Notes under the pieces: generated by a model | What the model saw: the letters and a program-made list of their open reading frames with translations, nothing else | Databases searched by the model: none | Told to the model about the DNA's origin: nothing | Position numbers and translations under genes: made by a program | Shown here: positions 1 to 64,000 of the stretch, in pieces | How the letters are laid out: each line of letters opens with the position of its first letter | Numbering within the stretch: the stretch's first letter is position 1 | Assembly: GCF_902459565.1 (NCBI RefSeq) | Contig: NZ_CABPSN010000003.1 | Coordinates: 62,001 to 126,000, forward strand | Length of the DNA: 64,000 nucleotides | Origin: Pandoraea aquatica | GTDB lineage: Bacteria > Pseudomonadota > Gammaproteobacteria > Burkholderiales > Burkholderiaceae | Direction of reading: 5' to 3'

Positions 1-1
1 C

Positions 2-274
2 GAGCTGTTCAAGAAGGCAGTCGAGCTTGAGTATCGCTACGCAGAAGACACGATGCCGCGCGGCGTGCTCGGTCTGAACGCGGGCATGTTCAAGAGCTAC
101 CTGCGCTTCATCGCGAATCGTCGTTGCGCACAGATCGGTCTCGAAGCGCTCTACCCGAACGAAGAGAATCCGTTCCCGTGGATGAGCGAGATGATCGACC
201 TGAAGAAGGAGCGCAACTTCTTCGAAACGCGAGTGATCGAGTACCAGACCGGTGGCGCACTGAGCTGGGACTAA
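2..274 (+). CDS. nrdB: Ribonucleoside-diphosphate reductase, beta subunit (C-terminal part, gene cut by window edge)
   Basis: Only the last 90 codons are present. The frame is open from the left edge and ends at TAA 272-274. The visible part matches the end of class Ia NrdB: helix residues [13 protein letters not shown], the motif NPFPWMSEM, and the tail [10 protein letters not shown]. In this family the extreme C-terminus docks into the NrdA catalytic subunit so that electrons can pass from the tyrosyl radical. The diiron ligands lie upstream of the window and cannot be checked. NrdA/NrdB make deoxyribonucleotides in the cytosol. No T-rich terminator follows immediately; the first terminator-like structures are at about 495-605 and 858-890. 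Confidence 0.93.
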
Positions 275-494
275 GCATTGAGTGAAAAATGGATGCTTCG
301 CGCAAAGCGAGCATCCATGCGGGTTTCGAGAGGGTGGTGTGTGCGTGCATGACACGCGTGACTGACCGGAAGGAAGACGAAGAAGAGGCGTCGGTCACAC
401 ACATCATCCTCACTCGCACGTTGAAGTTCTCGCTTCGAAGTTGGCTTCGGAGATCGCTTCAGAGATCGAGTGAAGCGCGTGTCGAAGACACAGC

Positions 495-605
495 AGCGCA
501 CATCGAAGACATCGAACGCACGCATCGCACGCATCGACATGCGAGTGTGATGTGCATCAAATACAACAGATTGACTTCTTCGTTACGATTGATGTGCGCT
601 TTTTT
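495..605 (+). terminator. Possible long-loop terminator downstream of nrdB
   Basis: AGCGCACATC (495-504) is a perfect reverse complement of GATGTGCGCT (591-600), and the right arm runs straight into TTTTT (601-605). The 86-base loop is much longer than in ordinary intrinsic terminators but could fold internally. It is the first terminator-like signal after the nrdB stop codon. Confidence 0.35.
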
Positions 606-617
606 ATGCACAAAGTA

Positions 618-646
618 TTAACATCGCATCACAAAAGAATTATTAT
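618..646 (+). promoter_or_regulatory. Sigma-70-type promoter for the predicted RNA upstream of hctB
   Basis: TTAACA at 618-623 (5 of 6 consensus) and TATTAT at 641-646 (5 of 6) are separated by exactly 17 bases. The region is AT-rich within a GC-rich chromosome. The predicted start of transcription is about position 653. Confidence 0.65.
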
Positions 647-652
647 TCGCTC

Positions 653-890
653 AAATAAATTGCAGTCTCGATGAACACACGAAAGCACTCACTGCTTTCC
701 TCCCGCGACAGAGAGCTGGTAGTTACGGAGCGTAAAAACCTTGGTGCATAGCAAGCTGTATCGCTTATCCGCTATCGCAATCTCCTCCATCCCGATGACG
801 GGACAGGCAAGCTACCCCCCGAAGAATCTGGCGATCCCCCTTTCTCAAGACAATCGAATTGCTGGCGGCAATGTCGCCGGCAATTTTTTT
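653..890 (+). ncRNA. Predicted structured RNA, about 240 nt (small RNA or attenuated leader)
   Basis: The interval starts at the predicted start site of the promoter at 618-646 and ends at the intrinsic terminator at 858-890. Hairpins visible by eye are GAAAGCA/TGCTTTC (681-687 with 693-699, perfect), TTACG/CGTAA with flanking GGT/ACC (718-740), TGCATAGC/GCTATcGCA (745-752 with 771-779, one bulge) and TCCCG/CGGGA (790-794 with 799-803). Between them lie C-rich tracts: TTTCCTCCC (697-705), TCTCCTCC (781-788), ACCCCCC (814-820) and TCCCCCTTT (835-843). Such tracts could pair with Shine-Dalgarno sequences. I do not recognise a known RNA or riboswitch family. It may be free-standing or the conditionally terminated leader of the histone-like gene. 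Confidence 0.5.
858..890 (+). terminator. Intrinsic terminator of the predicted RNA
   Basis: ATTGCTGGCG (858-867) pairs with CGCCGGCAAT (875-884), with one G-U pair and a 7-base loop, and is followed by an uninterrupted T-run ending at 890. It is a classic rho-independent terminator in the plus direction. It lies 180 bases upstream of the histone-like start codon, so it does not end a coding gene directly. Confidence 0.8.
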
Positions 891-1070
891 GCGCGCGTGA
901 CCACATACGGTCAGCGTCATGCGCGCAGCGCCGAATTCATTAGCGTAAGCGGTCGTAGTTCGATGCGTACGCCGATGAATAGCCCGCTCGCCGGCGGTTC
1001 CCGCACGGTGGTCGGGTTTCCTTCTCAGGTAGTTTCGTTTGAGTGATCTCTCACGTTAAGGAGTTTTGTC

Positions 1071-1712
1071 ATGGCTACGATTAAGAAGGCTGTTGCCAAG
1101 AAGCCGGCGGCTAAGAAAGCTGTCGCCAAGAAGCCCGTTGCAAAGAAGGCTGCTGCTGCCAAGAAGCCGGTAGCGAAGAAGGCCGTTGCTGCCAAGAAGC
1201 CGGTAGCAAAGAAGGCAGTTGCCGCTAAGAAGCCGGCAGCAAAGAAGGTTGCCGCCAAGAAGCCGGTCGCCAAGAAGGCAGCGGTGAAGAAGGTTGCAGC
1301 TAAGAAGCCGGTTGCCAAGAAGGCAGCAGTGAAGAAGGTTGCCGCCAAGAAGCCGGTTGCCAAGAAAGCAGCAGTGAAGAAGGTTGCCGCCAAGAAGCCG
1401 GCCGCCAAGAAAGCAGTGAAGAAGGTTGCTGCCAAGAAGCCGGCCGCGAAGAAGGCAGTTGCTGCCAAGAAGCCGGCTGCGAAGAAGGCTGCTGCCAAGA
1501 AGCCTGCTGCCAAGAAGGCTGCTGCTAAGCCTGCTGCGAAGAAGGCCGCTGCGAAGCCTGCCGCGAAGAAGCCTGCTGCGAAGAAGCCGGCCGTCAAGAA
1601 GGTTGCCGCTAAGCCCGCTGCTGCAGCTCCGGCCGCAGCACCCGCCGCAGCACCGAAGACGGCACTGAACCCGGCAGCAGCATGGCCGTTCCCGACCGGC
1701 AGCCGTCCGTAA
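1071..1712 (+). CDS. hctB: Histone H1-like nucleoid protein, Lys/Ala/Pro-rich (HctB/AlgP type)
   Basis: This 213-residue protein consists almost wholly of AKKP, AAKK and VKK units, so it is extremely basic and without a globular domain. Proteins of this kind bind DNA through the lysine-rich repeats and are thought to compact the nucleoid or influence gene expression. Residues 60-104 are three exact copies of a 15-residue unit. The tail changes from Lys-rich to an Ala/Pro linker (about 181-204) and ends WPFPTGSRP, typical of Burkholderiales homologues. The start is supported by AAGGAG (1058-1063) seven bases before ATG. No convincing promoter is visible between the upstream terminator and the gene, so transcription may come from the promoter at 618-646. 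Two hairpins follow the stop. Confidence 0.9.
1248..1382 (+). repeat. Three tandem 45-bp units inside hctB
   Basis: The protein unit [15 protein letters not shown] occurs three times without change (residues 60-74, 75-89, 90-104). The DNA copies differ only at a few synonymous third bases. A slightly shortened fourth copy follows. Such in-frame repeats can change in number by slippage. Confidence 0.8.
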
Positions 1713-1755
1713 TCCGAGTGCCGATGCAGGAACCAAGGCACTTAGGTGTCTTTTG

Positions 1756-1775
1756 ACCGGGTAGGTCTACCCGGT
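1756..1775 (+). other. Perfect hairpin after hctB
   Basis: ACCGGGTA (1756-1763) and TACCCGGT (1768-1775) form a perfect 8-bp stem with loop GGTC. No T-run follows. It directly precedes the intrinsic terminator at 1780-1816 and may protect the 3' end of the transcript. Confidence 0.5.
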
Positions 1776-1779
1776 TCGA

Positions 1780-1816
1780 AACCCGCGGTGATGAGCGATC
1801 GTCACAGCGGGTTTTT
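1780..1816 (+). terminator. Intrinsic terminator of hctB
   Basis: AACCCGC (1780-1786) pairs with GCGGGTT (1807-1813). The stem is extended inward by GTGA/TCAC, and TTTT follows. It lies about 70 bases after the hctB stop codon. Confidence 0.8.
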
Positions 1817-1824
1817 TCATGGCG

Positions 1825-1856
1825 AAATAAAAATGGGCGACCCGAAGTCGCCCATT
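1825..1856 (-). terminator. Intrinsic terminator of the minus-strand operon end
   Basis: AATGGGCGAC (1832-1841) and GTCGCCCATT (1847-1856) form a perfect 10-bp stem with a 5-base loop. Read on the minus strand, the stem is followed by TTTTATTT. It sits 20 bases beyond the stop of the glycine-zipper lipoprotein gene. On the plus strand the flank is CTTTT, so it may act both ways. Confidence 0.8.
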
Positions 1857-1876
1857 CTTTTGTGTGACGTGTCGCC

Positions 1877-2356
1877 TTAGTGCGTCACACGTGTCACGCC
1901 GCCACTCGAGAGCAGACGCACGCGCTGACCCGGCTGGAATGCCTCGTCGGCATCCTGAGTAATTGCGCGCAACTCACCGTTATCCAGACGCACGGTGATC
2001 TCGAGACCGGCCTTCTTGCTCATACGGCTTTCGATGGCCTGACCCGCCACGGCACCCAGCAGACCGCCGACGATGCCCGTTGCAATCGAACCGCGACCGC
2101 CACCGATGGCGCTGCCGCCGATCGCGCCGAGCGCACCGCCACCGGCGATGCCCAGAATGCCCGGGTCGCCGTTGCTGCTATCGATCGTGACCGGACGCAC
2201 CGATTCGACCGTGCCCATACGTACGACCTGTTCCCGTTGCGCCTGACGGCTGTTGTAGACGCTTGCCGAGTTGCTCGGGCCGAACGCCGTGCAGGCGGAC
2301 AGCGTGAGCGACGCCGCAGCGGCGAGGATGATTAGCGGTGTGGTGAGTCGTGCCAT
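1877..2356 (-). CDS. Glycine-zipper outer membrane lipoprotein (SlyB/17-kDa antigen type)
   Basis: The 159-residue product begins with a lipoprotein signal: a hydrophobic stretch at 8-19 and lipobox L19-S-A-C22, so Cys22 should be lipidated. A glycine-zipper segment (GGGALGAIGGSAIGGG, then GIVGGLLGAVAGQAIES) fits the two-helix glycine-zipper domain of SlyB/PcpY lipoproteins. The C-terminus carries a VRLDNGEL...QPGQRVRLL strand region usual in this family. These proteins sit in the outer membrane and contribute to envelope integrity. The ATG at 2356 was chosen because it starts the signal peptide and is preceded by AAAGGC; an upstream extension would put a highly basic run before it. It lies 19 bases after the PfkB kinase gene, suggesting cotranscription. 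Confidence 0.85.
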   Translation of the reverse strand: MARLTTPLIILAAAASLTLSACTAFGPSNSASVYNSRQAQREQVVRMGTVESVRPVTIDSSNGDPGILGIAGGGALGAIGGSAIGGGRGSIATGIVGGLLGAVAGQAIESRMSKKAGLEITVRLDNGELRAITQDADEAFQPGQRVRLLSSGGVTRVTH

Positions 2357-2375
2357 CGTTGTGCCTTTCGTGAAG

Positions 2376-3311
2376 TCATTCGAAGCGGTGGCCGAACGCT
2401 TCTTCATATTGCGCTTCGATTTCCGAGCGCGTCGGTGCATACGTCTGCGGACCCTGCTCGGCAATCTTGAGCGAACCCATCAGGCTGGCCAGGCGGCCGG
2501 TGGTCGGCCAGTCGAGGCCCTTTTCGATGCCATACAGCAAACCACCACGGAACGCGTCGCCGCATCCGGTCGGGTCGACGACACGCTTGGCGGGCACGGC
2601 AGGAATGTCGTGTTGCTTGCCGCCGGCGAAGATCTGGGCCCCGTGTTCTCCGCGCGTGACGACAAGTGCCTCGACACGCGACTGGAGATCTTCCATCGAC
2701 CATCCGGTCTTCGTGCAGAGGAGCTTGGCTTCGTAGTCGTTGACCGCAAGATACGTGGCAAGTTCCACCATGCGACGCAGTGCCTCAGGCGACAGAATCG
2801 GCAGACCCTGACCCGGATCGAACATGAACGGCACGCCCGCCGCGGCGAAACCTTCGGCGTGCGTGAGCATGGCGTCTGAAGCATCCGGCGCGACGATGCC
2901 GAGCGTAGCGCCCTTCGCATCGGCCACGCGGTTGCGCGACGAGAACATCATCGCACCCGGGTGGAAGGCCGTGATCTGGTTGTTGTCCAGATCGGTGGTG
3001 ATCATCGCGTTGGCCGTCATGCTGTCCGTGACCGTACGCACGAACTCCGTCGTCATACCGAGCGACTGGAAGCGCTCAAGGTACGCCGCGCCATCTTCAC
3101 CGACCGTGGCCATGACGACCGGCGATCCGCCGAGCAGATGCAGGCTGTAGCCGATGTTGCCGGCGCAGCCGCCGAAGTTGCGGCGCATCGTCGGCACGAG
3201 GAAGCTGACGTTCAGGATGTGCACCTGATCAGGCAGGATGTGCTCGCCGAAGCGGCCTTCGAACGTCATGATGTTGTCGTAGGCGAGCGAGCCGCAGATC
3301 ACGGTAGTCAC
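2376..3311 (-). CDS. PfkB-family carbohydrate/adenosine kinase
   Basis: This is a ribokinase-fold sugar or nucleoside kinase of 311 residues. The N-terminal part has ICGSLAYDN and the substrate-side glycine motif FGGCAGN. The C-terminal PfkB signature reads DPTGCGDAFRGG, where the last Asp is the expected catalytic base and the glycines form the anion hole. Homologues in Burkholderiales are annotated as adenosine kinase or as carbohydrate kinase; the substrate cannot be decided here. The GTG at 3311 was chosen because AAGGA lies seven bases upstream and the protein then begins at VTTVICGS as in relatives. An ATG-like extension to 3362 would add 17 unconserved residues. The downstream lipoprotein gene follows after 19 bases. 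Confidence 0.85.
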   Translation of the reverse strand: MTTVICGSLAYDNIMTFEGRFGEHILPDQVHILNVSFLVPTMRRNFGGCAGNIGYSLHLLGGSPVVMATVGEDGAAYLERFQSLGMTTEFVRTVTDSMTANAMITTDLDNNQITAFHPGAMMFSSRNRVADAKGATLGIVAPDASDAMLTHAEGFAAAGVPFMFDPGQGLPILSPEALRRMVELATYLAVNDYEAKLLCTKTGWSMEDLQSRVEALVVTRGEHGAQIFAGGKQHDIPAVPAKRVVDPTGCGDAFRGGLLYGIEKGLDWPTTGRLASLMGSLKIAEQGPQTYAPTRSEIEAQYEEAFGHRFE

Positions 3312-3437
3312 GGGAAAGTCCTTGCGAAAAGTAAGCGGGGGAGCGCCAGCGGAGGAACGCACGCGGCGAGGGACGACATGAGGTTACGATACCCCGGCGG
3401 CCGTATGGCCGCGTCGGGGCATCGTCACGAAGTTGAA

Positions 3438-3938
3438 TTACGCCAGTGCGGCGAGCGCAGCGTCGTAATTCGGTTCGTTTTTGATTTCCGGCACCAGCTC
3501 CGCGTGCACGACACGGTTGTCGGCGTCGAGCACGACCACAGCACGCGCCGACACGCCGGCGAGCGGGCCGGTCGTGATGGCAACGCCGTAGTCCTTGAGG
3601 AACTCGCGACCGCGCATCGTCGAGAGCGTGACGACGTTGTTCAGACCTTCGGTGGCGCAGAAGCGGCTCATGGCGAACGGCAGGTCAGCCGAGATCACGA
3701 GCACGACGGTGTTGTCGAGCTTGCCGGCCGCTTCGTTGAACTTGCGGGTCGACGTGGCGCAGGTCGGCGTGTCGAGGCTCGGCACGATGTTGAGGACTTT
3801 GCGCTTGCCAGCGAAGTCGTCGAGCGTGACGTCTGCCAGTTTTGCGTTGACCAGCTTCAGTGCCGGTGCGGTCTGACCCTTCTGCGGGAACTGGCCGTCG
3901 ACTTCGATGGGGTTGCCCCCGAGCGTGACTTGGGACAT
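3438..3938 (-). CDS. tpx: Thiol peroxidase (atypical 2-Cys peroxiredoxin)
   Basis: The 166-residue sequence has full Tpx length and layout. [16 protein letters not shown] holds the peroxidatic Cys60 in the TxxC context, and RFCATEG holds the resolving Cys94, so the protein should form an intramolecular disulfide. It reduces hydrogen peroxide and alkyl hydroperoxides with electrons from thioredoxin. AGGAGA lies just upstream of the ATG. It lies 32 bases downstream of the zinc-ribbon gene, in the long minus-strand series. Confidence 0.95.
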
Positions 3939-3970
3939 CTATATCTCCTAGGTTGAGTGCAACAGCGCTA

Positions 3971-5104
3971 TCAGGGATAGAACGCGAGCACCCGGTAATT
4001 ACTGGCTAGCGCTGCCTGCGCCGACAATCGTAACCGAATCGTGCGTTCGTTGCGTGGTGCCAGTCCGGCATCGCGTGTCAAAGCCTCGGTGACGTAGTCA
4101 TTCGCTGAAAAAACGCGACGCACGACCGGTTTGCCGTCGATATCCGAGAGCGTCAGTTCGAGCGATGGCCAGGCCAGCGCATGGTCGGCGTCGTTTCGTA
4201 CGAAGACGGTGAGTGTCATCGGTACGCTGTCGGTCGGAACATCGGTGGACGCCGCGGCAGCATCGCTGGCCGTGACGGGGTTCGCTGCGGCTGCCGACGC
4301 CACGACGCTGTTGTTGTCATTGTCGCCGACGGTGTCGGTCACGAGCGTGACGCTCGAAATCTGGATCTTGTCCGGCTGGCGCGGCAGTCCGACTGCCACG
4401 TGCAGCGGACGACCGATCGCGGCGAACACGCCGTGCAATGCCGGGATCCGGTCGACGAGCGCCGCACGCTCGATCCATGCCCATTGGCAGAGCAGCGCGA
4501 TGACGGCCAACATCATGAGCACGCGCCAGATCGCACGTGCCGCACCGGGGCGCTTGTCCGCGCTGGCGACGGTGGAAGTGGTGTGCGTTTCCGAACGTGA
4601 GGCCGTCGGCGCGGTGAGCACCGTGGGATCGTCGTCGTCCATATAGCGGCCCGGGCCGTGCTGCATCTGCGCGCGACTTTCGTCCGGCGAGCCGAGCAGC
4701 GCGGCAATGGCCGTGGGCGTCAGCATCTCCGGCACCGGTTTTTCGCCGATGAATGCGGGCAAGGAGGGCGAGGAGGGCGAGGGGGACGATGAAGGTGACG
4801 ATGCACCTTCATACGTGGCCGGGCGTGTTGCCGTTGGGGGCGCCGATGCGACTTCCGGCGTCGCAAATGCAGTCTGCGTAGCACCGCTTTGGCCCGGCGT
4901 CGCGCTGGGTGATGGGGCGATGGGTGAGGCGGGCGGCGTGTCCTCGGCCGGCGGATCGCAGAGATACGCGCGTCCGTCGAACACTTCGCGGCAGTGGCCG
5001 CAGCGCACGAGGCCGTCGCGCAGCTTGAGCTGATCCGCGACGACGCGAAAAACGGTGTGACAGTGTGGGCAGCGGGTAGCGAGAACGCGCGAGGACTGGG
5101 TCAT
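3971..5104 (-). CDS. Zinc-ribbon (MJ0042-type) and DUF3426 membrane protein
   Basis: The N-terminal 42 residues form a zinc ribbon with CPHC (C12, C15) and CGHC (C35, C38). A long Pro/Ser/Ala-rich linker follows (about 50-185), then one membrane segment at about 192-210 (IWRVLMMLAVIALLCQWAW) and a C-terminal DUF3426 domain ending in VLAFYP. This architecture is common next to prmA in Betaproteobacteria and its function is unknown. The topology implies a cytoplasmic zinc ribbon and a periplasmic C-terminal domain. It follows prmA after 69 bases. The linker is low complexity and is probably poorly conserved. Confidence 0.82.
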   Translation of the reverse strand: MTQSSRVLATRCPHCHTVFRVVADQLKLRDGLVRCGHCREVFDGRAYLCDPPAEDTPPASPIAPSPSATPGQSGATQTAFATPEVASAPPTATRPATYEGASSPSSSPSPSSPSLPAFIGEKPVPEMLTPTAIAALLGSPDESRAQMQHGPGRYMDDDDPTVLTAPTASRSETHTTSTVASADKRPGAARAIWRVLMMLAVIALLCQWAWIERAALVDRIPALHGVFAAIGRPLHVAVGLPRQPDKIQISSVTLVTDTVGDNDNNSVVASAAAANPVTASDAAAASTDVPTDSVPMTLTVFVRNDADHALAWPSLELTLSDIDGKPVVRRVFSANDYVTEALTRDAGLAPRNERTIRLRLSAQAALASNYRVLAFYP

Positions 5105-5173
5105 GAGGCTCGGGGGACTCGTTGGACTCGTCGCATCGGGCGCATCGCGTGCGGCAGCGCGGCGGGCGGGAGG

Positions 5174-6079
5174 TTAACCGACGGACTCGGTGGCAGCCTG
5201 TCCGTGCAGGCAGACCCAGCCGTCGTGAGCGCGCCAGACCGACATCTTCATATAAGGCGCGTACGCCGCGATCACCTCGTCGGCCTGTCGTTCCAGCACG
5301 CCGGACAGCGCGAGCCGGCCACCCGGGGCCACGCGCGACGTCAACATCGACGCGAGCAGCTTGAGCGGGTTCGACAGGATATTGGCGACCACGATGTTGA
5401 ACTGACCGTCACGCAGATCGTCGGGCAAACCGTACTCGACCGGCGCGTGATTGCGTTCGCTGTTGTAGCGGGCGGATTCGACGGCTTGCGGATCGATATC
5501 GATGCCGATGACCGGATCGGCACCGCACTTGCGCGCGAGAATCGCCAGAATGCCCGAGCCGCAGCCATAGTCGAGCAGCGACTGACCCGTCTGCACGTGC
5601 TGTTCGAGCCACTCCATGCAGAGACGCGTCGTCGGATGGCTGCCGGTGCCGAAGGCCAGACCCGGGTCGAGTTCGAGGATGAGGGCGTCGGTGTCCGGTG
5701 CGTCGTGCCACGACGGCACGACCCAGATCCGCTGGCCAATCTGCATCGGCTCGAACTGCGATTGCGTCAGACGCACCCAGTCCTGTTCCTCCACATCACG
5801 CAACGTGAAGGCAGGCGACTCGGCGAGTCCCAGTTCATTGACGGCCGCCGCAAGCAGCACGGCGGCGTCCTGATCTTCCCCCACCAGCGCGACCACGCGC
5901 GAGCGTTGCCACGCGGTGTCCGGCGGGGTCAGACCCGGCTCGCCGAACATCGGTTGCTCGTCGGGCGTGTCGGCATCCGCGTCTTCCACGGAGACCGACA
6001 GCACGCCCAGATCGAGCAGGGCGTCTGACAGGGCCTCGGCCTGGGCACGGGCAACTTCTACGACGAGTTCGCGATACAT
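5174..6079 (-). CDS. prmA: Ribosomal protein L11 methyltransferase
   Basis: This SAM-dependent enzyme of 301 residues trimethylates ribosomal protein L11. The PrmA hallmarks are present: GTGSHPTT (144-151), the SAM-binding loop DYGCGSG (170-176), the acidic residue in IGIDIDP (about 191-197), and VVANIL (230-235) in place of the DNA-methyltransferase NPPY. The N-terminal 110 residues correspond to the L11-recognition domain. It starts 27 bases after the accC stop, so it belongs to the accB-accC transcription unit, a common arrangement in Betaproteobacteria. Confidence 0.95.
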
Positions 6080-6106
6080 AGCGAGTGATTCCTACGAATT
6101 AACGAC

Positions 6107-7468
6107 TTAATTGCCGCCGACGGCAGACTTCTGCGCCAGCTTGTGTTCCAGATAGTGAATGCTCGTGCCGCCTTCGACGAACTTGGCGTCGAGCATCAGT
6201 TCCCGGTGCAACGGGATGTTCGTCTGGATACCTTCGACCACGATTTCCGACAGGGCCACACGCATGCGGCGGATCGCCTGCTCGCGCGTTGCACCGTAGG
6301 CGATCAGCTTGCCGATCATCGAGTCGTAGTTAGGCGGCACGAAGTAGCCGTTGTAGGCGTGCGTGTCGACGCGGATGCCGGGGCCGCCCGGCATATGCCA
6401 GGCGGTGATGCGACCCGGCGACGGCGTGAACTTGAACGGATCTTCGGCATTGATACGGCATTCGATGGCGTGGCCACGGAATTCGATATCGCGCTGACGG
6501 TAAGCGAGCTTTTCGCCGGCCGCAATGCGAATCTGTTCCTGCACGATGTCGACGCCCGTGATCATTTCCGTGACCGGGTGTTCGACCTGCACGCGCGTGT
6601 TCATTTCGATGAAGTAGAACTCGCCGTTTTCGTACAGGAACTCGAACGTACCTGCACCGACGTAGCCCATCTTCTTGCACGCGTCGGCACAACGATCGCC
6701 GATACGCTCGATCAGACGACGCGGAATCAGCGGTGCCGTCGCTTCTTCGATCACCTTCTGGTGACGACGCTGCATGGAGCAGTCGCGCTCACCCAGCCAG
6801 ATCGCTTGCTTGTGCTTGTCGGCGAGAATCTGGATTTCGATATGGCGCGGGTTCTCGAGGAACTTCTCCATATAGACTTCCGGATTGCCGAAGGCGCGGC
6901 CGGCTTCTTCACGCGTCATGTTGACCGCGTTCACGAGCGCCGCTTCCGTGTGCACCACGCGCATGCCGCGACCACCGCCGCCACCTGCTGCCTTGATGAT
7001 CACCGGATAACCGACCTGACGTGCAATACGCACGATTTCCTTCGGATCGTCGGGCAACGCGCCTTCCGAACCCGGCACGCACGGCACGCCGGTCTTGATC
7101 ATCGTCTGCTTGGCCGACACCTTGTCGCCCATCAGGCGAATGGTTTCGGGGCGCGGGCCGATGAACGTGAAACCCGATTGCTCGACGCGCTCGGCGAAGT
7201 CGGCATTTTCGGAGAGGAAGCCGTAACCCGGGTGAATCGCCTGGGCGTCCGTCACTTCCGCCGCGCTGATCAGCGCAGGCATGTTCAGATAGCTCAGCGG
7301 CGAGGGGGCCGGACCGATACAGACCGCTTCGTCGGCGAGCTTGACGTACTTCGCTTCCTTATCGGCTTCGGAATAGACCACGACGGTCTTGATGCCCATC
7401 TCGCGGCACGCGCGCTGGACGCGCAGAGCGATTTCGCCGCGGTTGGCGATGAGAATTTTTTCAAACAT
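6107..7468 (-). CDS. accC: Acetyl-CoA carboxylase, biotin carboxylase subunit
   Basis: The 453-residue enzyme uses ATP and bicarbonate to carboxylate the biotin on AccB, the first half-reaction of fatty acid synthesis. It starts [14 protein letters not shown], as in the family. It has the ATP-grasp glycine loop GGGGGRGMR (162-170), the motif [12 protein letters not shown], and [13 protein letters not shown], which holds the catalytic Arg and Glu. Length and domain order (N-domain, ATP-grasp, C-domain) are standard. It lies 97 bases downstream of accB and 27 bases upstream of prmA. Confidence 0.97.
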
Positions 7469-7565
7469 TATGTGCAGTCCTGCCCGTAAGGGGAGAGGAG
7501 CGGGGCCGGACGCTTCAAATCGCCACGCGGCCGAAGGCTGCGGGCGGCGCGTCCGACAACCGGCA

Positions 7566-8027
7566 TTAGCCGATCACGAACAGCGGTTGACCGTATTCCA
7601 CGGCCTGACCGTTCTCGACGAGGATTTCCTTGATCACGCCGGCCTTATCCGACTCGATCTCGTTGAGCAGCTTCATCGCTTCGATGATGCACAGCGTCTG
7701 GCCTTCCTTGACCGAGTCGCCGACTTGCGCGAACGGATCGGCGCCCGGCGACGGGGCGCGGTAGAACGTACCGACCATCGGCGACGTCACGATGTGACCT
7801 TGCGGCAGTGCCGGTGCAGCCGGTGCGGCGGCGGCCGGCGATGCAGCGGGAGCTTGCGCAGCGACTTGCGGCATGGCGGCCGGCATGGCCATCTGCATCG
7901 GGGCGGCGATCACTTGCGGCGGCGCCTTGACGATGCGGACCTTGCCTTCGCCTTCGGTGACTTCGAGTTCGGAAATACCCGATTCGGCCACGAGGTCGAT
8001 CAACGTCTTGAGTTTGCGCAAATCCAT
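7566..8027 (-). CDS. accB: Acetyl-CoA carboxylase, biotin carboxyl carrier protein
   Basis: The 153-residue protein carries biotin between the AccC and AccA/AccD subunits. The C-terminal biotinyl domain has [11 protein letters not shown], with biotinylated Lys119, and the thumb-like segment [15 protein letters not shown]. The N-terminal 35 residues are helical and the middle (about 37-76) is an Ala/Pro/Met linker. AAGGAGC lies a few bases before the ATG, which is a good ribosome binding site. AroQ immediately upstream on the same strand is the usual Burkholderiales arrangement. Confidence 0.97.
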
Positions 8028-8099
8028 GAAGGAAGCTCCTTGATTCTGTATCGACGCGGGCGCAACGTCCCGCGAGAGGAAATGGGGTGTGAGAGAGGA

Positions 8100-8546
8100 C
8101 TACCCGCCGGCGAGTCGCCGCAGGGCAAAATCGAGTGCGTAGGTATACCCGCGCCAACCCAGGCCGCAGATCACACCTTGCGCAATGTCGGAAAAGTACG
8201 AGTGATGCCGGAAGGCTTCGCGCGCATGAACGTTCGAGAGGTGAACTTCGACGAACGGGATGCCTACCCCGGCCAACGCGTCGCGAATTGCCACGCTCGT
8301 GTGGGTGTAGGCCGCCGGGTTGATGACGATGAAGTCGATCGACTCACCGCGCGCCGCCTGAATCCGGTCAACCAGTGCGCCTTCGTGATTGCTTTGGAAT
8401 GTCGCCACCTCGGCACCCGCCGTCTGGGCCTGCGCCACAAGGGCGGAGTCGATGTCGGCCAGCGTCGTGCGACCGTACACCTCCGGCTCGCGAGTACCGA
8501 GCAGGTTCAGGTTGGGGCCGTGGAGCACGAGAATGCGGTGAGGCAT
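8100..8546 (-). CDS. aroQ: 3-dehydroquinate dehydratase, type II
   Basis: This is the third enzyme of the shikimate pathway, converting 3-dehydroquinate to 3-dehydroshikimate. The protein begins [20 protein letters not shown], containing the type II signature and the catalytic tyrosine region (EVYG). [31 protein letters not shown], and [12 protein letters not shown] give the remaining active-site residues. The ATG at 8546 fits the usual family N-terminus. A GTG at 8564 would add six residues. Neither start has a clear Shine-Dalgarno sequence, so the start is uncertain. It lies 72 bases before accB. Confidence 0.93.
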
Positions 8547-8618
8547 CGGCGAATCAAATTTCACGAAATTGGGCGCAATTAAACGCCAGTTGGTGGATTT
8601 TGTCCAGTGGGGCGAAAT

Positions 8619-8677
8619 AGGGGCTGCCCCTTGGGGTGCCGCCGGTCACGTCCGGCGGGGCTTCCCGGGATGCCCCT
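8619..8677 (-). other. Nested GC-rich palindrome between the TlpA gene and aroQ
   Basis: CCGCCGG (8639-8645) and CCGGCGG (8652-8658) form a perfect 7-bp stem with a 6-base loop. AGGGGC (8619-8624) and GCCCCT (8672-8677) form an outer stem, and CCCCTTGGGG (8627-8636) is itself palindromic. On the minus strand only a weak T-rich stretch follows. It may be a terminator, a processing site or a dispersed repeat; no second copy is seen in the window. Confidence 0.45.
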
Positions 8678-8692
8678 CCCACCGTGTTAGGG

Positions 8693-9217
8693 TCAGATGA
8701 GCGGCTTGAGCGCGGTGCGGACCTCGTCCGACGTAATGCGGCCCAGCTTCTCATAGTGCAGACGGCCCTGCGGGTCGACGACGACAGTAAAGGGCAATGC
8801 GCCCGCCTTATTGCCGAGCGCGCGGGCCAGGTCCGTGCCGGCATAACCTGCCACGAGCAGCGGATAGTCCACTTTCACCTTTTGCTCGAACGCGATCATG
8901 TTCTGCGCCGTATCGATGCCAATGCCAACAAATTGCACGTTTTTCGTTCCGAACTCGGTGGAGAGCGCCTGCAAATCGGGCATTTCCTCGACGCAGGGTC
9001 CACACCACGGTGCCCAGAAATTCACCACCAGCGTCTTCCCTTTCCATTGGGAGAGCGCCTGATCGTTGCCCTTCAGGTCGGGCAGGCGGGTGGCGAGCAG
9101 TTGGGCGACGGCGGCGTCGGAGGCGCTCGGGGCCGGCTGGTTGCGGTGGCCGAGCCAGAATCCGCCTGCCAGCCCGATGAGGGCCAGAATCACCAGAATA
9201 ACGATGCGTTTTGCCAT
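8693..9217 (-). CDS. TlpA-family thioredoxin-fold disulfide reductase
   Basis: The 174-residue protein starts with one N-terminal hydrophobic segment (about 4-22), either a membrane anchor or an uncleaved signal. A periplasmic thioredoxin fold follows. The redox motif is WCGPC (71-75) in NFWAPWCGPC. The cis-proline region is LPFTVVVDPQG. This matches TlpA/ResA-like proteins that keep cysteines of exported proteins reduced, often in cytochrome c maturation. No cytochrome genes are nearby, so the partner is unknown. Its stop is about 147 bases before the aroQ start and the gap holds a GC-rich palindrome. Confidence 0.88.
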   Translation of the reverse strand: MAKRIVILVILALIGLAGGFWLGHRNQPAPSASDAAVAQLLATRLPDLKGNDQALSQWKGKTLVVNFWAPWCGPCVEEMPDLQALSTEFGTKNVQFVGIGIDTAQNMIAFEQKVKVDYPLLVAGYAGTDLARALGNKAGALPFTVVVDPQGRLHYEKLGRITSDEVRTALKPLI

Positions 9218-9360
9218 GATGGATAGAAGGCGGAAGTGCCGGGATAAGACGGTAAACGAAAGACGAACGGTAATTGCGAAGAATTAGTGGCGATTGCGTC
9301 GTGATCGCGTCGTGATTTTGCCGTGATTTTGTCGCGATTGCGCGCCAGCCCCCGGTCGGC

Positions 9361-10017
9361 TCAGTGACTCGGTGCATGGCTGGCGGCATCGGCTTGTGCG
9401 ATCAGCGCCCGCAGTCCGTCGGCGTCGACACGGACCGGACGGCCATTGCCGTCGGATGCCTTGAGCGCGCCGCGCATGTCGTCCATCGAATAGAGCGACA
9501 GGTGGACGCCCGCCGGTTCGCCCTGCTGACGACGTTCGCGCCAGAGAAAACTCAACGTCTCGACCATGCCCCGTCCATTGAAATGGCGGCTCTCGGAGAC
9601 CTCGTAGTCGATGCCCCGGTTCAGCAAGTCGATGGCAACTTCCTTGGGGTTGTCGCAAAAAGCCTGCAAGTAGATATCAGATAGCGCAGTGGCCGTACCG
9701 TTGTAGACGGCACCGGTGATGAACGGACGATAGCGAGCCAGTTCCGTCATCACCGTCAGCGCGACCTGGCGCAGATGCGCCAGCTCGGCGGGCTGCGTGT
9801 CGGAGAGGAACGTCTGAACGTACTCCCGGACTTCCGCTTCGATCTGGTCGTTATCGGGCAGTAATTCGCCAGCAATTCGCGATTCACCCGTTATCTGCTT
9901 GGCCGCCTTGCGCTTCGCGGAAGCGTAGTCGGCCCCCTCTTCGGCGATGAGGCGAGCGGCCGCCAGCGCGATTTCTTCGCGCAGGCGTTGGGCGTCGGTC
10001 CAGGATTTGCGTGTCAT
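9361..10017 (-). CDS. Conserved hypothetical protein divergent from mpl
   Basis: I do not recognise a named domain in this 218-residue protein. It has no signal peptide or membrane segment. The N-terminus is helical and charged (MTRKSWTDAQRLREEIALAA). A central Phe/Tyr-containing part (YRPFITGAVYNGTATALSDI) is followed by FCDNPKEVAIDLLNRGIDYE and a C-terminal segment with NGRPVRVDADGLRALIA. The DNP and NRGIDYE region vaguely recalls nucleotidyltransferase-like proteins, but this is not a safe call. The ATG at 10017 was chosen over an upstream frame to 10134 that would overlap the mpl promoter region. It is divergent from mpl. Confidence 0.72.
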   Translation of the reverse strand: MTRKSWTDAQRLREEIALAAARLIAEEGADYASAKRKAAKQITGESRIAGELLPDNDQIEAEVREYVQTFLSDTQPAELAHLRQVALTVMTELARYRPFITGAVYNGTATALSDIYLQAFCDNPKEVAIDLLNRGIDYEVSESRHFNGRGMVETLSFLWRERRQQGEPAGVHLSLYSMDDMRGALKASDGNGRPVRVDADGLRALIAQADAASHAPSH

Positions 10018-10136
10018 GCAAACGATGATACCCGAAAGGCATTGCGGTTCACGTGACAGGTACAATGGAGCCCCTGGCTTCTCTGCACTCCCATTTCCCG
10101 CACGGGTTCGGCCCGTCCTCACCACGCTCCCCATCC

Positions 10137-11519
10137 ATGCATATTCATATTCTTGGCATCTGCGGCACGTTCATGGGCGGACTGGCAGTCCTTGCGCGTC
10201 AGGCCGGTCATACCGTCACGGGTTGCGACGCCAACGTCTATCCGCCGATGAGCACTCAGCTTGAGGCTCAGGGCATTCGCCTGATTGAAGGGTTCGACGC
10301 CGACCAGGTCTCGCTGGAGCCTGACCTGTTCGTGATCGGCAACGTCGTGTCGCGCGGCAATCCGCTGATGGAAGAGATCCTGAACCGGAATCTGCCTTAC
10401 ACGTCCGGCCCGCAATGGCTGGGCGAGCACGTGCTGTCGAAGAAGTGGGTGCTGGCGGTGGCCGGCACGCACGGCAAGACCACCACGACGTCGATGCTGA
10501 CGTGGATTCTCGAAGACGCCGGGTACAACCCGGGCTTCCTCGTCGGCGGTGTGCCGATGAATTTCGGTATTTCCGCGCGGCTGACCGACAGCGACTTCTT
10601 CGTCATCGAGGCGGACGAGTACGACACGGCGTTCTTCGACAAGCGCTCGAAGTTCGTCCATTACCACCCGCGCACGGCCATCCTGAACAATCTGGAATTC
10701 GATCACGCCGACATCTTCCCGGATCTGACGGCGATCGAGACGCAATTCCACCATCTTGTACGTACCGTCCCCGGGCAGGGCCGTCTGATCGTGAACGGTC
10801 GCGAACCGGCGCTGGAGCGTGTGCTGACGCGTGGCTGCTGGAGCGAAGTCGAACGTTTCGGCGTGGCGGACGGCTGGCACGTGGCCGAAGCCAACGAGAC
10901 GCTGGCGGCCGGGCAGGAGGCGTTCTGGGTCCATCAGGGGCCGAAGGCTGCCGGGGAAGTGAAGTGGGCGCTTCAGGGCGAACACAACCGGATGAATGCG
11001 CTCGCGGCGCTGGCCGCCGCACGTCACGTGGGCGTGCCGCCTGAGCAGGGCGCGGCGTCGCTGGGCAAGTTCCAGAACGTGAAGCGCCGCATGGAAGTGC
11101 GCGGCGAAGCCGCTGGCGTGACCGTCTACGACGACTTCGCCCATCATCCGACCGCGATTCAGACGACTTTGGCCGGCCTGCGCCGCCGCGCGGGCAAGGC
11201 CCGCATTCTGGCGGTGCTCGAACCGCGCTCGAACACGATGAAGCTCGGCGTGATGAAGGCGCAACTGCCTGCGAGCCTGGCCGACGCCGATCTGGTGTTC
11301 GGCTACGGCGCGCCGTCCGGCAAAGATTCGCTCGGCTGGAATCTGACCGAAGCGCTCGCGCCGCTGGGAGCGCGTGCCCAGGCGTTCAGCGACATCGACG
11401 GGCTGGTGCGGGCGGTGAGCGCTGCCGCGCAGCCGGGTGACCAGATCGTGGTGATGAGTAACGGCGGCTTTGGCGGCATTCATCAGAAATTGCTTGATGC
11501 GCTGGCGGCGCGTGCCTGA
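10137..11519 (+). CDS. mpl: UDP-N-acetylmuramate:L-alanyl-gamma-D-glutamyl-meso-diaminopimelate ligase
   Basis: Mpl reattaches the recycled tripeptide L-Ala-D-Glu-mDAP to UDP-MurNAc, saving cell-wall peptide. The 460-residue protein starts MHIHILGICGTFMGGLAVLA and has the Mur-ligase ATP loop GTHGKTTT (110-117). It also has EADEYDTAFFDKRSKF, NNLEFDHADIF, and the C-terminal motif DDFAHHPTAI. The ATG at 10137 is the family start although no clear Shine-Dalgarno sequence precedes it. A TACAAT hexamer at 10061-10066 may be its -10 element. Together with murU and amgK elsewhere in this window it completes much of a recycling route. Confidence 0.95.
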   Translation: MHIHILGICGTFMGGLAVLARQAGHTVTGCDANVYPPMSTQLEAQGIRLIEGFDADQVSLEPDLFVIGNVVSRGNPLMEEILNRNLPYTSGPQWLGEHVLSKKWVLAVAGTHGKTTTTSMLTWILEDAGYNPGFLVGGVPMNFGISARLTDSDFFVIEADEYDTAFFDKRSKFVHYHPRTAILNNLEFDHADIFPDLTAIETQFHHLVRTVPGQGRLIVNGREPALERVLTRGCWSEVERFGVADGWHVAEANETLAAGQEAFWVHQGPKAAGEVKWALQGEHNRMNALAALAAARHVGVPPEQGAASLGKFQNVKRRMEVRGEAAGVTVYDDFAHHPTAIQTTLAGLRRRAGKARILAVLEPRSNTMKLGVMKAQLPASLADADLVFGYGAPSGKDSLGWNLTEALAPLGARAQAFSDIDGLVRAVSAAAQPGDQIVVMSNGGFGGIHQKLLDALAARA

Positions 11520-11579
11520 TCGCGCCTAAGCTGGTATCACGTGGCTAGCGCACACTGACTTGGTTTTACCGGGGCTCAC

Positions 11580-12191
11580 ATGATTCTCTATTTGCACGGC
11601 TTCCGTTCGTCGCCGCGTTCTTTTAAGGCGCAACTGATGGCGGCCCGCATGCACCGGCTCGGTCTGGGGCATGACTGGGCGTGCCCGCAGTTGCCGCCGT
11701 CGCCGCTCGCCGCCGTCGTCGATGCGCAGCGCCTGCTGACGGGCGTGAGCGCCGACGAGCTGACCATCGTGGGTAGCTCGCTGGGCGGCTACTACGCAAC
11801 GTATCTCGCAGAAAAGCTGGGTTGCCGCGCCGTGCTGCTCAATCCGGCGACGCGGCCGTATGACGACCTCGGCAAATGGCTCGGCGAGCAGCCGATGTGG
11901 CACGGCGGCGGCTCCATCGTCGTCGAACCCCGCCATCTGGACGAACTGCGCATGATCGACGTGGCGCAGATCACACGTCCCGAGCGCTATTACCTGGTGG
12001 CCGCGACCGGCGACCAGACGCTGGACTATCGCGACATGGTGGCAAAATTCCCTGGCGCGAAGCTCACGCTGATTGAGGGGAGCGATCACGGAATTTCCGA
12101 TTTCGCTAACTATATGGATGACGTGCTGCGCTTCGCCGGTATCGACGTGCCGCCTTCGCCTGGCGCAGCAAGCCCGTTCGCGGGCGAATGA
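11580..12191 (+). CDS. YqiA-like alpha/beta-hydrolase (esterase)
   Basis: The 203-residue hydrolase has LYLHGFRSSP at the start (oxyanion loop), nucleophile elbow GSSLGG (65-70, Ser67), an acid in ATGDQTLDY (Asp145 or Asp149), and the catalytic His170 in GSDHGISDF. This matches the YqiA/UPF0227 family, whose E. coli member hydrolyses short acyl esters and thioesters. The physiological substrate is unknown. It lies 60 bases downstream of mpl and 77 bases before the RNase II-like gene, all on the same strand. Confidence 0.88.
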   Translation: MILYLHGFRSSPRSFKAQLMAARMHRLGLGHDWACPQLPPSPLAAVVDAQRLLTGVSADELTIVGSSLGGYYATYLAEKLGCRAVLLNPATRPYDDLGKWLGEQPMWHGGGSIVVEPRHLDELRMIDVAQITRPERYYLVAATGDQTLDYRDMVAKFPGAKLTLIEGSDHGISDFANYMDDVLRFAGIDVPPSPGAASPFAGE

Positions 12192-12268
12192 CGCGTTACC
12201 CCGTTCTGTCCTAAACCGCCGTACATTGGCGGGCTACAATATCGCCTATTGCGATCGATGGCTGTTTC

Positions 12269-14473
12269 ATGAACATTTTTTTTGAGGAATCCGGCGGCTT
12301 CAAGGCTGGCACGGTGTTGTCGCAGCAGGGCGAGTCCTATCAGGTGGAGTTGCCTGGCGGGCGTCGCAGCAAGATTAAAGGGCGCGACGTTCTGCTACGT
12401 TTCGAGTCGCCCACGCCCGCCGAGCTGATCGCGCAGGCACAGGCCGCCGCACAGGACATCGATATGAGTTTCCTGTGGGAATGCGCGCCGGCCGACGAGT
12501 TCGCGTTTCCCGTCCTTGCTTCCGAGTACTTCGGGGAGGGCGCGAGCGTGGCACAGCAGGCCGGGCTGGCACTGGCCTTGCAGGCGTCGCCGATCTATTT
12601 CCGTCGCAAAGGCCGCGGTCAGTATCAGCGTGCCGCACAGGAACAGCTCGAGGCCGCACTGGCTGGACTGGCGCGCAAGCAGCAGCAAGCGGAGTTGCAG
12701 CAGTCGTACGCCGATCAGATGATCGCCGGTTCGCTGCCGGACGCGCTCAAGGGCAAGGAGCTGCAACTGCTGTTCCGTCCCGACAAGAACGCGCTCGAAT
12801 GGAAGGCGCTCGATGCGGCCGCTATCGCGCTGGGCAAGACCCACGCCGAGGTGATGCTGGCGTGTGGTGGCATTGCGTCGCCGCGTGCCTATCACGAGGC
12901 TGCCTTCCTCTACGAACACTTCCCGCGCGGTACCGGCTTTCCCGACCTGGGGCCGACGCCGCAACCGGCCGACGATCTGCCGCTTGCCGACGTGCAGGCG
13001 TTCTCGATCGACGATTCGACCACGACGGAAATCGACGACGCCCTCTCGGTGCAACTGCTGCCGGACGGTTTGCTGCGCGTAGGTATCCACATCGCGGCTC
13101 CGGCACTGGGCATCACGCGCGGCGACGCCATCGACGAGATCGCCCGCGTGCGTCTGTCGACGGTCTACTCGCCCGGCGAGAAGATCACGATGCTGCCCGA
13201 TTCGGTGGTCGAGACTTATACGCTCGCCGAAGGGGGCGCGCGTCCGGCGCTGTCGCTGTATGTCGTCGTCAAGGCCGATACGTATGAGATCGTAACGACC
13301 GAGACGCGCGCAGAACTTGTGCCGATCTCCGCCAACCTGCGTCACAACGAGCTTGACGCCATCATCACGGCGGAGACGCTGGCCGATGGCAGCGGCGACT
13401 ATCCGCACAAGGAAGAGCTGCGTCTGCTGTGGCCGTTTGCGCAATCGCTGTACGACAAGCGTCAGGCCGCGCGCGTGGGCTACGGTCTGCGCCCGGAAGT
13501 GCAGAATAAGACCGACTTCAATTTTTATGTCGACGGCGAGCACGTCACGATCAAGCAGCGTCTGCGTGGCGCGCCGCTCGATCTGATCGTCGCCGAAATG
13601 GCGATTCTCGCGAACAGCCGCTGGGGTCGCCTGCTGGCCGAATGTGGTGTGCCGGGTATCTACCGCGCACAACGTGCTTACGGCGTGAACCGTACGCGCA
13701 TGCAGACGTCGCCCGCTCCGCACGAAGGGCTGGGTGTCGAGCAGTACGCGTGGAGCACGTCGCCGCTGCGTCGCTACGTCGACCTTGTTAACCAGTGGCA
13801 ACTGATCGCCTGCGTGCGTCACGGCGTGACCGCCAAGCTGGCCGCCCCGTTCAAGCCGAAAGATGCCGATCTGTATGCGACGGTGTCGAGCTTCGAGGCC
13901 GCATACGCGGCCTACGGCGAACATCAGAGCCGCATGGAACGCTACTGGTGCATGCGCTGGCTGATTCAGGAGAACAAGTCGCAGGTACAGGCGAGCGTGC
14001 TCAAGGGCGATACCGTTCGTCTGAACGATATTCCGCTCACGCTCATCGTGCCGGGCCTCGGGCTGCATGCACGCGGCACGCAGATCATGCTCGACGTGCT
14101 GTCGTTCGACGTCGTCACACTCAGTATTTCGGTGCGCATCTCGCAGGTGCTCGGTGCGAGCCAGACCGAACTCGCGGATGACGACGATGAAGGTGACGGC
14201 GGTGCCGGTGACGGTGGTGAAGGTGGTGAGGGCGGCGACGCTGAGGGTGGCGAAGGAGGCGAGGGGAGCGACGGTGGCGAAGGCTCCGAATCTTCTGAGT
14301 CGTCCGAAGGCGATGTCGGTGCGGCGGGTGCTGCCAAAGGTGCCGCTGACGATGACGAAATCGTGTCCGCTCGGAGCGATGACGCGGTAGCCGCGTCCGA
14401 CGCCGGGTCGCCGCTGGCCGCCGCGCTGATGGCGGCAGGCGCGCACGACGCTTCGGCCAGCCCCGCGTGCTGA
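12269..14473 (+). CDS. RNase II/RNB-family 3'-5' exoribonuclease with acidic C-terminal tail
   Basis: This 734-residue protein has an RNB catalytic domain. FSIDDSTTTEIDDALSVQ (about 246-263) carries the Asp cluster that binds magnesium. Later RNB motifs include GIYRAQRAYG and YAWSTSPLRRYVDLVNQWQL. The enzyme should degrade single-stranded RNA from the 3' end. The last 100 residues are unusual: an acidic, Gly/Glu/Ser low-complexity tail (about 638-683, DDDDEGDGG and repeats of GGEGG), followed by an Ala-rich end. The tail lies after the RNA-binding S1-like part. The stop overlaps the GTG start of the next gene by seven bases, indicating translational coupling. Confidence 0.9.
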   Translation: MNIFFEESGGFKAGTVLSQQGESYQVELPGGRRSKIKGRDVLLRFESPTPAELIAQAQAAAQDIDMSFLWECAPADEFAFPVLASEYFGEGASVAQQAGLALALQASPIYFRRKGRGQYQRAAQEQLEAALAGLARKQQQAELQQSYADQMIAGSLPDALKGKELQLLFRPDKNALEWKALDAAAIALGKTHAEVMLACGGIASPRAYHEAAFLYEHFPRGTGFPDLGPTPQPADDLPLADVQAFSIDDSTTTEIDDALSVQLLPDGLLRVGIHIAAPALGITRGDAIDEIARVRLSTVYSPGEKITMLPDSVVETYTLAEGGARPALSLYVVVKADTYEIVTTETRAELVPISANLRHNELDAIITAETLADGSGDYPHKEELRLLWPFAQSLYDKRQAARVGYGLRPEVQNKTDFNFYVDGEHVTIKQRLRGAPLDLIVAEMAILANSRWGRLLAECGVPGIYRAQRAYGVNRTRMQTSPAPHEGLGVEQYAWSTSPLRRYVDLVNQWQLIACVRHGVTAKLAAPFKPKDADLYATVSSFEAAYAAYGEHQSRMERYWCMRWLIQENKSQVQASVLKGDTVRLNDIPLTLIVPGLGLHARGTQIMLDVLSFDVVTLSISVRISQVLGASQTELADDDDEGDGGAGDGGEGGEGGDAEGGEGGEGSDGGEGSESSESSEGDVGAAGAAKGAADDDEIVSARSDDAVAASDAGSPLAAALMAAGAHDASASPAC
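14186..14320 (+). repeat. GGY-GAR low-complexity stretch in the exoribonuclease gene
   Basis: This DNA is an imperfect run of GGT/GGC and GAA/GAG/GAC codons, encoding the Gly/Glu/Asp/Ser-rich tail. Its base pattern differs clearly from the rest of the gene and is prone to slippage in multiples of three. Confidence 0.6.
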
Positions 14474-15426
14474 AACCGGCTTTGCCCTCCGGCGATCTGG
14501 CCGCGGCGCGACGTCGCGGCTGGTCGCTGATGCGCGAGCATCCGCTTGCCACCGGTCTGATTTTTTCAGCCGTGGTGCATTTGCTCGCGCTGGCGGTACA
14601 TTTCGTTGCCCCCGACAGCTTCCGGTTGCACAGCGCAGATACGCCCCTCGAAGTCGTCCTCGTCAACGCGAAGTCGGCTAACGCACCGGACAAGGCAACG
14701 GCACTCGCGCAGGCCAACCTTGTCGGCGGTGGGGAGCATGATGGTGAGCGCGCGACGTCGCCACTGCCATCGCAGGCCGTCGAGCGCGATGGTGCCCCCG
14801 TCGCGCAGGTCCAGCGCAATGTGAGCGACCTGGAAGCCATGCAGGAGAAGCTGCTTTCGCAGCTGCGCAGCCAGTACGCGACCACGCCCGAGGCGCAGCG
14901 CAATCGCGCCGACACGCCGCAGCGCGGCCATGGTCTCGACGACCAGACGGTCGACCAGCAGATCGCGCGCTTGCAGGCGGAAATCGACAAACAACTGCGC
15001 GCCTATCAGACACGCCCCAAGCGAGGCCAGGTGACGGCGAACACGCGTGAAGTCGCGTATGCCCGATACTTCGATGGTTTGCGTCATCGTATCGAGCGTT
15101 ACGGTACGGAGCACTTTCCGCAAATCGGCAACGATCGCCTGTACGGTGAGCTGATCGTCACGCTCAACGTGAATCAACGGGGCGGGCTGGGGTACCACAA
15201 GGATGGTTGGAATGTCGTCGGCGTGGAAGTGACACGCAGTTCCGGCAATCGGGATCTGGATCGACGCGCGGTCGCGATCGTGCAGGCCAGCGCGCCGTTC
15301 GGCGACTTCTCGTCCGAAATGAAGCAGCGTTATGACATCCTCGAGATCGTCACGCGAATGACATTTACCCGTCAGGGCGTGCAGGCGCAAACGCTGACTG
15401 CACCGGCGCAGGACAACCCGCAATAG
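14467..15426 (+). CDS. TonB-like energy transducer / TonB C-terminal domain protein
   Basis: The 319-residue protein has a short cytoplasmic N-terminus, one membrane segment at about 27-49 (LATGLIFSAVVHLLALAVHFV), and a periplasmic part with a polar linker and helices (120-190). The C-terminal TonB-like domain (about 200-300) contains YGELIVTLNVNQRG, VGVEVTRSSGNRDLDRRAV and APFGDFS. TonB proteins pass proton-motive energy from ExbB/ExbD to outer-membrane transporters. No exbB/exbD lies next to it and the usual long Pro-rich stretch is missing, so a TonB/TolA-like scaffold role is also possible. The GTG start overlaps the preceding gene (GTGCTGA), so it is probably coupled to it. Confidence 0.8.
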   Translation: MLKPALPSGDLAAARRRGWSLMREHPLATGLIFSAVVHLLALAVHFVAPDSFRLHSADTPLEVVLVNAKSANAPDKATALAQANLVGGGEHDGERATSPLPSQAVERDGAPVAQVQRNVSDLEAMQEKLLSQLRSQYATTPEAQRNRADTPQRGHGLDDQTVDQQIARLQAEIDKQLRAYQTRPKRGQVTANTREVAYARYFDGLRHRIERYGTEHFPQIGNDRLYGELIVTLNVNQRGGLGYHKDGWNVVGVEVTRSSGNRDLDRRAVAIVQASAPFGDFSSEMKQRYDILEIVTRMTFTRQGVQAQTLTAPAQDNPQ

Positions 15427-15507
15427 CCTTTGAAATAGCACGTCGGTGTGGCCACAGCGGACGGTATTCCGCTGGAATCGTGGTCGGTGAAACTTTCCAA
15501 TAATTTC

Positions 15508-15513
15508 TATAAT
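15508..15513 (+). promoter_or_regulatory. Candidate -10 element for lpxO
   Basis: A perfect TATAAT lies in a locally AT-rich stretch, 32 bases before the lpxO start codon. No good -35 hexamer is seen at 16-18 bases upstream, so the promoter call is moderate. Confidence 0.45.
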
Positions 15514-15545
15514 TGCTGGGTTTTCCCGATCTCGAAAAGTCCGCC

Positions 15546-16442
15546 ATGAAATGGATTGTTCTGGCGATCATTGCTGCTTGTGCTGTGTACGTGCATTTCC
15601 GCGGTAAGGTTCGCCATAAATTTTTCCGCCAACTGTCCGACCATTCGACGTTCCTGTCACCGCTGAACGTCTTCATGTACACCTTTTCGCGTGTACCCAC
15701 GACGCCTTATTTGAAGTCCGACAGTTTTCCCGAGCTGGAGCCGTTGCGTCAGAACTGGGAAGCGATTCGCGCCGAAGCGATGTCGTTGCTTGAAGCCAGC
15801 CGTATCAAAGCGTCCGACAAGTACAACGATGTCGGCTTCAATTCGTTCTTCAAAAGCGGCTGGAAGCGCTTCTACCTGAAGTGGTACGACGAGGCGCACC
15901 CGTCCGCCAACGCGCTGTGTCCGGTGACGACCGACCTCGTGCGCAAGATCCCGACGATCAAAGCGGCGATGTTTGCCGAATTGCCGCATGGCACCCGGCT
16001 GGTGCGTCACCGCGATCCATACGCCGGTTCGCTGCGTTATCACCTCGGACTGGTCACGCCGAACGACGACCGTTGCTACATCGACGTCGATGGTCAGCGC
16101 TATAGCTGGCGTGACGGTGAGGGTGTGGTGTTCGATGAGACGTATATTCACTACGCCGAGAATCAAAGCGGCCAGAACCGTATCATTCTGTTTTGCGACG
16201 TCGAGCGTCCGATGAAGTACCGCTGGACGCAGATCGTCAACCGTTGGTTTGGCCGTCATCTGGTGGGCGCAGCGGCGTCGCCGAACGAGGCCGGCGACCG
16301 TACCGGTGGCTTGAACAAGGTGTTCAAGTATATTTACTCGATTCGCATCGTCGGCAAACGCCTGAAGGCGTGGAACCGGAACGTGTACTATGCGGTGAAA
16401 TGGGCGCTGTTCGGAGGCATCCTGCTGTGGATGCTCTGGTGA
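15546..16442 (+). CDS. lpxO: Lipid A hydroxylase-type aspartyl/asparaginyl beta-hydroxylase
   Basis: The 298-residue protein matches LpxO, an Fe(II)/2-oxoglutarate dioxygenase that 2-hydroxylates a secondary acyl chain of lipid A at the inner membrane. An N-terminal hydrophobic segment (about 2-17) and a C-terminal one (about 279-298, ending GGILLWMLW) flank the enzyme domain. The facial triad is visible as H155-R-D157 in LVRHRDPYAGSLRYH and H202 in TYIHYAENQ, with NRIILF providing the 2-oxoglutarate-binding Arg. The ATG at 15546 begins the first membrane segment; the longer frame to 15513 would start at the T of the -10 element. The base composition is somewhat less GC-rich than its neighbours. 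Confidence 0.85.
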   Translation: MKWIVLAIIAACAVYVHFRGKVRHKFFRQLSDHSTFLSPLNVFMYTFSRVPTTPYLKSDSFPELEPLRQNWEAIRAEAMSLLEASRIKASDKYNDVGFNSFFKSGWKRFYLKWYDEAHPSANALCPVTTDLVRKIPTIKAAMFAELPHGTRLVRHRDPYAGSLRYHLGLVTPNDDRCYIDVDGQRYSWRDGEGVVFDETYIHYAENQSGQNRIILFCDVERPMKYRWTQIVNRWFGRHLVGAAASPNEAGDRTGGLNKVFKYIYSIRIVGKRLKAWNRNVYYAVKWALFGGILLWMLW

Positions 16443-16494
16443 CGGTCTGATGCCCTGACGCCGTAGCGGCCGACGACCTGCTGTATGAATATTA

Positions 16495-16523
16495 GCGGCG
16501 CCTGAGCGAAAGCCAGGCGCCGC
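16495..16523 (+). terminator. Stem-loop after lpxO
   Basis: GCGGCGCCTG (16495-16504) and CAGGCGCCGC (16514-16523) form a perfect 10-bp stem with a 9-base loop. The following T-run is short (GTCTTT). It is probably the lpxO terminator although it lies only 13 bases before the aroE start. Confidence 0.6.
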
Positions 16524-16536
16524 GTCTTTGAAAACG

Positions 16537-17409
16537 ATGACAAACCAAACGCCTGCCGGGGAATTGCCAGCCGATCGCTACGCCGTGATCGGTCATCCTG
16601 TCGAACATAGTCAATCGCCTTTCATTCACGCCGAGTTTGCGCGGGAGACGGGGCAGCGACTCGTCTACGAGCGTCTCCTCGCGCCACTCGACACGTTTGC
16701 CGCGACGGTGCGCACATTCATCGAGCAGGGTGCGCGCGGGGCCAACGTCACCGTTCCGTTCAAGCTGGAAGCCCACGCGCTGGCGGATCGGCTCACCGAG
16801 CGCGCGCAAGCGGCGGGGGCCGTCAACACACTGGTATTCGACGCACAAGGTATCACCGGCGACAACACGGATGGCGTCGGTCTGGTGCGCGACATCGAAG
16901 GCCCGCTTGGTGTGACGCTCGCCGGACGCCGCGTGTTGCTGCTGGGCGCAGGTGGCGCGTCGCGCGGCGCGATGCTGCCGCTGATCGAGGCGAAACCGGC
17001 GGCGCTCTTCGTCGGCAATCGCACGGCGGCGCGCGCCGATGAACTCGTCGCCCGGTTTGCCGATGCGGCCGCACGTCACGGTGTGGCGTTGGGCGGTGGT
17101 GGCTGGGATGCCATTCCTGCCGGATTCGATGTCGTCATCAACGCTACGGCCGGTAGCCTCCAGGGCGAAGTCCCGCCGTTGCCTGCGGGCGCATATGCCG
17201 CCGGTTCGCTCGCGTACGACATGATGTACGGGGCGCAGCCAACGGTCTTCATGACGCACGCGTTGGCCTTTGGCGCGGCGAAGGTGTCGGATGGGCTGGG
17301 CATGCTCGTCGAGCAGGCGGCCGAAGCGTTTGCCGTGTGGCGTGGTGTGCGGCCGTCGACCGACGTCGTGCGCGCAGCGCTGCGCGCCCGGCTCAACGCC
17401 AAGGACTGA
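16537..17409 (+). CDS. aroE: Shikimate dehydrogenase (NADP+)
   Basis: AroE reduces 3-dehydroshikimate to shikimate with NADPH. The 290-residue protein has [17 protein letters not shown] (substrate-binding Ser-x-Ser), catalytic Lys76 in ANVTVPFK, and GDNTDGVG with Asp112. The nucleotide loop is [10 protein letters not shown], followed by the NADP-binding NRT motif in VGNRTAARA. The ATG at 16537 was chosen; a TTG nine bases upstream adds three residues. No clear Shine-Dalgarno sequence is present. It is followed by mtgA with only eight bases between, so the two genes form an operon. Confidence 0.95.
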
Positions 17410-17417
17410 TCGTGCCG

Positions 17418-18176
17418 ATGGCTGCCCAGCGACGCACCTCACGGAATTCTGGCGGCAGTGGCACCCGTCGCAAACGCGCGTGGGGGCCATGGCAATGGGC
17501 GGGCTACTTCGTCACGTTGCTGATCGTGGGCGTGCTGGCGACGCAGCTTTACTACTTCCTGCAAATCGGCTGGTGGGTGCACTTCAATCCGCAATCGACG
17601 GCGTTCATGCGCGCCGCCGAAGCGCGCCTTCATGAAACGGATCCGAAAGCGACGCTGCGACACGAATGGGTGTCGTACGACCAGATTTCGCGCAATCTGA
17701 AGCGCGCGATCATCGCGAGCGAAGACGCCAATTTCGTCAATCACGACGGCTACGAAATCGACGCCATGCTCGGCGCGTGGGAGAAGAATCAGAAGAAGGG
17801 ACGCATCGTCGCGGGCGGCTCGACCCTCTCGCAGCAACTGGCGAAGAATCTGTTTCTGTCGAGCGAGAAGAGTTACCTGCGCAAAGCGGAGGAATTCACC
17901 ATCACCTGGATGCTCGAATTCTGGATGGACAAGCAGCGCATCTTCGAGATCTATCTGAACTCGGTGGAGTGGGGCGAGGGTGTGTTCGGGGCGGAGGCCG
18001 CAGCGCGCTACTACTACGGGATTCCGGCGTCGAAGCTCTCACCGTGGCAGGCCGCGCGGCTTGCGGTCATGTTGCCGCGTCCGCGCTACTTCGATACGCA
18101 TCGCAATTCCCCGTATCTCGCGCAACGCGCCGGGGTGATTGCGCGTCGGATGGGGGCGGCCGAGTTGCCGCAATAG
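17418..18176 (+). CDS. mtgA: Monofunctional biosynthetic peptidoglycan transglycosylase
   Basis: MtgA polymerises lipid II into glycan strands at the inner membrane. The 252-residue protein has a basic cytoplasmic N-terminus, one membrane segment (about 28-50) and a family 51 glycosyltransferase domain. The catalytic Glu102 lies in IIASEDANF. Further motifs are [30 protein letters not shown] and [20 protein letters not shown]. No transpeptidase domain follows, as expected. The ATG at 17418 was chosen; a GTG at 17412 is an equal possibility. Confidence 0.93.
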
Positions 18177-18210
18177 CGGTTGCCGCCCCGTCACGCTCGA
18201 CCAGACGCGA

Positions 18211-19086
18211 TCAGTGTCGCTGCTGTGCCGCGTCCGGGAGGGTTTGCGTGGGCACTTGCATGACCGTACGCGTCGGATATGGCAGTGAGCAGCCAACGCC
18301 CTCGACCGTCTCCTTTACGTTACGTTGCAGATCCCAATACAGTCCCCAGTAGTTGCCCAGCAACGACCAGACGCGCACGTTCACGATCACGGCACTGTCG
18401 CTGACCTGCTTGACCATGATTTCGGGCGCGGGTGTGCCGAGCACGCGCTGATCGTCCGACACGTGTTGGCGCAAGGCGCTCATTGCGGCGTCGAGGTCGT
18501 CGTCCAGGGCAATGCCCACCGTGATTTCCATTCGACGGGTGGCGTTGCGGCTGTAGTTCGTGATCGGCTGTCCCCAGATCTGATTGTTCGGCACGCAGAC
18601 GTAAATGCCATCGGCATTCGTGAGCGTCGTCGTGAACAGACCGATCTCTTCGACCGTACCCGCCACGGTGGACCCGGCCGTCACATAGTCGCCATTGCGG
18701 AACGGACGCAGCACCAGCAGCATCGTGCCCGCGGCAATGTTCTGCAACGTGCCTTGCAAAGCCAGACCGATGGCCAGACCCGCCGCGCCAAGGACTGCAA
18801 TGATGCTCGCCGTCTGCACGCCGAACTGCGCCAGCACTGCAATGATCGTGATGATGCGTACGGACCACAGCACTACCGACTCGATCAGCGGTTTGAGAGT
18901 GGCGTCGAAATGCGGCGAGCGACTGAGCGTTTTGTGAACGAAGCGGGACAAGCGCTTCGCGACCCAGAAGCCGACCAGCAGGATCACCACAGCTTGCAGG
19001 AACGACAAGCCGTAGTGCACGGCGTTGGCCGCCAGAAAACCTGTCACGGCGTCGAAAGACGTGAGCGGGGTAGTAACTTCCGCCAT
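18211..19086 (-). CDS. MscS-family small-conductance mechanosensitive channel
   Basis: The 291-residue protein has three membrane segments in the first 115 residues. The pore-lining third helix reads as IIAVLGAAGLAIGLALQGTL, with the Gly/Ala packing of MscS TM3. It is followed by the cytoplasmic beta domain (LRPFRNGDYVTAGSTVAGTV) and the C-terminal alpha/beta domain. Such channels open on hypo-osmotic shock and release solutes. GGGAGAA lies upstream of the ATG at 19086, which decides the start; an upstream frame to 19221 is rich in His/Arg and is unlikely to be translated. It is divergent from corA. Confidence 0.92.
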   Translation of the reverse strand: MAEVTTPLTSFDAVTGFLAANAVHYGLSFLQAVVILLVGFWVAKRLSRFVHKTLSRSPHFDATLKPLIESVVLWSVRIITIIAVLAQFGVQTASIIAVLGAAGLAIGLALQGTLQNIAAGTMLLVLRPFRNGDYVTAGSTVAGTVEEIGLFTTTLTNADGIYVCVPNNQIWGQPITNYSRNATRRMEITVGIALDDDLDAAMSALRQHVSDDQRVLGTPAPEIMVKQVSDSAVIVNVRVWSLLGNYWGLYWDLQRNVKETVEGVGCSLPYPTRTVMQVPTQTLPDAAQQRH

Positions 19087-19435
19087 TGTTGATTTCTCCC
19101 TGGTCGATGATATTTCCGCGAGAAGCAGCAGGAAATGTCGATGAGCGCGTCGCTGAGAACGACGATGAAAGCGCCGAGGTGGGCGCCGATGAATGTGTGC
19201 CGACAAATGCGTCGATATCAAAGTTGACGCAAAGTGCGTAGATTGGTTCGATGAGCTTGCCAGCGAAGCTCGCCGAATCGTGTGAAATCGTGGACTTTAG
19301 GAGCATTCCTACGAGCGAATCCGGTGTCGACCGACAGGGGGCGGTGAGCCTGCTGCGGGGACCGGTGTGCCGCCATTGGCGTGACTGTGGCGCGGCTGCT
19401 ACACTGGCGTCGCCTTGTAGCAGGGAGAACCTCGT
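19087..19435. other. Divergent intergenic region between mscS-type gene and corA
   Basis: About 350 bases without a credible gene. A short frame around 19251-19439 has no ribosome binding site and no protein-like features. A candidate corA promoter lies at 19376-19405. TTGACG at 19224-19229 has no matching -10 element at proper distance. Confidence 0.5.
19376..19405 (+). promoter_or_regulatory. Candidate corA promoter
   Basis: TTGGCG (19376-19381) and TACACT (19400-19405) are 18 bases apart, each 4 of 6 to consensus. The predicted start leaves a leader of about 24 bases that contains the ribosome binding site GGGAGA. Confidence 0.4.
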
Positions 19436-20398
19436 TTGATCAATGCCTTCGTCATCCATCACGGCCGCCTGCAACAGGTGACTTGTGACCATCCCAGCGA
19501 TCTGGCCAGCGTTTCGCCGGTCTGGGTCGATCTCCACAGCGAGTCCGAAGAGGAACGCCGCTGGGTCGAAGAGGCCTACAAGGTCAAGCTGCCCTCACGT
19601 GACGAAGTGACGGATATCGAAGCATCGGCGCGATATTACGAAGACGATGACGGCGTGTTGCACATCCGCACCGATTTTCTGCTCGACGACGAAGAGCAGT
19701 CGCGCAACGTGCCTGTCGCGTTCGTGGTCGTCAAGGATCTGCTGATTTCCGTGCACGACGAAGATCTGCCGGTGTTTCGACTGGTGCGCATGCGCGCGCG
19801 CATTCGTCCCGGCTCCGTGCGCGACGCCATGGATGTCCTGCTCGACCTTTACTCGACCGACGCCGAATATTCGGCCGATTCGCTCGAAGGGGTGTACGCG
19901 GCACTCGAAGAGGTCAGCAAGCGGGTGCTGGGCAAGAACCTCACCGATGCGGACGCCGCCAAGGCCCTTGAAAGCGTTGCCGCGCAGGAGGACTTGAACG
20001 GGCGCATTCGCCGTAACGTCATGGATACGCGACGGGCGGTGTCGTTCCTCATGCGCGCCCGTATGTTGAAGGACGAGCAATATCAGGAAGGCAAGCAGAT
20101 CATGCGCGATATCGAGTCGCTCGATAATCACACCGCTTATCTGTTCGACAAGATCAACTTCCTGATGGACGCCACGATCGGCTTCATCAACATCAACCAG
20201 AACAAGATCATCAAGATCTTTTCGGTGGCTGCCGTTGCCTTCCTCCCGCCGACGCTTATCGCCAGTATTTACGGCATGAACTTCCAGATGATGCCGGAGC
20301 TGCGTTGGGAAGTCGGGTACCCCTTCGCTTTGGGGTTGATGATCGTTTCGGCCATCGCGCCGTTCCTGTATTTCCGCTATCGCGGCTGGCTCGATTGA
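19436..20398 (+). CDS. corA: CorA-family magnesium/cobalt transporter
   Basis: The 320-residue protein has a large soluble N-terminal domain with helices, then two C-terminal membrane segments. The signature GMN motif is in IYGMNFQMMPE between TM1 (KIFSVAAVAFLPPTLIAS) and TM2 (PFALGLMIVSAIAPFLYF). CorA forms a pentameric Mg2+ channel in the inner membrane. The start is TTG at 19436, supported by GGGAGA at a proper distance, and the N-terminus MINAFVI fits relatives. A small hairpin terminator follows at 20431-20453. Confidence 0.93.
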   Translation: MINAFVIHHGRLQQVTCDHPSDLASVSPVWVDLHSESEEERRWVEEAYKVKLPSRDEVTDIEASARYYEDDDGVLHIRTDFLLDDEEQSRNVPVAFVVVKDLLISVHDEDLPVFRLVRMRARIRPGSVRDAMDVLLDLYSTDAEYSADSLEGVYAALEEVSKRVLGKNLTDADAAKALESVAAQEDLNGRIRRNVMDTRRAVSFLMRARMLKDEQYQEGKQIMRDIESLDNHTAYLFDKINFLMDATIGFININQNKIIKIFSVAAVAFLPPTLIASIYGMNFQMMPELRWEVGYPFALGLMIVSAIAPFLYFRYRGWLD

Positions 20399-20430
20399 TG
20401 CTTTCGTAAGGTCGCGCGAAGGTCGTGCGA

Positions 20431-20453
20431 AGGCCGGCGCAATGCCGGCTTTT
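20431..20453 (+). terminator. Intrinsic terminator of corA
   Basis: GCCGGC (20433-20438) pairs with GCCGGC (20444-20449), with loop GCAAT. The stem is extended by an A-T and a G-T pair, and TTTT follows. Confidence 0.6.
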
Positions 20454-20487
20454 GCGAAAGTCCGCAAGGGGATGGCCGCCGAGCAGG

Positions 20488-20493
20488 TAAAAT
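20488..20493 (+). promoter_or_regulatory. Candidate -10 element for pyrF
   Basis: TAAAAT in the context GGTAAAATGG lies 79 bases before the pyrF start. The same GGTAAAAT context occurs before tkt at 30831-30838. No clear -35 hexamer is seen. Confidence 0.35.
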
Positions 20494-20571
20494 GGCGGCC
20501 TTGCTGGATCGAACCAGACTCGAATCACTCTCCGTCGGAATACCACCGCCGGAACCCCGCCGGAACCCGTC

Positions 20572-21384
20572 ATGACATTCACCGAAGCTCTCAACGCCGC
20601 CTGGACGCGCAACAACTCGCTGCTGTGTGTCGGCCTGGATCCCGAACCGTCGCGTTTCCCTGCGCATCTGCAAGGCAAACCCGACGCGATTTTCGAGTTC
20701 TGCCGTCAGATCGTGGATGCGACTGCGCCCTATGCCAGTGCATTCAAGCCGCAGATCGCTTATTTCGCGGCGCATCGTGCCGAAGACCAGCTCGAACAAC
20801 TGATCGCGCACATCCATGCCGATCATCCAGGCCTGCCGGTGATTCTCGACGCCAAGCGCGGCGATATCGGCAGCACCGCCGAGCAATACGCCCGTGAAGC
20901 GTTCGAACGTTATCGCGCGGACGCCGTCACGGTGAACCCGTACATGGGCTTCGATTCGCTGGAGCCGTATCTCGCGCATGCCGATAAGGGCGTGATTGTC
21001 CTGTGCCGGACCTCGAACCCCGGTGGTAGCGATCTGCAATTTCTGGATGTCGACGGCAAGCCGCTGTATCAAACGGTGGCGCGACTGGCGGCAGGGCCGT
21101 GGAACACGAGCGGTCAGATCGGTCTGGTCGTGGGTGCCACGTTCCCGGCGGAGATCGCCACCGTGCGTAGCATCGTCGGCGATATGCCGCTGCTGATTCC
21201 GGGCGTTGGCGCGCAAGGCGGCGATGTCGAGGCGACGGTGACCGCCGGGCGCACCGCCAATGGCGCAGGCATGATGATCAATTCGTCGCGTGCCATCATC
21301 TACGCGGGCCGCGACGAGCACTTCGCCGCCGCTGCTGCCGCTGCTGCACTGAAGACGCGCGACAGCATCAACGCCTATCGCTGA
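20572..21384 (+). CDS. pyrF: Orotidine 5'-phosphate decarboxylase (type 2)
   Basis: PyrF converts OMP to UMP, the last step of de novo pyrimidine synthesis. The 270-residue length and motifs are those of the longer type 2 group. [12 protein letters not shown] is at the N-terminus, and the catalytic Asp/Lys set lies in [17 protein letters not shown] (Lys95, Asp98). Later motifs are [18 protein letters not shown] and [11 protein letters not shown]. Two hairpins follow the stop codon, the second a strong bidirectional terminator shared with pncC on the other strand. Confidence 0.96.
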
Positions 21385-21403
21385 ACCGTGGCGGAACAAT
21401 GCG

Positions 21404-21428
21404 AGATCGATGCCCGAGGCATCGATCT
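21404..21428 (+). terminator. Hairpin after pyrF
   Basis: AGATCGATGCC (21404-21414) and GGCATCGATCT (21418-21428) form a perfect 11-bp stem with a 3-base loop, followed by only a few T. It is the first of two tandem hairpins between pyrF and pncC. Confidence 0.5.
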
Positions 21429-21436
21429 TTGAGCAC

Positions 21437-21476
21437 AAAAAAACAGCGCCTCGCGAATTCGCGGGCGCTGTTTTTT
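21437..21476. terminator. Bidirectional terminator between pyrF and pncC
   Basis: AAAAAACAGCGC and GCGCTGTTTTTT flank a GC-rich inner stem (CGCG/CGCG with loop AATT). The A-run on one side and T-run on the other allow termination of both convergent genes. Confidence 0.85.
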
Positions 21477-21491
21477 ATTCTCCGCGTGGGA

Positions 21492-21995
21492 TTACGCTTC
21501 GCCCTTGTCGAGCAACTCGATCACGCCGCGCAGCGCGTATTGCGCCGCCTGACTGCGCACCTGCGTGCGGTCGCCCTTGAAGTGCTTCGTCTCGACGATG
21601 GTGGTGACGCGATTGCTCCAGCCGAAGCAGACCATCCCCACCGGCTTGTCGGCAGTTCCGCCGCCGGGACCGGCGACGCCTGTGATCGACAGCGAAATTT
21701 GGGCGCGACTGTTAAGCAGCGCGCCTTCCGCCATGGCGCGGGCCACCGGTTCGCTCACAGCGCCGTGCTTGTCGATCAACTCGGCCGGCACACCGATCAT
21801 CTCGGACTTGGCCTGATTCGAGTACGTTACAAAGCCACGCTCGAACCAGTTGCTGCTCCCCGAGATATCGGTGATGGCGGCTGCAACGAGACCGCCGGTG
21901 CACGATTCGGCCGTTGCCAGCAGCAGGCGCTCATCGCGCAGACGGTTGCCGACTTTCACCGACAATTGGGCCAGAAGATTTTGTTCGGAAACCAC
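21492..21995 (-). CDS. pncC: Nicotinamide-nucleotide amidohydrolase (CinA C-terminal type)
   Basis: PncC deamidates NMN to nicotinate mononucleotide in NAD recycling. The 167-residue protein is a stand-alone CinA C-terminal domain: TAESCTGGLVAA (about 28-39, with the active-site Ser31), GFVTYSNQAKSEMIGV, and SITGVAGPGGGTADKPVG. No N-terminal molybdopterin-binding-like domain is present, as usual in this group. The start is GTG at 21995 with AAGGCG upstream. It lies 20 bases after pgpA, so it is the last gene of a thiL-pgpA-pncC operon. Confidence 0.93.
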   Translation of the reverse strand: MVSEQNLLAQLSVKVGNRLRDERLLLATAESCTGGLVAAAITDISGSSNWFERGFVTYSNQAKSEMIGVPAELIDKHGAVSEPVARAMAEGALLNSRAQISLSITGVAGPGGGTADKPVGMVCFGWSNRVTTIVETKHFKGDRTQVRSQAAQYALRGVIELLDKGEA

Positions 21996-22015
21996 GGGAC
22001 GACGCCTTCAAAAAT

Positions 22016-22537
22016 TCAGATCGAGCGCCAGAGCGCAATGACGAGCAACGTGCAGAATGCGGCGACCAGATCGTCCAGCATGATGCCGAGACCGCCCTTG
22101 ACGGTCCGGTCGAAGTAGCTGATCGGCGGCGGTTTAACTGCATCGAAGAAGCGGAACAGCACGAACGCGACCAATTGACCGACGAAGCTCGAGGGCGTGA
22201 TGAGCAGCAACACGATCCAGAACGCGACGATCTCATCCCACACGACGGCGCTCGGGTCCTGTACGCCAAGCTTGCGCGCAGTAAAGCTGCAAATCCAGAT
22301 GCCGCCGATGATGGAGGCGGCGATCAGCACCGCCCAGCCGGTCACCGTCAGATACAGGTTCAGCACCAGATACGAGGCCCAGCCGAAAAGCGTGCCTACC
22401 GTGCCCGGCGCGAACGACGACAGGCCCGTGCCGAAGCCGAGCGAAAACAGGTGTGCGGGGTGCGACAGCAGGAAACGCGAGTTCGGCCGGCGCGGGCCGC
22501 TGCCCGGATTGACGGCGGCCGTTTGATCAGTGCTCAT
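22016..22537 (-). CDS. pgpA: Phosphatidylglycerophosphatase A
   Basis: PgpA removes the phosphate from phosphatidylglycerophosphate, giving phosphatidylglycerol at the inner membrane. The 173-residue protein has GFGTGLSSFAPGTVGTLFGW near the N-terminus, VVWDEIVAFW with the acidic metal-binding residues, and FRFFDAVKPPPI followed by GGLGIMLDDLVAA, all typical of the family. Three to four hydrophobic segments are visible. Its ATG overlaps the thiL stop as ATGA, so translation is coupled. The thiL-pgpA pairing is common in proteobacteria. Confidence 0.95.
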   Translation of the reverse strand: MSTDQTAAVNPGSGPRRPNSRFLLSHPAHLFSLGFGTGLSSFAPGTVGTLFGWASYLVLNLYLTVTGWAVLIAASIIGGIWICSFTARKLGVQDPSAVVWDEIVAFWIVLLLITPSSFVGQLVAFVLFRFFDAVKPPPISYFDRTVKGGLGIMLDDLVAAFCTLLVIALWRSI

Positions 22538-23547
22538 TGGAAATGGTCGAAACTTTTGAAATCGGCAGCGACGCTCGCGCCCGTATTGTCATGGAGTTGC
22601 AGCATCGTTCGGCGCGCGTCGGGAAGCGCTATTGTACCGATACGAGTGACACGTATCCCGAGTTCGTTGCCGATTGCCGCGATTCGCCCGCGCTGTGTGG
22701 CATCGGCGCAGAAGCAAAGCTGGTAGTCGTCTCCGCCGGCGAGCGTGCAAAGCCGCTGAATGCCAGAGGACTGCGCGCCGAGCAAGTCCGAGCGTGGCAG
22801 CGCGTCGACATCGATTTTTGCACTCATCGAGGATCGTTCGAGAATATGCCCGAGGTCGCCGATCAGGCCGTCGGAGATATCCAGTGCGGCGCGTGCCACG
22901 CCGCGCAATGCCAGCCCGAGCGTCACTTGCGGTTCCGGCCAATCCATCGCCCGGCGCGCGAGCGCGAGCTCATTGTCCTGCAACGACCATTCGCCGCGCA
23001 GCGCGCCAAGCGCGAGGCGCGCATCGCCGAGCGTGCCGGAGACCCAGATGTCGTCGCCGGGTTGCGCTGCGTCCCGGCGTAGCGCCTGTGCGCCGGGCAC
23101 ACTGCCGAAGACGGTCACGCAGAGGTTGCGCGGGCCGCGTGTTGTATCGCCGCCGACGAGCGGACAGCCGTAACGGTCCGCCAGTTCGGCGAGGCCCTGC
23201 GCAAATGGTCCGAGCCACGCCGGATCGCTGTCCGGCAACGCGAGCGCCAGCGTGAAACCGAGCGGCCGTGCGCCCATCGCGGCCAGATCCGAAAGGTTTA
23301 CCGCGAGGGTCTTGTGGCCGAGCGCGCGGGGATCGACGTCCGCAAAAAAATGACGACCTTCTACCAGCATGTCGGTCGAGATCGCCAGTTGTTCTCCTGC
23401 CGGCGGACGCAGCAGGGCGCAATCGTCGCCGATGCCGAGCGTCACATGCTCGCCCTGATGCGTCGCCCCGGCAAAGAAGCGGTCGATCAGCGAAAACTCG
23501 GATAGCGACACGGGTGAGGACGATGAAGCGGCGGGACGTGAGGTCAT
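22534..23547 (-). CDS. thiL: Thiamine-monophosphate kinase
   Basis: ThiL phosphorylates thiamine monophosphate to the active cofactor thiamine diphosphate. The 337-residue protein has EFSLIDRFF at the N-terminus, GIGDDCALL, STDMLVEGRHFF, and VNLSDLAAMGARP with the acidic Mg-ATP residues. Later motifs are VGGDTTRG, ALDISDGLIGDL and LAGGDDYQLCF. The ATG at 23547 was chosen; a TTG at 23574 could add nine residues, and neither has a clear ribosome binding site. It is the first gene of the minus-strand thiL-pgpA-pncC operon. Confidence 0.95.
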   Translation of the reverse strand: MTSRPAASSSSPVSLSEFSLIDRFFAGATHQGEHVTLGIGDDCALLRPPAGEQLAISTDMLVEGRHFFADVDPRALGHKTLAVNLSDLAAMGARPLGFTLALALPDSDPAWLGPFAQGLAELADRYGCPLVGGDTTRGPRNLCVTVFGSVPGAQALRRDAAQPGDDIWVSGTLGDARLALGALRGEWSLQDNELALARRAMDWPEPQVTLGLALRGVARAALDISDGLIGDLGHILERSSMSAKIDVDALPRSDLLGAQSSGIQRLCTLAGGDDYQLCFCADATQRGRIAAIGNELGIRVTRIGTIALPDARRTMLQLHDNTGASVAADFKSFDHFQ

Positions 23548-23876
23548 GGGCAACGAGGCAGTGATACGACGCAAACCCCTATTCTAAGAGGGCGTGAGCG
23601 CTTTCCCAAGCGGGCAAACGGGCTTGGGTCTCGTTTTCAGATGCCTTCTCATACCGGTCTCGGACAACACCCTACTGGTTTTTCATCCGTTGTCCGAAAA
23701 CGCGCCTAATGGTGCAATGCAGCGTTGAGTTTGCGCAGAATATTCGCCACTATCGGCTTGGAACTGCCTCATTGCGAGTGCGGCCCTTATCCGTTTTTTG
23801 CATAAATGACGTGAATAAATAGGGCTACAATTCGCACTGAAAATTTGACCCTCCTGTTCGCCAAGAGCTTCCCCTC
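23548..23876. other. Divergent intergenic region between thiL and maeB
   Basis: About 330 bases without a credible gene or strong dyad. It becomes AT-rich near 23790-23850. TACAAT at 23826-23831 is a plausible maeB -10 element, 46 bases before the start codon, but a good -35 partner is not seen. Confidence 0.5.
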
Positions 23877-26180
23877 ATGCCCACGCCGATCGATCCGAAA
23901 CTGCGCGAAGCTGCGCTCGAATATCACGAATTCCCCACCCCCGGCAAAATCGCTATCGCGCCGACCAAGCAGTTGCTGAACCAGCGCGATCTGGCGCTGG
24001 CGTACTCGCCGGGCGTCGCTGCCGCGTGTGAGGAAATCGTTGTGGATCCGCTCAACGCTTCGCGTTATACCGCGCGTGGCAATCTGGTCGGCGTGATTAC
24101 GAACGGTACGGCCGTGCTGGGCCTCGGCGATATCGGGCCGCTGGCTTCGAAGCCGGTGATGGAAGGCAAGGGCGTGTTGTTCAAGAAGTTCGCCAATATC
24201 GATGTGTTCGACATCGAGATCGCGGAGAAGGACCCGGAGAAGCTGGTCGACATCATTGCAGCGCTCGAACCGACGTTTGGCGCGATCAACCTCGAAGACA
24301 TCAAGGCACCCGAGTGCTTCATCGTCGAGCGCAAGCTGCGCGAGCGCATGAAGATTCCGGTCTTCCACGACGATCAGCACGGCACGGCCATTGTGGTGGC
24401 GGCGGCGCTCATTAACGGGTTGAAGGTCGTCAACAAGGATCTTGCGTCGGTCAAGGTCGTAACGTCGGGCGCGGGTGCAGCAGCGCTCGCCTGTCTGGAT
24501 CTGCTCGTGGACATGGGGCTGCCCATCGAGAACATCTGGGTGACGGATCTGGCCGGGGTCGTGTACGAGGGGCGTACCGAACTGATGGACCCCGAGAAGA
24601 TTCGCTTCTCGCAGAAGACGGACGCGCGCGGTCTGGCCGATGTGATCGGCGGTGCCGACGTGTTCCTCGGGCTGTCGGCCGCCGGCGTGCTGAAGCCGGA
24701 AATGGTGAAGACGATGGCCGATAAGCCGCTGATCTTTGCGCTGGCCAACCCGAATCCGGAAATCACGCCGGAACTGGCGAAGGAAGTGCGCCCGGATTGC
24801 GTGATGGCGACGGGCCGCACGGACTATCCGAACCAGGTTAACAACGTGTTGTGCTTCCCGTTCATTTTCCGTGGTGCCATCGACGTCGGTGCGACGACGA
24901 TCACGCGCTCGATGGAAATTGCCGCCGTGAATGCGCTGGCCGAGCTGGCACGTCAGGAGCAGAGCGATATCGTCGCTTCGGCCTACGGCATCAAGAACCT
25001 GTCGTTCGGCCCGGAATACCTGATTCCGAAGCCTTTCGATCCGCGTTTGCTGGTGAAGGTCGCTACCGCAGTGGCGGAAGCCGCGATGGCTGCCGGTGTG
25101 GCAACGCGCCCGCTGGCGGACATCGATGCCTATTCGCAGTCGCTCCAGCAGTTCGTGTATCACAGCGGTGGTCTGATGAAGCCGCTGTTCTCGGTGGCGC
25201 GCAGTGTGCCGGCCGATAAGAAGCGCATCGCATTCGCCGAGGGCGAAGAAGAGCGCGTGCTGCGCGCCGTGCAAGTCCTCGTGGACGAGCGCGTTGCAAC
25301 GCCGGTGCTCGTGGGTCGTCCGGCCGTCATCGAGCATCGCATTCAGCAGTACGGTCTGCGCCTCACGCCGGGCGTCGATTTCACCGTGGTCAATCCGGAG
25401 CACGACGAGCGCTATCGCGACTACTGGGAAACGTATCATCGTCTGACGAACCGCAAGGGCGTCACGGCGTCGTATGCGCGCGTGGAAATGCGTCGTCGCA
25501 CGACCCTGATTGCAGCCATGCTCGTGAGCAAGGGCGAAGCGGATGGCATGATCTGCGGCACGGTGTCGACACCGGGACGCCACCTGCACTTTATCGACCG
25601 TGTCATCGGCAAGCGCGAAGGCGGCAACGTCTATGGCGCGATGAACGCGCTGGTTCTGCCGAATCGTCAACTCTTCCTCGTCGATACCCACATCAACCAG
25701 GACCCGACGGCAGAGCAACTGGCCGAAATCACGCTGATGGCGGCCGATGAGATCCGTCGTTTCGGTATCCAGCCGAAGGTGGCACTCCTGTCGCATTCGA
25801 ACTTCGGTACGAGCGACGCGAATTGCGCGCGCAAGATGCGCGAAACGCTGGAGATTCTGCAAGAGCGTGCGCCGGAGTTGGAAGTCGATGGCGAAATGCA
25901 CGGTGACTGCGCATTGGACCCGGAGCTGCGCGCACGCATCATGCCGGATTCGACGTTGACCGGTGCGGCCAATCTGCTCGTGATGCCGAATATCGACGCC
26001 GCCAACATCGCCTACAACCTGCTCAAGACCGCCGCCGGTAACAACGTGGCGATCGGGCCGATTCTGCTGGGCGCGGCGAAGCCGGTGCACATCCTGACCG
26101 AGTCGGCGACGGTGCGTCGCATTATCAATATGGCGGCGCTGGTCGTGGCCGATGCGGCTGCGCAACAACAGGGGCGCTGA
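23877..26180 (+). CDS. maeB: NADP-dependent malic enzyme with C-terminal phosphotransacetylase-like domain
   Basis: The 767-residue protein combines a malic enzyme (about 1-425) with a phosphate acetyltransferase-like domain (about 440-760), the MaeB architecture. The malic part has [14 protein letters not shown] with the catalytic Tyr, [28 protein letters not shown], and [14 protein letters not shown] as nucleotide loop. The second part has [26 protein letters not shown] and [11 protein letters not shown]. It decarboxylates malate to pyruvate with NADP. In E. coli MaeB the second domain is regulatory, binding acetyl-CoA, rather than catalytic. A strong terminator follows. Confidence 0.95.
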
Positions 26181-26534
26181 GCCGACGAAGAGGATTAAGC
26201 GGGGCCGAACCGGCGGCGCTGACCGATGCGACTGATTTGACGTTAGCACCCGGTGGTTCGCTGCGGTTTCGCGCCCGTTAGCCGATGGAAGAAAAAAACG
26301 CCGCTGCCTTTCGGGCGCGGCGTTTTTCTATTTGGGTGATGCATTTTTTGGCATCGTATACGTCAATGTGTGTGCTTACTGTCGTGAAAATCCCTGTATT
26401 TTCGTGAATTTGTTGAGTAGTTTGGTTGCAAAATGTAAGCCGACATTGATTCTGATGACCAATAGCGATAATCTTACGGCTTCACCCACCAGAACGGGCC
26501 GGTAGCGCAAAGCCGCGCCGGGCGACAGCTAGCT
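26181..26534. other. Intergenic region between maeB and the RNase gene
   Basis: About 350 bases with no gene. It contains the maeB terminator (26293-26328) followed by an AT-richer segment (about 26330-26475). TTGATT at 26446-26451 and GATAAT at 26467-26472 are 15 bases apart and may form a weak RNase promoter. Confidence 0.5.
26293..26328 (+). terminator. Intrinsic terminator of maeB
   Basis: AAAAACGCCGC (26294-26304) pairs with GCGGCGTTTTT (26317-26327), and the loop can pair further (GCC/GGC). The T-run gives a strong plus-strand terminator and the A-run allows use in the other direction. Confidence 0.8.
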
Positions 26535-26936
26535 ATGACAATGGCACGTTGGCTTCACCGGAGCATCGTGGCACTGACTGCGGCGGGAAGTGTCTTTCTG
26601 GGGGCTAACGCTGTGGCGCGCGAAACCGCGCCATACGTCACGGATCAAACAGCAACGGTCTCCGTTGCCGAGTTACCTCGCGAAGCGCAGCGCACGCTGA
26701 CGCTGATTGCCCAGGGCGGGCCGTTTCCCTATGCCAAAGATGGCATCACGTTCGGGAACTACGAAAAGCGCCTGCCCAAAATGCCGCGTGGCTATTACCA
26801 TGAATATACGGTGCCGACTCCCGGTGCCCGCAATAGAGGTGCCAGGCGCATCATCTGTGGCGGTAACCAACGTGCGGTCGAACCGTGTTACTACACCCAA
26901 GACCACTACAACAGCTTTAAACAAATAAGGGAATGA
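26535..26936 (+). CDS. Secreted guanyl-specific ribonuclease (T1/Sa, N1 family)
   Basis: The 133-residue protein has an N-terminal signal peptide (hydrophobic 11-27, cleavage likely near AVA at 25-28). The mature part resembles RNase Sa of Streptomyces. LTLIAQGGPFPYAKDG is followed by the active-site strand YYHEYTVPTPGAR (Glu90 as general base), the arginines R99, R101, R104 and R105, and the general acid His124 in TQDHYNSF. The protein should cleave single-stranded RNA after guanosine, outside the cytoplasm or after transfer. Two cysteines (109, 118) could form a disulfide. The gene directly downstream encodes a barstar-type inhibitor, so the two form a toxin and immunity pair. The ATG at 26541 is an alternative start. 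Confidence 0.88.
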   Translation: MTMARWLHRSIVALTAAGSVFLGANAVARETAPYVTDQTATVSVAELPREAQRTLTLIAQGGPFPYAKDGITFGNYEKRLPKMPRGYYHEYTVPTPGARNRGARRIICGGNQRAVEPCYYTQDHYNSFKQIRE

Positions 26937-26943
26937 CAGCAGT

Positions 26944-27492
26944 ATGAGTGAGCCGGTTTTCGCACAAGAACGCGGGAAAGATCTTATGGCAGATCCATTC
27001 GGTGCGGGCGAGGGCAACTTGTTCAAGCAGGTGCTGGGCCTGCATGCTGTCGCGCGGGCCGGCCATCGCCGTAGCCTATCGGAAGAGGGAGATATGAGTC
27101 TTTTCCAGGCCGTGAGGCCGAACATCGTGCAGTCGATCCGTGCATTCCGCGTGCCGGAACTGGCGGCGGAGGCCGAGCGGCTCGGACAGCACTTCCTCTA
27201 TGCCAATTGCTCACATGCGCAAAGCAAGGCGGAAGTGCTGGAGACGATCGCCACATCGTTCCTGTTCCCGAAGCATTTCGGAAAGAACTACGACGCGTTG
27301 CACGATTGTCTGACCGATCTGGTCGCCCATTGCGGGCCGCAACCCGGGTTTGTCGTCGTGCTGGAGGGCTTGCCGGTCGTCACCAAGTTCGACAAGGATG
27401 GCCGCGAGACACTGCTGGAAGTGTTCCGCGATACCGCCGAGTTCTGGAGCGAGCGTCGCGTGAGCTTCCGCGTTTTCTACTCGTTTGCCTGA
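26944..27492 (+). CDS. Barstar-family ribonuclease inhibitor
   Basis: The 182-residue protein has no signal peptide. Its C-terminal 100 residues match the barstar fold: FLYANCSHAQSKAEVLETIA, then FPKHFGKNYDALHDCLTDL. The last motif is the barstar hallmark, whose Asp/Tyr residues enter the RNase active site. VVVLEGLPVV follows. It should neutralise the RNase encoded seven bases upstream by blocking its active site in the cytoplasm. The N-terminal 75 residues are an extension absent from the classical 90-residue barstar and I cannot assign a role. AAGGGA lies upstream of the ATG at 26944; an ATG at 26986 with GGGAAAG before it is an alternative start. Confidence 0.85.
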   Translation: MSEPVFAQERGKDLMADPFGAGEGNLFKQVLGLHAVARAGHRRSLSEEGDMSLFQAVRPNIVQSIRAFRVPELAAEAERLGQHFLYANCSHAQSKAEVLETIATSFLFPKHFGKNYDALHDCLTDLVAHCGPQPGFVVVLEGLPVVTKFDKDGRETLLEVFRDTAEFWSERRVSFRVFYSFA

Positions 27493-27600
27493 GACTCATT
27501 TTTCGTCCACGTATCGCCTGACGCGAAACATCCGCGAAAATCGCTTTTGCGGCAGGTAACGGTTGGCTTTTCGCGGTTTCCGTAGACGACGAAGCGCAAG

Positions 27601-27629
27601 AAAAAAGGTCCGCACTGCGGACCTTTTTT
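27601..27629. terminator. Bidirectional terminator between the barstar gene and yidB
   Basis: AAAAAAGGTCCGC (27601-27613) and GCGGACCTTTTTT (27617-27629) form a perfect stem with a 3-base loop. It can end both convergent transcripts. Confidence 0.9.
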
Positions 27630-27652
27630 CATTTCCGGCCAATCGTTGCGAA

Positions 27653-28285
27653 TCAGCTGGTGTGGTTGCCGCCGAGGAATTGCTGGGCCAGCGACGTCAG
27701 ATCCAGCGGACCTTGTGGCATTGCGCCGTCCGGGGTCAAATGATTCACGACCTTGGGAAGCAATTCCGACAACTCCTGCGCCGCTTCGTCTTCGGAGACG
27801 CCCGCCGAGCTTGCCAATTGCTGCAACTGGCCGCCGGGGCCGAGCGCTTGCGTGACCTGATCGGCGCTGACCGGCTGGTTAGCGCCCGTGCCAACCCAGG
27901 AATTTACCGCTTCACCCAGGCCACCCTGATTCAGAATTTGCGCCAGCCCGCCCAATCCGCCGAGTTGCCCCAGCAAACCGCCATTCGGCGCTCCCGGCGC
28001 ACCCGCCGCCGGCGATTGTCCGCCGCCGAGCAGTCCGCCGAGTAAATCGCCCAGGCCACCCGCCCCACCGGAGCCACCCGCCGCACCGCCACCGAGCATG
28101 CCGCCAAGCATACCGCCGAGGCCGCCAAGCAAGCCGCCGCCCTCACCACCCTGGCCTTGCGCGTTGCCCGAGCGACTGGCAATCATCGCCAGCAAGCCCA
28201 TCAGCAGCATGGTCTTCGTGCTGAAACCGCCACCACCGGCCTGATTGCCGGACCCACCACCGAGAATGTTGTCGAGGATACCCAT
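27653..28285 (-). CDS. YidB-like DUF937 protein, glycine-rich
   Basis: The 210-residue protein starts MGILDNILGGG. It has a hydrophobic segment (about 25-36, MLLMGLLAMIA), then a long Gly/Leu-rich low-complexity part (about 45-115). The C-terminal domain, LAQILNQGGLGEAVNSWVG through LSELLPKVVNHLTPDG, is the signature of DUF937/YidB. The function of this family is not established. AAGGAG eight bases before the ATG gives a strong ribosome binding site. It is the last gene of the minus-strand run from the spermidine-synthase-like gene. Confidence 0.85.
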   Translation of the reverse strand: MGILDNILGGGSGNQAGGGGFSTKTMLLMGLLAMIASRSGNAQGQGGEGGGLLGGLGGMLGGMLGGGAAGGSGGAGGLGDLLGGLLGGGQSPAAGAPGAPNGGLLGQLGGLGGLAQILNQGGLGEAVNSWVGTGANQPVSADQVTQALGPGGQLQQLASSAGVSEDEAAQELSELLPKVVNHLTPDGAMPQGPLDLTSLAQQFLGGNHTS

Positions 28286-28335
28286 GACGATTACTCCTTA
28301 AGGCTTGTGAGGCCGTTTTCTCGAATCATCGATGC

Positions 28336-29073
28336 TTACCATCCGCCCCAGCGAGCGGCCAACGCAGCGAGAACTGCCATGCCCGCCGTTTCGGTCCGAA
28401 GGATGCGCTCGCCAAGACGAATGGCCGAAAATCCGGCCTGCCTTGCGAGGGCTTCCTCCTGAGGAGCCAGCCCGCCTTCCGGGCCGAAGAGCAGCACGCC
28501 GGGCTGAGACGGTGCCTCTAGCGGTAGCGAATCGAATCCGCTGTCTGCTCTGGGTGACAATAGCACACGCCATCCGTCACTCTTTATGACATCCCGGTCA
28601 CCCAGCCAGGCCGTAATCGGACGGATCGGCAGCACCTTGGGCACACGATTTCGTCCGCATTGTTCGCACGCGGCTTGCACGAGTGCCTGCCAGTGCGCGA
28701 CGCGCTTGGCAGCACGTTCCCCTTCGAGACGAATGACGGAGCGCTCTGTCGCGAGCGGTTGAATTTCCGTCACACCGAGTTCGATGGCCTTCTCGATGAG
28801 CCAGTCCATCTTGTCGCCGCCTGCAATGCCTTGCGCCAGCGTAATGCGATAGGGTGGCTCGGCTTCACGACTGTCGTGCTCACCGAGTTGTGCCGTCGCA
28901 TGGCGCTTTTCCAGCGTCGTCAGTACCGCCGGATATTCGCCGCCTGTGCCGTTGAATAGCGTGAGCGTATCGCCGGTCTTCAGGCGCAGGACCTGGACGT
29001 GGCGAACGACGGTGTCCGGAAGGTCGAGCAGGGCACCGGCGTGTAGCGGCGCATCGATGAAAAAGCGAGGCAT
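28336..29073 (-). CDS. rsmE: 16S rRNA (uracil-1498-N3)-methyltransferase
   Basis: RsmE methylates U1498 in the decoding centre of the 30S subunit. The 245-residue protein has an N-terminal PUA-like part (MPRFFIDAPLHAGALLDLPD, VLRLKTGDTLTLFNG) and a SPOUT domain with KMDWLIEKAIELGVTEI, ERSVIRLEGERAAKR, the SAM knot LLFGPEGGLAPQEE and LGERILRTETAGMA. The ATG at 29073 is the family start. A much longer open frame reaches 29358 but the extra residues look random. No strong ribosome binding site is visible. Confidence 0.95.
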   Translation of the reverse strand: MPRFFIDAPLHAGALLDLPDTVVRHVQVLRLKTGDTLTLFNGTGGEYPAVLTTLEKRHATAQLGEHDSREAEPPYRITLAQGIAGGDKMDWLIEKAIELGVTEIQPLATERSVIRLEGERAAKRVAHWQALVQAACEQCGRNRVPKVLPIRPITAWLGDRDVIKSDGWRVLLSPRADSGFDSLPLEAPSQPGVLLFGPEGGLAPQEEALARQAGFSAIRLGERILRTETAGMAVLAALAARWGGW

Positions 29074-29191
29074 TCGGGTGAGCGGGTGTGGGTGACGAGG
29101 AACGTGAGGATGGCGCCCAGTGTTGGCGTCGGGGACAGAAGCATACTCCAACGTGTCCTGACACCCGACATAAGGACGTGCCGGAAAATCG

Positions 29192-29614
29192 TCAACTGCG
29201 AGGGGCAATGGGCCGGGCAAAGCCCCACCGGTAACCGTCGGGGTCTTCCAACTGGCAGAAGCGATCGCCCCAGAACTGGTCGCTCGGCGGCATGAGTCCC
29301 TTGGCACCGGCGGCGGTTGCACGTGCGTAAAGCGCATCGACATCTTCGGTGTAGACATAGAAGCTCTGCGGCGCTTCGATGCCCGAGGTGCGCGGCGTGC
29401 GCGCGGTCGTCGCGAACGCGCCTTCGGGGGCGAACATCAGGATCAGTTGTCCCTGGTAGAACATTTCGACGTGCATCACTGCGCCGTCGTCGTCCACCAT
29501 GTCATGCACCGAAAAGCCGAAGGCCTGCTCGTAGAACGAGGCGGATGCACGCGCATCGCGAACGGTCAGATACGGCGTCAACCACGGTACGTGGGATGGG
29601 CGGGGATCGGACAT
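29192..29614 (-). CDS. VOC-family (glyoxalase/bleomycin-resistance-like) protein
   Basis: The 140-residue protein contains two beta-alpha-beta-beta-beta modules of the vicinal oxygen chelate fold: LTPYLTVRDARASASFYEQAFGF, then VYTEDVDALYARATAAGA and DRFCQLEDPDGYRWGFA. This pattern is close to PhnB/YdfO-like glyoxalase relatives. The metal ligands are not complete enough to predict an activity, so no substrate is assigned. GGAG before the ATG at 29614 supports the start. It lies between rsmE and the spermidine-synthase-like gene on the same strand. Confidence 0.8.
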   Translation of the reverse strand: MSDPRPSHVPWLTPYLTVRDARASASFYEQAFGFSVHDMVDDDGAVMHVEMFYQGQLILMFAPEGAFATTARTPRTSGIEAPQSFYVYTEDVDALYARATAAGAKGLMPPSDQFWGDRFCQLEDPDGYRWGFARPIAPRS

Positions 29615-29785
29615 GGGTTTGCTCCGTTGGGGCCGTCGGCAAACGAAATCGATGGGGGTCCGACGGTCTTCGCATGTTCCCAATATACAAGGAACGCGTA
29701 TCCGCTTCATCCGTTGCGCGCGACGGCGCACAAGATCGCGCCCGATCGGCGCTGTAACGAGTCGCAGCGCCGGGCATTGCGGGCA

Positions 29786-30718
29786 TTACGGGCCGATGGG
29801 ACCGAGGATGACGCTCAACTCCGGCGGGATATCGAAGAGCGCGGCGTGACGGGACGGCGAATAGTGACGCACGCCTTGTAGCGCCGTTACTGACGGATTC
29901 GCCGTCAGCGCGTCGAAATCGCGCGCTGTGAGTGAATTGCTGGCAATCGCAAGCGCCCATTGCGTGCCGTAGAGCGGCACATAGGTTGTCATCGGCAAGA
30001 CGCAGGCGAACACCGAATGTAGCGCATCGAGCATGCGACGCACCTGTGTGCCTTCGAACCACGGCGCGCCCAGTTGCAGGGCGATGCCCCCGCGTGGGCC
30101 AAGCAAGTCGCGGACTTTCGCAAAGAATGCCGCGTCGTGCAGCGACGCGGCATCGCCGTCGGCCTCCGTCAGATCGAAGACGATGGCGTCGAACTGTTCG
30201 CCGTTCGCTCGTGCTGCGTCCACAAGATCCCGGGCATCACCGATGACGAGCGTGGTGCGGGGATCGTCGAATGCGCCGTTGGCCAGCGCCGGGATGTGTC
30301 GAAGGATGGCGGCGGGCACTTGCGCGTCGAGTTCGGCAACGACCACTTCTCGTACGCAGGCATGCCGTAGCGCTTCGCGCGCAGAGCCGCCGTCGCCGCC
30401 GCCGAGGATCAGCACCCGTTGCGCGTTGCCATGCGCGAGCAGCAGCGGATGCACCATGCACTCATGGCAGATGTGGGCGTCGGCCAGCGACGCCATGAAG
30501 CGGCCGTCGAGCCGGTACGCTCGCCCGAGTTCGCCGAACGCGGGCAAGTCCACGATTTCGATGCGCTGATGCGGCGACGAGGTGGCGTACACCGGCATCG
30601 CAGCGAACGTATAGCCCGCCCACGGCCCGAGCGGTGCTGGGTAAGACGTTGTCAGCTTGGCGGACGAGGCTGTCGGGGCGTCGGATTGGCTGGCGGAGGT
30701 GTCGTGTTTTTCGGGCAT
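29786..30718 (-). CDS. Spermidine synthase-like methyltransferase-fold protein
   Basis: The 310-residue protein has the aminopropyltransferase Rossmann core: [17 protein letters not shown] with the GGGDGG loop, [10 protein letters not shown], and [12 protein letters not shown]. The catalytic-loop region reads [19 protein letters not shown], where spermidine synthases have DxTDP followed by GP. The first Asp is kept but the DP and GP residues are not. The protein could therefore be a divergent aminopropyltransferase or a related enzyme with another substrate. GAGGAA lies 13 bases before the ATG at 30718 and 7 bases before a TTG at 30724, so the true start may be two codons upstream. It is divergent from tkt. 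Confidence 0.78.
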
Positions 30719-30829
30719 TGGCAAGACAACTTCCTCTAATTTGTGGCGATCGCATCACTTCTTCGCATGATTCCACGTTCCCGCCGGTTGAGGAAGTTCG
30801 CCGTGAACGACCCGGGCAGGGGGCGATTC

Positions 30830-30838
30830 TGGTAAAAT
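30830..30838 (+). promoter_or_regulatory. Extended -10 promoter for tkt
   Basis: TGGTAAAAT combines the extended TGn motif with a -10 hexamer TAAAAT (30833-30838), 78 bases before the tkt start codon. A good -35 element is not seen, which is acceptable for an extended -10 promoter. Confidence 0.5.
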
Positions 30839-30915
30839 CTTGCTCTTTTCCTGCATTTGAATTTCGCGCGGCAGCTCGCGGCAACGGGGCACGCCCGCTC
30901 TTCCGGCTGGTCACC

Positions 30916-32928
30916 ATGACGAACTCCTCTCCTGCTACGGCTGCGCTGATGGCCTCTGCTATTCGCGTCCTTTCCATGGATGCGGTCCAACAGGCCAACT
31001 CCGGTCACCCTGGCGCGCCCATGGGCATGGCCGATATCGCGGTCGCTCTCTGGGGCCGCCATCTCAAGCACAACCCCACCAATCCGCATTGGGCCGACCG
31101 CGACCGCTTCGTGCTGTCCAACGGCCACGGTTCGATGCTGATCTACTCGTTGTTGCATCTGACGGGTTACGACCTGCCGATCGAAGAGCTCAAGCACTTC
31201 CGTCAACTGCACAGCAAGACGCCGGGACACCCGGAAGTGGGCATCACGCCGGGCGTCGAGACGACCACGGGCCCGCTGGGTCAGGGCATCACGAACGCCG
31301 TCGGTTTCGCACTCGCCGAAGCGCTGCTCGCCAAGGAATTCAACCGTCCGGGCAACGACATCGTCGACCACTATACGTATGCGTTCCTCGGCGACGGTTG
31401 CCTGATGGAAGGCATCTCGCACGAAGCCTGCTCGCTCGCGGGCACGCTGCGTCTGAACAAGCTCATTGCGCTGTACGACGACAACGGCATCTCGATCGAC
31501 GGCGACGTCGAATACTGGTTTGCCGACGATACGCCGAAGCGTTTCGAAGCCTACGGCTGGAACGTGATTCGCGGTATCGACGGTCATAACGCCGACGCCG
31601 TCGACGCAGCCATCGCGCAAGCCAAGAAGTCCGACCGTCCGACGCTGATCTGCTGCAAGACGCTGATCGGTAAGGGGGCACCGAACAAGGAAGGTGGTCA
31701 CGACGTGCATGGCGCACCGCTGGGTGCCGACGAAATCGCCGCGACGCGCGCAGCACTCGGCTGGAATCTGCCGCCGTTCGAAGTGCCGGCCGATGTCTAT
31801 GCCGCATGGGACGCCAAGGCTGCCGGTCAGAAGGCCGAAGCCGCGTGGAACGAGCGTTTTGCCGCCTATCGCAGCCAGTTCCCGGCCGAAGCTGCCGAGT
31901 TCGAGCGCCGCATGAAGGGCGAACTGCCCGGCGACTTCAAGACGGCCGCTGCCGCCTTGATCGCGAAGACCAACGAAAAGGCCGAGACGGTGGCAACGCG
32001 TAAGGCGTCGCAACTCGCCATCGAAGGGCTCGCCGCCGTGCTGCCGGAATTCCTGGGCGGCTCGGCCGACCTGACCGGCTCGAACCTCACGAACTGGAAG
32101 GCCAGCAAGGCCGTGCGCGCCAATGCAGAAGGCGTGCAGTTCGGTAATCACATCAACTACGGTGTGCGCGAGTTCGGCATGAGCGCCATCATGAACGGCA
32201 TTGCGCTGCACGGCGGTTACATCCCGTTCGGCGGCACGTTCCTGACGTTCTCCGACTACAGCCGCAATGCACTGCGCATGGCAGCGCTCATGAAGCTGCG
32301 TTCGATCTTCGTGTTCACGCACGATTCGATCGGTCTGGGCGAAGACGGCCCGACGCACCAGTCGATCGAACATGTGTCGAGCCTGCGCCTGATTCCGCAA
32401 ATGGATCTGTGGCGTCCGTGCGATACGACCGAAACGGCGGCCGCGTGGGTGGCTGCAGTGGAGCGTCACGACGGTCCGTCGAGCCTGGTGCTGAGCCGTC
32501 AGAATTTGCCGTTCGTCTCGCGCAGCGATGCGCAGATCGCCGATATCCGTCGTGGCGGCTACGTGCTGCGCGACGTGGCCAATCCGCAGGTCATCCTGAT
32601 CGCGACCGGCTCGGAAATGGATCTGGCGCTCAAGGGCGCCGAAGCGCTGGCGGCTGAAGGGATTGCCGCACGTGTCGTGTCCATGCCGTCGACCAATGTG
32701 TTCGATCGTCAGGACAAGGCCTACCGCGAGAGCGTGCTGCCGCGCGGCGTGCCGCGTGTGGCCGTGGAAGCCGGTGTGACGGCGTTCTGGCATAAGTACG
32801 TCGGCCTGGAAGGCGGCGTGGTCGGCATCGATACCTTTGGCGAGTCGGCTCCGGCCGGCGTGCTGTTCAAACACTTCGGCTTCACCGTCGACCACGTGGT
32901 CGCGACGGCAAAGTCCGTGCTTGGCTGA
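30916..32928 (+). CDS. tkt: Transketolase
   Basis: Transketolase moves two-carbon units between sugar phosphates in the pentose phosphate pathway. The 670-residue protein has [20 protein letters not shown] and the thiamine diphosphate motif [19 protein letters not shown]. It also has [33 protein letters not shown], the catalytic Glu region, [13 protein letters not shown], and the C-terminal domain. The ATG at 30916 starts [19 protein letters not shown]; upstream codons in the same frame lie across the promoter. The gene is followed by gapA after 28 bases, placing two central carbon enzymes in one operon. Confidence 0.97.
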
Positions 32929-32956
32929 TTTCGTTAGACCTTACGGAGATACCCCC

Positions 32957-33967
32957 ATGACCATTCGCGTCGCTATTAACGGCTACGGCCGTATCGGCCG
33001 CAACGTACTGCGTGCCCACTACGAAGGTGGCAAGAAGCACGACATCGAAATCGTTGCCATCAACGATCTCGGCAATGCACAGACGAACGCCCACCTCACG
33101 CAATACGACACGGCGCACGGCAAGTTCCCGGGCACGGTGTCGGTCGACGGCGACTTCATGATCGTCAACGGCGACAAGATCCGCGTGCTGGCCAACCGCA
33201 ACCCGGCCGAGCTGCCGTGGGGCGAGCTGAACGTCGACGTCGTGCTCGAGTGCACCGGCTTCTTCACGACGAAGGAAAAGGCCAGCGCTCACCTGAAGGG
33301 CGGCGCGAAGAAGGTCATCATCTCGGCCCCGGGCGGCAAGGATGTGGACGCAACGGTCGTGTTCGGCGTGAACGAAGGCGTGCTCAAGTCGACCGACACG
33401 GTCATCTCGAACGCTTCGTGCACCACGAACTGCCTGGCACCGCTGGTCAAGCCGCTGCACGACAAGATCGGTCTGGAAACGGGCCTGATGACGACCGTTC
33501 ACGCCTACACGAACGACCAGGTGCTGACGGACGTCTATCACGAAGACCTGCGTCGCGCCCGTTCGGCCACGATGAGCATGATCCCGACGAAGACGGGCGC
33601 GGCTTCCGCTGTCGGTCTGGTGCTGCCGGAACTCAATGGCAAGCTCGACGGCTACGCCATTCGCGTCCCGACGATCAACGTGTCGATCGTTGACCTGTCG
33701 TTCATCGCCAAGCGCGACACGACGGTCGACGAAGTCAACGCGATCCTGAAGGAAGCTGCCGAAGGCTCGTTGAAGGCCATCGCTACGTACAACACGGCAC
33801 CGCTGGTGTCGGTCGACTTCAACCACAATCCGGCGTCGTCGAACTTCGACGGCACGCTGACGAAGGTGTCGGGTCGTCTGGTGAAGGTCAGCTCGTGGTA
33901 CGACAACGAGTGGGGCTTCTCGAACCGCATGCTCGACACGACTGTCGCGCTGATGGCTGCGAAGTAA
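32957..33967 (+). CDS. gapA: Glyceraldehyde-3-phosphate dehydrogenase
   Basis: The 336-residue enzyme converts glyceraldehyde 3-phosphate to 1,3-bisphosphoglycerate with [20 protein letters not shown] is the NAD-binding loop. The catalytic Cys155 is in [12 protein letters not shown], and the active-site His follows in [27 protein letters not shown] is the C-terminal motif. CGGAGA lies upstream of the ATG. It lies 28 bases downstream of tkt and is followed by a strong terminator. Only NAD-type residues were checked by eye, so use of NADP is not excluded. Confidence 0.97.
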
Positions 33968-33994
33968 TCGCCGCCGAAGCGGGTTCGGAAGTGA

Positions 33995-34026
33995 AAAAAG
34001 CCGCTGTCGAGAGACAGCGGCTTTTT
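33995..34026. terminator. Bidirectional terminator between gapA and the wzz-like gene
   Basis: AAAAAGCCGCTGTC (33995-34008) and GACAGCGGCTTTTT (34013-34026) form a perfect 14-bp stem with loop GAGA. It serves both convergent genes. Confidence 0.9.
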
Positions 34027-34057
34027 ATTTGGGGTGCAGTCGCCGGGGCTTAGTCGT

Positions 34058-34912
34058 TCAGGCGCTTCGCTTGCGAGCCATGCCGACGATGGTGCCGAGA
34101 ATCGCGCCCAAGATCAATCCGGCCAAACCAAAGTACAGCTTGCGCGGGAACGCTGCTTGCGCATCTACACGAATCGCGCTAACGACCCGCGTGTTGTAGG
34201 ACTGGTCGGGTGCGAGAAGCTGCGAAACGCGATAGCGGCTTTCGTTAAGCGTGGCCCGTTCGGTGCGGCTGCTTTGCAAAGCGCTCAGTGCCATCACCGA
34301 ATCCGTGCTTTTCGAATTGGCTAGCGCGGTACTCAGATCCGCCTGGGCTTTGGTATTCGATTCGATTGCCGCATCGATGACGCTCAATTGCTGCTTCGGC
34401 AAGGCCCGCGCGCGCTCAAGGATCTCGGCGTGTTCGGCGATGACCTGATTCGAAGCGACTTGCAGTATTTGTTCAGCCTGCTCAACCGAGGTCCCGCGCG
34501 CAGACATCTCGACGTAGACCGTGCCCTGAATCGGTCTGGCTTTCAGATTCTTCCACACGACTGTTCGGTGCAATGCGTCCGAATTGCCCTTCAACTCGGG
34601 AAGGACTTCGCCAGCAACGCTCTCCCGAAACGTACTCAGCAACACTCGCCCGACCGTTTGTTGGACAGACTCGATCAGAGGGCCATCCGGGCCGACAACG
34701 GGGGAACCGGCAGCGCGTCCAATCTGCAAGGTCACCTTCCCTTCCCATTGCTTCTGGATGACGAACGTGCTGCCGATGCCGATCGCCGCTCCCACGATGG
34801 CTAGTCCGGCTATCAACTTCAAATTGTTGCGGACAAAGCGGACAACGTCCGCGAATGAGAGTTCGTCTGCGTCGCTCTGTGCCATGTCGTTGGGCAATTC
34901 TCTGTGGTCCAT
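34058..34912 (-). CDS. Wzz/chain-length-determinant-like inner membrane protein
   Basis: The 284-residue protein has a membrane segment at about 33-52 (LKLIAGLAIVGAAIGIGSTF) and a second at about 258-277 (LYFGLAGLILGAILGTIVGM). A long periplasmic, mostly helical domain lies between them. This is the topology of the Wzz/PCP family, which sets polysaccharide chain length. SFADVVRFVRNNLK before TM1 and AAFPRKLYFGLAGL at the end are typical. The Pro-rich motif of some Wzz proteins is weak. No glycosyltransferase, flippase or polymerase gene is nearby, so it is an orphan. The base composition is less GC-rich than the flanking genes. No clear Shine-Dalgarno sequence is visible; an internal ATG nine codons later is possible. 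Confidence 0.72.
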   Translation of the reverse strand: MDHRELPNDMAQSDADELSFADVVRFVRNNLKLIAGLAIVGAAIGIGSTFVIQKQWEGKVTLQIGRAAGSPVVGPDGPLIESVQQTVGRVLLSTFRESVAGEVLPELKGNSDALHRTVVWKNLKARPIQGTVYVEMSARGTSVEQAEQILQVASNQVIAEHAEILERARALPKQQLSVIDAAIESNTKAQADLSTALANSKSTDSVMALSALQSSRTERATLNESRYRVSQLLAPDQSYNTRVVSAIRVDAQAAFPRKLYFGLAGLILGAILGTIVGMARKRSA

Positions 34913-35035
34913 AGATGGGGCTTGCTGTTGTTACAGGCTCGTCGAAACGCAAATAGCGTATCAACGTAACTAACGGGGAGGGATATTGTAGACGATGCGC
35001 ACCGGCGCTTGATCTAAGTCGGCGGCATGTGGGAG

Positions 35036-35072
35036 GAAAAATCTCAGAATGCCCTCGGTTGAAGGCATTCTG
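35036..35072 (-). terminator. Intrinsic terminator of fur
   Basis: CAGAATGCC (35045-35053) and GGCATTCTG (35064-35072) form a perfect 9-bp stem with a 10-base loop. Read on the minus strand it is followed by AGATTTTT. It lies 17 bases after the fur stop codon. Confidence 0.65.
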
Positions 35073-35088
35073 ACATGTGAGGCGTTAA

Positions 35089-35517
35089 TTATTTTTGACG
35101 GTGGGGGCACGGATCCTTCGTGCAACTGCCGTACATGGCGAGCGAGTGCTCCTGGAGTGCGAAACCGCGCTCCTTCGCGATCAGCTTCTGACGGCGTTCG
35201 ATCTCGGCATCGAAGAATTCTTCGACGCGTCCGCAGTCCATGCACACGAGGTGATCGTGGTGATGGCCTTCGTTGAGTTCGAAAACGGCCTTGCCGGATT
35301 CAAAGTTGCTGCGCGACAATAGCCCGGCTTGTTCGAACTGGGTCAGGACACGGTAAACCGTGGCCAGGCCGATATCGAGATTTTCGCCGAGCAGATGACG
35401 ATATACGTCTTCAGCGGTCAAGTGGCGCACCTCACTGTTCTGGAAGATCTCCAGAATTTTGAGGCGCGGAAGCGTGGCTTTCAGTCCGATATTTTTCAAA
35501 TCGGCGGGATTCGGCAT
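35089..35517 (-). CDS. fur: Ferric uptake regulator
   Basis: The 142-residue regulator represses iron-uptake genes when loaded with Fe(II). The N-terminal winged helix spans about 1-80 ([42 protein letters not shown]). The metal and dimer part has HHHDH (85-89), CMDC (92-95), and a second Cys pair at 132 and 137. It is divergent from bamE, an arrangement conserved in many Betaproteobacteria. No clear Fur box (GATAATGATAATCATTATC type) is visible in the intergenic region, so autoregulation is not evident from the sequence. Confidence 0.97.
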
Positions 35518-35535
35518 CGCTCTACGTCCCTAGAG

Positions 35536-35542
35536 TACAATA
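35536..35542. promoter_or_regulatory. Shared -10 region between fur and bamE
   Basis: TACAAT (35536-35541) on the plus strand is 5 of 6 to consensus and could serve bamE. The same bases read TATTGT on the minus strand (35542-35537), 4 of 6 to consensus, 20 bases before the fur start codon. Neither direction has an obvious -35 element. Confidence 0.35.
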
Positions 35543-35682
35543 CAGCCCCAATAATAATGCCTTTTTGCCTTGCCCGGGCGCAAACCGGGGCAAACGGGAC
35601 GGTTGTGCCGTCAACGGGGGCGATGTGGCGGCGCGCCCGGCGTGCCGGATTCAAGTTCGATCTTTTTGAAAGCGAGTCAGAT

Positions 35683-36402
35683 TTGCGTCGTTATCTCTCC
35701 CTTCCGTTCTCCGTCTGCGCAGCCGCAGCATTCCTTGTCCTGGCTGGCTGCTCGACGTATGACAGCGTGACCGACAAGGTCATCGGCGTGGTCACGCCGT
35801 ATCGAATCAACATCGTTCAGGGCAACTTCGTCTCGAAGGAAGCCTATGACCAGCTCAAAGCGGGCATGACGCGCGATCAGGTGCGTCAACTGCTCGGTAC
35901 GCCGTTGCTCGCCGACATCTTCCATGCGAATCGCTGGGATTACGTTTTCTACTTCAAGCGCGGCAACGCGTCGGTCGTTCAGGAACGTCACCTGAAGGTG
36001 TACTTCGAAGGCGACACGCTGGCGCGTTGGGAAGGTGGCGAAAATCTGCCGACCGAGTACCAGCTGGTGCAGGAAATTGACGGCCAGAAGGGCAAGACCG
36101 TGAAGACGGACGCGCCTGCACCGTCGACGGCAAGCGCCGCGGCTGCCGAAGCCGCCGCCCCGTCGCCGGACGCAGCAGCAGCGGCACCGACCGCCGCACC
36201 CGCCCCGACCGATGTGGCGACCGTTTCGACGGACGCTGCCGCGAACGTCGCAGCCGCAGCCAAGCCTGCGCCGGCGGCGCAACCGAGCGCACCCGCGCCG
36301 AGCGCCGGAACGTCCAGCTCGGCCGGCACGGCCTCGGGCACCGGACTGGTACCGTCGCCGCGTGTGACCGCCGGTGGCGGTCTCTTCTCGATGCCTCAGT
36401 AA
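35683..36402 (+). CDS. bamE: BamE/SmpA outer membrane assembly lipoprotein with Ala/Pro-rich extension
   Basis: BamE is a lipoprotein subunit of the BAM complex, which inserts beta-barrels into the outer membrane. Starting at TTG 35683 the protein reads MRRYLSLPFSVCAAAAFLVL with lipobox LAGC and lipidated Cys23. The BamE domain follows: VTPYRINIVQGNFVSKEAYD, LKAGMTRDQVRQLLGTPLL, WDYVFYFKRG and LKVYFEGDTLARWEG. The last 100 residues are a low-complexity Ala/Pro/Ser tail absent from the 113-residue E. coli protein. TTG was preferred because an ATG at 35623 would put 20 residues, several acidic, before the signal. Neither has a strong ribosome binding site. dapB follows after 39 bases. Confidence 0.88.
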   Translation: MRRYLSLPFSVCAAAAFLVLAGCSTYDSVTDKVIGVVTPYRINIVQGNFVSKEAYDQLKAGMTRDQVRQLLGTPLLADIFHANRWDYVFYFKRGNASVVQERHLKVYFEGDTLARWEGGENLPTEYQLVQEIDGQKGKTVKTDAPAPSTASAAAAEAAAPSPDAAAAAPTAAPAPTDVATVSTDAAANVAAAAKPAPAAQPSAPAPSAGTSSSAGTASGTGLVPSPRVTAGGGLFSMPQ

Positions 36403-36441
36403 GCGGCGCAAAGCCGGTAGAAAGACGACGAAAGACTCACC

Positions 36442-37242
36442 ATGATGAAGATTGCGATTGCAGGGGCCTCCGGCCGTATGGGCCGGATGTTGATCGAAAC
36501 GGTACTCGCGGCAGACGACGCCGAGTTGGTCGGCGCACTCGACCGTGAAGGCAGCCCGGCGCTCGGCATCGATGCCGGCGCGTTCCTCGGCCGCGACACC
36601 GGCGTGAAGATCACCGCCGATCTCGACGCGGCGCTGGCCGATGCCGAATACCTGATCGACTTCACGCGCCCGGAAGGCACGCTGATGCACCTGGCGGCCG
36701 CGCAAAAGCATGGCGTGAAGATGATCGTCGGCACGACCGGTTTCTCGGAAGAAGACAAGGCGCGTCTGGCAAAGGGCGCGGAACAGGTCGCCGTCGTGTT
36801 CGCGCCGAACATGAGCGTGGGCGTGAACGCCACGTTCAAGCTGCTCGAAATCGCCGCGAAGATCCTGAATACCGGCTACGACATCGAGATCATCGAAGCC
36901 CATCACCGTCACAAGGTCGATGCCCCGTCGGGCACGGCGCTGCGCATGGGCGAAGTGGTGGCGGAAGCCCTGGGTCGCGATCTGAAGGAATGCGCGATCT
37001 ACGGCCGTGAAGGCGTGACCGGCGAGCGTGATCCGTCGACGATCGGCTTCGCAACGGTGCGCGGCGGCGATATCGTCGGCGATCACACGGTGCTGTTCGC
37101 CGGGATCGGCGAGCGTATCGAAATCACGCACAAGTCGTCGAGCCGCCTGTCGTACGCGCAGGGTTCGCTGCGTGCGGCGCGCTTCCTTGCACAGCACAAG
37201 ACCGGTCTGTTCGACATGCAGGACGTGCTGGGCCTACGCTGA
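36442..37242 (+). CDS. dapB: 4-hydroxy-tetrahydrodipicolinate reductase
   Basis: DapB reduces hydroxy-tetrahydrodipicolinate with NAD(P)H on the route to lysine and meso-diaminopimelate. The 266-residue protein starts [19 protein letters not shown], with the GxxGxxG dinucleotide loop. [14 protein letters not shown] and VGTTGF follow. The active-site motif is [20 protein letters not shown] with the catalytic His and Lys. [20 protein letters not shown] is near the end. The second ATG (36445) is an equal start candidate. Confidence 0.96.
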
Positions 37243-40160
<2,918 letters not shown>

Positions 40161-40238
40161 GCGCGATCAGAGAATGCGGGGGCGGTGACTGCCGCCCCGA
40201 GTCGGTTGATGACGTTTGGTGAGAAGAGGGCACATCAC

Positions 40239-40787
40239 GTGCAAATGACATCCGGGCAACGAAGCGTCGGTGTGACGCGCAGGATTTTCGGCTGGATCGC
40301 GCTGCTGGGTTGCGCACTGACGTTGTCGGCGTGCGGCTTCCAGCTGCGCGGCGCGAGCGAGTACGCGTTCCAGCGCCTGTATATTTCGGGCGGCGGGTCG
40401 ATGGGCATCGATATTTCACGCTATATCCGCTACGGCAGTAAGGGGACGGTTGTGGTGACCGAGCCTAAGGAAGCGGATGCTCGTCTGGAAATCGTGAACG
40501 TGCAGGCCTCGCGTACGGCGGTCAGCCTCGATGCGAATGGTCAGGCACGTGAATACGAAATGCGAAGTGCATACACTTTCCAGTTGGTCACGCCTGATGG
40601 TAGACCGATTATTCCGCTCACGACGATTCGCCTGGTGCGCAATCTGCCCTATAGCGATAGTGAGTCGACTGCGCGTGATGCCGAGGCTTCACTGCTCTAT
40701 CGCGATATGCAGAAGGACGCTGTCGATCAGATCATCCGCCGCATGGAAGCTGTGAAGTCCATGCCGGAAGCCAAGCCGGAAGAATAA
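40239..40787 (+). CDS. lptE: LPS-assembly lipoprotein LptE
   Basis: LptE plugs the LptD barrel and binds LPS in the outer membrane. The 182-residue product has a basic N-terminus, a hydrophobic stretch (IFGWIALLGCALTLSAC) with lipobox LSAC, then the mature start CGFQLRGASEYAFQRLYISG that is typical of the family. NVQASRTAVSLDANGQAREYE is a truncated hallmark region. GTG at 40239 was chosen because AGAGGG lies eight bases upstream; an ATG two codons later and one at 40209 are alternatives. The order leuS-lptE-holA is conserved in proteobacteria. Its partner lptD is at 58105 in this window. Confidence 0.92.
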   Translation: MQMTSGQRSVGVTRRIFGWIALLGCALTLSACGFQLRGASEYAFQRLYISGGGSMGIDISRYIRYGSKGTVVVTEPKEADARLEIVNVQASRTAVSLDANGQAREYEMRSAYTFQLVTPDGRPIIPLTTIRLVRNLPYSDSESTARDAEASLLYRDMQKDAVDQIIRRMEAVKSMPEAKPEE

Positions 40788-40832
40788 CGCCCGGACCCGC
40801 AGAACTAAGTTCAGGAAAGCCAAACCGCCGCC

Positions 40833-41912
40833 ATGCAATTGCGCCCCGACGCGCTCGACGCGCACCTCGCCAAGACACTCTCGCCGATCTATACGATCTA
40901 CGGCGATGAGAGCCTGCTCGTGCAGGAGGCGGTGGATCGCGTGCGTGCGGCGGCGCGTGCCGGGGGCTATACCGAGCGCGACGTACTCAGCGTCGAGCGC
41001 AGCTTCGATTGGGGCGCGCTCGCCAACGCGGGACAGTCGATGTCGCTGTTCGGCGACAGAAAGCTCATCGAATTGCGCATCCCCGGTGGCAAGCCGGGCA
41101 AGGACGGTGGGGCTGCGCTCAAGGCGCACGCCGACGCCGCCAACAGCGATGTGCTGACCATCATTACGCTGCCCCGGCTCGACGCCACGGCAAGCAAGTC
41201 CGACTGGTTCACGTCCCTCGACCGGGCCGGTGTGACGGTCAAGGTCGATCCGGTCGATCGTGCGCGTTTGCCGGACTGGATTGCGCAGCGTCTTGCCGCG
41301 CAAGGGCAACGGGTCGAAGCCGGTGAGCCGGGACGACGGGTCCTGCAATTCATCGCCGACCGCGTCGAAGGCAATCTGCTCGCGGCGCATCAGGAAATTC
41401 AGAAGCTCGGGTTGCTGTATCCGGCGGGCGCGCTCGCGTTCGAACAGGTGCAGGATGCCGTGCTCAATGTGGCGCGTTACGACGTCTTCAAGCTCAGCGA
41501 AGCCGTGCTCTCGGGCGATGTCGCGCGACTGGTACGTATGCTCGACGGGCTGCGCGGCGAAGGCGAGGCCGCGCCGCTCGTACTGTGGGCGCTCACCGAA
41601 GAAGTCCGCACGCTCGCCAAGATCACACGCGGCATGGCGTCGGGCAAACCGCTCGCCATGCTGCTGCGCGAATACCGTGTCTGGGGCCCGCGCGAACGGC
41701 TGATGGAGCAGGCGGTGGGGCGCGTCACGGCGCCGATGCTCGCGCAAGCGCTGCAACTCGCGGCGCGTCTCGATCGTCAGGTCAAGGGCCTGCGCGCCGA
41801 GGGCCTGCCAAGCGATCCGTGGGACGGCATGCTGCAACTCGGTTTGCTGCTCGCCGGCGAGCGACCGCCGGTGGCGCGCGCCACCCGCGCCGCGCGCCCA
41901 GCACACGCCTGA
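40833..41912 (+). CDS. holA: DNA polymerase III, delta subunit
   Basis: HolA is the clamp-loader wrench that opens the beta sliding clamp. The 359-residue protein starts [20 protein letters not shown] and has [17 protein letters not shown], which matches the clamp-contact region. The AAA-like domain includes [16 protein letters not shown], and the lid and collar follow ([38 protein letters not shown]). The domain order is usual for the family. It lies 45 bases downstream of lptE and 83 bases upstream of proA. Confidence 0.94.
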
Positions 41913-41995
41913 ATCCGTTCGACGCGTCCGGTCACGGCGGCAACGCCGCCCACCGCGCCCGACATCCCGATATCCCGAATTCTCAGAACCACCAT

Positions 41996-43276
41996 ATGGA
42001 CATCAAAGCGGACATCAAAGCCTACATGCAATCGTTGGGCCAGCGCGCCCGCGACGCATCGCGCGCCATGGCGCGTGCCGACACCGCCGCCAAGAACCGT
42101 GCCCTGCTCGCCATTGCCGACGCCATCGAACGCGACGGTGCGAAATTGCAGGACGTGAACCGTCGCGACCTCGAACGCGCGCGCGCCAATGGTCAGGACG
42201 CCGCCTTCATCGACCGCCTCACGCTGTCCGACAAGGCGCTGCGCACCATGATCGAAGGCCTGCGTCAGATCGCCGGGCTGTCCGATCCCATCGGTGAGAT
42301 CAGCAACGTGCGCGTGCAACCGAGCGGCATTCAGGTCGGTCAGATGCGCGTGCCTCTGGGCGTGATCGGCATCATTTACGAGTCGCGTCCGAATGTCACC
42401 ATCGACGCCGCAGCGCTGTGCCTCAAGTCGGGCAACGCCACCATTCTGCGCGGCGGCTCGGAAGCCATCGAAAGCAACACGGCGCTGGCGGCGCTCATCG
42501 CGGAGGCACTCGCTTCCACGGGCCTGCCCGGCGACGCCGTGCAAGTCGTGAGCACGCCGGACCGCGCCGCCGTCGGTGAACTCATCACCATGACCGAGTA
42601 CGTCGACGTGATCGTGCCGCGCGGTGGCAAGAGCCTGATCGCGCGCCTGATGCAGGACGCACGTGTGCCGATGATCAAGCACCTCGACGGCATCTGCCAC
42701 GTCTATGTCGACGGCCTCGCCGACCCGGTCAAGGCGTTGGCGATCTGCGAGAACGCCAAGACGCATCGCTACGGCACGTGCAACACGATGGAGACGTTGC
42801 TCGTCGATCAGCAAGCGATCGATCAACTGCCCGCCATCGCCCGCATGTTCCAGAGCAAGCAGGTCGAGCTGCGCGGTTGCGAACGTACGCTCGCCGCGCT
42901 GAGCGCAGCCGGCGTGAGCGGCGCGATTGCGGCGACCGAGGAAGACTGGTCGACGGAATATCTCGCGCCGGTACTGGCGATCAAGATTGTCGACGGCATG
43001 GCACCCGCCATCGCCCACATCAACCGTTACGGCTCGCACCACACCGACGCCATCGTGACGGAGAACTACACCGACGCCATGCAGTTCCTGCGCGAGGTCG
43101 ATTCGGCGAGCGTGATGATCAACGCCAGTACGCGATTTGCCGATGGTTTCGAGTTCGGCCTCGGTGCGGAGATCGGCATCTCGAACGACAAGCTGCACGC
43201 GCGCGGCCCCGTCGGTCTCGAAGGGCTGACGAGTCTGAAGTACGTCGTGTTCGGACACGGCGAAGTGCGTCAATGA
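41996..43276 (+). CDS. proA: Gamma-glutamyl phosphate reductase
   Basis: ProA reduces gamma-glutamyl phosphate to glutamate semialdehyde in proline synthesis. The 426-residue enzyme has [39 protein letters not shown] and [11 protein letters not shown]. The catalytic Cys262 is in [13 protein letters not shown]. The C-terminal [18 protein letters not shown] and [14 protein letters not shown] are typical. ATG at 41996 is the family start, [19 protein letters not shown]; the frame open upstream overlaps holA and is not coding. No strong ribosome binding site is visible. Confidence 0.96.
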
Positions 43277-43298
43277 TCGTGAACGAAGGCGTGGACGC

Positions 43299-43919
43299 AT
43301 GAAACTGCAAGCACTCGGCCCCGCCGATTTTCTGAAAATGCCGTGGAAGAACGGTCAGGGCGTGACGACGGAACTGGCGGTGGCACGTCGGTCCGGCGAG
43401 GACGGCTTCGACTGGCGTATCAGCACCGCGACGGTCGCAGTACCGGGACCGTTCTCGGTGTTCGCGGGCATCGATCGGTCGCTCGCCATCGTTCGCGGCG
43501 GCACACTTACGCTCAACGTGGAAGGGCGTCCGGACGTCACACTGACGACGCGCACCGCTCCGTACACTTTCGGCGGAGAACTCGCGGTGAGCAGCACGCC
43601 GGCGCTTGAGACGGATGGCGTGCCCATCGACGACTTCAACGTCATGACGCGACGCGACGGCTGGCAGCACTCGCTGACGCAGCATCGTCTCGAAGGCGAT
43701 GCACTGACGTGGACGCTGCCTGTCACGGCCGATGCGCTCGCGCTCCTCTACTGCGCGTACGGACAGGTGCGTGTGACATTCCACGACGGCCGGACGTTGA
43801 CCGTCGCTGCGGGTAATGCGCTTCGCATCGACGAAGTAGGCGCGGGTGCCAACGTCTGCGAACTGCACGCGGACGCCACCTCGGCAGATGTCTTCCTGAC
43901 AACCCTCGCTCGTCGCTGA
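43299..43919 (+). CDS. HutD/Ves-family cupin protein
   Basis: The 206-residue protein matches HutD/Ves. LGPADFLKMPWKNGQGVTTE is the N-terminal signature (MPWKNGxG), DWRISTATVAVPGPFSVFAG follows, and the double-stranded beta-helix core has DRSLAIVRGGTLTL and DFNVMTRRDGW. HutD occurs with histidine utilisation genes in other bacteria, but no hut genes are present here. The E. coli Ves protein is a cold- and stress-related member with no known activity. It lies 22 bases after proA, so it is probably cotranscribed. Confidence 0.85.
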   Translation: MKLQALGPADFLKMPWKNGQGVTTELAVARRSGEDGFDWRISTATVAVPGPFSVFAGIDRSLAIVRGGTLTLNVEGRPDVTLTTRTAPYTFGGELAVSSTPALETDGVPIDDFNVMTRRDGWQHSLTQHRLEGDALTWTLPVTADALALLYCAYGQVRVTFHDGRTLTVAAGNALRIDEVGAGANVCELHADATSADVFLTTLARR

Positions 43920-44126
43920 TCCTCGTGAGCCGCCTGTGCGTCGAGGTATCGACTCACAGGCGTGCGCTAGCGTCTCCCTTCGTCCTTCCCCCCACCTCGA
44001 CCGCCCTCAGGTCAAACCCGATATTTTTCCGTGCAGTAAAACGGCATACTTCGAAGTAATCCATATATAAATCGAAGTTCCACCCATGAAACAAAAAGCC
44101 GACTATCCTGCGCGAGGCACGGCGCA

Positions 44127-45068
44127 ATGGATCCGTTAAGCGACGTCCTGAGCGACTTGCGCGCGGACGCGGTCGTCACTGGCCGCTTCACGTTCGGTGC
44201 GCCGTGGTCGCTGCGCAAACCGGCGCTCGACGGCGCACCGTTTCGCATGGCGATGGGGGAACCGTTCTACCTGATCGTGGCAGGCATGACACCGGTGCGT
44301 GTCGAGCCGGGCGACTGCGTGCTGTTGCCGCACGGGCACGAGCACGTGATGTGTTCGTCGCTGGACGAGCCGCCGGTGGTCTTCGAGGAGATGATGTCGG
44401 CGCAGGGCATTGAGCCGCGTCTGGACACGCCGCTGGCGTTCCGTGCGGGCGGGGATGGTCCCGTGAGCGATCTCTATACCGGCGTGGTGATGTTCCGCGA
44501 CCGGGTGCGCAACCCGCTGCTGGCGTCGCTCCCGCCCGTGATCCATATTCGCGCGGGTGACCCGGCCGTACCCGCGTTGCTGACGAACACCATCGCAGGA
44601 TTCATCGAAGCGTCGATGCAGCGCGGTGCGGGGTGGCGTGTGGTCGTAGCACGCCTGGCCGACGTCTTGTTCGTGCAGATCCTGCGGGCGTACCTCGAAG
44701 CCAGCGGTAGCGCCAGCACGCACTGGTTGCGCGGCATGACCGATCCGCAACTGGGCCGTGCCATCGCGTCCATGCATGAAGCGCCGCAGCGTCCGTGGAC
44801 GGTCGAGCAACTCGCCGCCATCGCGGGCATGTCGCGCTCGAAGTTCTGTCTACGCTTTCGCGATCTTGTCGGCGAATCGCCGATGACTTACCTCACCACC
44901 CATCGCATGTACCTGGCAGCCGAGCGTCTGTCGGGTGCCAGCGCGCGGATTTCCGATGTCGCGGAAGCGGTCGGCTACGCCTCGGAAAAGGCGTTCACGC
45001 GCGCATTTCGCCGCTGCTATGGACTGCCGCCGCGCGAGTACCTTCGCAGCTGCGAGCTGGGCCACTAA
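44127..45068 (+). CDS. AraC-family transcriptional regulator
   Basis: The 313-residue protein has an N-terminal cupin-like sensor domain (about 1-180), with FYLIVAGMTPVRVEPGDCVLLPHGHEHVM as the sugar-cupin strand-rich part. The C-terminal AraC DNA-binding domain (about 215-310) has two helix-turn-helix units: WTVEQLAAIAGMSRSKFCLR, then ARISDVAEAVGYASEKAFTR ending in YGLPPREYLR. It is of the cupin_6 group. It lies directly upstream of a molybdenum hydroxylase operon in the same direction and may respond to its substrate, although many relatives of this group regulate alcohol or oxidoreductase genes. No binding site could be identified. Confidence 0.9.
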   Translation: MDPLSDVLSDLRADAVVTGRFTFGAPWSLRKPALDGAPFRMAMGEPFYLIVAGMTPVRVEPGDCVLLPHGHEHVMCSSLDEPPVVFEEMMSAQGIEPRLDTPLAFRAGGDGPVSDLYTGVVMFRDRVRNPLLASLPPVIHIRAGDPAVPALLTNTIAGFIEASMQRGAGWRVVVARLADVLFVQILRAYLEASGSASTHWLRGMTDPQLGRAIASMHEAPQRPWTVEQLAAIAGMSRSKFCLRFRDLVGESPMTYLTTHRMYLAAERLSGASARISDVAEAVGYASEKAFTRAFRRCYGLPPREYLRSCELGH

Positions 45069-45342
45069 GCCTCAGTTACCCCCTCCTCCCTTTGATGGGC
45101 TCCGCCGCGCACGCCGTCCGCGTGCGGTTTGCATGACGTCCTCATGCGGCTGACGGCTGCCTGAGATAGACGGATAACGGAGATCGACGGACGCCCGAGG
45201 GTTTTCCCGTCTCTGGACGAACGGCATCCTTTTCGGGCCGGGCGGCCGTTGTCCGGCAATTTCCTCGTTGTGAGAATTCACTCGCCATCTGCTGGTGCTG
45301 CGCGTTTCTCCGCCGCACGCAGCAGTCACAACGGGAGAGTCA

Positions 45343-45786
45343 ATGGAATTCCAACTCAACGGGCGGCCCTTCGTCTTCGACGGCGAGGACGACACGCCTT
45401 TGCTGTGGGTCATCCGCGATGCCGCGGGGCTGACCGGAACGAAATACGGATGCGGCATCGGCGCGTGCGGTGCATGCACGGTGCATCTCGAAGGCGTGGC
45501 CACGCGCACGTGCGTGCTGCCGGTCTCGGCCGTCGCAGGCAAACGCATCACGACCATCGAAGCGTTGTCGCCCGCGCGCTCGCATCCGATCCAGCAGGCG
45601 TGGATCGCCAAAGACGTGCCGCAGTGCGGCTATTGTCAGTCCGGCATGGTGATGGCGGCCGCCGCACTGCTCGACAAGCATCCGCACCCGACCGACGCGC
45701 AGATCGACGAGGCAATGACCAACCTCTGCCGTTGCGCGACCTATCACCGTATCCGGGAGGCGATCCATGACGCAGCAAAACGCTGA
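45343..45786 (+). CDS. Molybdenum hydroxylase small subunit, two [2Fe-2S] clusters (IorA-like)
   Basis: The 147-residue protein has eight cysteines in two cluster motifs. Cys37, 42, 45 and 57 form the plant-ferredoxin-type site in KYGCGIGACGACTVHLEG. Cys95, 98, 129 and 131 form the second site in PQCGYCQSGMVM and NLCRCATYHRI. This matches isoquinoline 1-oxidoreductase alpha and related small subunits of aldehyde/xanthine hydroxylases. It passes electrons from the molybdenum centre of the large subunit. ATG at 45343 was chosen because GGGAGA lies just upstream and the upstream frame is unconserved. The stop overlaps the large-subunit start by 20 bases, giving coupled translation. Confidence 0.92.
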   Translation: MEFQLNGRPFVFDGEDDTPLLWVIRDAAGLTGTKYGCGIGACGACTVHLEGVATRTCVLPVSAVAGKRITTIEALSPARSHPIQQAWIAKDVPQCGYCQSGMVMAAAALLDKHPHPTDAQIDEAMTNLCRCATYHRIREAIHDAAKR

Positions 45787-48073
45787 GCGCACGGCATCCG
45801 CCGTGAACGACACGCCCCTCATGGCGCCGGCTTCATCGTCGCGCCGCCAGTGGCTCAAGGGCATGTCGCTCGCCGCTGGCAGCTTGCTGATCCCGATCTC
45901 CGCGTCGTGGCTGACAAGCCCCGAGGCCCGCGCGGCCGACGCAGCAGACGGCCATCTCGTCGAGATCAACGACTGGATTCGCATCGACGCCGATGGCACG
46001 ACCGTACTCGGACTCTCGCAGTGTGAAGTCGGGCAGGGCGTGTACACCGGCTTGCCGCAAGTGCTGGCGGACGAACTGGACGCGGACTGGCGACGCGTGC
46101 GCGTCGAGTTCGTGACGGCGCGCGACGCCTACCGCACGGCCGCCGCGAACGAAGCGTTGCAGCAGTTCGTCGGTGCATCGATGTCGGCAACGCTGTTCTA
46201 CGAGCGGCTGCGGATTGCCGGAGCGCAGGCCCGCGAGTCGCTCGTCGCGGTCGCGGCTCGCCGATTCGGCGTTCGCACGACCAACTGCGTCACGCGTGAC
46301 GGTCGCGTGATGCATCCGCAGTCCGGCCGCTCGCTCGGCTATGGCGAACTGGTGGCCGAGGCCGCGAAGCTGCCCCTCAATCCGCATCCGCGTCTGAAGA
46401 ACGAGGCCGCGCATTCGCTGATCGGCCGCGCGGTGTCTCGTCTCGATACGCCGTCGAAGGTCGACGGCTCGGCCGTCTTCGGCATCGACGTGAAGGTGCC
46501 GGACATGCTCATCGGTGCCATTCTGATGGCCCCGACGTCGGGCGGTGCGCCGCTGTCCGTGCGCAATCGCGACGAGATCAAGGCACGTAAGGGCGTGCAC
46601 GACGTGGTGCTGGCGAAGGACGCCGTTATCGTCGTGGCCGACGACTACTGGCGTGCGAAGAAAGCTTGCGACGCACTCGACGTCGAATGGAAAGCCGGTC
46701 CCGCCGCCGACAGCACGACGATCATGGCGCAGCGCCGCGAGGCGCTCGTCAAGGCGAAGGGCGGTGTCGCCACGAACATCGGCGACGCGCCCGCACTGAT
46801 CGCCGCAGGCGGCAAGGTGGTGACGGGCGAATACCACACGCCGTACATCGTCCACGCGACGATGGAACCGGTGAACGCCACTGTGCACGTGCGCCGCGAC
46901 AAAGGCGAGATCGAAGTCTGGGGCCCGATTCAGGGGCAGGACAAAGTGCGCTGGGCGCTGGGGGGCATCTTCAAGGTGCCGCCCGAGAAGGTCACGGTGC
47001 ATACGACGTTCCTCGGCGGCAGCTTCGGACGCAAGTACGTGCCCGACTTCGTGATTCATGCGGCAGTCGCGTCGGCGGCGGTGGGGCGGCCCGTCAAAGT
47101 GATCCGCTCACGTGAGGACGACATCCGTCACGGCTTCTACAGGCCGTGCGCATCGGGACGCTTTCAGGCCGTGCTCGGCGACGACGGTCTGCCCAAAGCC
47201 ATGCACCTGCGCGTGGCCGGGCAGTCGATGTACAACGTCATCAAGAAGGATCACTACGAGAAGGCGGGTTACGACGAGACCATGCTCGACGGGCTCTACG
47301 ACCTCGTCTACGCCGTGCCGAATCTGCGCGTCGAAGGCATCGACGTACCGCAGCCGAACATTCCCGTGAGCTTCATGCGCTCGGTCGGCTCGACGTCGAG
47401 CGTGTTCTTTCTCGAGAGCTTCATCGACGAGATGGCGGACGCGGCGGGCATCGAGTCCATCGAGTATCGCAAGCGTTTGCTGAAGCACGATCCGCTCGCC
47501 ACACGCGTCGTCGAAGAAACGGAGAAAGCGGCCGGATGGCGGACGAAGGTGAAAGCGGGCGTGCATCGCGGCTTCGGCTACTGCACGTACACGGGACGCG
47601 GTGCAGCGTTTTCGACGTATGTTGCGGTCGCGGTGGAGCTGCGTGTCGTGGGCGATCGCTTCAAGATCGAGCGCGTGGTGTGTGGTGTCGATTGCGGCCG
47701 TGCGATCAATCCGAACCTCATTCGCGCGAACATCGAAGGTGGTATCGGGTTCGCGTTGACGAACACGTTCAAGAGTCAGATCACGTTTGCGAACGGCGGC
47801 GTCGAGCAGAGCAACTTCGGCGACTACCCGCTGCTGTATCTCGTGGAGATGCCGAAAGTCGAGACAGTGATTCTGCCGAGCGATCGTCCGCCACAGGGCT
47901 GTGGCGAGGTGTCGCTGCCGCCGATGGCGCCGGCAGTTGCGCAGGCGATTCGTCGCGCGACGGGCGTGCGGCCTCGTTCGATGCCGTTGCCGCAAACGGT
48001 GACCGAAGCGCGTGCGCTACATCAGGCAGACCGAGCGGACTCGGGTGACGGTATCCGCAAGGGGCAAGGGTAA
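45767..48073 (+). CDS. Molybdenum hydroxylase large subunit, periplasmic (IorB-like)
   Basis: The 768-residue protein begins with a twin-arginine signal (RRQWLKGMSLAAG, R26-R27), so the holoenzyme with its small subunit should be exported folded to the periplasm. The catalytic part has LGLSQCEVGQGVYTGLPQVL, SFMRSVGSTSSVFFLESF for cofactor binding, and GCGEVSLPPMAP. Glu714 there is the expected active-site base, in the xanthine-dehydrogenase-like GxGE motif. It is closest to the beta subunit of isoquinoline 1-oxidoreductase and to aldehyde dehydrogenases of this family. It should hydroxylate a heteroaromatic or aldehyde substrate with water; the substrate is unknown. No cytochrome c subunit is encoded, so the electron acceptor is unclear. 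Confidence 0.9.
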   Translation: MTQQNAERTASAVNDTPLMAPASSSRRQWLKGMSLAAGSLLIPISASWLTSPEARAADAADGHLVEINDWIRIDADGTTVLGLSQCEVGQGVYTGLPQVLADELDADWRRVRVEFVTARDAYRTAAANEALQQFVGASMSATLFYERLRIAGAQARESLVAVAARRFGVRTTNCVTRDGRVMHPQSGRSLGYGELVAEAAKLPLNPHPRLKNEAAHSLIGRAVSRLDTPSKVDGSAVFGIDVKVPDMLIGAILMAPTSGGAPLSVRNRDEIKARKGVHDVVLAKDAVIVVADDYWRAKKACDALDVEWKAGPAADSTTIMAQRREALVKAKGGVATNIGDAPALIAAGGKVVTGEYHTPYIVHATMEPVNATVHVRRDKGEIEVWGPIQGQDKVRWALGGIFKVPPEKVTVHTTFLGGSFGRKYVPDFVIHAAVASAAVGRPVKVIRSREDDIRHGFYRPCASGRFQAVLGDDGLPKAMHLRVAGQSMYNVIKKDHYEKAGYDETMLDGLYDLVYAVPNLRVEGIDVPQPNIPVSFMRSVGSTSSVFFLESFIDEMADAAGIESIEYRKRLLKHDPLATRVVEETEKAAGWRTKVKAGVHRGFGYCTYTGRGAAFSTYVAVAVELRVVGDRFKIERVVCGVDCGRAINPNLIRANIEGGIGFALTNTFKSQITFANGGVEQSNFGDYPLLYLVEMPKVETVILPSDRPPQGCGEVSLPPMAPAVAQAIRRATGVRPRSMPLPQTVTEARALHQADRADSGDGIRKGQG

Positions 48074-49065
48074 TGGACGGCGTCGACGCCGAGGTGCTGG
48101 ACACCATCGCGCGCTGGCAGTCGCAGGGCGACGACGTGTTGCTTGCGACCGTCGCCCGCACGTGGGGCTCGGCGCCGCGTCCGGTCGGCGCGATGATGGC
48201 GCTGACCCCGCGCGGACGCGTCGCCGGATCGGTCTCGGGCGGTTGCATCGAAGACGATCTGCTCGCGAAGGTCGCGGGCGGCTTTCGCCCGGGGCTGCGT
48301 CCGCATGTGCAGACGTACGGCCTGACTGCCGACGAAGCGCATCGGTTCGGTCTGCCGTGCGGTGGCACGTTGGAACTCGTCATCGAACGTGTCACACCGC
48401 GCAGTGCGCTCGATGCCATGTGCTCAGCCATCGCGGCCGGCCGTCTCGGCGTCCGCGAGCTCGATCTGCGCACCGGACAGGCGCGCGTGCGCAGCGTCGG
48501 TCAACCGGCGGCGTTCGCCTATACGCCGACGCGGCTATCGGTCCCGTTTGGGCCGCGCTGGCGAATCATCGTGATCGGCGACGGGCAACTGACGCAGCAT
48601 CTCGTGCACATGGCGTTGCCGCTGGGCTATCAGATCGTGATCTGCGACCCGCGCGACATTCATGACGATCACGACTGCGCGCAGGAGACACACCCACTCG
48701 TCACACGCACGAAGGAGATGCCGGACGATCTCATCGTGCGTCTGCGTCCCGATGGCAATACGGCCATCGTGGCCCTCACACACGATCCCAAACTCGACGA
48801 TATGGCGCTGCTCGAAGCGCTGAAGTCCGAGGCGTTCTATGTCGGTGCGATTGGCTCGCATCGCAATCAGGCGTCGCGGCGCGAGCGGCTGGCGATGTTC
48901 GATCTGACCACCACGCAGATCGAGCGATTGCATGGACCTGTCGGCTTGCCGCTCGGCTCGCGCACGCCGCCCGAGATTGCGCTGGCGATTCTGGCGCAGA
49001 TGACGGCGTTGCGCAATGGCGTCAGGTATGGAGCCGAGGTGCACCTTCGTGATAGGGCGGCGTGA
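48073..49065 (+). CDS. XdhC/CoxI-family molybdenum cofactor insertion factor
   Basis: The 330-residue protein has an N-terminal XdhC_CoxI part (VLLATVARTWGSAPRPVGAM, SGGCIEDDLLAKVAGG) and a C-terminal Rossmann fold (GDGQLTQHLVHMALPLGYQI, ALTHDPKLDDMALLEAL, VGAIGSHRNQASRRERL). XdhC proteins bind the molybdenum cofactor, help its sulfuration and insert it into the apoenzyme. Its ATG overlaps the hydroxylase TAA by one base, as expected for a dedicated maturase. The gene order small subunit, large subunit, XdhC is typical. Confidence 0.93.
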   Translation: MDGVDAEVLDTIARWQSQGDDVLLATVARTWGSAPRPVGAMMALTPRGRVAGSVSGGCIEDDLLAKVAGGFRPGLRPHVQTYGLTADEAHRFGLPCGGTLELVIERVTPRSALDAMCSAIAAGRLGVRELDLRTGQARVRSVGQPAAFAYTPTRLSVPFGPRWRIIVIGDGQLTQHLVHMALPLGYQIVICDPRDIHDDHDCAQETHPLVTRTKEMPDDLIVRLRPDGNTAIVALTHDPKLDDMALLEALKSEAFYVGAIGSHRNQASRRERLAMFDLTTTQIERLHGPVGLPLGSRTPPEIALAILAQMTALRNGVRYGAEVHLRDRAA

Positions 49066-49132
49066 GGGTGTGCCGTACTTGCAGTCGATGTTTGAAATGT
49101 AATTCGTAGTCCAATATAAAAAAGGGAATGTC

Positions 49133-50188
49133 ATGAAACGCAAGGTTTGGATGGCAATGGCACTGACGCTCGCGGCAGGCGGCGTCAAGGCGGACGGGTT
49201 GCAGATTTACGGGATTCTCGACAACAGCGTCGAATATCTCAGCAACGCCGGGGTCGGTGCGAACGGCAGCAAGCAGTCGGTCGTGCGCGCGAGCAACGGA
49301 TCTCAGGTGCAGAACCGCTTCGGCTTCAAGGGGTCGGAAGATCTCGGCGGTGGCCTCAAGGCCATCATGCAGCTGGAGTCCGGCTTCAACCTGAACAACG
49401 GCGTGTTGCAGCAGGGCGGGCGGATGTTCGGTCGTCAGGCCTACGTGGGGTTACAGAACGAATGGGGCGCGCTGACCGTTGGCCGTCAGAAAAATCTGAT
49501 TTACGACGCATTCCTCGAACTCGACCCGCTCGGTTATTACAGCTATGCGTTGCCCGCACTCGACGCGCAGTTCGCGGGGAAGGCGGATAACTCGATCAAG
49601 TACGCTGGCAACTTCAATGGCTTCAAGGTCGCCGGTCTGTTCTCGACGGGCTACGACGGTACCATCGCCAACGGCGGACAAGTGCCGGGCGAGTGGCGCG
49701 TGGGCAAGGAATACAGCGTGTCGGTGGGTTACGCCAATGGGCCGCTGAATGTCTCACTCGTGTACGACCAGCAGCAGGGCACGGCCATCGCGACGCAGGG
49801 CAACACGACGCAGCGTGTGGCCGCCGGTGCGAGCTACGCGATCGGTAACTTCAAGCCCTATGTCGGTTATCAGTGGTATCTGAGCAATGTGCCGGGGGTG
49901 GCAGCACGTAATGAGTTGTACTTCGCCGGATTGCAGTATCGTCCGGTGACGGAGGTGATTCTCTCGGGCGCGATCTTCTACAACAACATCACGTCGACGA
50001 ATCAGCATCCGTATCTGTTGGCGGCGAACGCGGCGTATCTGCTGTCCAAACGCACGCAGTTGTTTGCCGAAGTGGGCTTCTCGCGTAATCAGAACGGCTC
50101 GAATCTGGGCGTGACCGGTTATGGAATGAGCATCGTGCCAGGCAGCAATCAGCTCGGCGTGGCCGTGGGGCTGTCGCATTACTTCTGA
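49133..50188 (+). CDS. Gram-negative porin (Burkholderia type 4)
   Basis: The 351-residue protein has a signal peptide (MKRKVWMAMALTLAAGGVKA, cleavage about residue 20), then DGLQIYGILDNSVEYLSNAG, a general porin N-terminus. RFGFKGSEDLGGGLKAIMQL and QAYVGLQNEWGALTVGRQ are hallmark strands, and the chain ends in LSHYF with the terminal Phe needed for insertion. It forms a trimeric outer-membrane channel. It lies 67 bases after the XdhC gene, so a link with uptake of the hydroxylase substrate is possible. AAGGGA before the ATG is a good ribosome binding site. A bidirectional terminator follows. Confidence 0.9.
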   Translation: MKRKVWMAMALTLAAGGVKADGLQIYGILDNSVEYLSNAGVGANGSKQSVVRASNGSQVQNRFGFKGSEDLGGGLKAIMQLESGFNLNNGVLQQGGRMFGRQAYVGLQNEWGALTVGRQKNLIYDAFLELDPLGYYSYALPALDAQFAGKADNSIKYAGNFNGFKVAGLFSTGYDGTIANGGQVPGEWRVGKEYSVSVGYANGPLNVSLVYDQQQGTAIATQGNTTQRVAAGASYAIGNFKPYVGYQWYLSNVPGVAARNELYFAGLQYRPVTEVILSGAIFYNNITSTNQHPYLLAANAAYLLSKRTQLFAEVGFSRNQNGSNLGVTGYGMSIVPGSNQLGVAVGLSHYF

Positions 50189-50211
50189 TTCGACACCGGC
50201 TGGGCAAAGTA

Positions 50212-50239
50212 AAAAAGGACACCCGAGGGTGTCCTTTTT
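50212..50239. terminator. Bidirectional terminator between porin and purH
   Basis: AAAAAGGACACCC (50212-50224) and GGGTGTCCTTTTT (50227-50239) form a perfect 13-bp stem with a 2-base loop. The convergent genes end on either side. Confidence 0.85.
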
Positions 50240-50265
50240 CTCATCACGCTTATCGCGATCCGTGC

Positions 50266-51831
50266 TTAGTGACGGAAGTGGCGCGTGCCCGTCATCAGCA
50301 TGGCGACGTTGCGTTCGTCGGCAGCGGCGATGACTTCGTCGTCGCGCATCGAGCCGCCCGGGTGGATCACGCAGGTCGCGCCAGCATCGACCACCACGTC
50401 GAGGCCATCACGGAACGGGAAGAAGGCGTCCGACGCCACGGCCGAGCCGTTCAGCGAGAGACCGGCGTTTTGCGCCTTGATGCTGGCGATGCGGGCCGAG
50501 TCCACACGGCTCATCTGACCGGCACCCACGCCCAGCGTCATGCCGCCGGCGCAGAACACGATGGCGTTCGATTTGACGTACTTCGCCACGCGCCATGCGA
50601 ACAGCAGGTCTTCCATTTCCTTGGGCGTCGGGTGACGCTTCGTGACCACGCGCAGTTCATGCGGTGCCACGTTCTTCGAGTCCGTCGACTGGACGAGCAG
50701 GCCACCGCCCACGCGCTTGAAGTCGTACTGATTCACGCCAGCGCCCATCGGCACTTCCAGCAGACGCACGTTCTGCTTGGCGGCGAACACCTGCTTCGCG
50801 GCGTCGGTGAACGACGGCGCGAGGAGCACTTCCACGAACTGCTTGGCGACGGCTTGCGCAGCCGTTTCGTCGACTTCGCGGTTGAAGGCGATGATGCCGC
50901 CGAAGGCCGACGTCGGATCCGTCTGGAAAGCCTTGGCGTACGCTTCGGCGGGCGAAGCCGCCACGGCCACGCCGCACGGATTCGCGTGCTTGATGATGAC
51001 GCAAGCCGGGGCTTCGAACGTCTTCACGCATTCCCACGCAGCGTCGGCGTCGGCGATGTTGTTGTACGACAGTTCCTTGCCTTGCAACTGACGGTAGTTC
51101 GCGAGCGACCCTTCCGGCGTGACGATGTCGCGGTAGAACGCGGCGCTCTGGTGCGGGTTCTCGCCGTAGCGCATGTCCTGCACCTTGGTGTAAGCCAGGT
51201 TCAGCGTGGCCGGGTAGGCCGAGCGCTCGTCGTGACGCAGCGACTCGCCGAGGCTCGTCAGGTAGTTCGTGATCGCGCCGTCGTACTGGGCGGTGTGCGC
51301 GAACACCTTGGTCGCCAGACGGAAGTTCGTGGTGTATCCGACGGTGTTGTTGTTCGCCTTCATTTCGTCGAGCACCACGGCGTAGTCGGCCGGGTCGACG
51401 ATGACGGTGACGTCACGATGGTTCTTCGCGGCCGAGCGCAGCATGGTCGGTCCGCCGATGTCGATGTTCTCGATGGCGTCTTCGAGCGAGCAGTCGTCTT
51501 TGGCAACGGTCTGAACGAACGGGTACAGGTTCACGACGAGCAGGTCGATCGTCGGAATGCCGTGCGTGTCGAGGGCGGCCATGTGCTCGGGCAGGTCGCG
51601 ACGCGCCAGAATGCCGCCGTGCACCTTCGGATGCAGCGTCTTCACGCGCCCGTCGAGCATTTCCGGGAAGCCGGTGTAGTCGGCCACTTCGGTCACTTTC
51701 AGACCGGCGTCAGCCAGCAATTTGGCGGTGCCGCCGGTGGAGAGAATCGACACGCCTTGGGCTGCGAGCGACTTGGCGAAGTCGACGATGCCGGTCTTGT
51801 CGGAGACGGAAATGAGAGCTTGCTTGATCAT
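50266..51831 (-). CDS. purH: Bifunctional AICAR transformylase / IMP cyclohydrolase
   Basis: PurH catalyses the last two steps of purine synthesis: formylation of AICAR and ring closure to IMP. The 521-residue protein has the N-terminal cyclohydrolase (MGS-like) domain, about 1-150, with [32 protein letters not shown] and [16 protein letters not shown]. The C-terminal transformylase domain has [27 protein letters not shown] and [20 protein letters not shown]. The gene is the last in the dusB-fis-purH series, 110 bases after fis. Confidence 0.97.
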
Positions 51832-51941
51832 GACGGACGGTAGTGAAGCGGCAAAAACGGGCGGTTAATCGCGGATTAGTACAGGGCACGGATTAGCACA
51901 GGGCCGGTAAGGCCGGGCGGCGAATGTCGCCGCCGCAGCCC

Positions 51942-52175
51942 TTACAGCAGGCCGTGCTGCTGCAACTTCTTGCGCAGCGTGTTGCGGTTGATCCCCAGAT
52001 ATTCCGCGGCGAGCGACTGGTTGCCGTCGGCCTTGCCGAGCACGAACTCGAGCAGGGGTTTTTCGACGACGGAAACGACCATATCGTAGACATCGTGTGG
52101 CCGTGCGCCGTCCAGATCCCGGAAATACATATCCAGACTGTCGCGCACAGATTGTTCTATGTTTGCTTTGCTCAT
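51942..52175 (-). CDS. fis: Fis-family DNA-binding nucleoid protein
   Basis: The 77-residue protein ends in the Fis helix-turn-helix NQSLAAEYLGINRNTLRKKL (about 52-71). The N-terminal part has a short hydrophobic helix used for dimer formation (VYDMVVSVVEKPLLEFVLG). Fis bends DNA and controls rRNA and growth-phase genes in E. coli; the beta-proteobacterial protein is shorter, so roles may differ. Its ATG overlaps the dusB stop as ATGA, so the two are translated together, as in E. coli where dusB-fis also form an operon. Confidence 0.95.
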   Translation of the reverse strand: MSKANIEQSVRDSLDMYFRDLDGARPHDVYDMVVSVVEKPLLEFVLGKADGNQSLAAEYLGINRNTLRKKLQQHGLL

Positions 52176-53200
52176 GCGGCTAATAGCTCCCTCGGAGATT
52201 CTTGTTCATAGCAGAGGCGGTCCGAGTGCACCTTCTGCTCTTCGAAAAACGCGTTGACCGCAGCCAACTGTTCCTGCGTGGTGTCGAGCGTATTCATACG
52301 CTGGCGGAACGTGGCTGCCCCCGGCAGGCCACGCGAATACCACGCGATGTGCTTCCGCGCGGTCCGCACACCGGTGTACTCCCCGTAGAACTCGTAATGG
52401 TCCACGAGGTGTTCGTTCATGATCTGCTGGATCTCGTCGACGCGCGGCGGCAAGGCGATCTCGCCCGTCGTGAGAAAGAGTTCGATGTCGCGGAAGAGCC
52501 ACGGACGTCCCTGTGCCGCGCGGCCGATCATGATGGCGTCTGCGCCCGTGACTTCGAGCACGTGCTTTGCCTTCTGCGCCGAAGCGATGTCGCCGTTGGC
52601 CACCACCGGGATGCGTGCCGCAGCCTTCACGGCGGCGATGGTCTCGTACTCGGCGTCGCCGTGGTACAGGTCGGCGCGCGTGCGGCCGTGCACGGTCAGC
52701 ATGCTGATGCCGCACTCTTCGGCGATGCGCGCCACCGTGAGCGCATTCTTGTGTTCGCGGTCCCAGCCCGTGCGAATCTTCAGCGTAACGGGCACGACAT
52801 CACCTACGGCACCGACGACGGCGGACACGATACGGGCGACCAGCGGCTCGTTCTGCAACAGCGCCGATCCGGCGGCAACGTTACAGACCTTCTTGGCCGG
52901 GCAACCCATGTTGATGTCGATGATCTGCGCACCGCGTTCGACGTTGTAGCGCGCGGCTTCGGCCATCATCTCGGGGTCGGCCCCGGCGATCTGCACCGAA
53001 ATCGGGGCCACTTCGCCCGCGTGATTCGCGCGACGCATCGTCTTCTCGCTCTTCCAAAGCTGCGCGTTGGACGCCACCATTTCCGACACGGCATAGCCCG
53101 CGCCCAGTCGTTTGCACAACTGGCGGAACGGACGGTCCGTCACACCCGCCATGGGGGCGACGAACAGGTTATTGCGGAGTTCGTGGGGACCGATACGCAC
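52172..53200 (-). CDS. dusB: tRNA-dihydrouridine synthase B
   Basis: DusB reduces uridine to dihydrouridine in tRNA with FMN and NADPH. The 342-residue protein has NNLFVAPMAGVTDRPFRQL at the N-terminus, the catalytic Cys100 in IDINMGCPAKKV, and LKIRTGW. The flavin-site residues lie in TVHGRTRADLYHG and VVANGDIASAQ. The start is GTG at 53200 without a clear ribosome binding site, chosen because it gives MRIGPHELRNNLFVAPMAG as in relatives. It is the first gene of the dusB-fis unit. Confidence 0.95.
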   Translation of the reverse strand: MRIGPHELRNNLFVAPMAGVTDRPFRQLCKRLGAGYAVSEMVASNAQLWKSEKTMRRANHAGEVAPISVQIAGADPEMMAEAARYNVERGAQIIDINMGCPAKKVCNVAAGSALLQNEPLVARIVSAVVGAVGDVVPVTLKIRTGWDREHKNALTVARIAEECGISMLTVHGRTRADLYHGDAEYETIAAVKAAARIPVVANGDIASAQKAKHVLEVTGADAIMIGRAAQGRPWLFRDIELFLTTGEIALPPRVDEIQQIMNEHLVDHYEFYGEYTGVRTARKHIAWYSRGLPGAATFRQRMNTLDTTQEQLAAVNAFFEEQKVHSDRLCYEQESPRELLAA

Positions 53201-53352
53201 GATGAAGGGGAAAAGCCGGAAAAAAGATCGCTATTTTACTGCGAAAACCCGCCCTCGTCGCCTAAAAAATGTGCAAAGTTCCGGGCGGGCCCGTCTGGGC
53301 TGCACCGGAAAGACTTCGGGAGACGCCCGGTGAGGGGCGTGAGATCTCGGGG

Positions 53353-54690
53353 TTAGCCGCGCTGGCCGAACATCATCTGTCGGGCGAAGGCGGTTTTGAG
53401 CGGGGGAACGAGATCGAGGCTGGCCAGTGCCATGCCGCGCGCGAGGGCGACCGGGGCGGCGTCGATGCCGAACAGGCGGGGCAGCAGATCGGTGATGCGA
53501 ATCGTCAGTCCCCGGTCTGCGCGACGGCGTCGGGCGAAGGCGGTCAGTGCGGCAGGACCTGCTACGCCCTGATGCGTCGTACCGGCGCTGGAATGGCGAA
53601 CGAGGCAGTCAGCGAGGTCGAACGCGTCGCGCAAGCCGAGGTTCAGGCCCTGACCGGCCACGGGGTGAAGCGTCTGGGCGGCGTTGCCGATGGCAGCGAC
53701 ACGGCCGTCGACCACCTGACCCAGCGCATTCAGACCGAGCGGGAAGCCCGCGCGTCCGGTAATCGAGGTAAAGCGGCCCATGCGGTCGCCGAATGCCTTG
53801 TGCAGTTCGGCGAGAAACTGAGCGTCGTCCAACGCGCGGCGACGGCTGGCTTCGGCATTCGAGCAGCACCACACGAGCGCGTAGCCGTTCTCCTGCGGGA
53901 GGAGCGCCACGGGACCGTCGGACGTAAAACGCTCCCATGCCCAGCCGATGCGCGGACGCTCGCACGTCACGAAGCCGACCAGCGCCGTCTGACCGTAATC
54001 GCGCGTGCGCGGCCGTGCCGTCTGACCTTCGAACAATCCGCCTTCCGCGTTGACGGCGAGCGTGGCGTGCAGCGTGTGCACGTGATCGCCGCTCGCGCCT
54101 TCAAGCGTGAGGGTGACCTGCTGGGCGTCCTGACGCAGCGCGATGGCGCGATACGGGCGGAAGTGGTGCAGTCCCGGTGCGTCGCTGTCGAGCACGCTGA
54201 GCGCAGACGCTTGCGAGGCATGCTCGACGCGCGTCGGCAACTGTGCCATCGCGGTATCGAGCGCACGCATGAGCGCGCCGTAACGCACCACGTAGCCGAG
54301 GGCCGGCACGCTGTGATCGAGGGCGTCGATCTCGGTGCTGCCGAAACGTTGCGCTTGCGAGACGTGAATGTGCTGAATCGGTGTGCTTGGCAACGCTGTG
54401 CGCTCGCGCGGCCATGCCCCGGCGCGCGCGAGAATTTCGCGGCTGCCGTGGGAGAGGGCGAGCGTGCGCGGGTCGTCGTAGCTGGCTTGCGCGCCACGCC
54501 CGTCCACCAGCGCCACGCGCAAGTGCGGTGCGCGTTGCGCGAGCAACAGCGCGAGCGCCGTGCCGACCGGACCCGCACCCACGATGGCGACGTCGAAACG
54601 CGCGGCGGGCCGTTCGGTCGCCGCGCGTTGCTCGGAAGCGGTGGAGGTGGCGGAGGTGTCGGCGTTGCCGGAAACCTGTGCGTTCGTCAT
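53353..54690 (-). CDS. ubiH: UbiH/UbiF/VisC-type FAD monooxygenase (ubiquinone biosynthesis)
   Basis: The 445-residue protein has a 30-residue Ser/Thr/Ala leader, then the FAD-binding VAIVGAGPVGTALALLLAQ (GxGxxG at 38-43). Other motifs are DDPRTLALSHGSREILARAG and GNAAQTLHPVAGQGLNLG, the second FAD motif of ubiquinone hydroxylases. It should hydroxylate the ring during ubiquinone synthesis. UbiH, UbiF and UbiI are hard to tell apart by eye, so the symbol is tentative. It follows pepP with 21 bases between, a conserved pairing (pepP-ubiH) in proteobacteria. Confidence 0.88.
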   Translation of the reverse strand: MTNAQVSGNADTSATSTASEQRAATERPAARFDVAIVGAGPVGTALALLLAQRAPHLRVALVDGRGAQASYDDPRTLALSHGSREILARAGAWPRERTALPSTPIQHIHVSQAQRFGSTEIDALDHSVPALGYVVRYGALMRALDTAMAQLPTRVEHASQASALSVLDSDAPGLHHFRPYRAIALRQDAQQVTLTLEGASGDHVHTLHATLAVNAEGGLFEGQTARPRTRDYGQTALVGFVTCERPRIGWAWERFTSDGPVALLPQENGYALVWCCSNAEASRRRALDDAQFLAELHKAFGDRMGRFTSITGRAGFPLGLNALGQVVDGRVAAIGNAAQTLHPVAGQGLNLGLRDAFDLADCLVRHSSAGTTHQGVAGPAALTAFARRRRADRGLTIRITDLLPRLFGIDAAPVALARGMALASLDLVPPLKTAFARQMMFGQRG

Positions 54691-54711
54691 CAGCCGTGAG
54701 TCCGTGACGCG

Positions 54712-56043
54712 TCAGCCGCGCATCAGCGCTTCGATGTCGTCGGCGTCGACCGGCACGTCGCGCGTGAGCAACGTGCAGCCGTCGGCAGTCACCACGGCGT
54801 CGTCTTCGATGCGAATGCCGATGTTCCAGTAACGCTCGTCGACGTCCGGCCCCGGACGCACGTAGATGCCCGGCTCGATGGTCGTCACCATGTTGGCGGC
54901 CAGCGTGCGCCACGGACGCTCGCCGTTCGGGCCATCTTCACGGTATTCGCCGCAGTCGTGCACGTCCATGCCGATCCAGTGGCCGGTACGGTGCATGTAG
55001 AAGCGGCTGTAGGCCTTGTTGGCGATGACGTCGTCCAGACTGCCCGCCGTGTCGCGCTTGAGCAGGCCCGTGTCGAGCATGCCCTGCGCGAGCACGCGAA
55101 CGGCAGCCTCGTGTGGCGCGTCGAAGCGTGCACCAGCGCGCGTGGCGTCGATGGCGGCTTGCTGCGAGGCCAGCACGATGTCGTAAAGCTCGCGCTGGGC
55201 CGGCGTGAACTTGCCGTTGGCCGGGAACGTGCGAGTGATGTCTGAGGCGTAGCCGTCGAGTTCGCAGGCGGCGTCGATCAGCACGAGATCGCCGTCGCGC
55301 AGCTCGGCGTCGCCCGCGCGATAGTGCAGCACCGTGGCGTTCGCACCGGTGGCGACGATCGAGCCGTACGCCGGGAATTGCGAGCCGTTGCGGCGGAATT
55401 CATACAGCAGCTCGGCTTCGAGATGGTATTCGCGCAGGCCCACTTTCGATGCCTTCATGGCGCGCACATGGGCGTCGGCGGAAATCTTGCCAGCACGCGC
55501 CATGATGGCCAGTTCGGTGCTGTCCTTGATCAGACGCATCTCGTCGAGAATCCCGCGGATGTCGCGCGCGGCCGACGGTGCCGACACGCCGGTGCGGCTC
55601 TGCGCACGCACGGCGTTCAGCCAGTGACGCACCTGACGGTCCTGCTGTGCGGATGCGCCCAGTGCGTAGAACAGGGCGGGTGCGTCGGCCAGCAACTGCG
55701 GCAGACGCGTGTCGATTTCGTCGATGGGATAGGCGGCGTCGAAGCCGAAGGTCTCGCGTGCGGCGTCCGGGCCGAAGCGATAGCCGTCCCAGATCTCGCG
55801 CTCTTCGTTCTTCGCGCGGCAAAACAGAATCGAATGCCCCGTACGGCTGTCGAGGACGACCACCGCTTCCGGCTCCGTGAAGCCCGACAGGTAATAGAAG
55901 TAGCTGTCGTGACGATACGGGTAGTCGCTGTCGCGGTTGCGCGGCACTTCCGGCGCCGTGGGCAGGATGGCGACGCCGCCACCGGCCTTGCGCATCTGTT
56001 CGATGACTCGCTCGCGGCGGGCACGGTACGGGGAATCAGACAT
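54712..56043 (-). CDS. pepP: Xaa-Pro aminopeptidase P
   Basis: PepP removes the first residue of peptides with proline in position 2. The 443-residue protein has an N-terminal domain (YRARRERVIEQM, YYLSGFTEPEAVVVLDS) and a C-terminal pita-bread domain with two metals. The ligands are visible as LVLIDAACELDGYASDITRTF (two Asp, here split), MHRTGHWIGMDVHD (His), TTIEPGIYV (Glu) and IGIRIEDDAVV (Glu). ATG at 56043 was chosen because GGAG lies eight bases upstream; the frame is open to 56229 but overlaps the murU stop. Confidence 0.95.
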   Translation of the reverse strand: MSDSPYRARRERVIEQMRKAGGGVAILPTAPEVPRNRDSDYPYRHDSYFYYLSGFTEPEAVVVLDSRTGHSILFCRAKNEEREIWDGYRFGPDAARETFGFDAAYPIDEIDTRLPQLLADAPALFYALGASAQQDRQVRHWLNAVRAQSRTGVSAPSAARDIRGILDEMRLIKDSTELAIMARAGKISADAHVRAMKASKVGLREYHLEAELLYEFRRNGSQFPAYGSIVATGANATVLHYRAGDAELRDGDLVLIDAACELDGYASDITRTFPANGKFTPAQRELYDIVLASQQAAIDATRAGARFDAPHEAAVRVLAQGMLDTGLLKRDTAGSLDDVIANKAYSRFYMHRTGHWIGMDVHDCGEYREDGPNGERPWRTLAANMVTTIEPGIYVRPGPDVDERYWNIGIRIEDDAVVTADGCTLLTRDVPVDADDIEALMRG

Positions 56044-56095
56044 CGCGGGCTCCATTTCGGGGTATTGGTTCGAGTTCAGACGTATTGACCTGCGT

Positions 56096-56836
56096 TCAGG
56101 CGATTCTACTGCCGGGCGAGCGTGCGTGCCCGGCGCGCACTTCGGCGTCCAGTGCATCGAGCTGCGCCGGGGTGCCGACGTTTTCCCAAACGCCGTCGAA
56201 GCGCTCGCCGCTCGCGTGTCCTGCGGCAATCGCGCGCTGGTACAGCGGCGTGAGCGCCAGGCGCGTGCCCGGGGCGATGCCGTCGAACAGGCGCAGGTCG
56301 TACAGGGCGATGTTGCCGAACGTCAGCGACTCGGCTGTCGCGGGCGCGGCGTCGCGCAGGAAGAGATGGCCTGTCGCGTCGAGCGCGAAGTCGCCCGTCG
56401 GATGGAAGGCGGGATTCGGCACCATCACCAGATGCATGCCCGGCGTGGGTTGCGCGGCAAGGCGCTCGGCCTGCGCGCGAAGCGTGGCGTAATCGAAGTC
56501 GGTGAAGATGTCGCCCGACACCGCCAGAAATACGTTCCCGTCACCTTCGAGCAACGCGCGCGCTTGGGCGATGCCGCCTGCCGTCTCCAGCGCTTCGGCT
56601 TCGGCCGAGTACGCCAGGTGCACGCCGTAGGTGCTGCCGTCGCCGAGGGTGGTTTCGATCTGAGCGCCCAGCCAGGCGTGATTGATCACGATTTGCGTGA
56701 AACCCGCGCGGGCCAGCGCTTCGATCTGCCACACGATGATCGGCTTGCCGCCAACGGTGAGCAAAGGCTTGGGCGTCGTGTCGGTGAGCGGACGCATGCG
56801 TTCGCCGCGCCCGGCAGCGAAGATCATCGCTTTCAT
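56096..56836 (-). CDS. murU: N-acetylmuramate alpha-1-phosphate uridylyltransferase
   Basis: The 246-residue sugar nucleotidyltransferase starts MKAMIFAAGRGERMRPLTDT, with the GxGxRxxPLT loop at 9-18 and TPKPLL. VFLAVSGDIFTDFDY is the metal and nucleotide motif. It matches MurU, which converts MurNAc-1-phosphate to UDP-MurNAc in the recycling pathway described in Pseudomonas putida. The kinase gene for the preceding step lies 10 bases upstream, and mpl elsewhere in this window reuses the peptide. The function is inferred from this pairing. Confidence 0.9.
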   Translation of the reverse strand: MKAMIFAAGRGERMRPLTDTTPKPLLTVGGKPIIVWQIEALARAGFTQIVINHAWLGAQIETTLGDGSTYGVHLAYSAEAEALETAGGIAQARALLEGDGNVFLAVSGDIFTDFDYATLRAQAERLAAQPTPGMHLVMVPNPAFHPTGDFALDATGHLFLRDAAPATAESLTFGNIALYDLRLFDGIAPGTRLALTPLYQRAIAAGHASGERFDGVWENVGTPAQLDALDAEVRAGHARSPGSRIA

Positions 56837-56846
56837 GAGCGATGCC

Positions 56847-57941
56847 TCAGAACGTGTAGCCGACGTCGACCTGCTGGCCGGTCAGCTCGTCGAGCAGCTT
56901 CGCCAGCGGGCGCAACGGCGCATAGCGGTCGGCCACCTTGCGGGCGTAGTCGAGAAAGCGCGGGGTGTCGGCGAGATAGCGGGGCTTGCCGTCGCGATAG
57001 TTGATGCGCGCGAAAATGCCGAGCACCTTGAGGTGACGTTGCAGTCCCATCCATTCGGCCTGACGGTAGAACTCGCCGAAGTCGGCGTCGACCGGCAGAC
57101 CGGCCTTGCGCGCCCGTTCCCAGTAGTAGGCCAGCCAGTCGAGCTGACGTTCTTCGTCCCAGCTAAGGAACGCGTCGCGCATGAGCGAGATGACGTCGTA
57201 GGTGAGCGGGCCGTAGACGGCATCCTGAAAATCGAGAATGCCCGGGCCGGTCGTGCCCGGCAGGCCCGGCATCAGATTACGGGGCATGTAGTCGCGGTGC
57301 ACGAAGACTTTCGGCTGTGCGAGCGCGCTGTCGATGAGCAACTGATTGATGCGATCGAGCGTGGCGCGCTGCGACTCGCTCAGTTCGACCTTCAGATGCT
57401 TGCCGATGTACCAGTCGGGGAACAGATCGAGCTCGCGCTTGAGCAACGCGCTGTCGTAGGCCGGCAGGACATCGGCGCGCGAGCTCTTCTGCCAGACGAT
57501 CAGCGCGTCGAGTGCGGCGCGCATCAGCGGGCGTGCGCTATCGGCGTCAAGGTCGGTCAGGACGTCGAGATACGTCTCGCGCCCGAGATCGGTGAGCAGC
57601 AGGAAACCCTGCGCGAGATCCTCGGCCAGCACCTTCGGCGCTTGCAGACCGGCTTCCTCAAGCAACTGCGCCACGTGCACGAAAGGACGGCAATCCTCTT
57701 GCGGGGGCGGCGCGTCCATCACGATCAGGCTCGGATGCGCGGGGGCGTGGCTGCCAATGCGGAAGTAGCGCCGGAAACTCGCATCGGCCGACGCAGGTGC
57801 CCAGTTCGCCATGTCGAGCGAAAACTCGGAGGACAGACCGGAGAGCCAGTGGTGAAGGGCTTGCAGGCGGGGATCGGAGGTGTTCAAGAGTTCGCTGGAA
57901 GCGTTGGAAACACTCGCGGAGGTACTGGGTTGTGCGGTCAT
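56847..57941 (-). CDS. amgK: Cell-wall amino sugar kinase (AmgK-like, APH/ChoK fold)
   Basis: The 364-residue protein has the aminoglycoside-phosphotransferase fold. ASADASFRRYFRI near residue 51 is the N-lobe start and DLGRETYLDVL follows. The catalytic HRDYMPRNLM contains H215 and D217, and DFQDAVYGPLTYD (D237 as magnesium ligand) is the second motif. It matches AmgK, which phosphorylates MurNAc or GlcNAc at the anomeric position for recycling. murU lies directly downstream and supplies the next enzyme. The ATG at 57941 was chosen; the longer frame to 58406 runs into divergent lptD DNA and is not real. The first 22 residues are Ser/Thr-rich. Confidence 0.9.
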   Translation of the reverse strand: MTAQPSTSASVSNASSELLNTSDPRLQALHHWLSGLSSEFSLDMANWAPASADASFRRYFRIGSHAPAHPSLIVMDAPPPQEDCRPFVHVAQLLEEAGLQAPKVLAEDLAQGFLLLTDLGRETYLDVLTDLDADSARPLMRAALDALIVWQKSSRADVLPAYDSALLKRELDLFPDWYIGKHLKVELSESQRATLDRINQLLIDSALAQPKVFVHRDYMPRNLMPGLPGTTGPGILDFQDAVYGPLTYDVISLMRDAFLSWDEERQLDWLAYYWERARKAGLPVDADFGEFYRQAEWMGLQRHLKVLGIFARINYRDGKPRYLADTPRFLDYARKVADRYAPLRPLAKLLDELTGQQVDVGYTF

Positions 57942-57966
57942 GGTGGGGGCCGTAAACGTCTTGCCA

Positions 57967-57973
57967 TATAATA
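57967..57973. promoter_or_regulatory. Shared -10 element for lptD and amgK
   Basis: The heptamer TATAATA (57967-57973) reads TATAAT (perfect -10) on the plus strand and TATTAT (5 of 6) on the minus strand. Predicted starts are about 57979 (plus) and about 57961 (minus). Neither direction has a good -35 element. The minus start leaves a leader of about 20 bases for amgK. Confidence 0.5.
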
Positions 57974-57980
57974 CCCGATC

Positions 57981-58115
57981 ATGTTTTCCCGACGCCCTGT
58001 TTCTCGACCTCGATCGACCGTCCCGAATGTCCCGGTGAAGCCGGCTGGACAAGCGGGATTGGCTGCCCGCAAGCGGCGCCACGATTGTCTCGCTGTTTGC
58101 GTACATGCCGGATAA
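57981..58115 (+). CDS. Possible 44-codon leader frame upstream of lptD
   Basis: ATG at 57981 lies about two bases after the predicted transcription start of the TATAAT promoter, so translation could begin on a nearly leaderless message. The frame encodes MFSRRPVSRPRSTVPNVPVK and 24 more residues, rich in Arg/Pro/Val, and stops at TAA 58113-58115. The stop overlaps the ATG of lptD at 58105 in another frame. This would couple the two. The peptide looks like nothing known, and chance cannot be excluded in GC-rich DNA. Confidence 0.25.
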   Translation: MFSRRPVSRPRSTVPNVPVKPAGQAGLAARKRRHDCLAVCVHAG

Positions 58116-60468
58116 ACAAGTCCATACGAATGAAGTCTCGTCGCTGCAGCGCATGATGCGCACGCGACGCAAGCCACTGGCGCTGCTGCTCTCCCTACCG
58201 GGCGTGTGGTGTTCGCTCGCCGGTGCGCAGGAAATTCCCCCGCCCGATATTGCCAAGAGCGACGGCCTCGTGTTGCGCACGGTGCCGGCGCTTGTCGACA
58301 ATCCGCTCTCCAGCGGCGACGACGTGCCGATGTACGTGCGCGGCATGGCCCTCACCGGCCGGACCAACGTGGACGCCACGGTCGACGGCGACGCCGAAGC
58401 ACGCAAGTACCGCTCGTTCGTGAAAGGCGATCGCCTGACGTACGATCAGGACACGGACGAAGTGGTGGCGCACGGCAACGCGCGCCTGTCGCAGGGCGGC
58501 AATATGTTCATCGGCCCCGAAGCCCATATGTATACGGGCGCGGGCGATGGCTACATGCTCACGCCGACCTACCGCCTCGTGTCGGGGGGCGGCGGAAAGT
58601 CGGAGCGCGCCGACATCGAAGCCAACAATGTCGTGACGCTGCAACGCGGCACGTACACGGGTTGCGCGACCTGTGCGGAAGATGGCAAGACGCCTGCGTG
58701 GTACATCAAGGCGTCCGAATTCGAGTTCGATCAGGAACAGCAGGAAGGCACGGCGTACAACGGCATTCTGTTCTTCCAGGGCGTGCCGATTCTCGCCAGC
58801 CCGTACATGTCGTTCCCGACGTCCAACGAGCGCCGCTCCGGCTTCCTGGCGCCGACGTTTACGCAGTCGAGCCGTACGGGTTTCGAACTCGCTACGCCGT
58901 ACTATTTCAACATCGCACCGAACCGCGATCTGACGATCACACCGCGCATCATGACCAAGCGCGGCGTGATGCTCAATGGCGATTTCCGCTATCTTGAGCC
59001 GACCTACTCGGGCCTGTTCCACATCGAGTATTTGCCGAAGGATCGTGTCACGGGCGACGCGCGTTACACGTACACCTTCCAGCACAGTCAGGCGCTCGGC
59101 TATGGTGTGAACGGGTACGTCAATTTCTCCAAGGTTTCGGACGATACCTATCCGGACGACTTCGGTACCGGCACGAACTTTCAGAACGGTGTGCAGCGCG
59201 TTTATAACCGCGAAGCAGGTCTGACATGGAGTCGTGGGGACTGGTCATTCCTCGCACGTGTACTGAGATATCAGACGCTTGCGCCCAGCTCCCCGCAGTA
59301 CGAGTCTGTGCCGGAACTGTCGGCGACGTACAACAAGCTGGATTTTCACGGCTTCGATTTTTCGCTGCCGATCCGGTATAACCGCTTCCAGATCGCGTCT
59401 TGGACGGGCCAACCGAACGGTGAGCGTATCTATGCGCAGCCGACGTTGAGCTATCCGATTCTGACGCCGGGCTACTTTATCGTCCCGAAGGTCATTTTTA
59501 ACGCCGCTGCGTATAACGTTGATTATCCGAGCGGCTCGATGTTGAATTCATCGACGACACGGACATTGCCGACGGTCAGTCTCGATACCGGATTGACGTT
59601 CGAGCGACCGCTGACGCTGTTCGGTACAGCGATGAAGCAGACGTTGGAACCTCGTTTGTTTTATGTCTACACGCCGTACCGTGATCAAAGCTCGATTCCG
59701 ATTTTCGATAGTGCGACGGCGGACTTCAACCTCGCGGAAATCTTTAGCGAGAATTCGTTCATCGGCGTTGACCGCATTCAGGATGCCAATCGTGTCACGG
59801 CCGCGCTCACATCCCGCCTGATCGACGCCGAGACGGGCGTGGAGCGCGCACGTGTCTGGTATGCCCAGCGTTACAACATCCAGCAGTCGCGCGTGACGAT
59901 GCCGGGCGGGGTGCCGGAGGATGCAGGTGTTTCCGACTTCCTGGTCGGCGGTTCGGCCTTGCTGTACCGCAACATCACATTAAGCACCGCCGTGCAGTAC
60001 AGTCCGAGCACGTCGCAGTTCAACCGGTCTGACGTCGGTGTGACGTGGCGCCCGGGTGAGCGCAGGGTATTCAACTTGTACTACCGCTACCTGCGCAATC
60101 CGCCGCCGGTCGTGGGGCAAAGCGCATTGACCGTCACGCCGATCAACCAGATCGAACTTTCGGGGCAGTGGCCGATCACACCGCGACTCGGCATTGTGGG
60201 CCGTCTGAACTACAGCATTACGGACAAGACGTTCGTCGATGCCCTGGCGGGTTTCGAGTATGATGCCGACTGCTGGGCCTTCCGGATTGGGCTCCAGCGC
60301 TATGCGACCAACGCCACTACGACAACTTCGCGCGTCTTTGCGCAGTTGGAGTTGAAGGGCTTGACCAAGTCGAGTAACAGCGCCACAGAAGCCTTCAAGG
60401 TCGGGGTGCCAGGCTACCAGCCACCGCCGACGAACCAGATTCCTTCTCGATTCAGCAACTATGAATGA
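58105..60468 (+). CDS. lptD: LPS-assembly protein LptD
   Basis: LptD is the outer-membrane barrel that inserts LPS into the outer leaflet. The 787-residue protein has a signal peptide (RTRRKPLALLLSLPGVWCSL, cleavage near AGA-Q), then a periplasmic OstA-like domain with VKGDRLTYDQDTDEVVAHGN. The beta-barrel follows, with PILASPYMSFPTSNERRSGF and many alternating strands. Cysteines TGCATC and DADCWAF are likely disulfide partners. The open frame starts at ATG 58105; ATG 58153 would give a more standard signal peptide, and no ribosome binding site decides between them. The stop overlaps the surA start by eight bases. The order lptD-surA-pdxA-rsmA is conserved in proteobacteria. Confidence 0.93.
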   Translation: MPDKQVHTNEVSSLQRMMRTRRKPLALLLSLPGVWCSLAGAQEIPPPDIAKSDGLVLRTVPALVDNPLSSGDDVPMYVRGMALTGRTNVDATVDGDAEARKYRSFVKGDRLTYDQDTDEVVAHGNARLSQGGNMFIGPEAHMYTGAGDGYMLTPTYRLVSGGGGKSERADIEANNVVTLQRGTYTGCATCAEDGKTPAWYIKASEFEFDQEQQEGTAYNGILFFQGVPILASPYMSFPTSNERRSGFLAPTFTQSSRTGFELATPYYFNIAPNRDLTITPRIMTKRGVMLNGDFRYLEPTYSGLFHIEYLPKDRVTGDARYTYTFQHSQALGYGVNGYVNFSKVSDDTYPDDFGTGTNFQNGVQRVYNREAGLTWSRGDWSFLARVLRYQTLAPSSPQYESVPELSATYNKLDFHGFDFSLPIRYNRFQIASWTGQPNGERIYAQPTLSYPILTPGYFIVPKVIFNAAAYNVDYPSGSMLNSSTTRTLPTVSLDTGLTFERPLTLFGTAMKQTLEPRLFYVYTPYRDQSSIPIFDSATADFNLAEIFSENSFIGVDRIQDANRVTAALTSRLIDAETGVERARVWYAQRYNIQQSRVTMPGGVPEDAGVSDFLVGGSALLYRNITLSTAVQYSPSTSQFNRSDVGVTWRPGERRVFNLYYRYLRNPPPVVGQSALTVTPINQIELSGQWPITPRLGIVGRLNYSITDKTFVDALAGFEYDADCWAFRIGLQRYATNATTTTSRVFAQLELKGLTKSSNSATEAFKVGVPGYQPPPTNQIPSRFSNYE

Positions 60469-61828
60469 CATGTTTGTGAAGCGTGCCTCGCTGCTGGCGG
60501 GCCTGTGTCTCGCCGCCGGGGTGGCGGTTGCGCAGCCGGCGCCGGTCAGCGCCAAAGCCGCAGGTGCACCCGCGTCGTCCGCCCGTGCCGTCGATTCGAT
60601 CGTCGCCGTGGTCAACGACAGCGTGATCACCCGCAAGGAGCTCGACACGCGTATCGAGGAGGCCAAACATCAACTGACGCTCTCCAAGCGCCCGATTCCG
60701 GACGCCGACCTGTTGCAGCGTCAGGTGCTCGAACAGATGATCGTCACGCAGGTGCAGCTTCAGCGCGCCAAGGAAGGCGGCATTGTCGTGAAGGACGCCG
60801 ACGTCGAACAGGCCTTGCAGCGCATCGCCGCCGACAACCGTCTGAGCGTCGATCAGTACAAGGCGCGTCTGGCGCAGGCCGGTGTGCCGTGGGACGCCTT
60901 CCGTAAGGAAGTGCGCGAGCAGATCATCATGGCGCGCCTGCGCGATCGTGAAGTCGACAGCCAGGTGCAGGTGAGCGACTCGGAAATCAACGCGTATCTC
61001 GCCGCACAGAAGGGTGCCAATGCTGCGCCGGCGGAGACGGAATACCGACTGAGCGAGATTCTCGTGAAGCTGCCGGACGGTGCGACGCCGGATCAGGTCA
61101 GCGCCGCGCAGAAGAAAGCGACCGAAGCGCTGGATAAGGCAAAGGCCGGTGGCGATTTCGCTGCGTTGGCGAAGCAGTATTCGGATGCGTCCGATGCCGC
61201 CAGCGGTGGCGACATGGGTTTCCGCATTCCCGAACGTATCCCCGATCTGTATCTCAATCAGGTGCAGAAGCTGCAAGCAGGCACCGTTGTGCCGCAAGTG
61301 CTTCGCAGCAGCAACGGTTTTCACGTCATCAAACTGGTCGAGACGCGCAAGCAGGGCGGCGATCAGGGCATGACCGTGCCGCAGATCCACGCACGTCACA
61401 TCCTGATTCGTGTGGGTGACGGTGTCTCGGAAGCGCAGGCACGTCAGAAGCTGCTCGACATCAAGGCGCAGATCGAAGCGGGCAAGGGCGACTTTGCCGA
61501 CTTCGCGCGTCAGGTGTCGGTGGACGGCTCGGCATCGCAGGGCGGCGATCTCGGCTGGATTTCGCCGGGCGAAACGGTCCCCGCCTTCGAGCGCGCGATG
61601 TCCGAACTCAAGGACGGTCAGATCAGCGACCCGGTGCGTTCGGAATATGGCTATCACCTGATTCAGGTGCTGGGCCATCGCGAGTCGCAGGTCTCGGGCG
61701 ATCAGGAACGTAACCTCGCCATGCAGGAATTGCGCGGTCGCAAGGCCGAACAGCAGTACCGCGACTGGTTGCAGCAACTGCGCGACAGCGCTTACGTCGA
61801 CTACCGTCTGAGCAACGCGCAGCAGTGA
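60461..61828 (+). CDS. surA: Periplasmic peptidyl-prolyl isomerase and chaperone SurA
   Basis: SurA escorts outer-membrane proteins, LptD among them, through the periplasm. The 455-residue protein has a signal peptide ([19 protein letters not shown]). The N-terminal chaperone domain includes [20 protein letters not shown]. Two parvulin-like domains follow: ILVKLPDG to [10 protein letters not shown] (about 190-295) and [11 protein letters not shown] to [10 protein letters not shown] (about 310-400). A C-terminal helix ends the chain. The ATG overlaps the lptD stop, so translation is coupled. Confidence 0.96.
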
Positions 61829-61830
61829 GC

Positions 61831-62940
61831 ATGAGTTCCAACCGGTCCTTCCTCCTCGCCATCACCACCGGTGAACCGGCGGGGGTCGGGCCGGAATTGA
61901 CGGTGCAGGCACTGGTGAAGTGCCTTTCTTCGGCACCGGCGGCCGCTTCTGCGGCCGTTTTCGATACCGCTTCCCCCGATCTTTCGCTAGCCAATTGCCG
62001 CTTCGCCGTACTCGGCGATGCGTCGCTGCTCGCCGCACGCGCGCAGGACGTCGGGTTGGGTGATGCCTGGCAGGCACTGCTCGGCAGTGGACGCGTGCAC
62101 GTGTCGCACCATCCGCTTGCTGCCGCCGTGACGCCGGGGCAACTCGACGCCGCCAACGGCCGCTACGTGCTGGCATTGCTGGACGACGCCATCGACGGTG
62201 CCATGGCCGGCACCTATGACGCGATCGTGACTGCGCCCTTGCAGAAGAGCACGATCAACGACTGTGGTGTGGCGTTCACCGGACACACCGAGTATTTGGC
62301 CGAGCGTACGGGCACGCCGCGCGTCGTGATGATGCTCGCCGGCGGCGGGCTGCGTGTGGCGCTCGCCACCACGCATTTGCCGCTCGCGCAGGTGCCCGGC
62401 GCGATTCGTCGCGACGATCTGCTGCAAACGCTCATCATCCTCAATCAGGATCTGATGCGTCACTTCGGGGTGACACGTCCGCGCATTCTCGTGACGGGGC
62501 TCAACCCGCACGCCGGTGAGTCCGGCTATCTCGGGCGTGAGGAGATCGACGTCATCACACCGGCGCTCGACGACGCGCGCGCCGCCGGTATCGACGCACG
62601 CGGACCTTACCCTGCCGACACGCTGTTTCAGCCCCGTCACCTCGAAGGTGCCGATGCGGTGCTCGCGATGTACCACGATCAGGGCTTGCCGGTGCTCAAA
62701 TACGCGAGCTTCGGCGCGGGCGTGAACATCACGCTTGGGCTGCCGATCATCCGGACTTCGGTCGATCACGGCACCGCGCTCGACCTTGCGGGCACGGGGC
62801 AAGCCGAGAGCGGCAGCCTGCTCGAAGCGCTGCGCACTGCGGCGACGATGGCGGCGAACGCTGCGTTACATGCGTCGACAACCGCACAACTGACCGCTGG
62901 CGCGGGCGTCGATCCGCACGCCACGCCGCCGCGTTCCTAA
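61831..62940 (+). CDS. pdxA: 4-hydroxythreonine-4-phosphate dehydrogenase
   Basis: PdxA acts in pyridoxal phosphate synthesis, oxidising 4-phosphohydroxy-L-threonine with NAD and a divalent metal. The protein has [17 protein letters not shown] at the N-terminus, [25 protein letters not shown] with the first metal His, and [20 protein letters not shown] with the second. [20 protein letters not shown] is the C-terminal signature. ATG at 61831 was chosen; a GTG at 61825 overlaps the surA stop and would add two residues. The first 60 residues hold an unusual Ala/Ser-rich insertion (about 34-46). Confidence 0.94.
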
Positions 62941-62950
62941 GGAATTTCAC

Positions 62951-63784
62951 ATGAGTAGCGCATCGAAGCGCACGGGCGTCCAACAGGGCCACGTGGCGCG
63001 CAAACGTTTTGGTCAGAACTTTCTCGTCGATATGGGCGTGATCGATTCGATCATCAGCGCCATTTCGCCGCGCAGCGACGATCTGATGGTCGAAATCGGT
63101 CCGGGCCTTGGCGCACTGACGACACCGCTCACCGAGTGGCTCGCGCATCTGCACGTCGTCGAACTCGACCGCGATCTGGTCGCGCGTCTGACGCGCAAGT
63201 TCGGCGAGCGCGTGAGCGTGCACGCCGGCGACGCCCTCGACTTCGATTTCGGTTCGCTCGTCCCGGAAGATCGTCGCGACGAAGCACCGCTGCGCATTGT
63301 CGGCAACCTGCCGTACAACATCTCCAGCCCGTTACTGTTTCATCTGATGCGCTACGCTGCACTCGTGCGCGACCAGCACTTCATGTTGCAGGACGAAGTG
63401 GTCGAGCGCATGGTGGCCCCGGCCGGCTCAAGCAACTACAGCCGCCTGTCGGTCATGCTTCAGTACCGCTACTGGATGGACAAGGTGCTGCACGTGCCGC
63501 CGGACGCCTTCAATCCGCCGCCAAAGGTCGATTCCGCAGTGGTCCGGATGATTCCGCGCGCCGTGGCCGATCTGCCGCAGGTCGATCTCGACGTGTTCGA
63601 GGCGGTGGTGGCGCAGGCGTTCTCGCAACGTCGCAAGATGCTGCGCAACACGTTGCACAGCTACCGCGACCGTGTGGATTTCGACGCGCTCGGCTTTGAC
63701 CTCACGCGTCGTGCCGAAGATGTGCCTGTCGACGAATACGTGAATCTGTCGCGCGCGATCAGCGGCGCCGGTTCACAAGGCTGA
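62951..63784 (+). CDS. rsmA: 16S rRNA dimethyladenosine transferase (KsgA)
   Basis: RsmA dimethylates A1518 and A1519 near the 3' end of 16S rRNA. The 277-residue protein has [12 protein letters not shown], the SAM loop [26 protein letters not shown], and the catalytic motif [33 protein letters not shown] and RRKMLRNTL complete the family pattern. It follows pdxA after 10 bases. Its last 26 bases overlap the end of the convergent transporter gene. Confidence 0.97.
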
Positions 63785-64000
63785 TCCCGGCGAAGACGAG
63801 GACGACGGCGCAGCCAAAGCGCCAGCCGACCGATTCGCCGAGAATCAGCACGCCGAACGTTACCCCGAACAGCGGGCTGAGGAACGAGAAGGAGGCGAGC
63901 CGCGCGGCGCTATACCGCGTGAGCAGCCAGAACCAGATCAGATAGCTCGCGAACGCCACGCCGATGGATTGGTAGACGAGGCTGATCCAGATGGTCGACG
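63759..64000 (-). CDS. EamA/DMT-family transporter (C-terminal part, cut by window edge)
   Basis: Only the last 80 residues are present. The frame is open to the right edge, continuing above a valine codon at 63957-63959. Three hydrophobic segments are visible, with [37 protein letters not shown] and [16 protein letters not shown]. The last matches the end of an EamA (10-TM drug/metabolite transporter) protein, which keeps a characteristic SPLFGVTFG and LGE pattern. The substrate cannot be inferred. The gene ends within the 3' end of rsmA, convergent and overlapping by 26 bases. Confidence 0.82.

Follow-up and report, generated by a model that had tools for sequence, protein, structure and literature searches.

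A conserved reading frame spans an intrinsic terminator in the leader of a histone H1-like gene of Pandoraea aquatica: a candidate translation-coupled attenuator

Results

Organization of the locus

We analyzed a 64,000-nt stretch of the Pandoraea aquatica genome (the window), near the start of which a histone H1-like gene is preceded by a gene that we take to be nrdB (ribonucleotide reductase beta subunit). The DNA between them had been described in an earlier note as a predicted structured RNA with C-rich tracts. The features that we assign are collected in Table 1.

Table 1. Features of the nrdB-histone interval in the window
Feature	Coordinates	Strand	Basis
3' end of upstream neighbour, presumably nrdB	1..274	+	C-terminal reading frame; same neighbour in relatives
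Sigma-70-type leader promoter, TTAACA-17-TATTAT	618..646	+	consensus matches 10/12, kept within genus
5' leader hairpin	681..699	+	predicted folds; loop-closing pair partly covaries (by eye)
GGAG ribosome-binding site of leader ORF, 10 nt 5' of start	727..730	+	sequence; homologous GGAG/AGGA in relatives
Leader ORF, TTG start, 101 codons, stop TGA 1044-1046	741..1046	+	frame conserved across relatives
UCUCCUCC tract, ORF codons, possible partner of GGAG 727-730	781..788	+	helix 2 of core alignment
Intrinsic terminator within leader ORF, U-run 884-890, 143 nt past start codon	856..890	+	fold; conservation
Second hairpin (AUUCAUUAGCGU...ACGCCGAUGAAU), within ORF	935..980	+	fold z -2.65; relatives; pair counts
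AAGGAG ribosome-binding site of histone gene	1058..1063	+	sequence
Histone H1-like gene	1071..1712	+	PF07382 E 1.3e-25; NF038053

The histone protein scores 129.2 bits against NF038053 (hist_H1_lk_Burk, cut-off 80) and 91 bits against PF07382 (cut-off 40), and its gene is the only PF07382 gene found in the P. aquatica genome. The number of repeats in this gene differs strongly between relatives; for the Cupriavidus metallidurans gene, an excerpt of PMC13192273 reports a hypervariable region with five possible mutations. A first search of plasmids gave no match; in a second one, the matches span no more than roughly one third of the query and, among the matches listed, cover only its first ~275 bases, i.e., the histone-repeat end.

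The leader ORF, which is unannotated and ends 24 nt upstream of the histone start, runs through both the terminator and the second hairpin. The promoter that the earlier note had read by eye holds up, with its 10 of 12 consensus matches and its conservation within the genus. In the alignment of the four most divergent relatives within the genus, identity is 0.90-0.98 at 601-652, compared to 0.00-0.24 in the nrdB-proximal spacer 274-540; across Pandoraea, the whole of 601-890 is far better preserved than this spacer. Similar promoters precede the leader in Cupriavidus, Ralstonia and one further genome (G035). We also agree with the note that there is no clear promoter between 890 and 1071: no other site matches the consensus there on the plus strand, in a scan that is blind to other kinds of promoters.

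Distribution of the leader

The DNA at 600-900 is present in 30 of the 31 other genomes of the genus. The sole miss is G002, a genome of 1.2 Mb assigned to Pandoraea, in which three genus-covering searches did not find the leader. A covariance model of the 720-830 core, built from 33 sequences and possibly following largely the ORF sequence, identified one place each in 124 of 398 genomes (8 of 25 genera), and the places that were retrieved stand upstream of a histone-like gene. A pattern scan of named genomes produced at least 120 stretches; the matches listed include Pandoraea, Ralstonia, Cupriavidus, Burkholderia and Paraburkholderia, also Caballeronia, Trinickia, Pararobbsia and Polynucleobacter, as well as Burkholderiales metagenome-assembled genomes, one of them labelled Lautropia. 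Four unrelated matches among those listed were taken as chance; by our own estimate, about 3.5 chance matches are expected for the full collection. With a slightly looser pattern, an order-wide draw of 300 genomes yielded 13 matches, in 8 of 9 Burkholderiaceae and 4 of 9 members of one other family, with one match dropped.

Two second copies (L033, L034), one locus that has no histone gene (L267), and four pattern matches outside Burkholderiales that have no neighbouring histone gene (L146, L170, L186, L189) were removed. A histone-like ORF lies at most 300 nt downstream in 200 of the 203 distinct loci. It should be noted that the Lautropia-like and other Burkholderiales loci (L195, L234-L266) have the second hairpin and the histone gene, with the arm loop spaced differently (45-57 nt); the ORF start reads AGGA-TTG in several of L234-L266 and is unclear in L195, L263 and L264.

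Conservation of the leader reading frame

The relatives have an ORF that begins with TTG or ATG behind a GGAG or AGGA site and extends to the second hairpin. Among the 172 loci with an assigned start (Burkholderiaceae and the Lautropia-like group), the ORF frame is open in 170, compared to 21 and 16 for the other two frames. After clustering at below 75% identity, the frame is open in 18 of 18 clusters (the other frames, in 2 and 4), and 4.7 open frames would be expected under a first-order Markov model. A first pass without the Lautropia-like group gave 165 of 168, compared to 20 and 13. Thus, the frame of the leader ORF is conserved far beyond chance. The distance from the start to the hairpin takes 26 different values among 168 loci and is a multiple of three in 154 of them, and in 156 of 169 loci the ORF stop is located between -35 and +55 nt relative to the histone start.

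Six Cupriavidus loci (L037, L039, L041, L092, L096, L097) have lost one base upstream of the second hairpin and gained one base inside it, and the frame therefore regains its usual stop. In eight other Cupriavidus loci (L049, L056, L087, L090, L091, L093, L098, L099) the frame terminates within the second hairpin, in L107 the ORF has 27 codons only, and in the symbiont L144 and in Pararobbsia the frames are broken or restarting; these cases speak against the model proposed below. In the second pass, 31 of the 203 loci had no assigned start: the Ralstonia loci among them, L050 and L084 have it outside the searched stretch, yet their frame is open on inspection, and several Paraburkholderia loci had been assigned and open in the first pass. 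Seven loci (L158, L187, L195, L244, L249, L263, L264) are unscored for frame.

Two other reading-frame candidates were rejected. The ORF is not an N-terminal extension of the histone, the gap between its stop and the histone start not being a fixed number of codons, and a 26-codon ORF seen by eye from ATG 671 is shifted out of frame in most relatives by a two-base change in a hairpin loop.

An intrinsic terminator inside the ORF

The strong intrinsic terminator claimed in the earlier note is confirmed both by its excess of folding (-21 kcal/mol from 856, z -4.1, with 0 of 200 shuffles as good) and by its conservation within the genus (identity of 0.92-0.95 in the alignment of the four most divergent relatives); a consensus terminator scan of the stretch did not list 856-890. 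U7 terminators within the ORF were scored in 51 of 168 loci, comprising 28 distinct Pandoraea loci and 23 of Polynucleobacter type. The frame is open through the terminator in 50 of the 51, and also in L137 once its start is re-assigned. U-run terminators are also found in five Lautropia-like loci (L236, L239, L254, L265, L266), and the distance from the start codon to the U-run is 125-146 nt in all three lineages (counted by hand in the last one). In Polynucleobacter, 99.4% of the cells of the terminator stem are paired (16 of 18 distinct sequences), and the stem covaries, with 11 double-change cells compared to 2.0 in shuffles (0 of 500). Of the 168 loci, none from Cupriavidus, Ralstonia, Burkholderia, Paraburkholderia or Caballeronia was scored as having a U-run terminator within the ORF; these genera nevertheless retain the frame, so the ORF must have some other importance in them.

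Folding of six Pandoraea loci predicts that the 5' terminator arm pairs upstream before its partner is made (mean probability 0.46-0.60), which is suggestive of an antiterminator. In these loci, the GGAG of the leader is also predicted to be largely paired, with a probability of at most 0.13 of being unpaired for three of the four bases; this predicted burial suggests access to the leader start as a control point.

RNA structure and C-rich tracts

The interval 653-890 as a whole folds with z -1.93 (6 of 200 shuffles as good), whereas 720-860 shows no excess over shuffles (z +0.83, 159 of 200 as good). Because 720-860 folds no better than shuffles, most of the hairpins drawn in the earlier note are not evidence for a structured RNA: of its four, the one at 681-699 appears in predicted folds, and the other three lie within 720-860. 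The note had looked to conservation of the stems in relatives; the 720-860 stems are not stable, and the hairpin at 718-740 is missing in L029-L031, which counts in part against its reading. By eye, the loop-closing pair of the 681-699 hairpin is A-U, G-C or G-U, with an A-C mismatch in some species.

A riboswitch-like structured RNA at 720-860 was rejected on this lack of fold excess; what remains is covariation of two helices of the core across genera. In the cross-genus alignment, five pairs have double changes, and there are 16 double-change cells compared to 4.1 in shuffles (0 of 500), stemming mostly from changes outside Pandoraea; an inner variant of the last core helix is weaker. Taken with the pairing data for the terminator stem and for the second hairpin (below), this indicates RNA-level structure, but one that overlaps a reading frame. 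As the earlier note had said, no named RNA family is recognizable: at the curated gathering score, Rfam gives 0 matches in the 64-kb window, and at E values up to 10 or 1 there are only matches far below threshold.

The C-rich tracts had been read as single-stranded anti-Shine-Dalgarno elements, either of a free small RNA or of an attenuated leader of the nucleoid-protein gene. Within Pandoraea, those at 782-788 and 814-819 are mostly retained, the tract at 698-705 varies, and that at 836-843 is not preserved in the divergent species; a role of the tracts in nucleotide sensing was rejected on this last point. The two that are kept are codons of the leader ORF, which goes against the free small RNA, and the second option, the leader of what is the histone gene, is supported. 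Tract 782-788 could pair with GGAG 727-730 in helix 2, in which 97% of cells are paired; because this helix is almost invariant, covariation does not speak for the pairing. If paired in this way, the tract would act in cis, on the ribosome site of its own ORF, and not in trans.

The exact pattern of the second hairpin occurs in 103 of 398 family genomes, in four genera, and the reversed pattern is absent among the matches listed for these genomes. The same-genus alignment shows that conservation extends beyond 890 up to this near-invariant hairpin; because most loci were collected via an exact match to it, its invariance is partly by construction. Among 62 of 108 distinct sequences, 95.3% of its cells are paired, and there are 31 double-change cells compared to 10.4 in shuffles (0 of 500). 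These double changes are confined to two pairs, 9 of the 15 pairs never vary, and the numbers of covarying pairs and of pair types are not unusual (77 and 229 of 500 shuffles, respectively). The possibility that the element is a promoter was rejected on the variable spacing of its arms (match lengths 41-57 nt).

Selection on the leader peptide

Four versions of the leader peptide have no Pfam or NCBIfam match, and a short motif near GWA-YP is recurrent across genera. The pN/pS values for frames 0, 1 and 2 are 0.90, 1.12 and 0.71 in Pandoraea; 0.88, 0.95 and 0.88 in Cupriavidus; 0.76, 1.01 and 0.92 in the Burkholderia group, where frame 0 is lowest; and 0.74, 0.56 and 0.88 in Polynucleobacter. 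Thus, the ORF frame is not consistently below the other two. In codon alignments, the dN/dS of the leader ORF is 0.55-0.77, compared to 0.03 for the nrdB control in the same loci. Judging by these ratios, the peptide is weakly conserved at most, and because the pN/pS of the ORF differs little from those of the other two frames, selection seems to act on translation more than on the peptide. Synonymous differences are fewer in the leader ORF than in nrdB (0.11-0.33 vs 0.38-0.42), an indication that the nucleic acid is constrained too.

Discussion

Proposed mechanism

We propose, with a little better than even confidence, that the interval upstream of the histone gene forms its 5' leader and functions as an attenuator of transcription coupled to translation. 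Transcription would start near 653, and ribosomes would load at GGAG 727-730 and translate from TTG 741 through the terminator and the second hairpin to 1046. A ribosome following closely behind the RNA polymerase would block formation of the terminator hairpin, and the polymerase would go on into the histone gene; with the weak TTG start unused, or with a lagging ribosome, transcription would stop at about 890 and an RNA of ~238 nt would be released. We infer that the ORF is translated, that its translation suppresses termination, and that expression of the histone depends on read-through. The attenuator fits the data because the frame is kept and the peptide hardly is, and because in three lineages the terminator lies in frame at 125-146 nt from the start. 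We identified no aligned sensor element in the leader. According to an excerpt of PMC4824070, terminators near or within ORFs are repressed by close ribosomes, and the part of PMC5021804 consulted states that pyrBI requires coupling across its leader peptide.

Alternative explanations

That the frame is retained in genera lacking the U-run makes a function of the ORF independent of intrinsic termination a serious rival, i.e., translation would bar Rho or open the histone ribosome site by translational coupling, and the U-run would be a lineage-specific addition. The position of the ORF stop near the histone start in most loci is in line with such coupling; however, the in-ORF terminator is then left unexplained in three lineages, including Polynucleobacter, where its stem covaries, and Pandoraea, where it is conserved. 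We consider this explanation possible, if on the whole improbable. As a further alternative, the leader could be a free small RNA of ~240 nt that ends at the terminator, and transcription of the histone gene could be independent of it. Such an RNA would account for the presence of its own promoter and a strong terminator, for the high conservation of 653-890 within Pandoraea and for the two helices that covary across genera. It is at odds with the leaders of Cupriavidus and Ralstonia, which have no conserved terminator here and continue towards the histone gene, with conservation that goes past 890 to the second hairpin, with an open frame spanning the terminator in relatives, and with the unexceptional fold of 720-860 and the absence of an Rfam match; we regard it as unlikely. 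The attenuator model, too, allows for a short RNA with its 3' end at 890 whenever termination takes place.

If the ORF were an ordinary gene for a small protein with a function of its own, one could expect conservation of its frame and ribosome site, the recurrent GWA-YP-like motif, the dN/dS of 0.55-0.77, and the low pN/pS of frame 0 in the Burkholderia group. Yet frame 0 is not consistently the lowest elsewhere, the dN/dS of nrdB is 0.03 in the same loci, the compensated frameshifts alter part of the peptide, and Pfam and NCBIfam matches are absent for the four versions; we believe this to be very unlikely. Returning to the attenuator, a bolder and, in our view, doubtful extension is that the leader gates the histone family-wide according to how closely a ribosome trails the RNA polymerase, with selection on the reading of the ORF and not on its product, so that the histone dose would follow translation capacity, and the second hairpin would dock a regulator, perhaps the histone itself, in a feedback loop.

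Relation to known systems

The trp/his-type amino-acid leader-peptide attenuators likewise have a translated ORF and a terminator ahead of the gene, and in those systems the ORF ends before the terminator. Here, by contrast, the ORF extends past the terminator, its translation has no stretch of a single regulatory amino acid, and the peptide is hardly conserved. The CcsR/cuckoo RNAs of alphaproteobacteria are independent small RNAs whose exposed loops carry CCUCC motifs. Similar tracts are present here, but those that are kept within the genus (two) are themselves codons of an ORF that is conserved, and there is no Rfam match, in a database that may or may not include the cuckoo group. Attenuators of the pyrBI type are defined by a pause tract ahead of the terminator that is U-rich and UTP-sensitive. 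Because this tract, which defines pyrBI sensing, is missing here (the longest T run in 741-856 is 3), we do not class the leader as a pyrBI member. The likeness to the E. coli pyrBI leader (pyrL) is that a leader ORF spans an intrinsic terminator (741-1046 contains 856-890): in pyrBI, the terminator lies inside a 135-bp leader gene (PMC4824070, excerpt), compared to 125-146 nt from the start to the U-run here. The present ORF differs in its greater length (101 codons) and TTG start, in leading to a histone gene rather than to pyrimidine synthesis, and in the second, near-invariant hairpin after the terminator. In the Salmonella mgtCBR leader, translation of two short ORFs is proposed to direct the stem-loops by which transcription is regulated (PMC3641672, in the part consulted); the gene and the ORF layout differ from those described here. 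The literature searched gave nothing on this histone leader, and the main text of PMC4603805 makes no mention of histone, nrdB or leader peptide.

If the attenuator model is true, how well transcription is coupled to translation would determine the expression of a bacterial H1-like chromatin protein, with control exerted via an ORF of ~100 codons whose translation, not product, is conserved across many genera. The model is directly testable for the control of a nucleoid protein in Burkholderiaceae, and it carries the warning that a conserved "non-coding RNA" can prove to be a translated leader.

Other observations in the upstream spacer

A GC-rich inverted repeat, GGATGCTTCGCGCAAAGCGAGCATCC, is located at 289-316 directly downstream of nrdB, in a part of the spacer that is wholly divergent in the four distant relatives. 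At 594-613, immediately upstream of the -35 box, there is TGTGCGCTTTTTTATGCACA, perhaps the remnant of an nrdB terminator; Cupriavidus has a T-rich stretch at the equivalent position.
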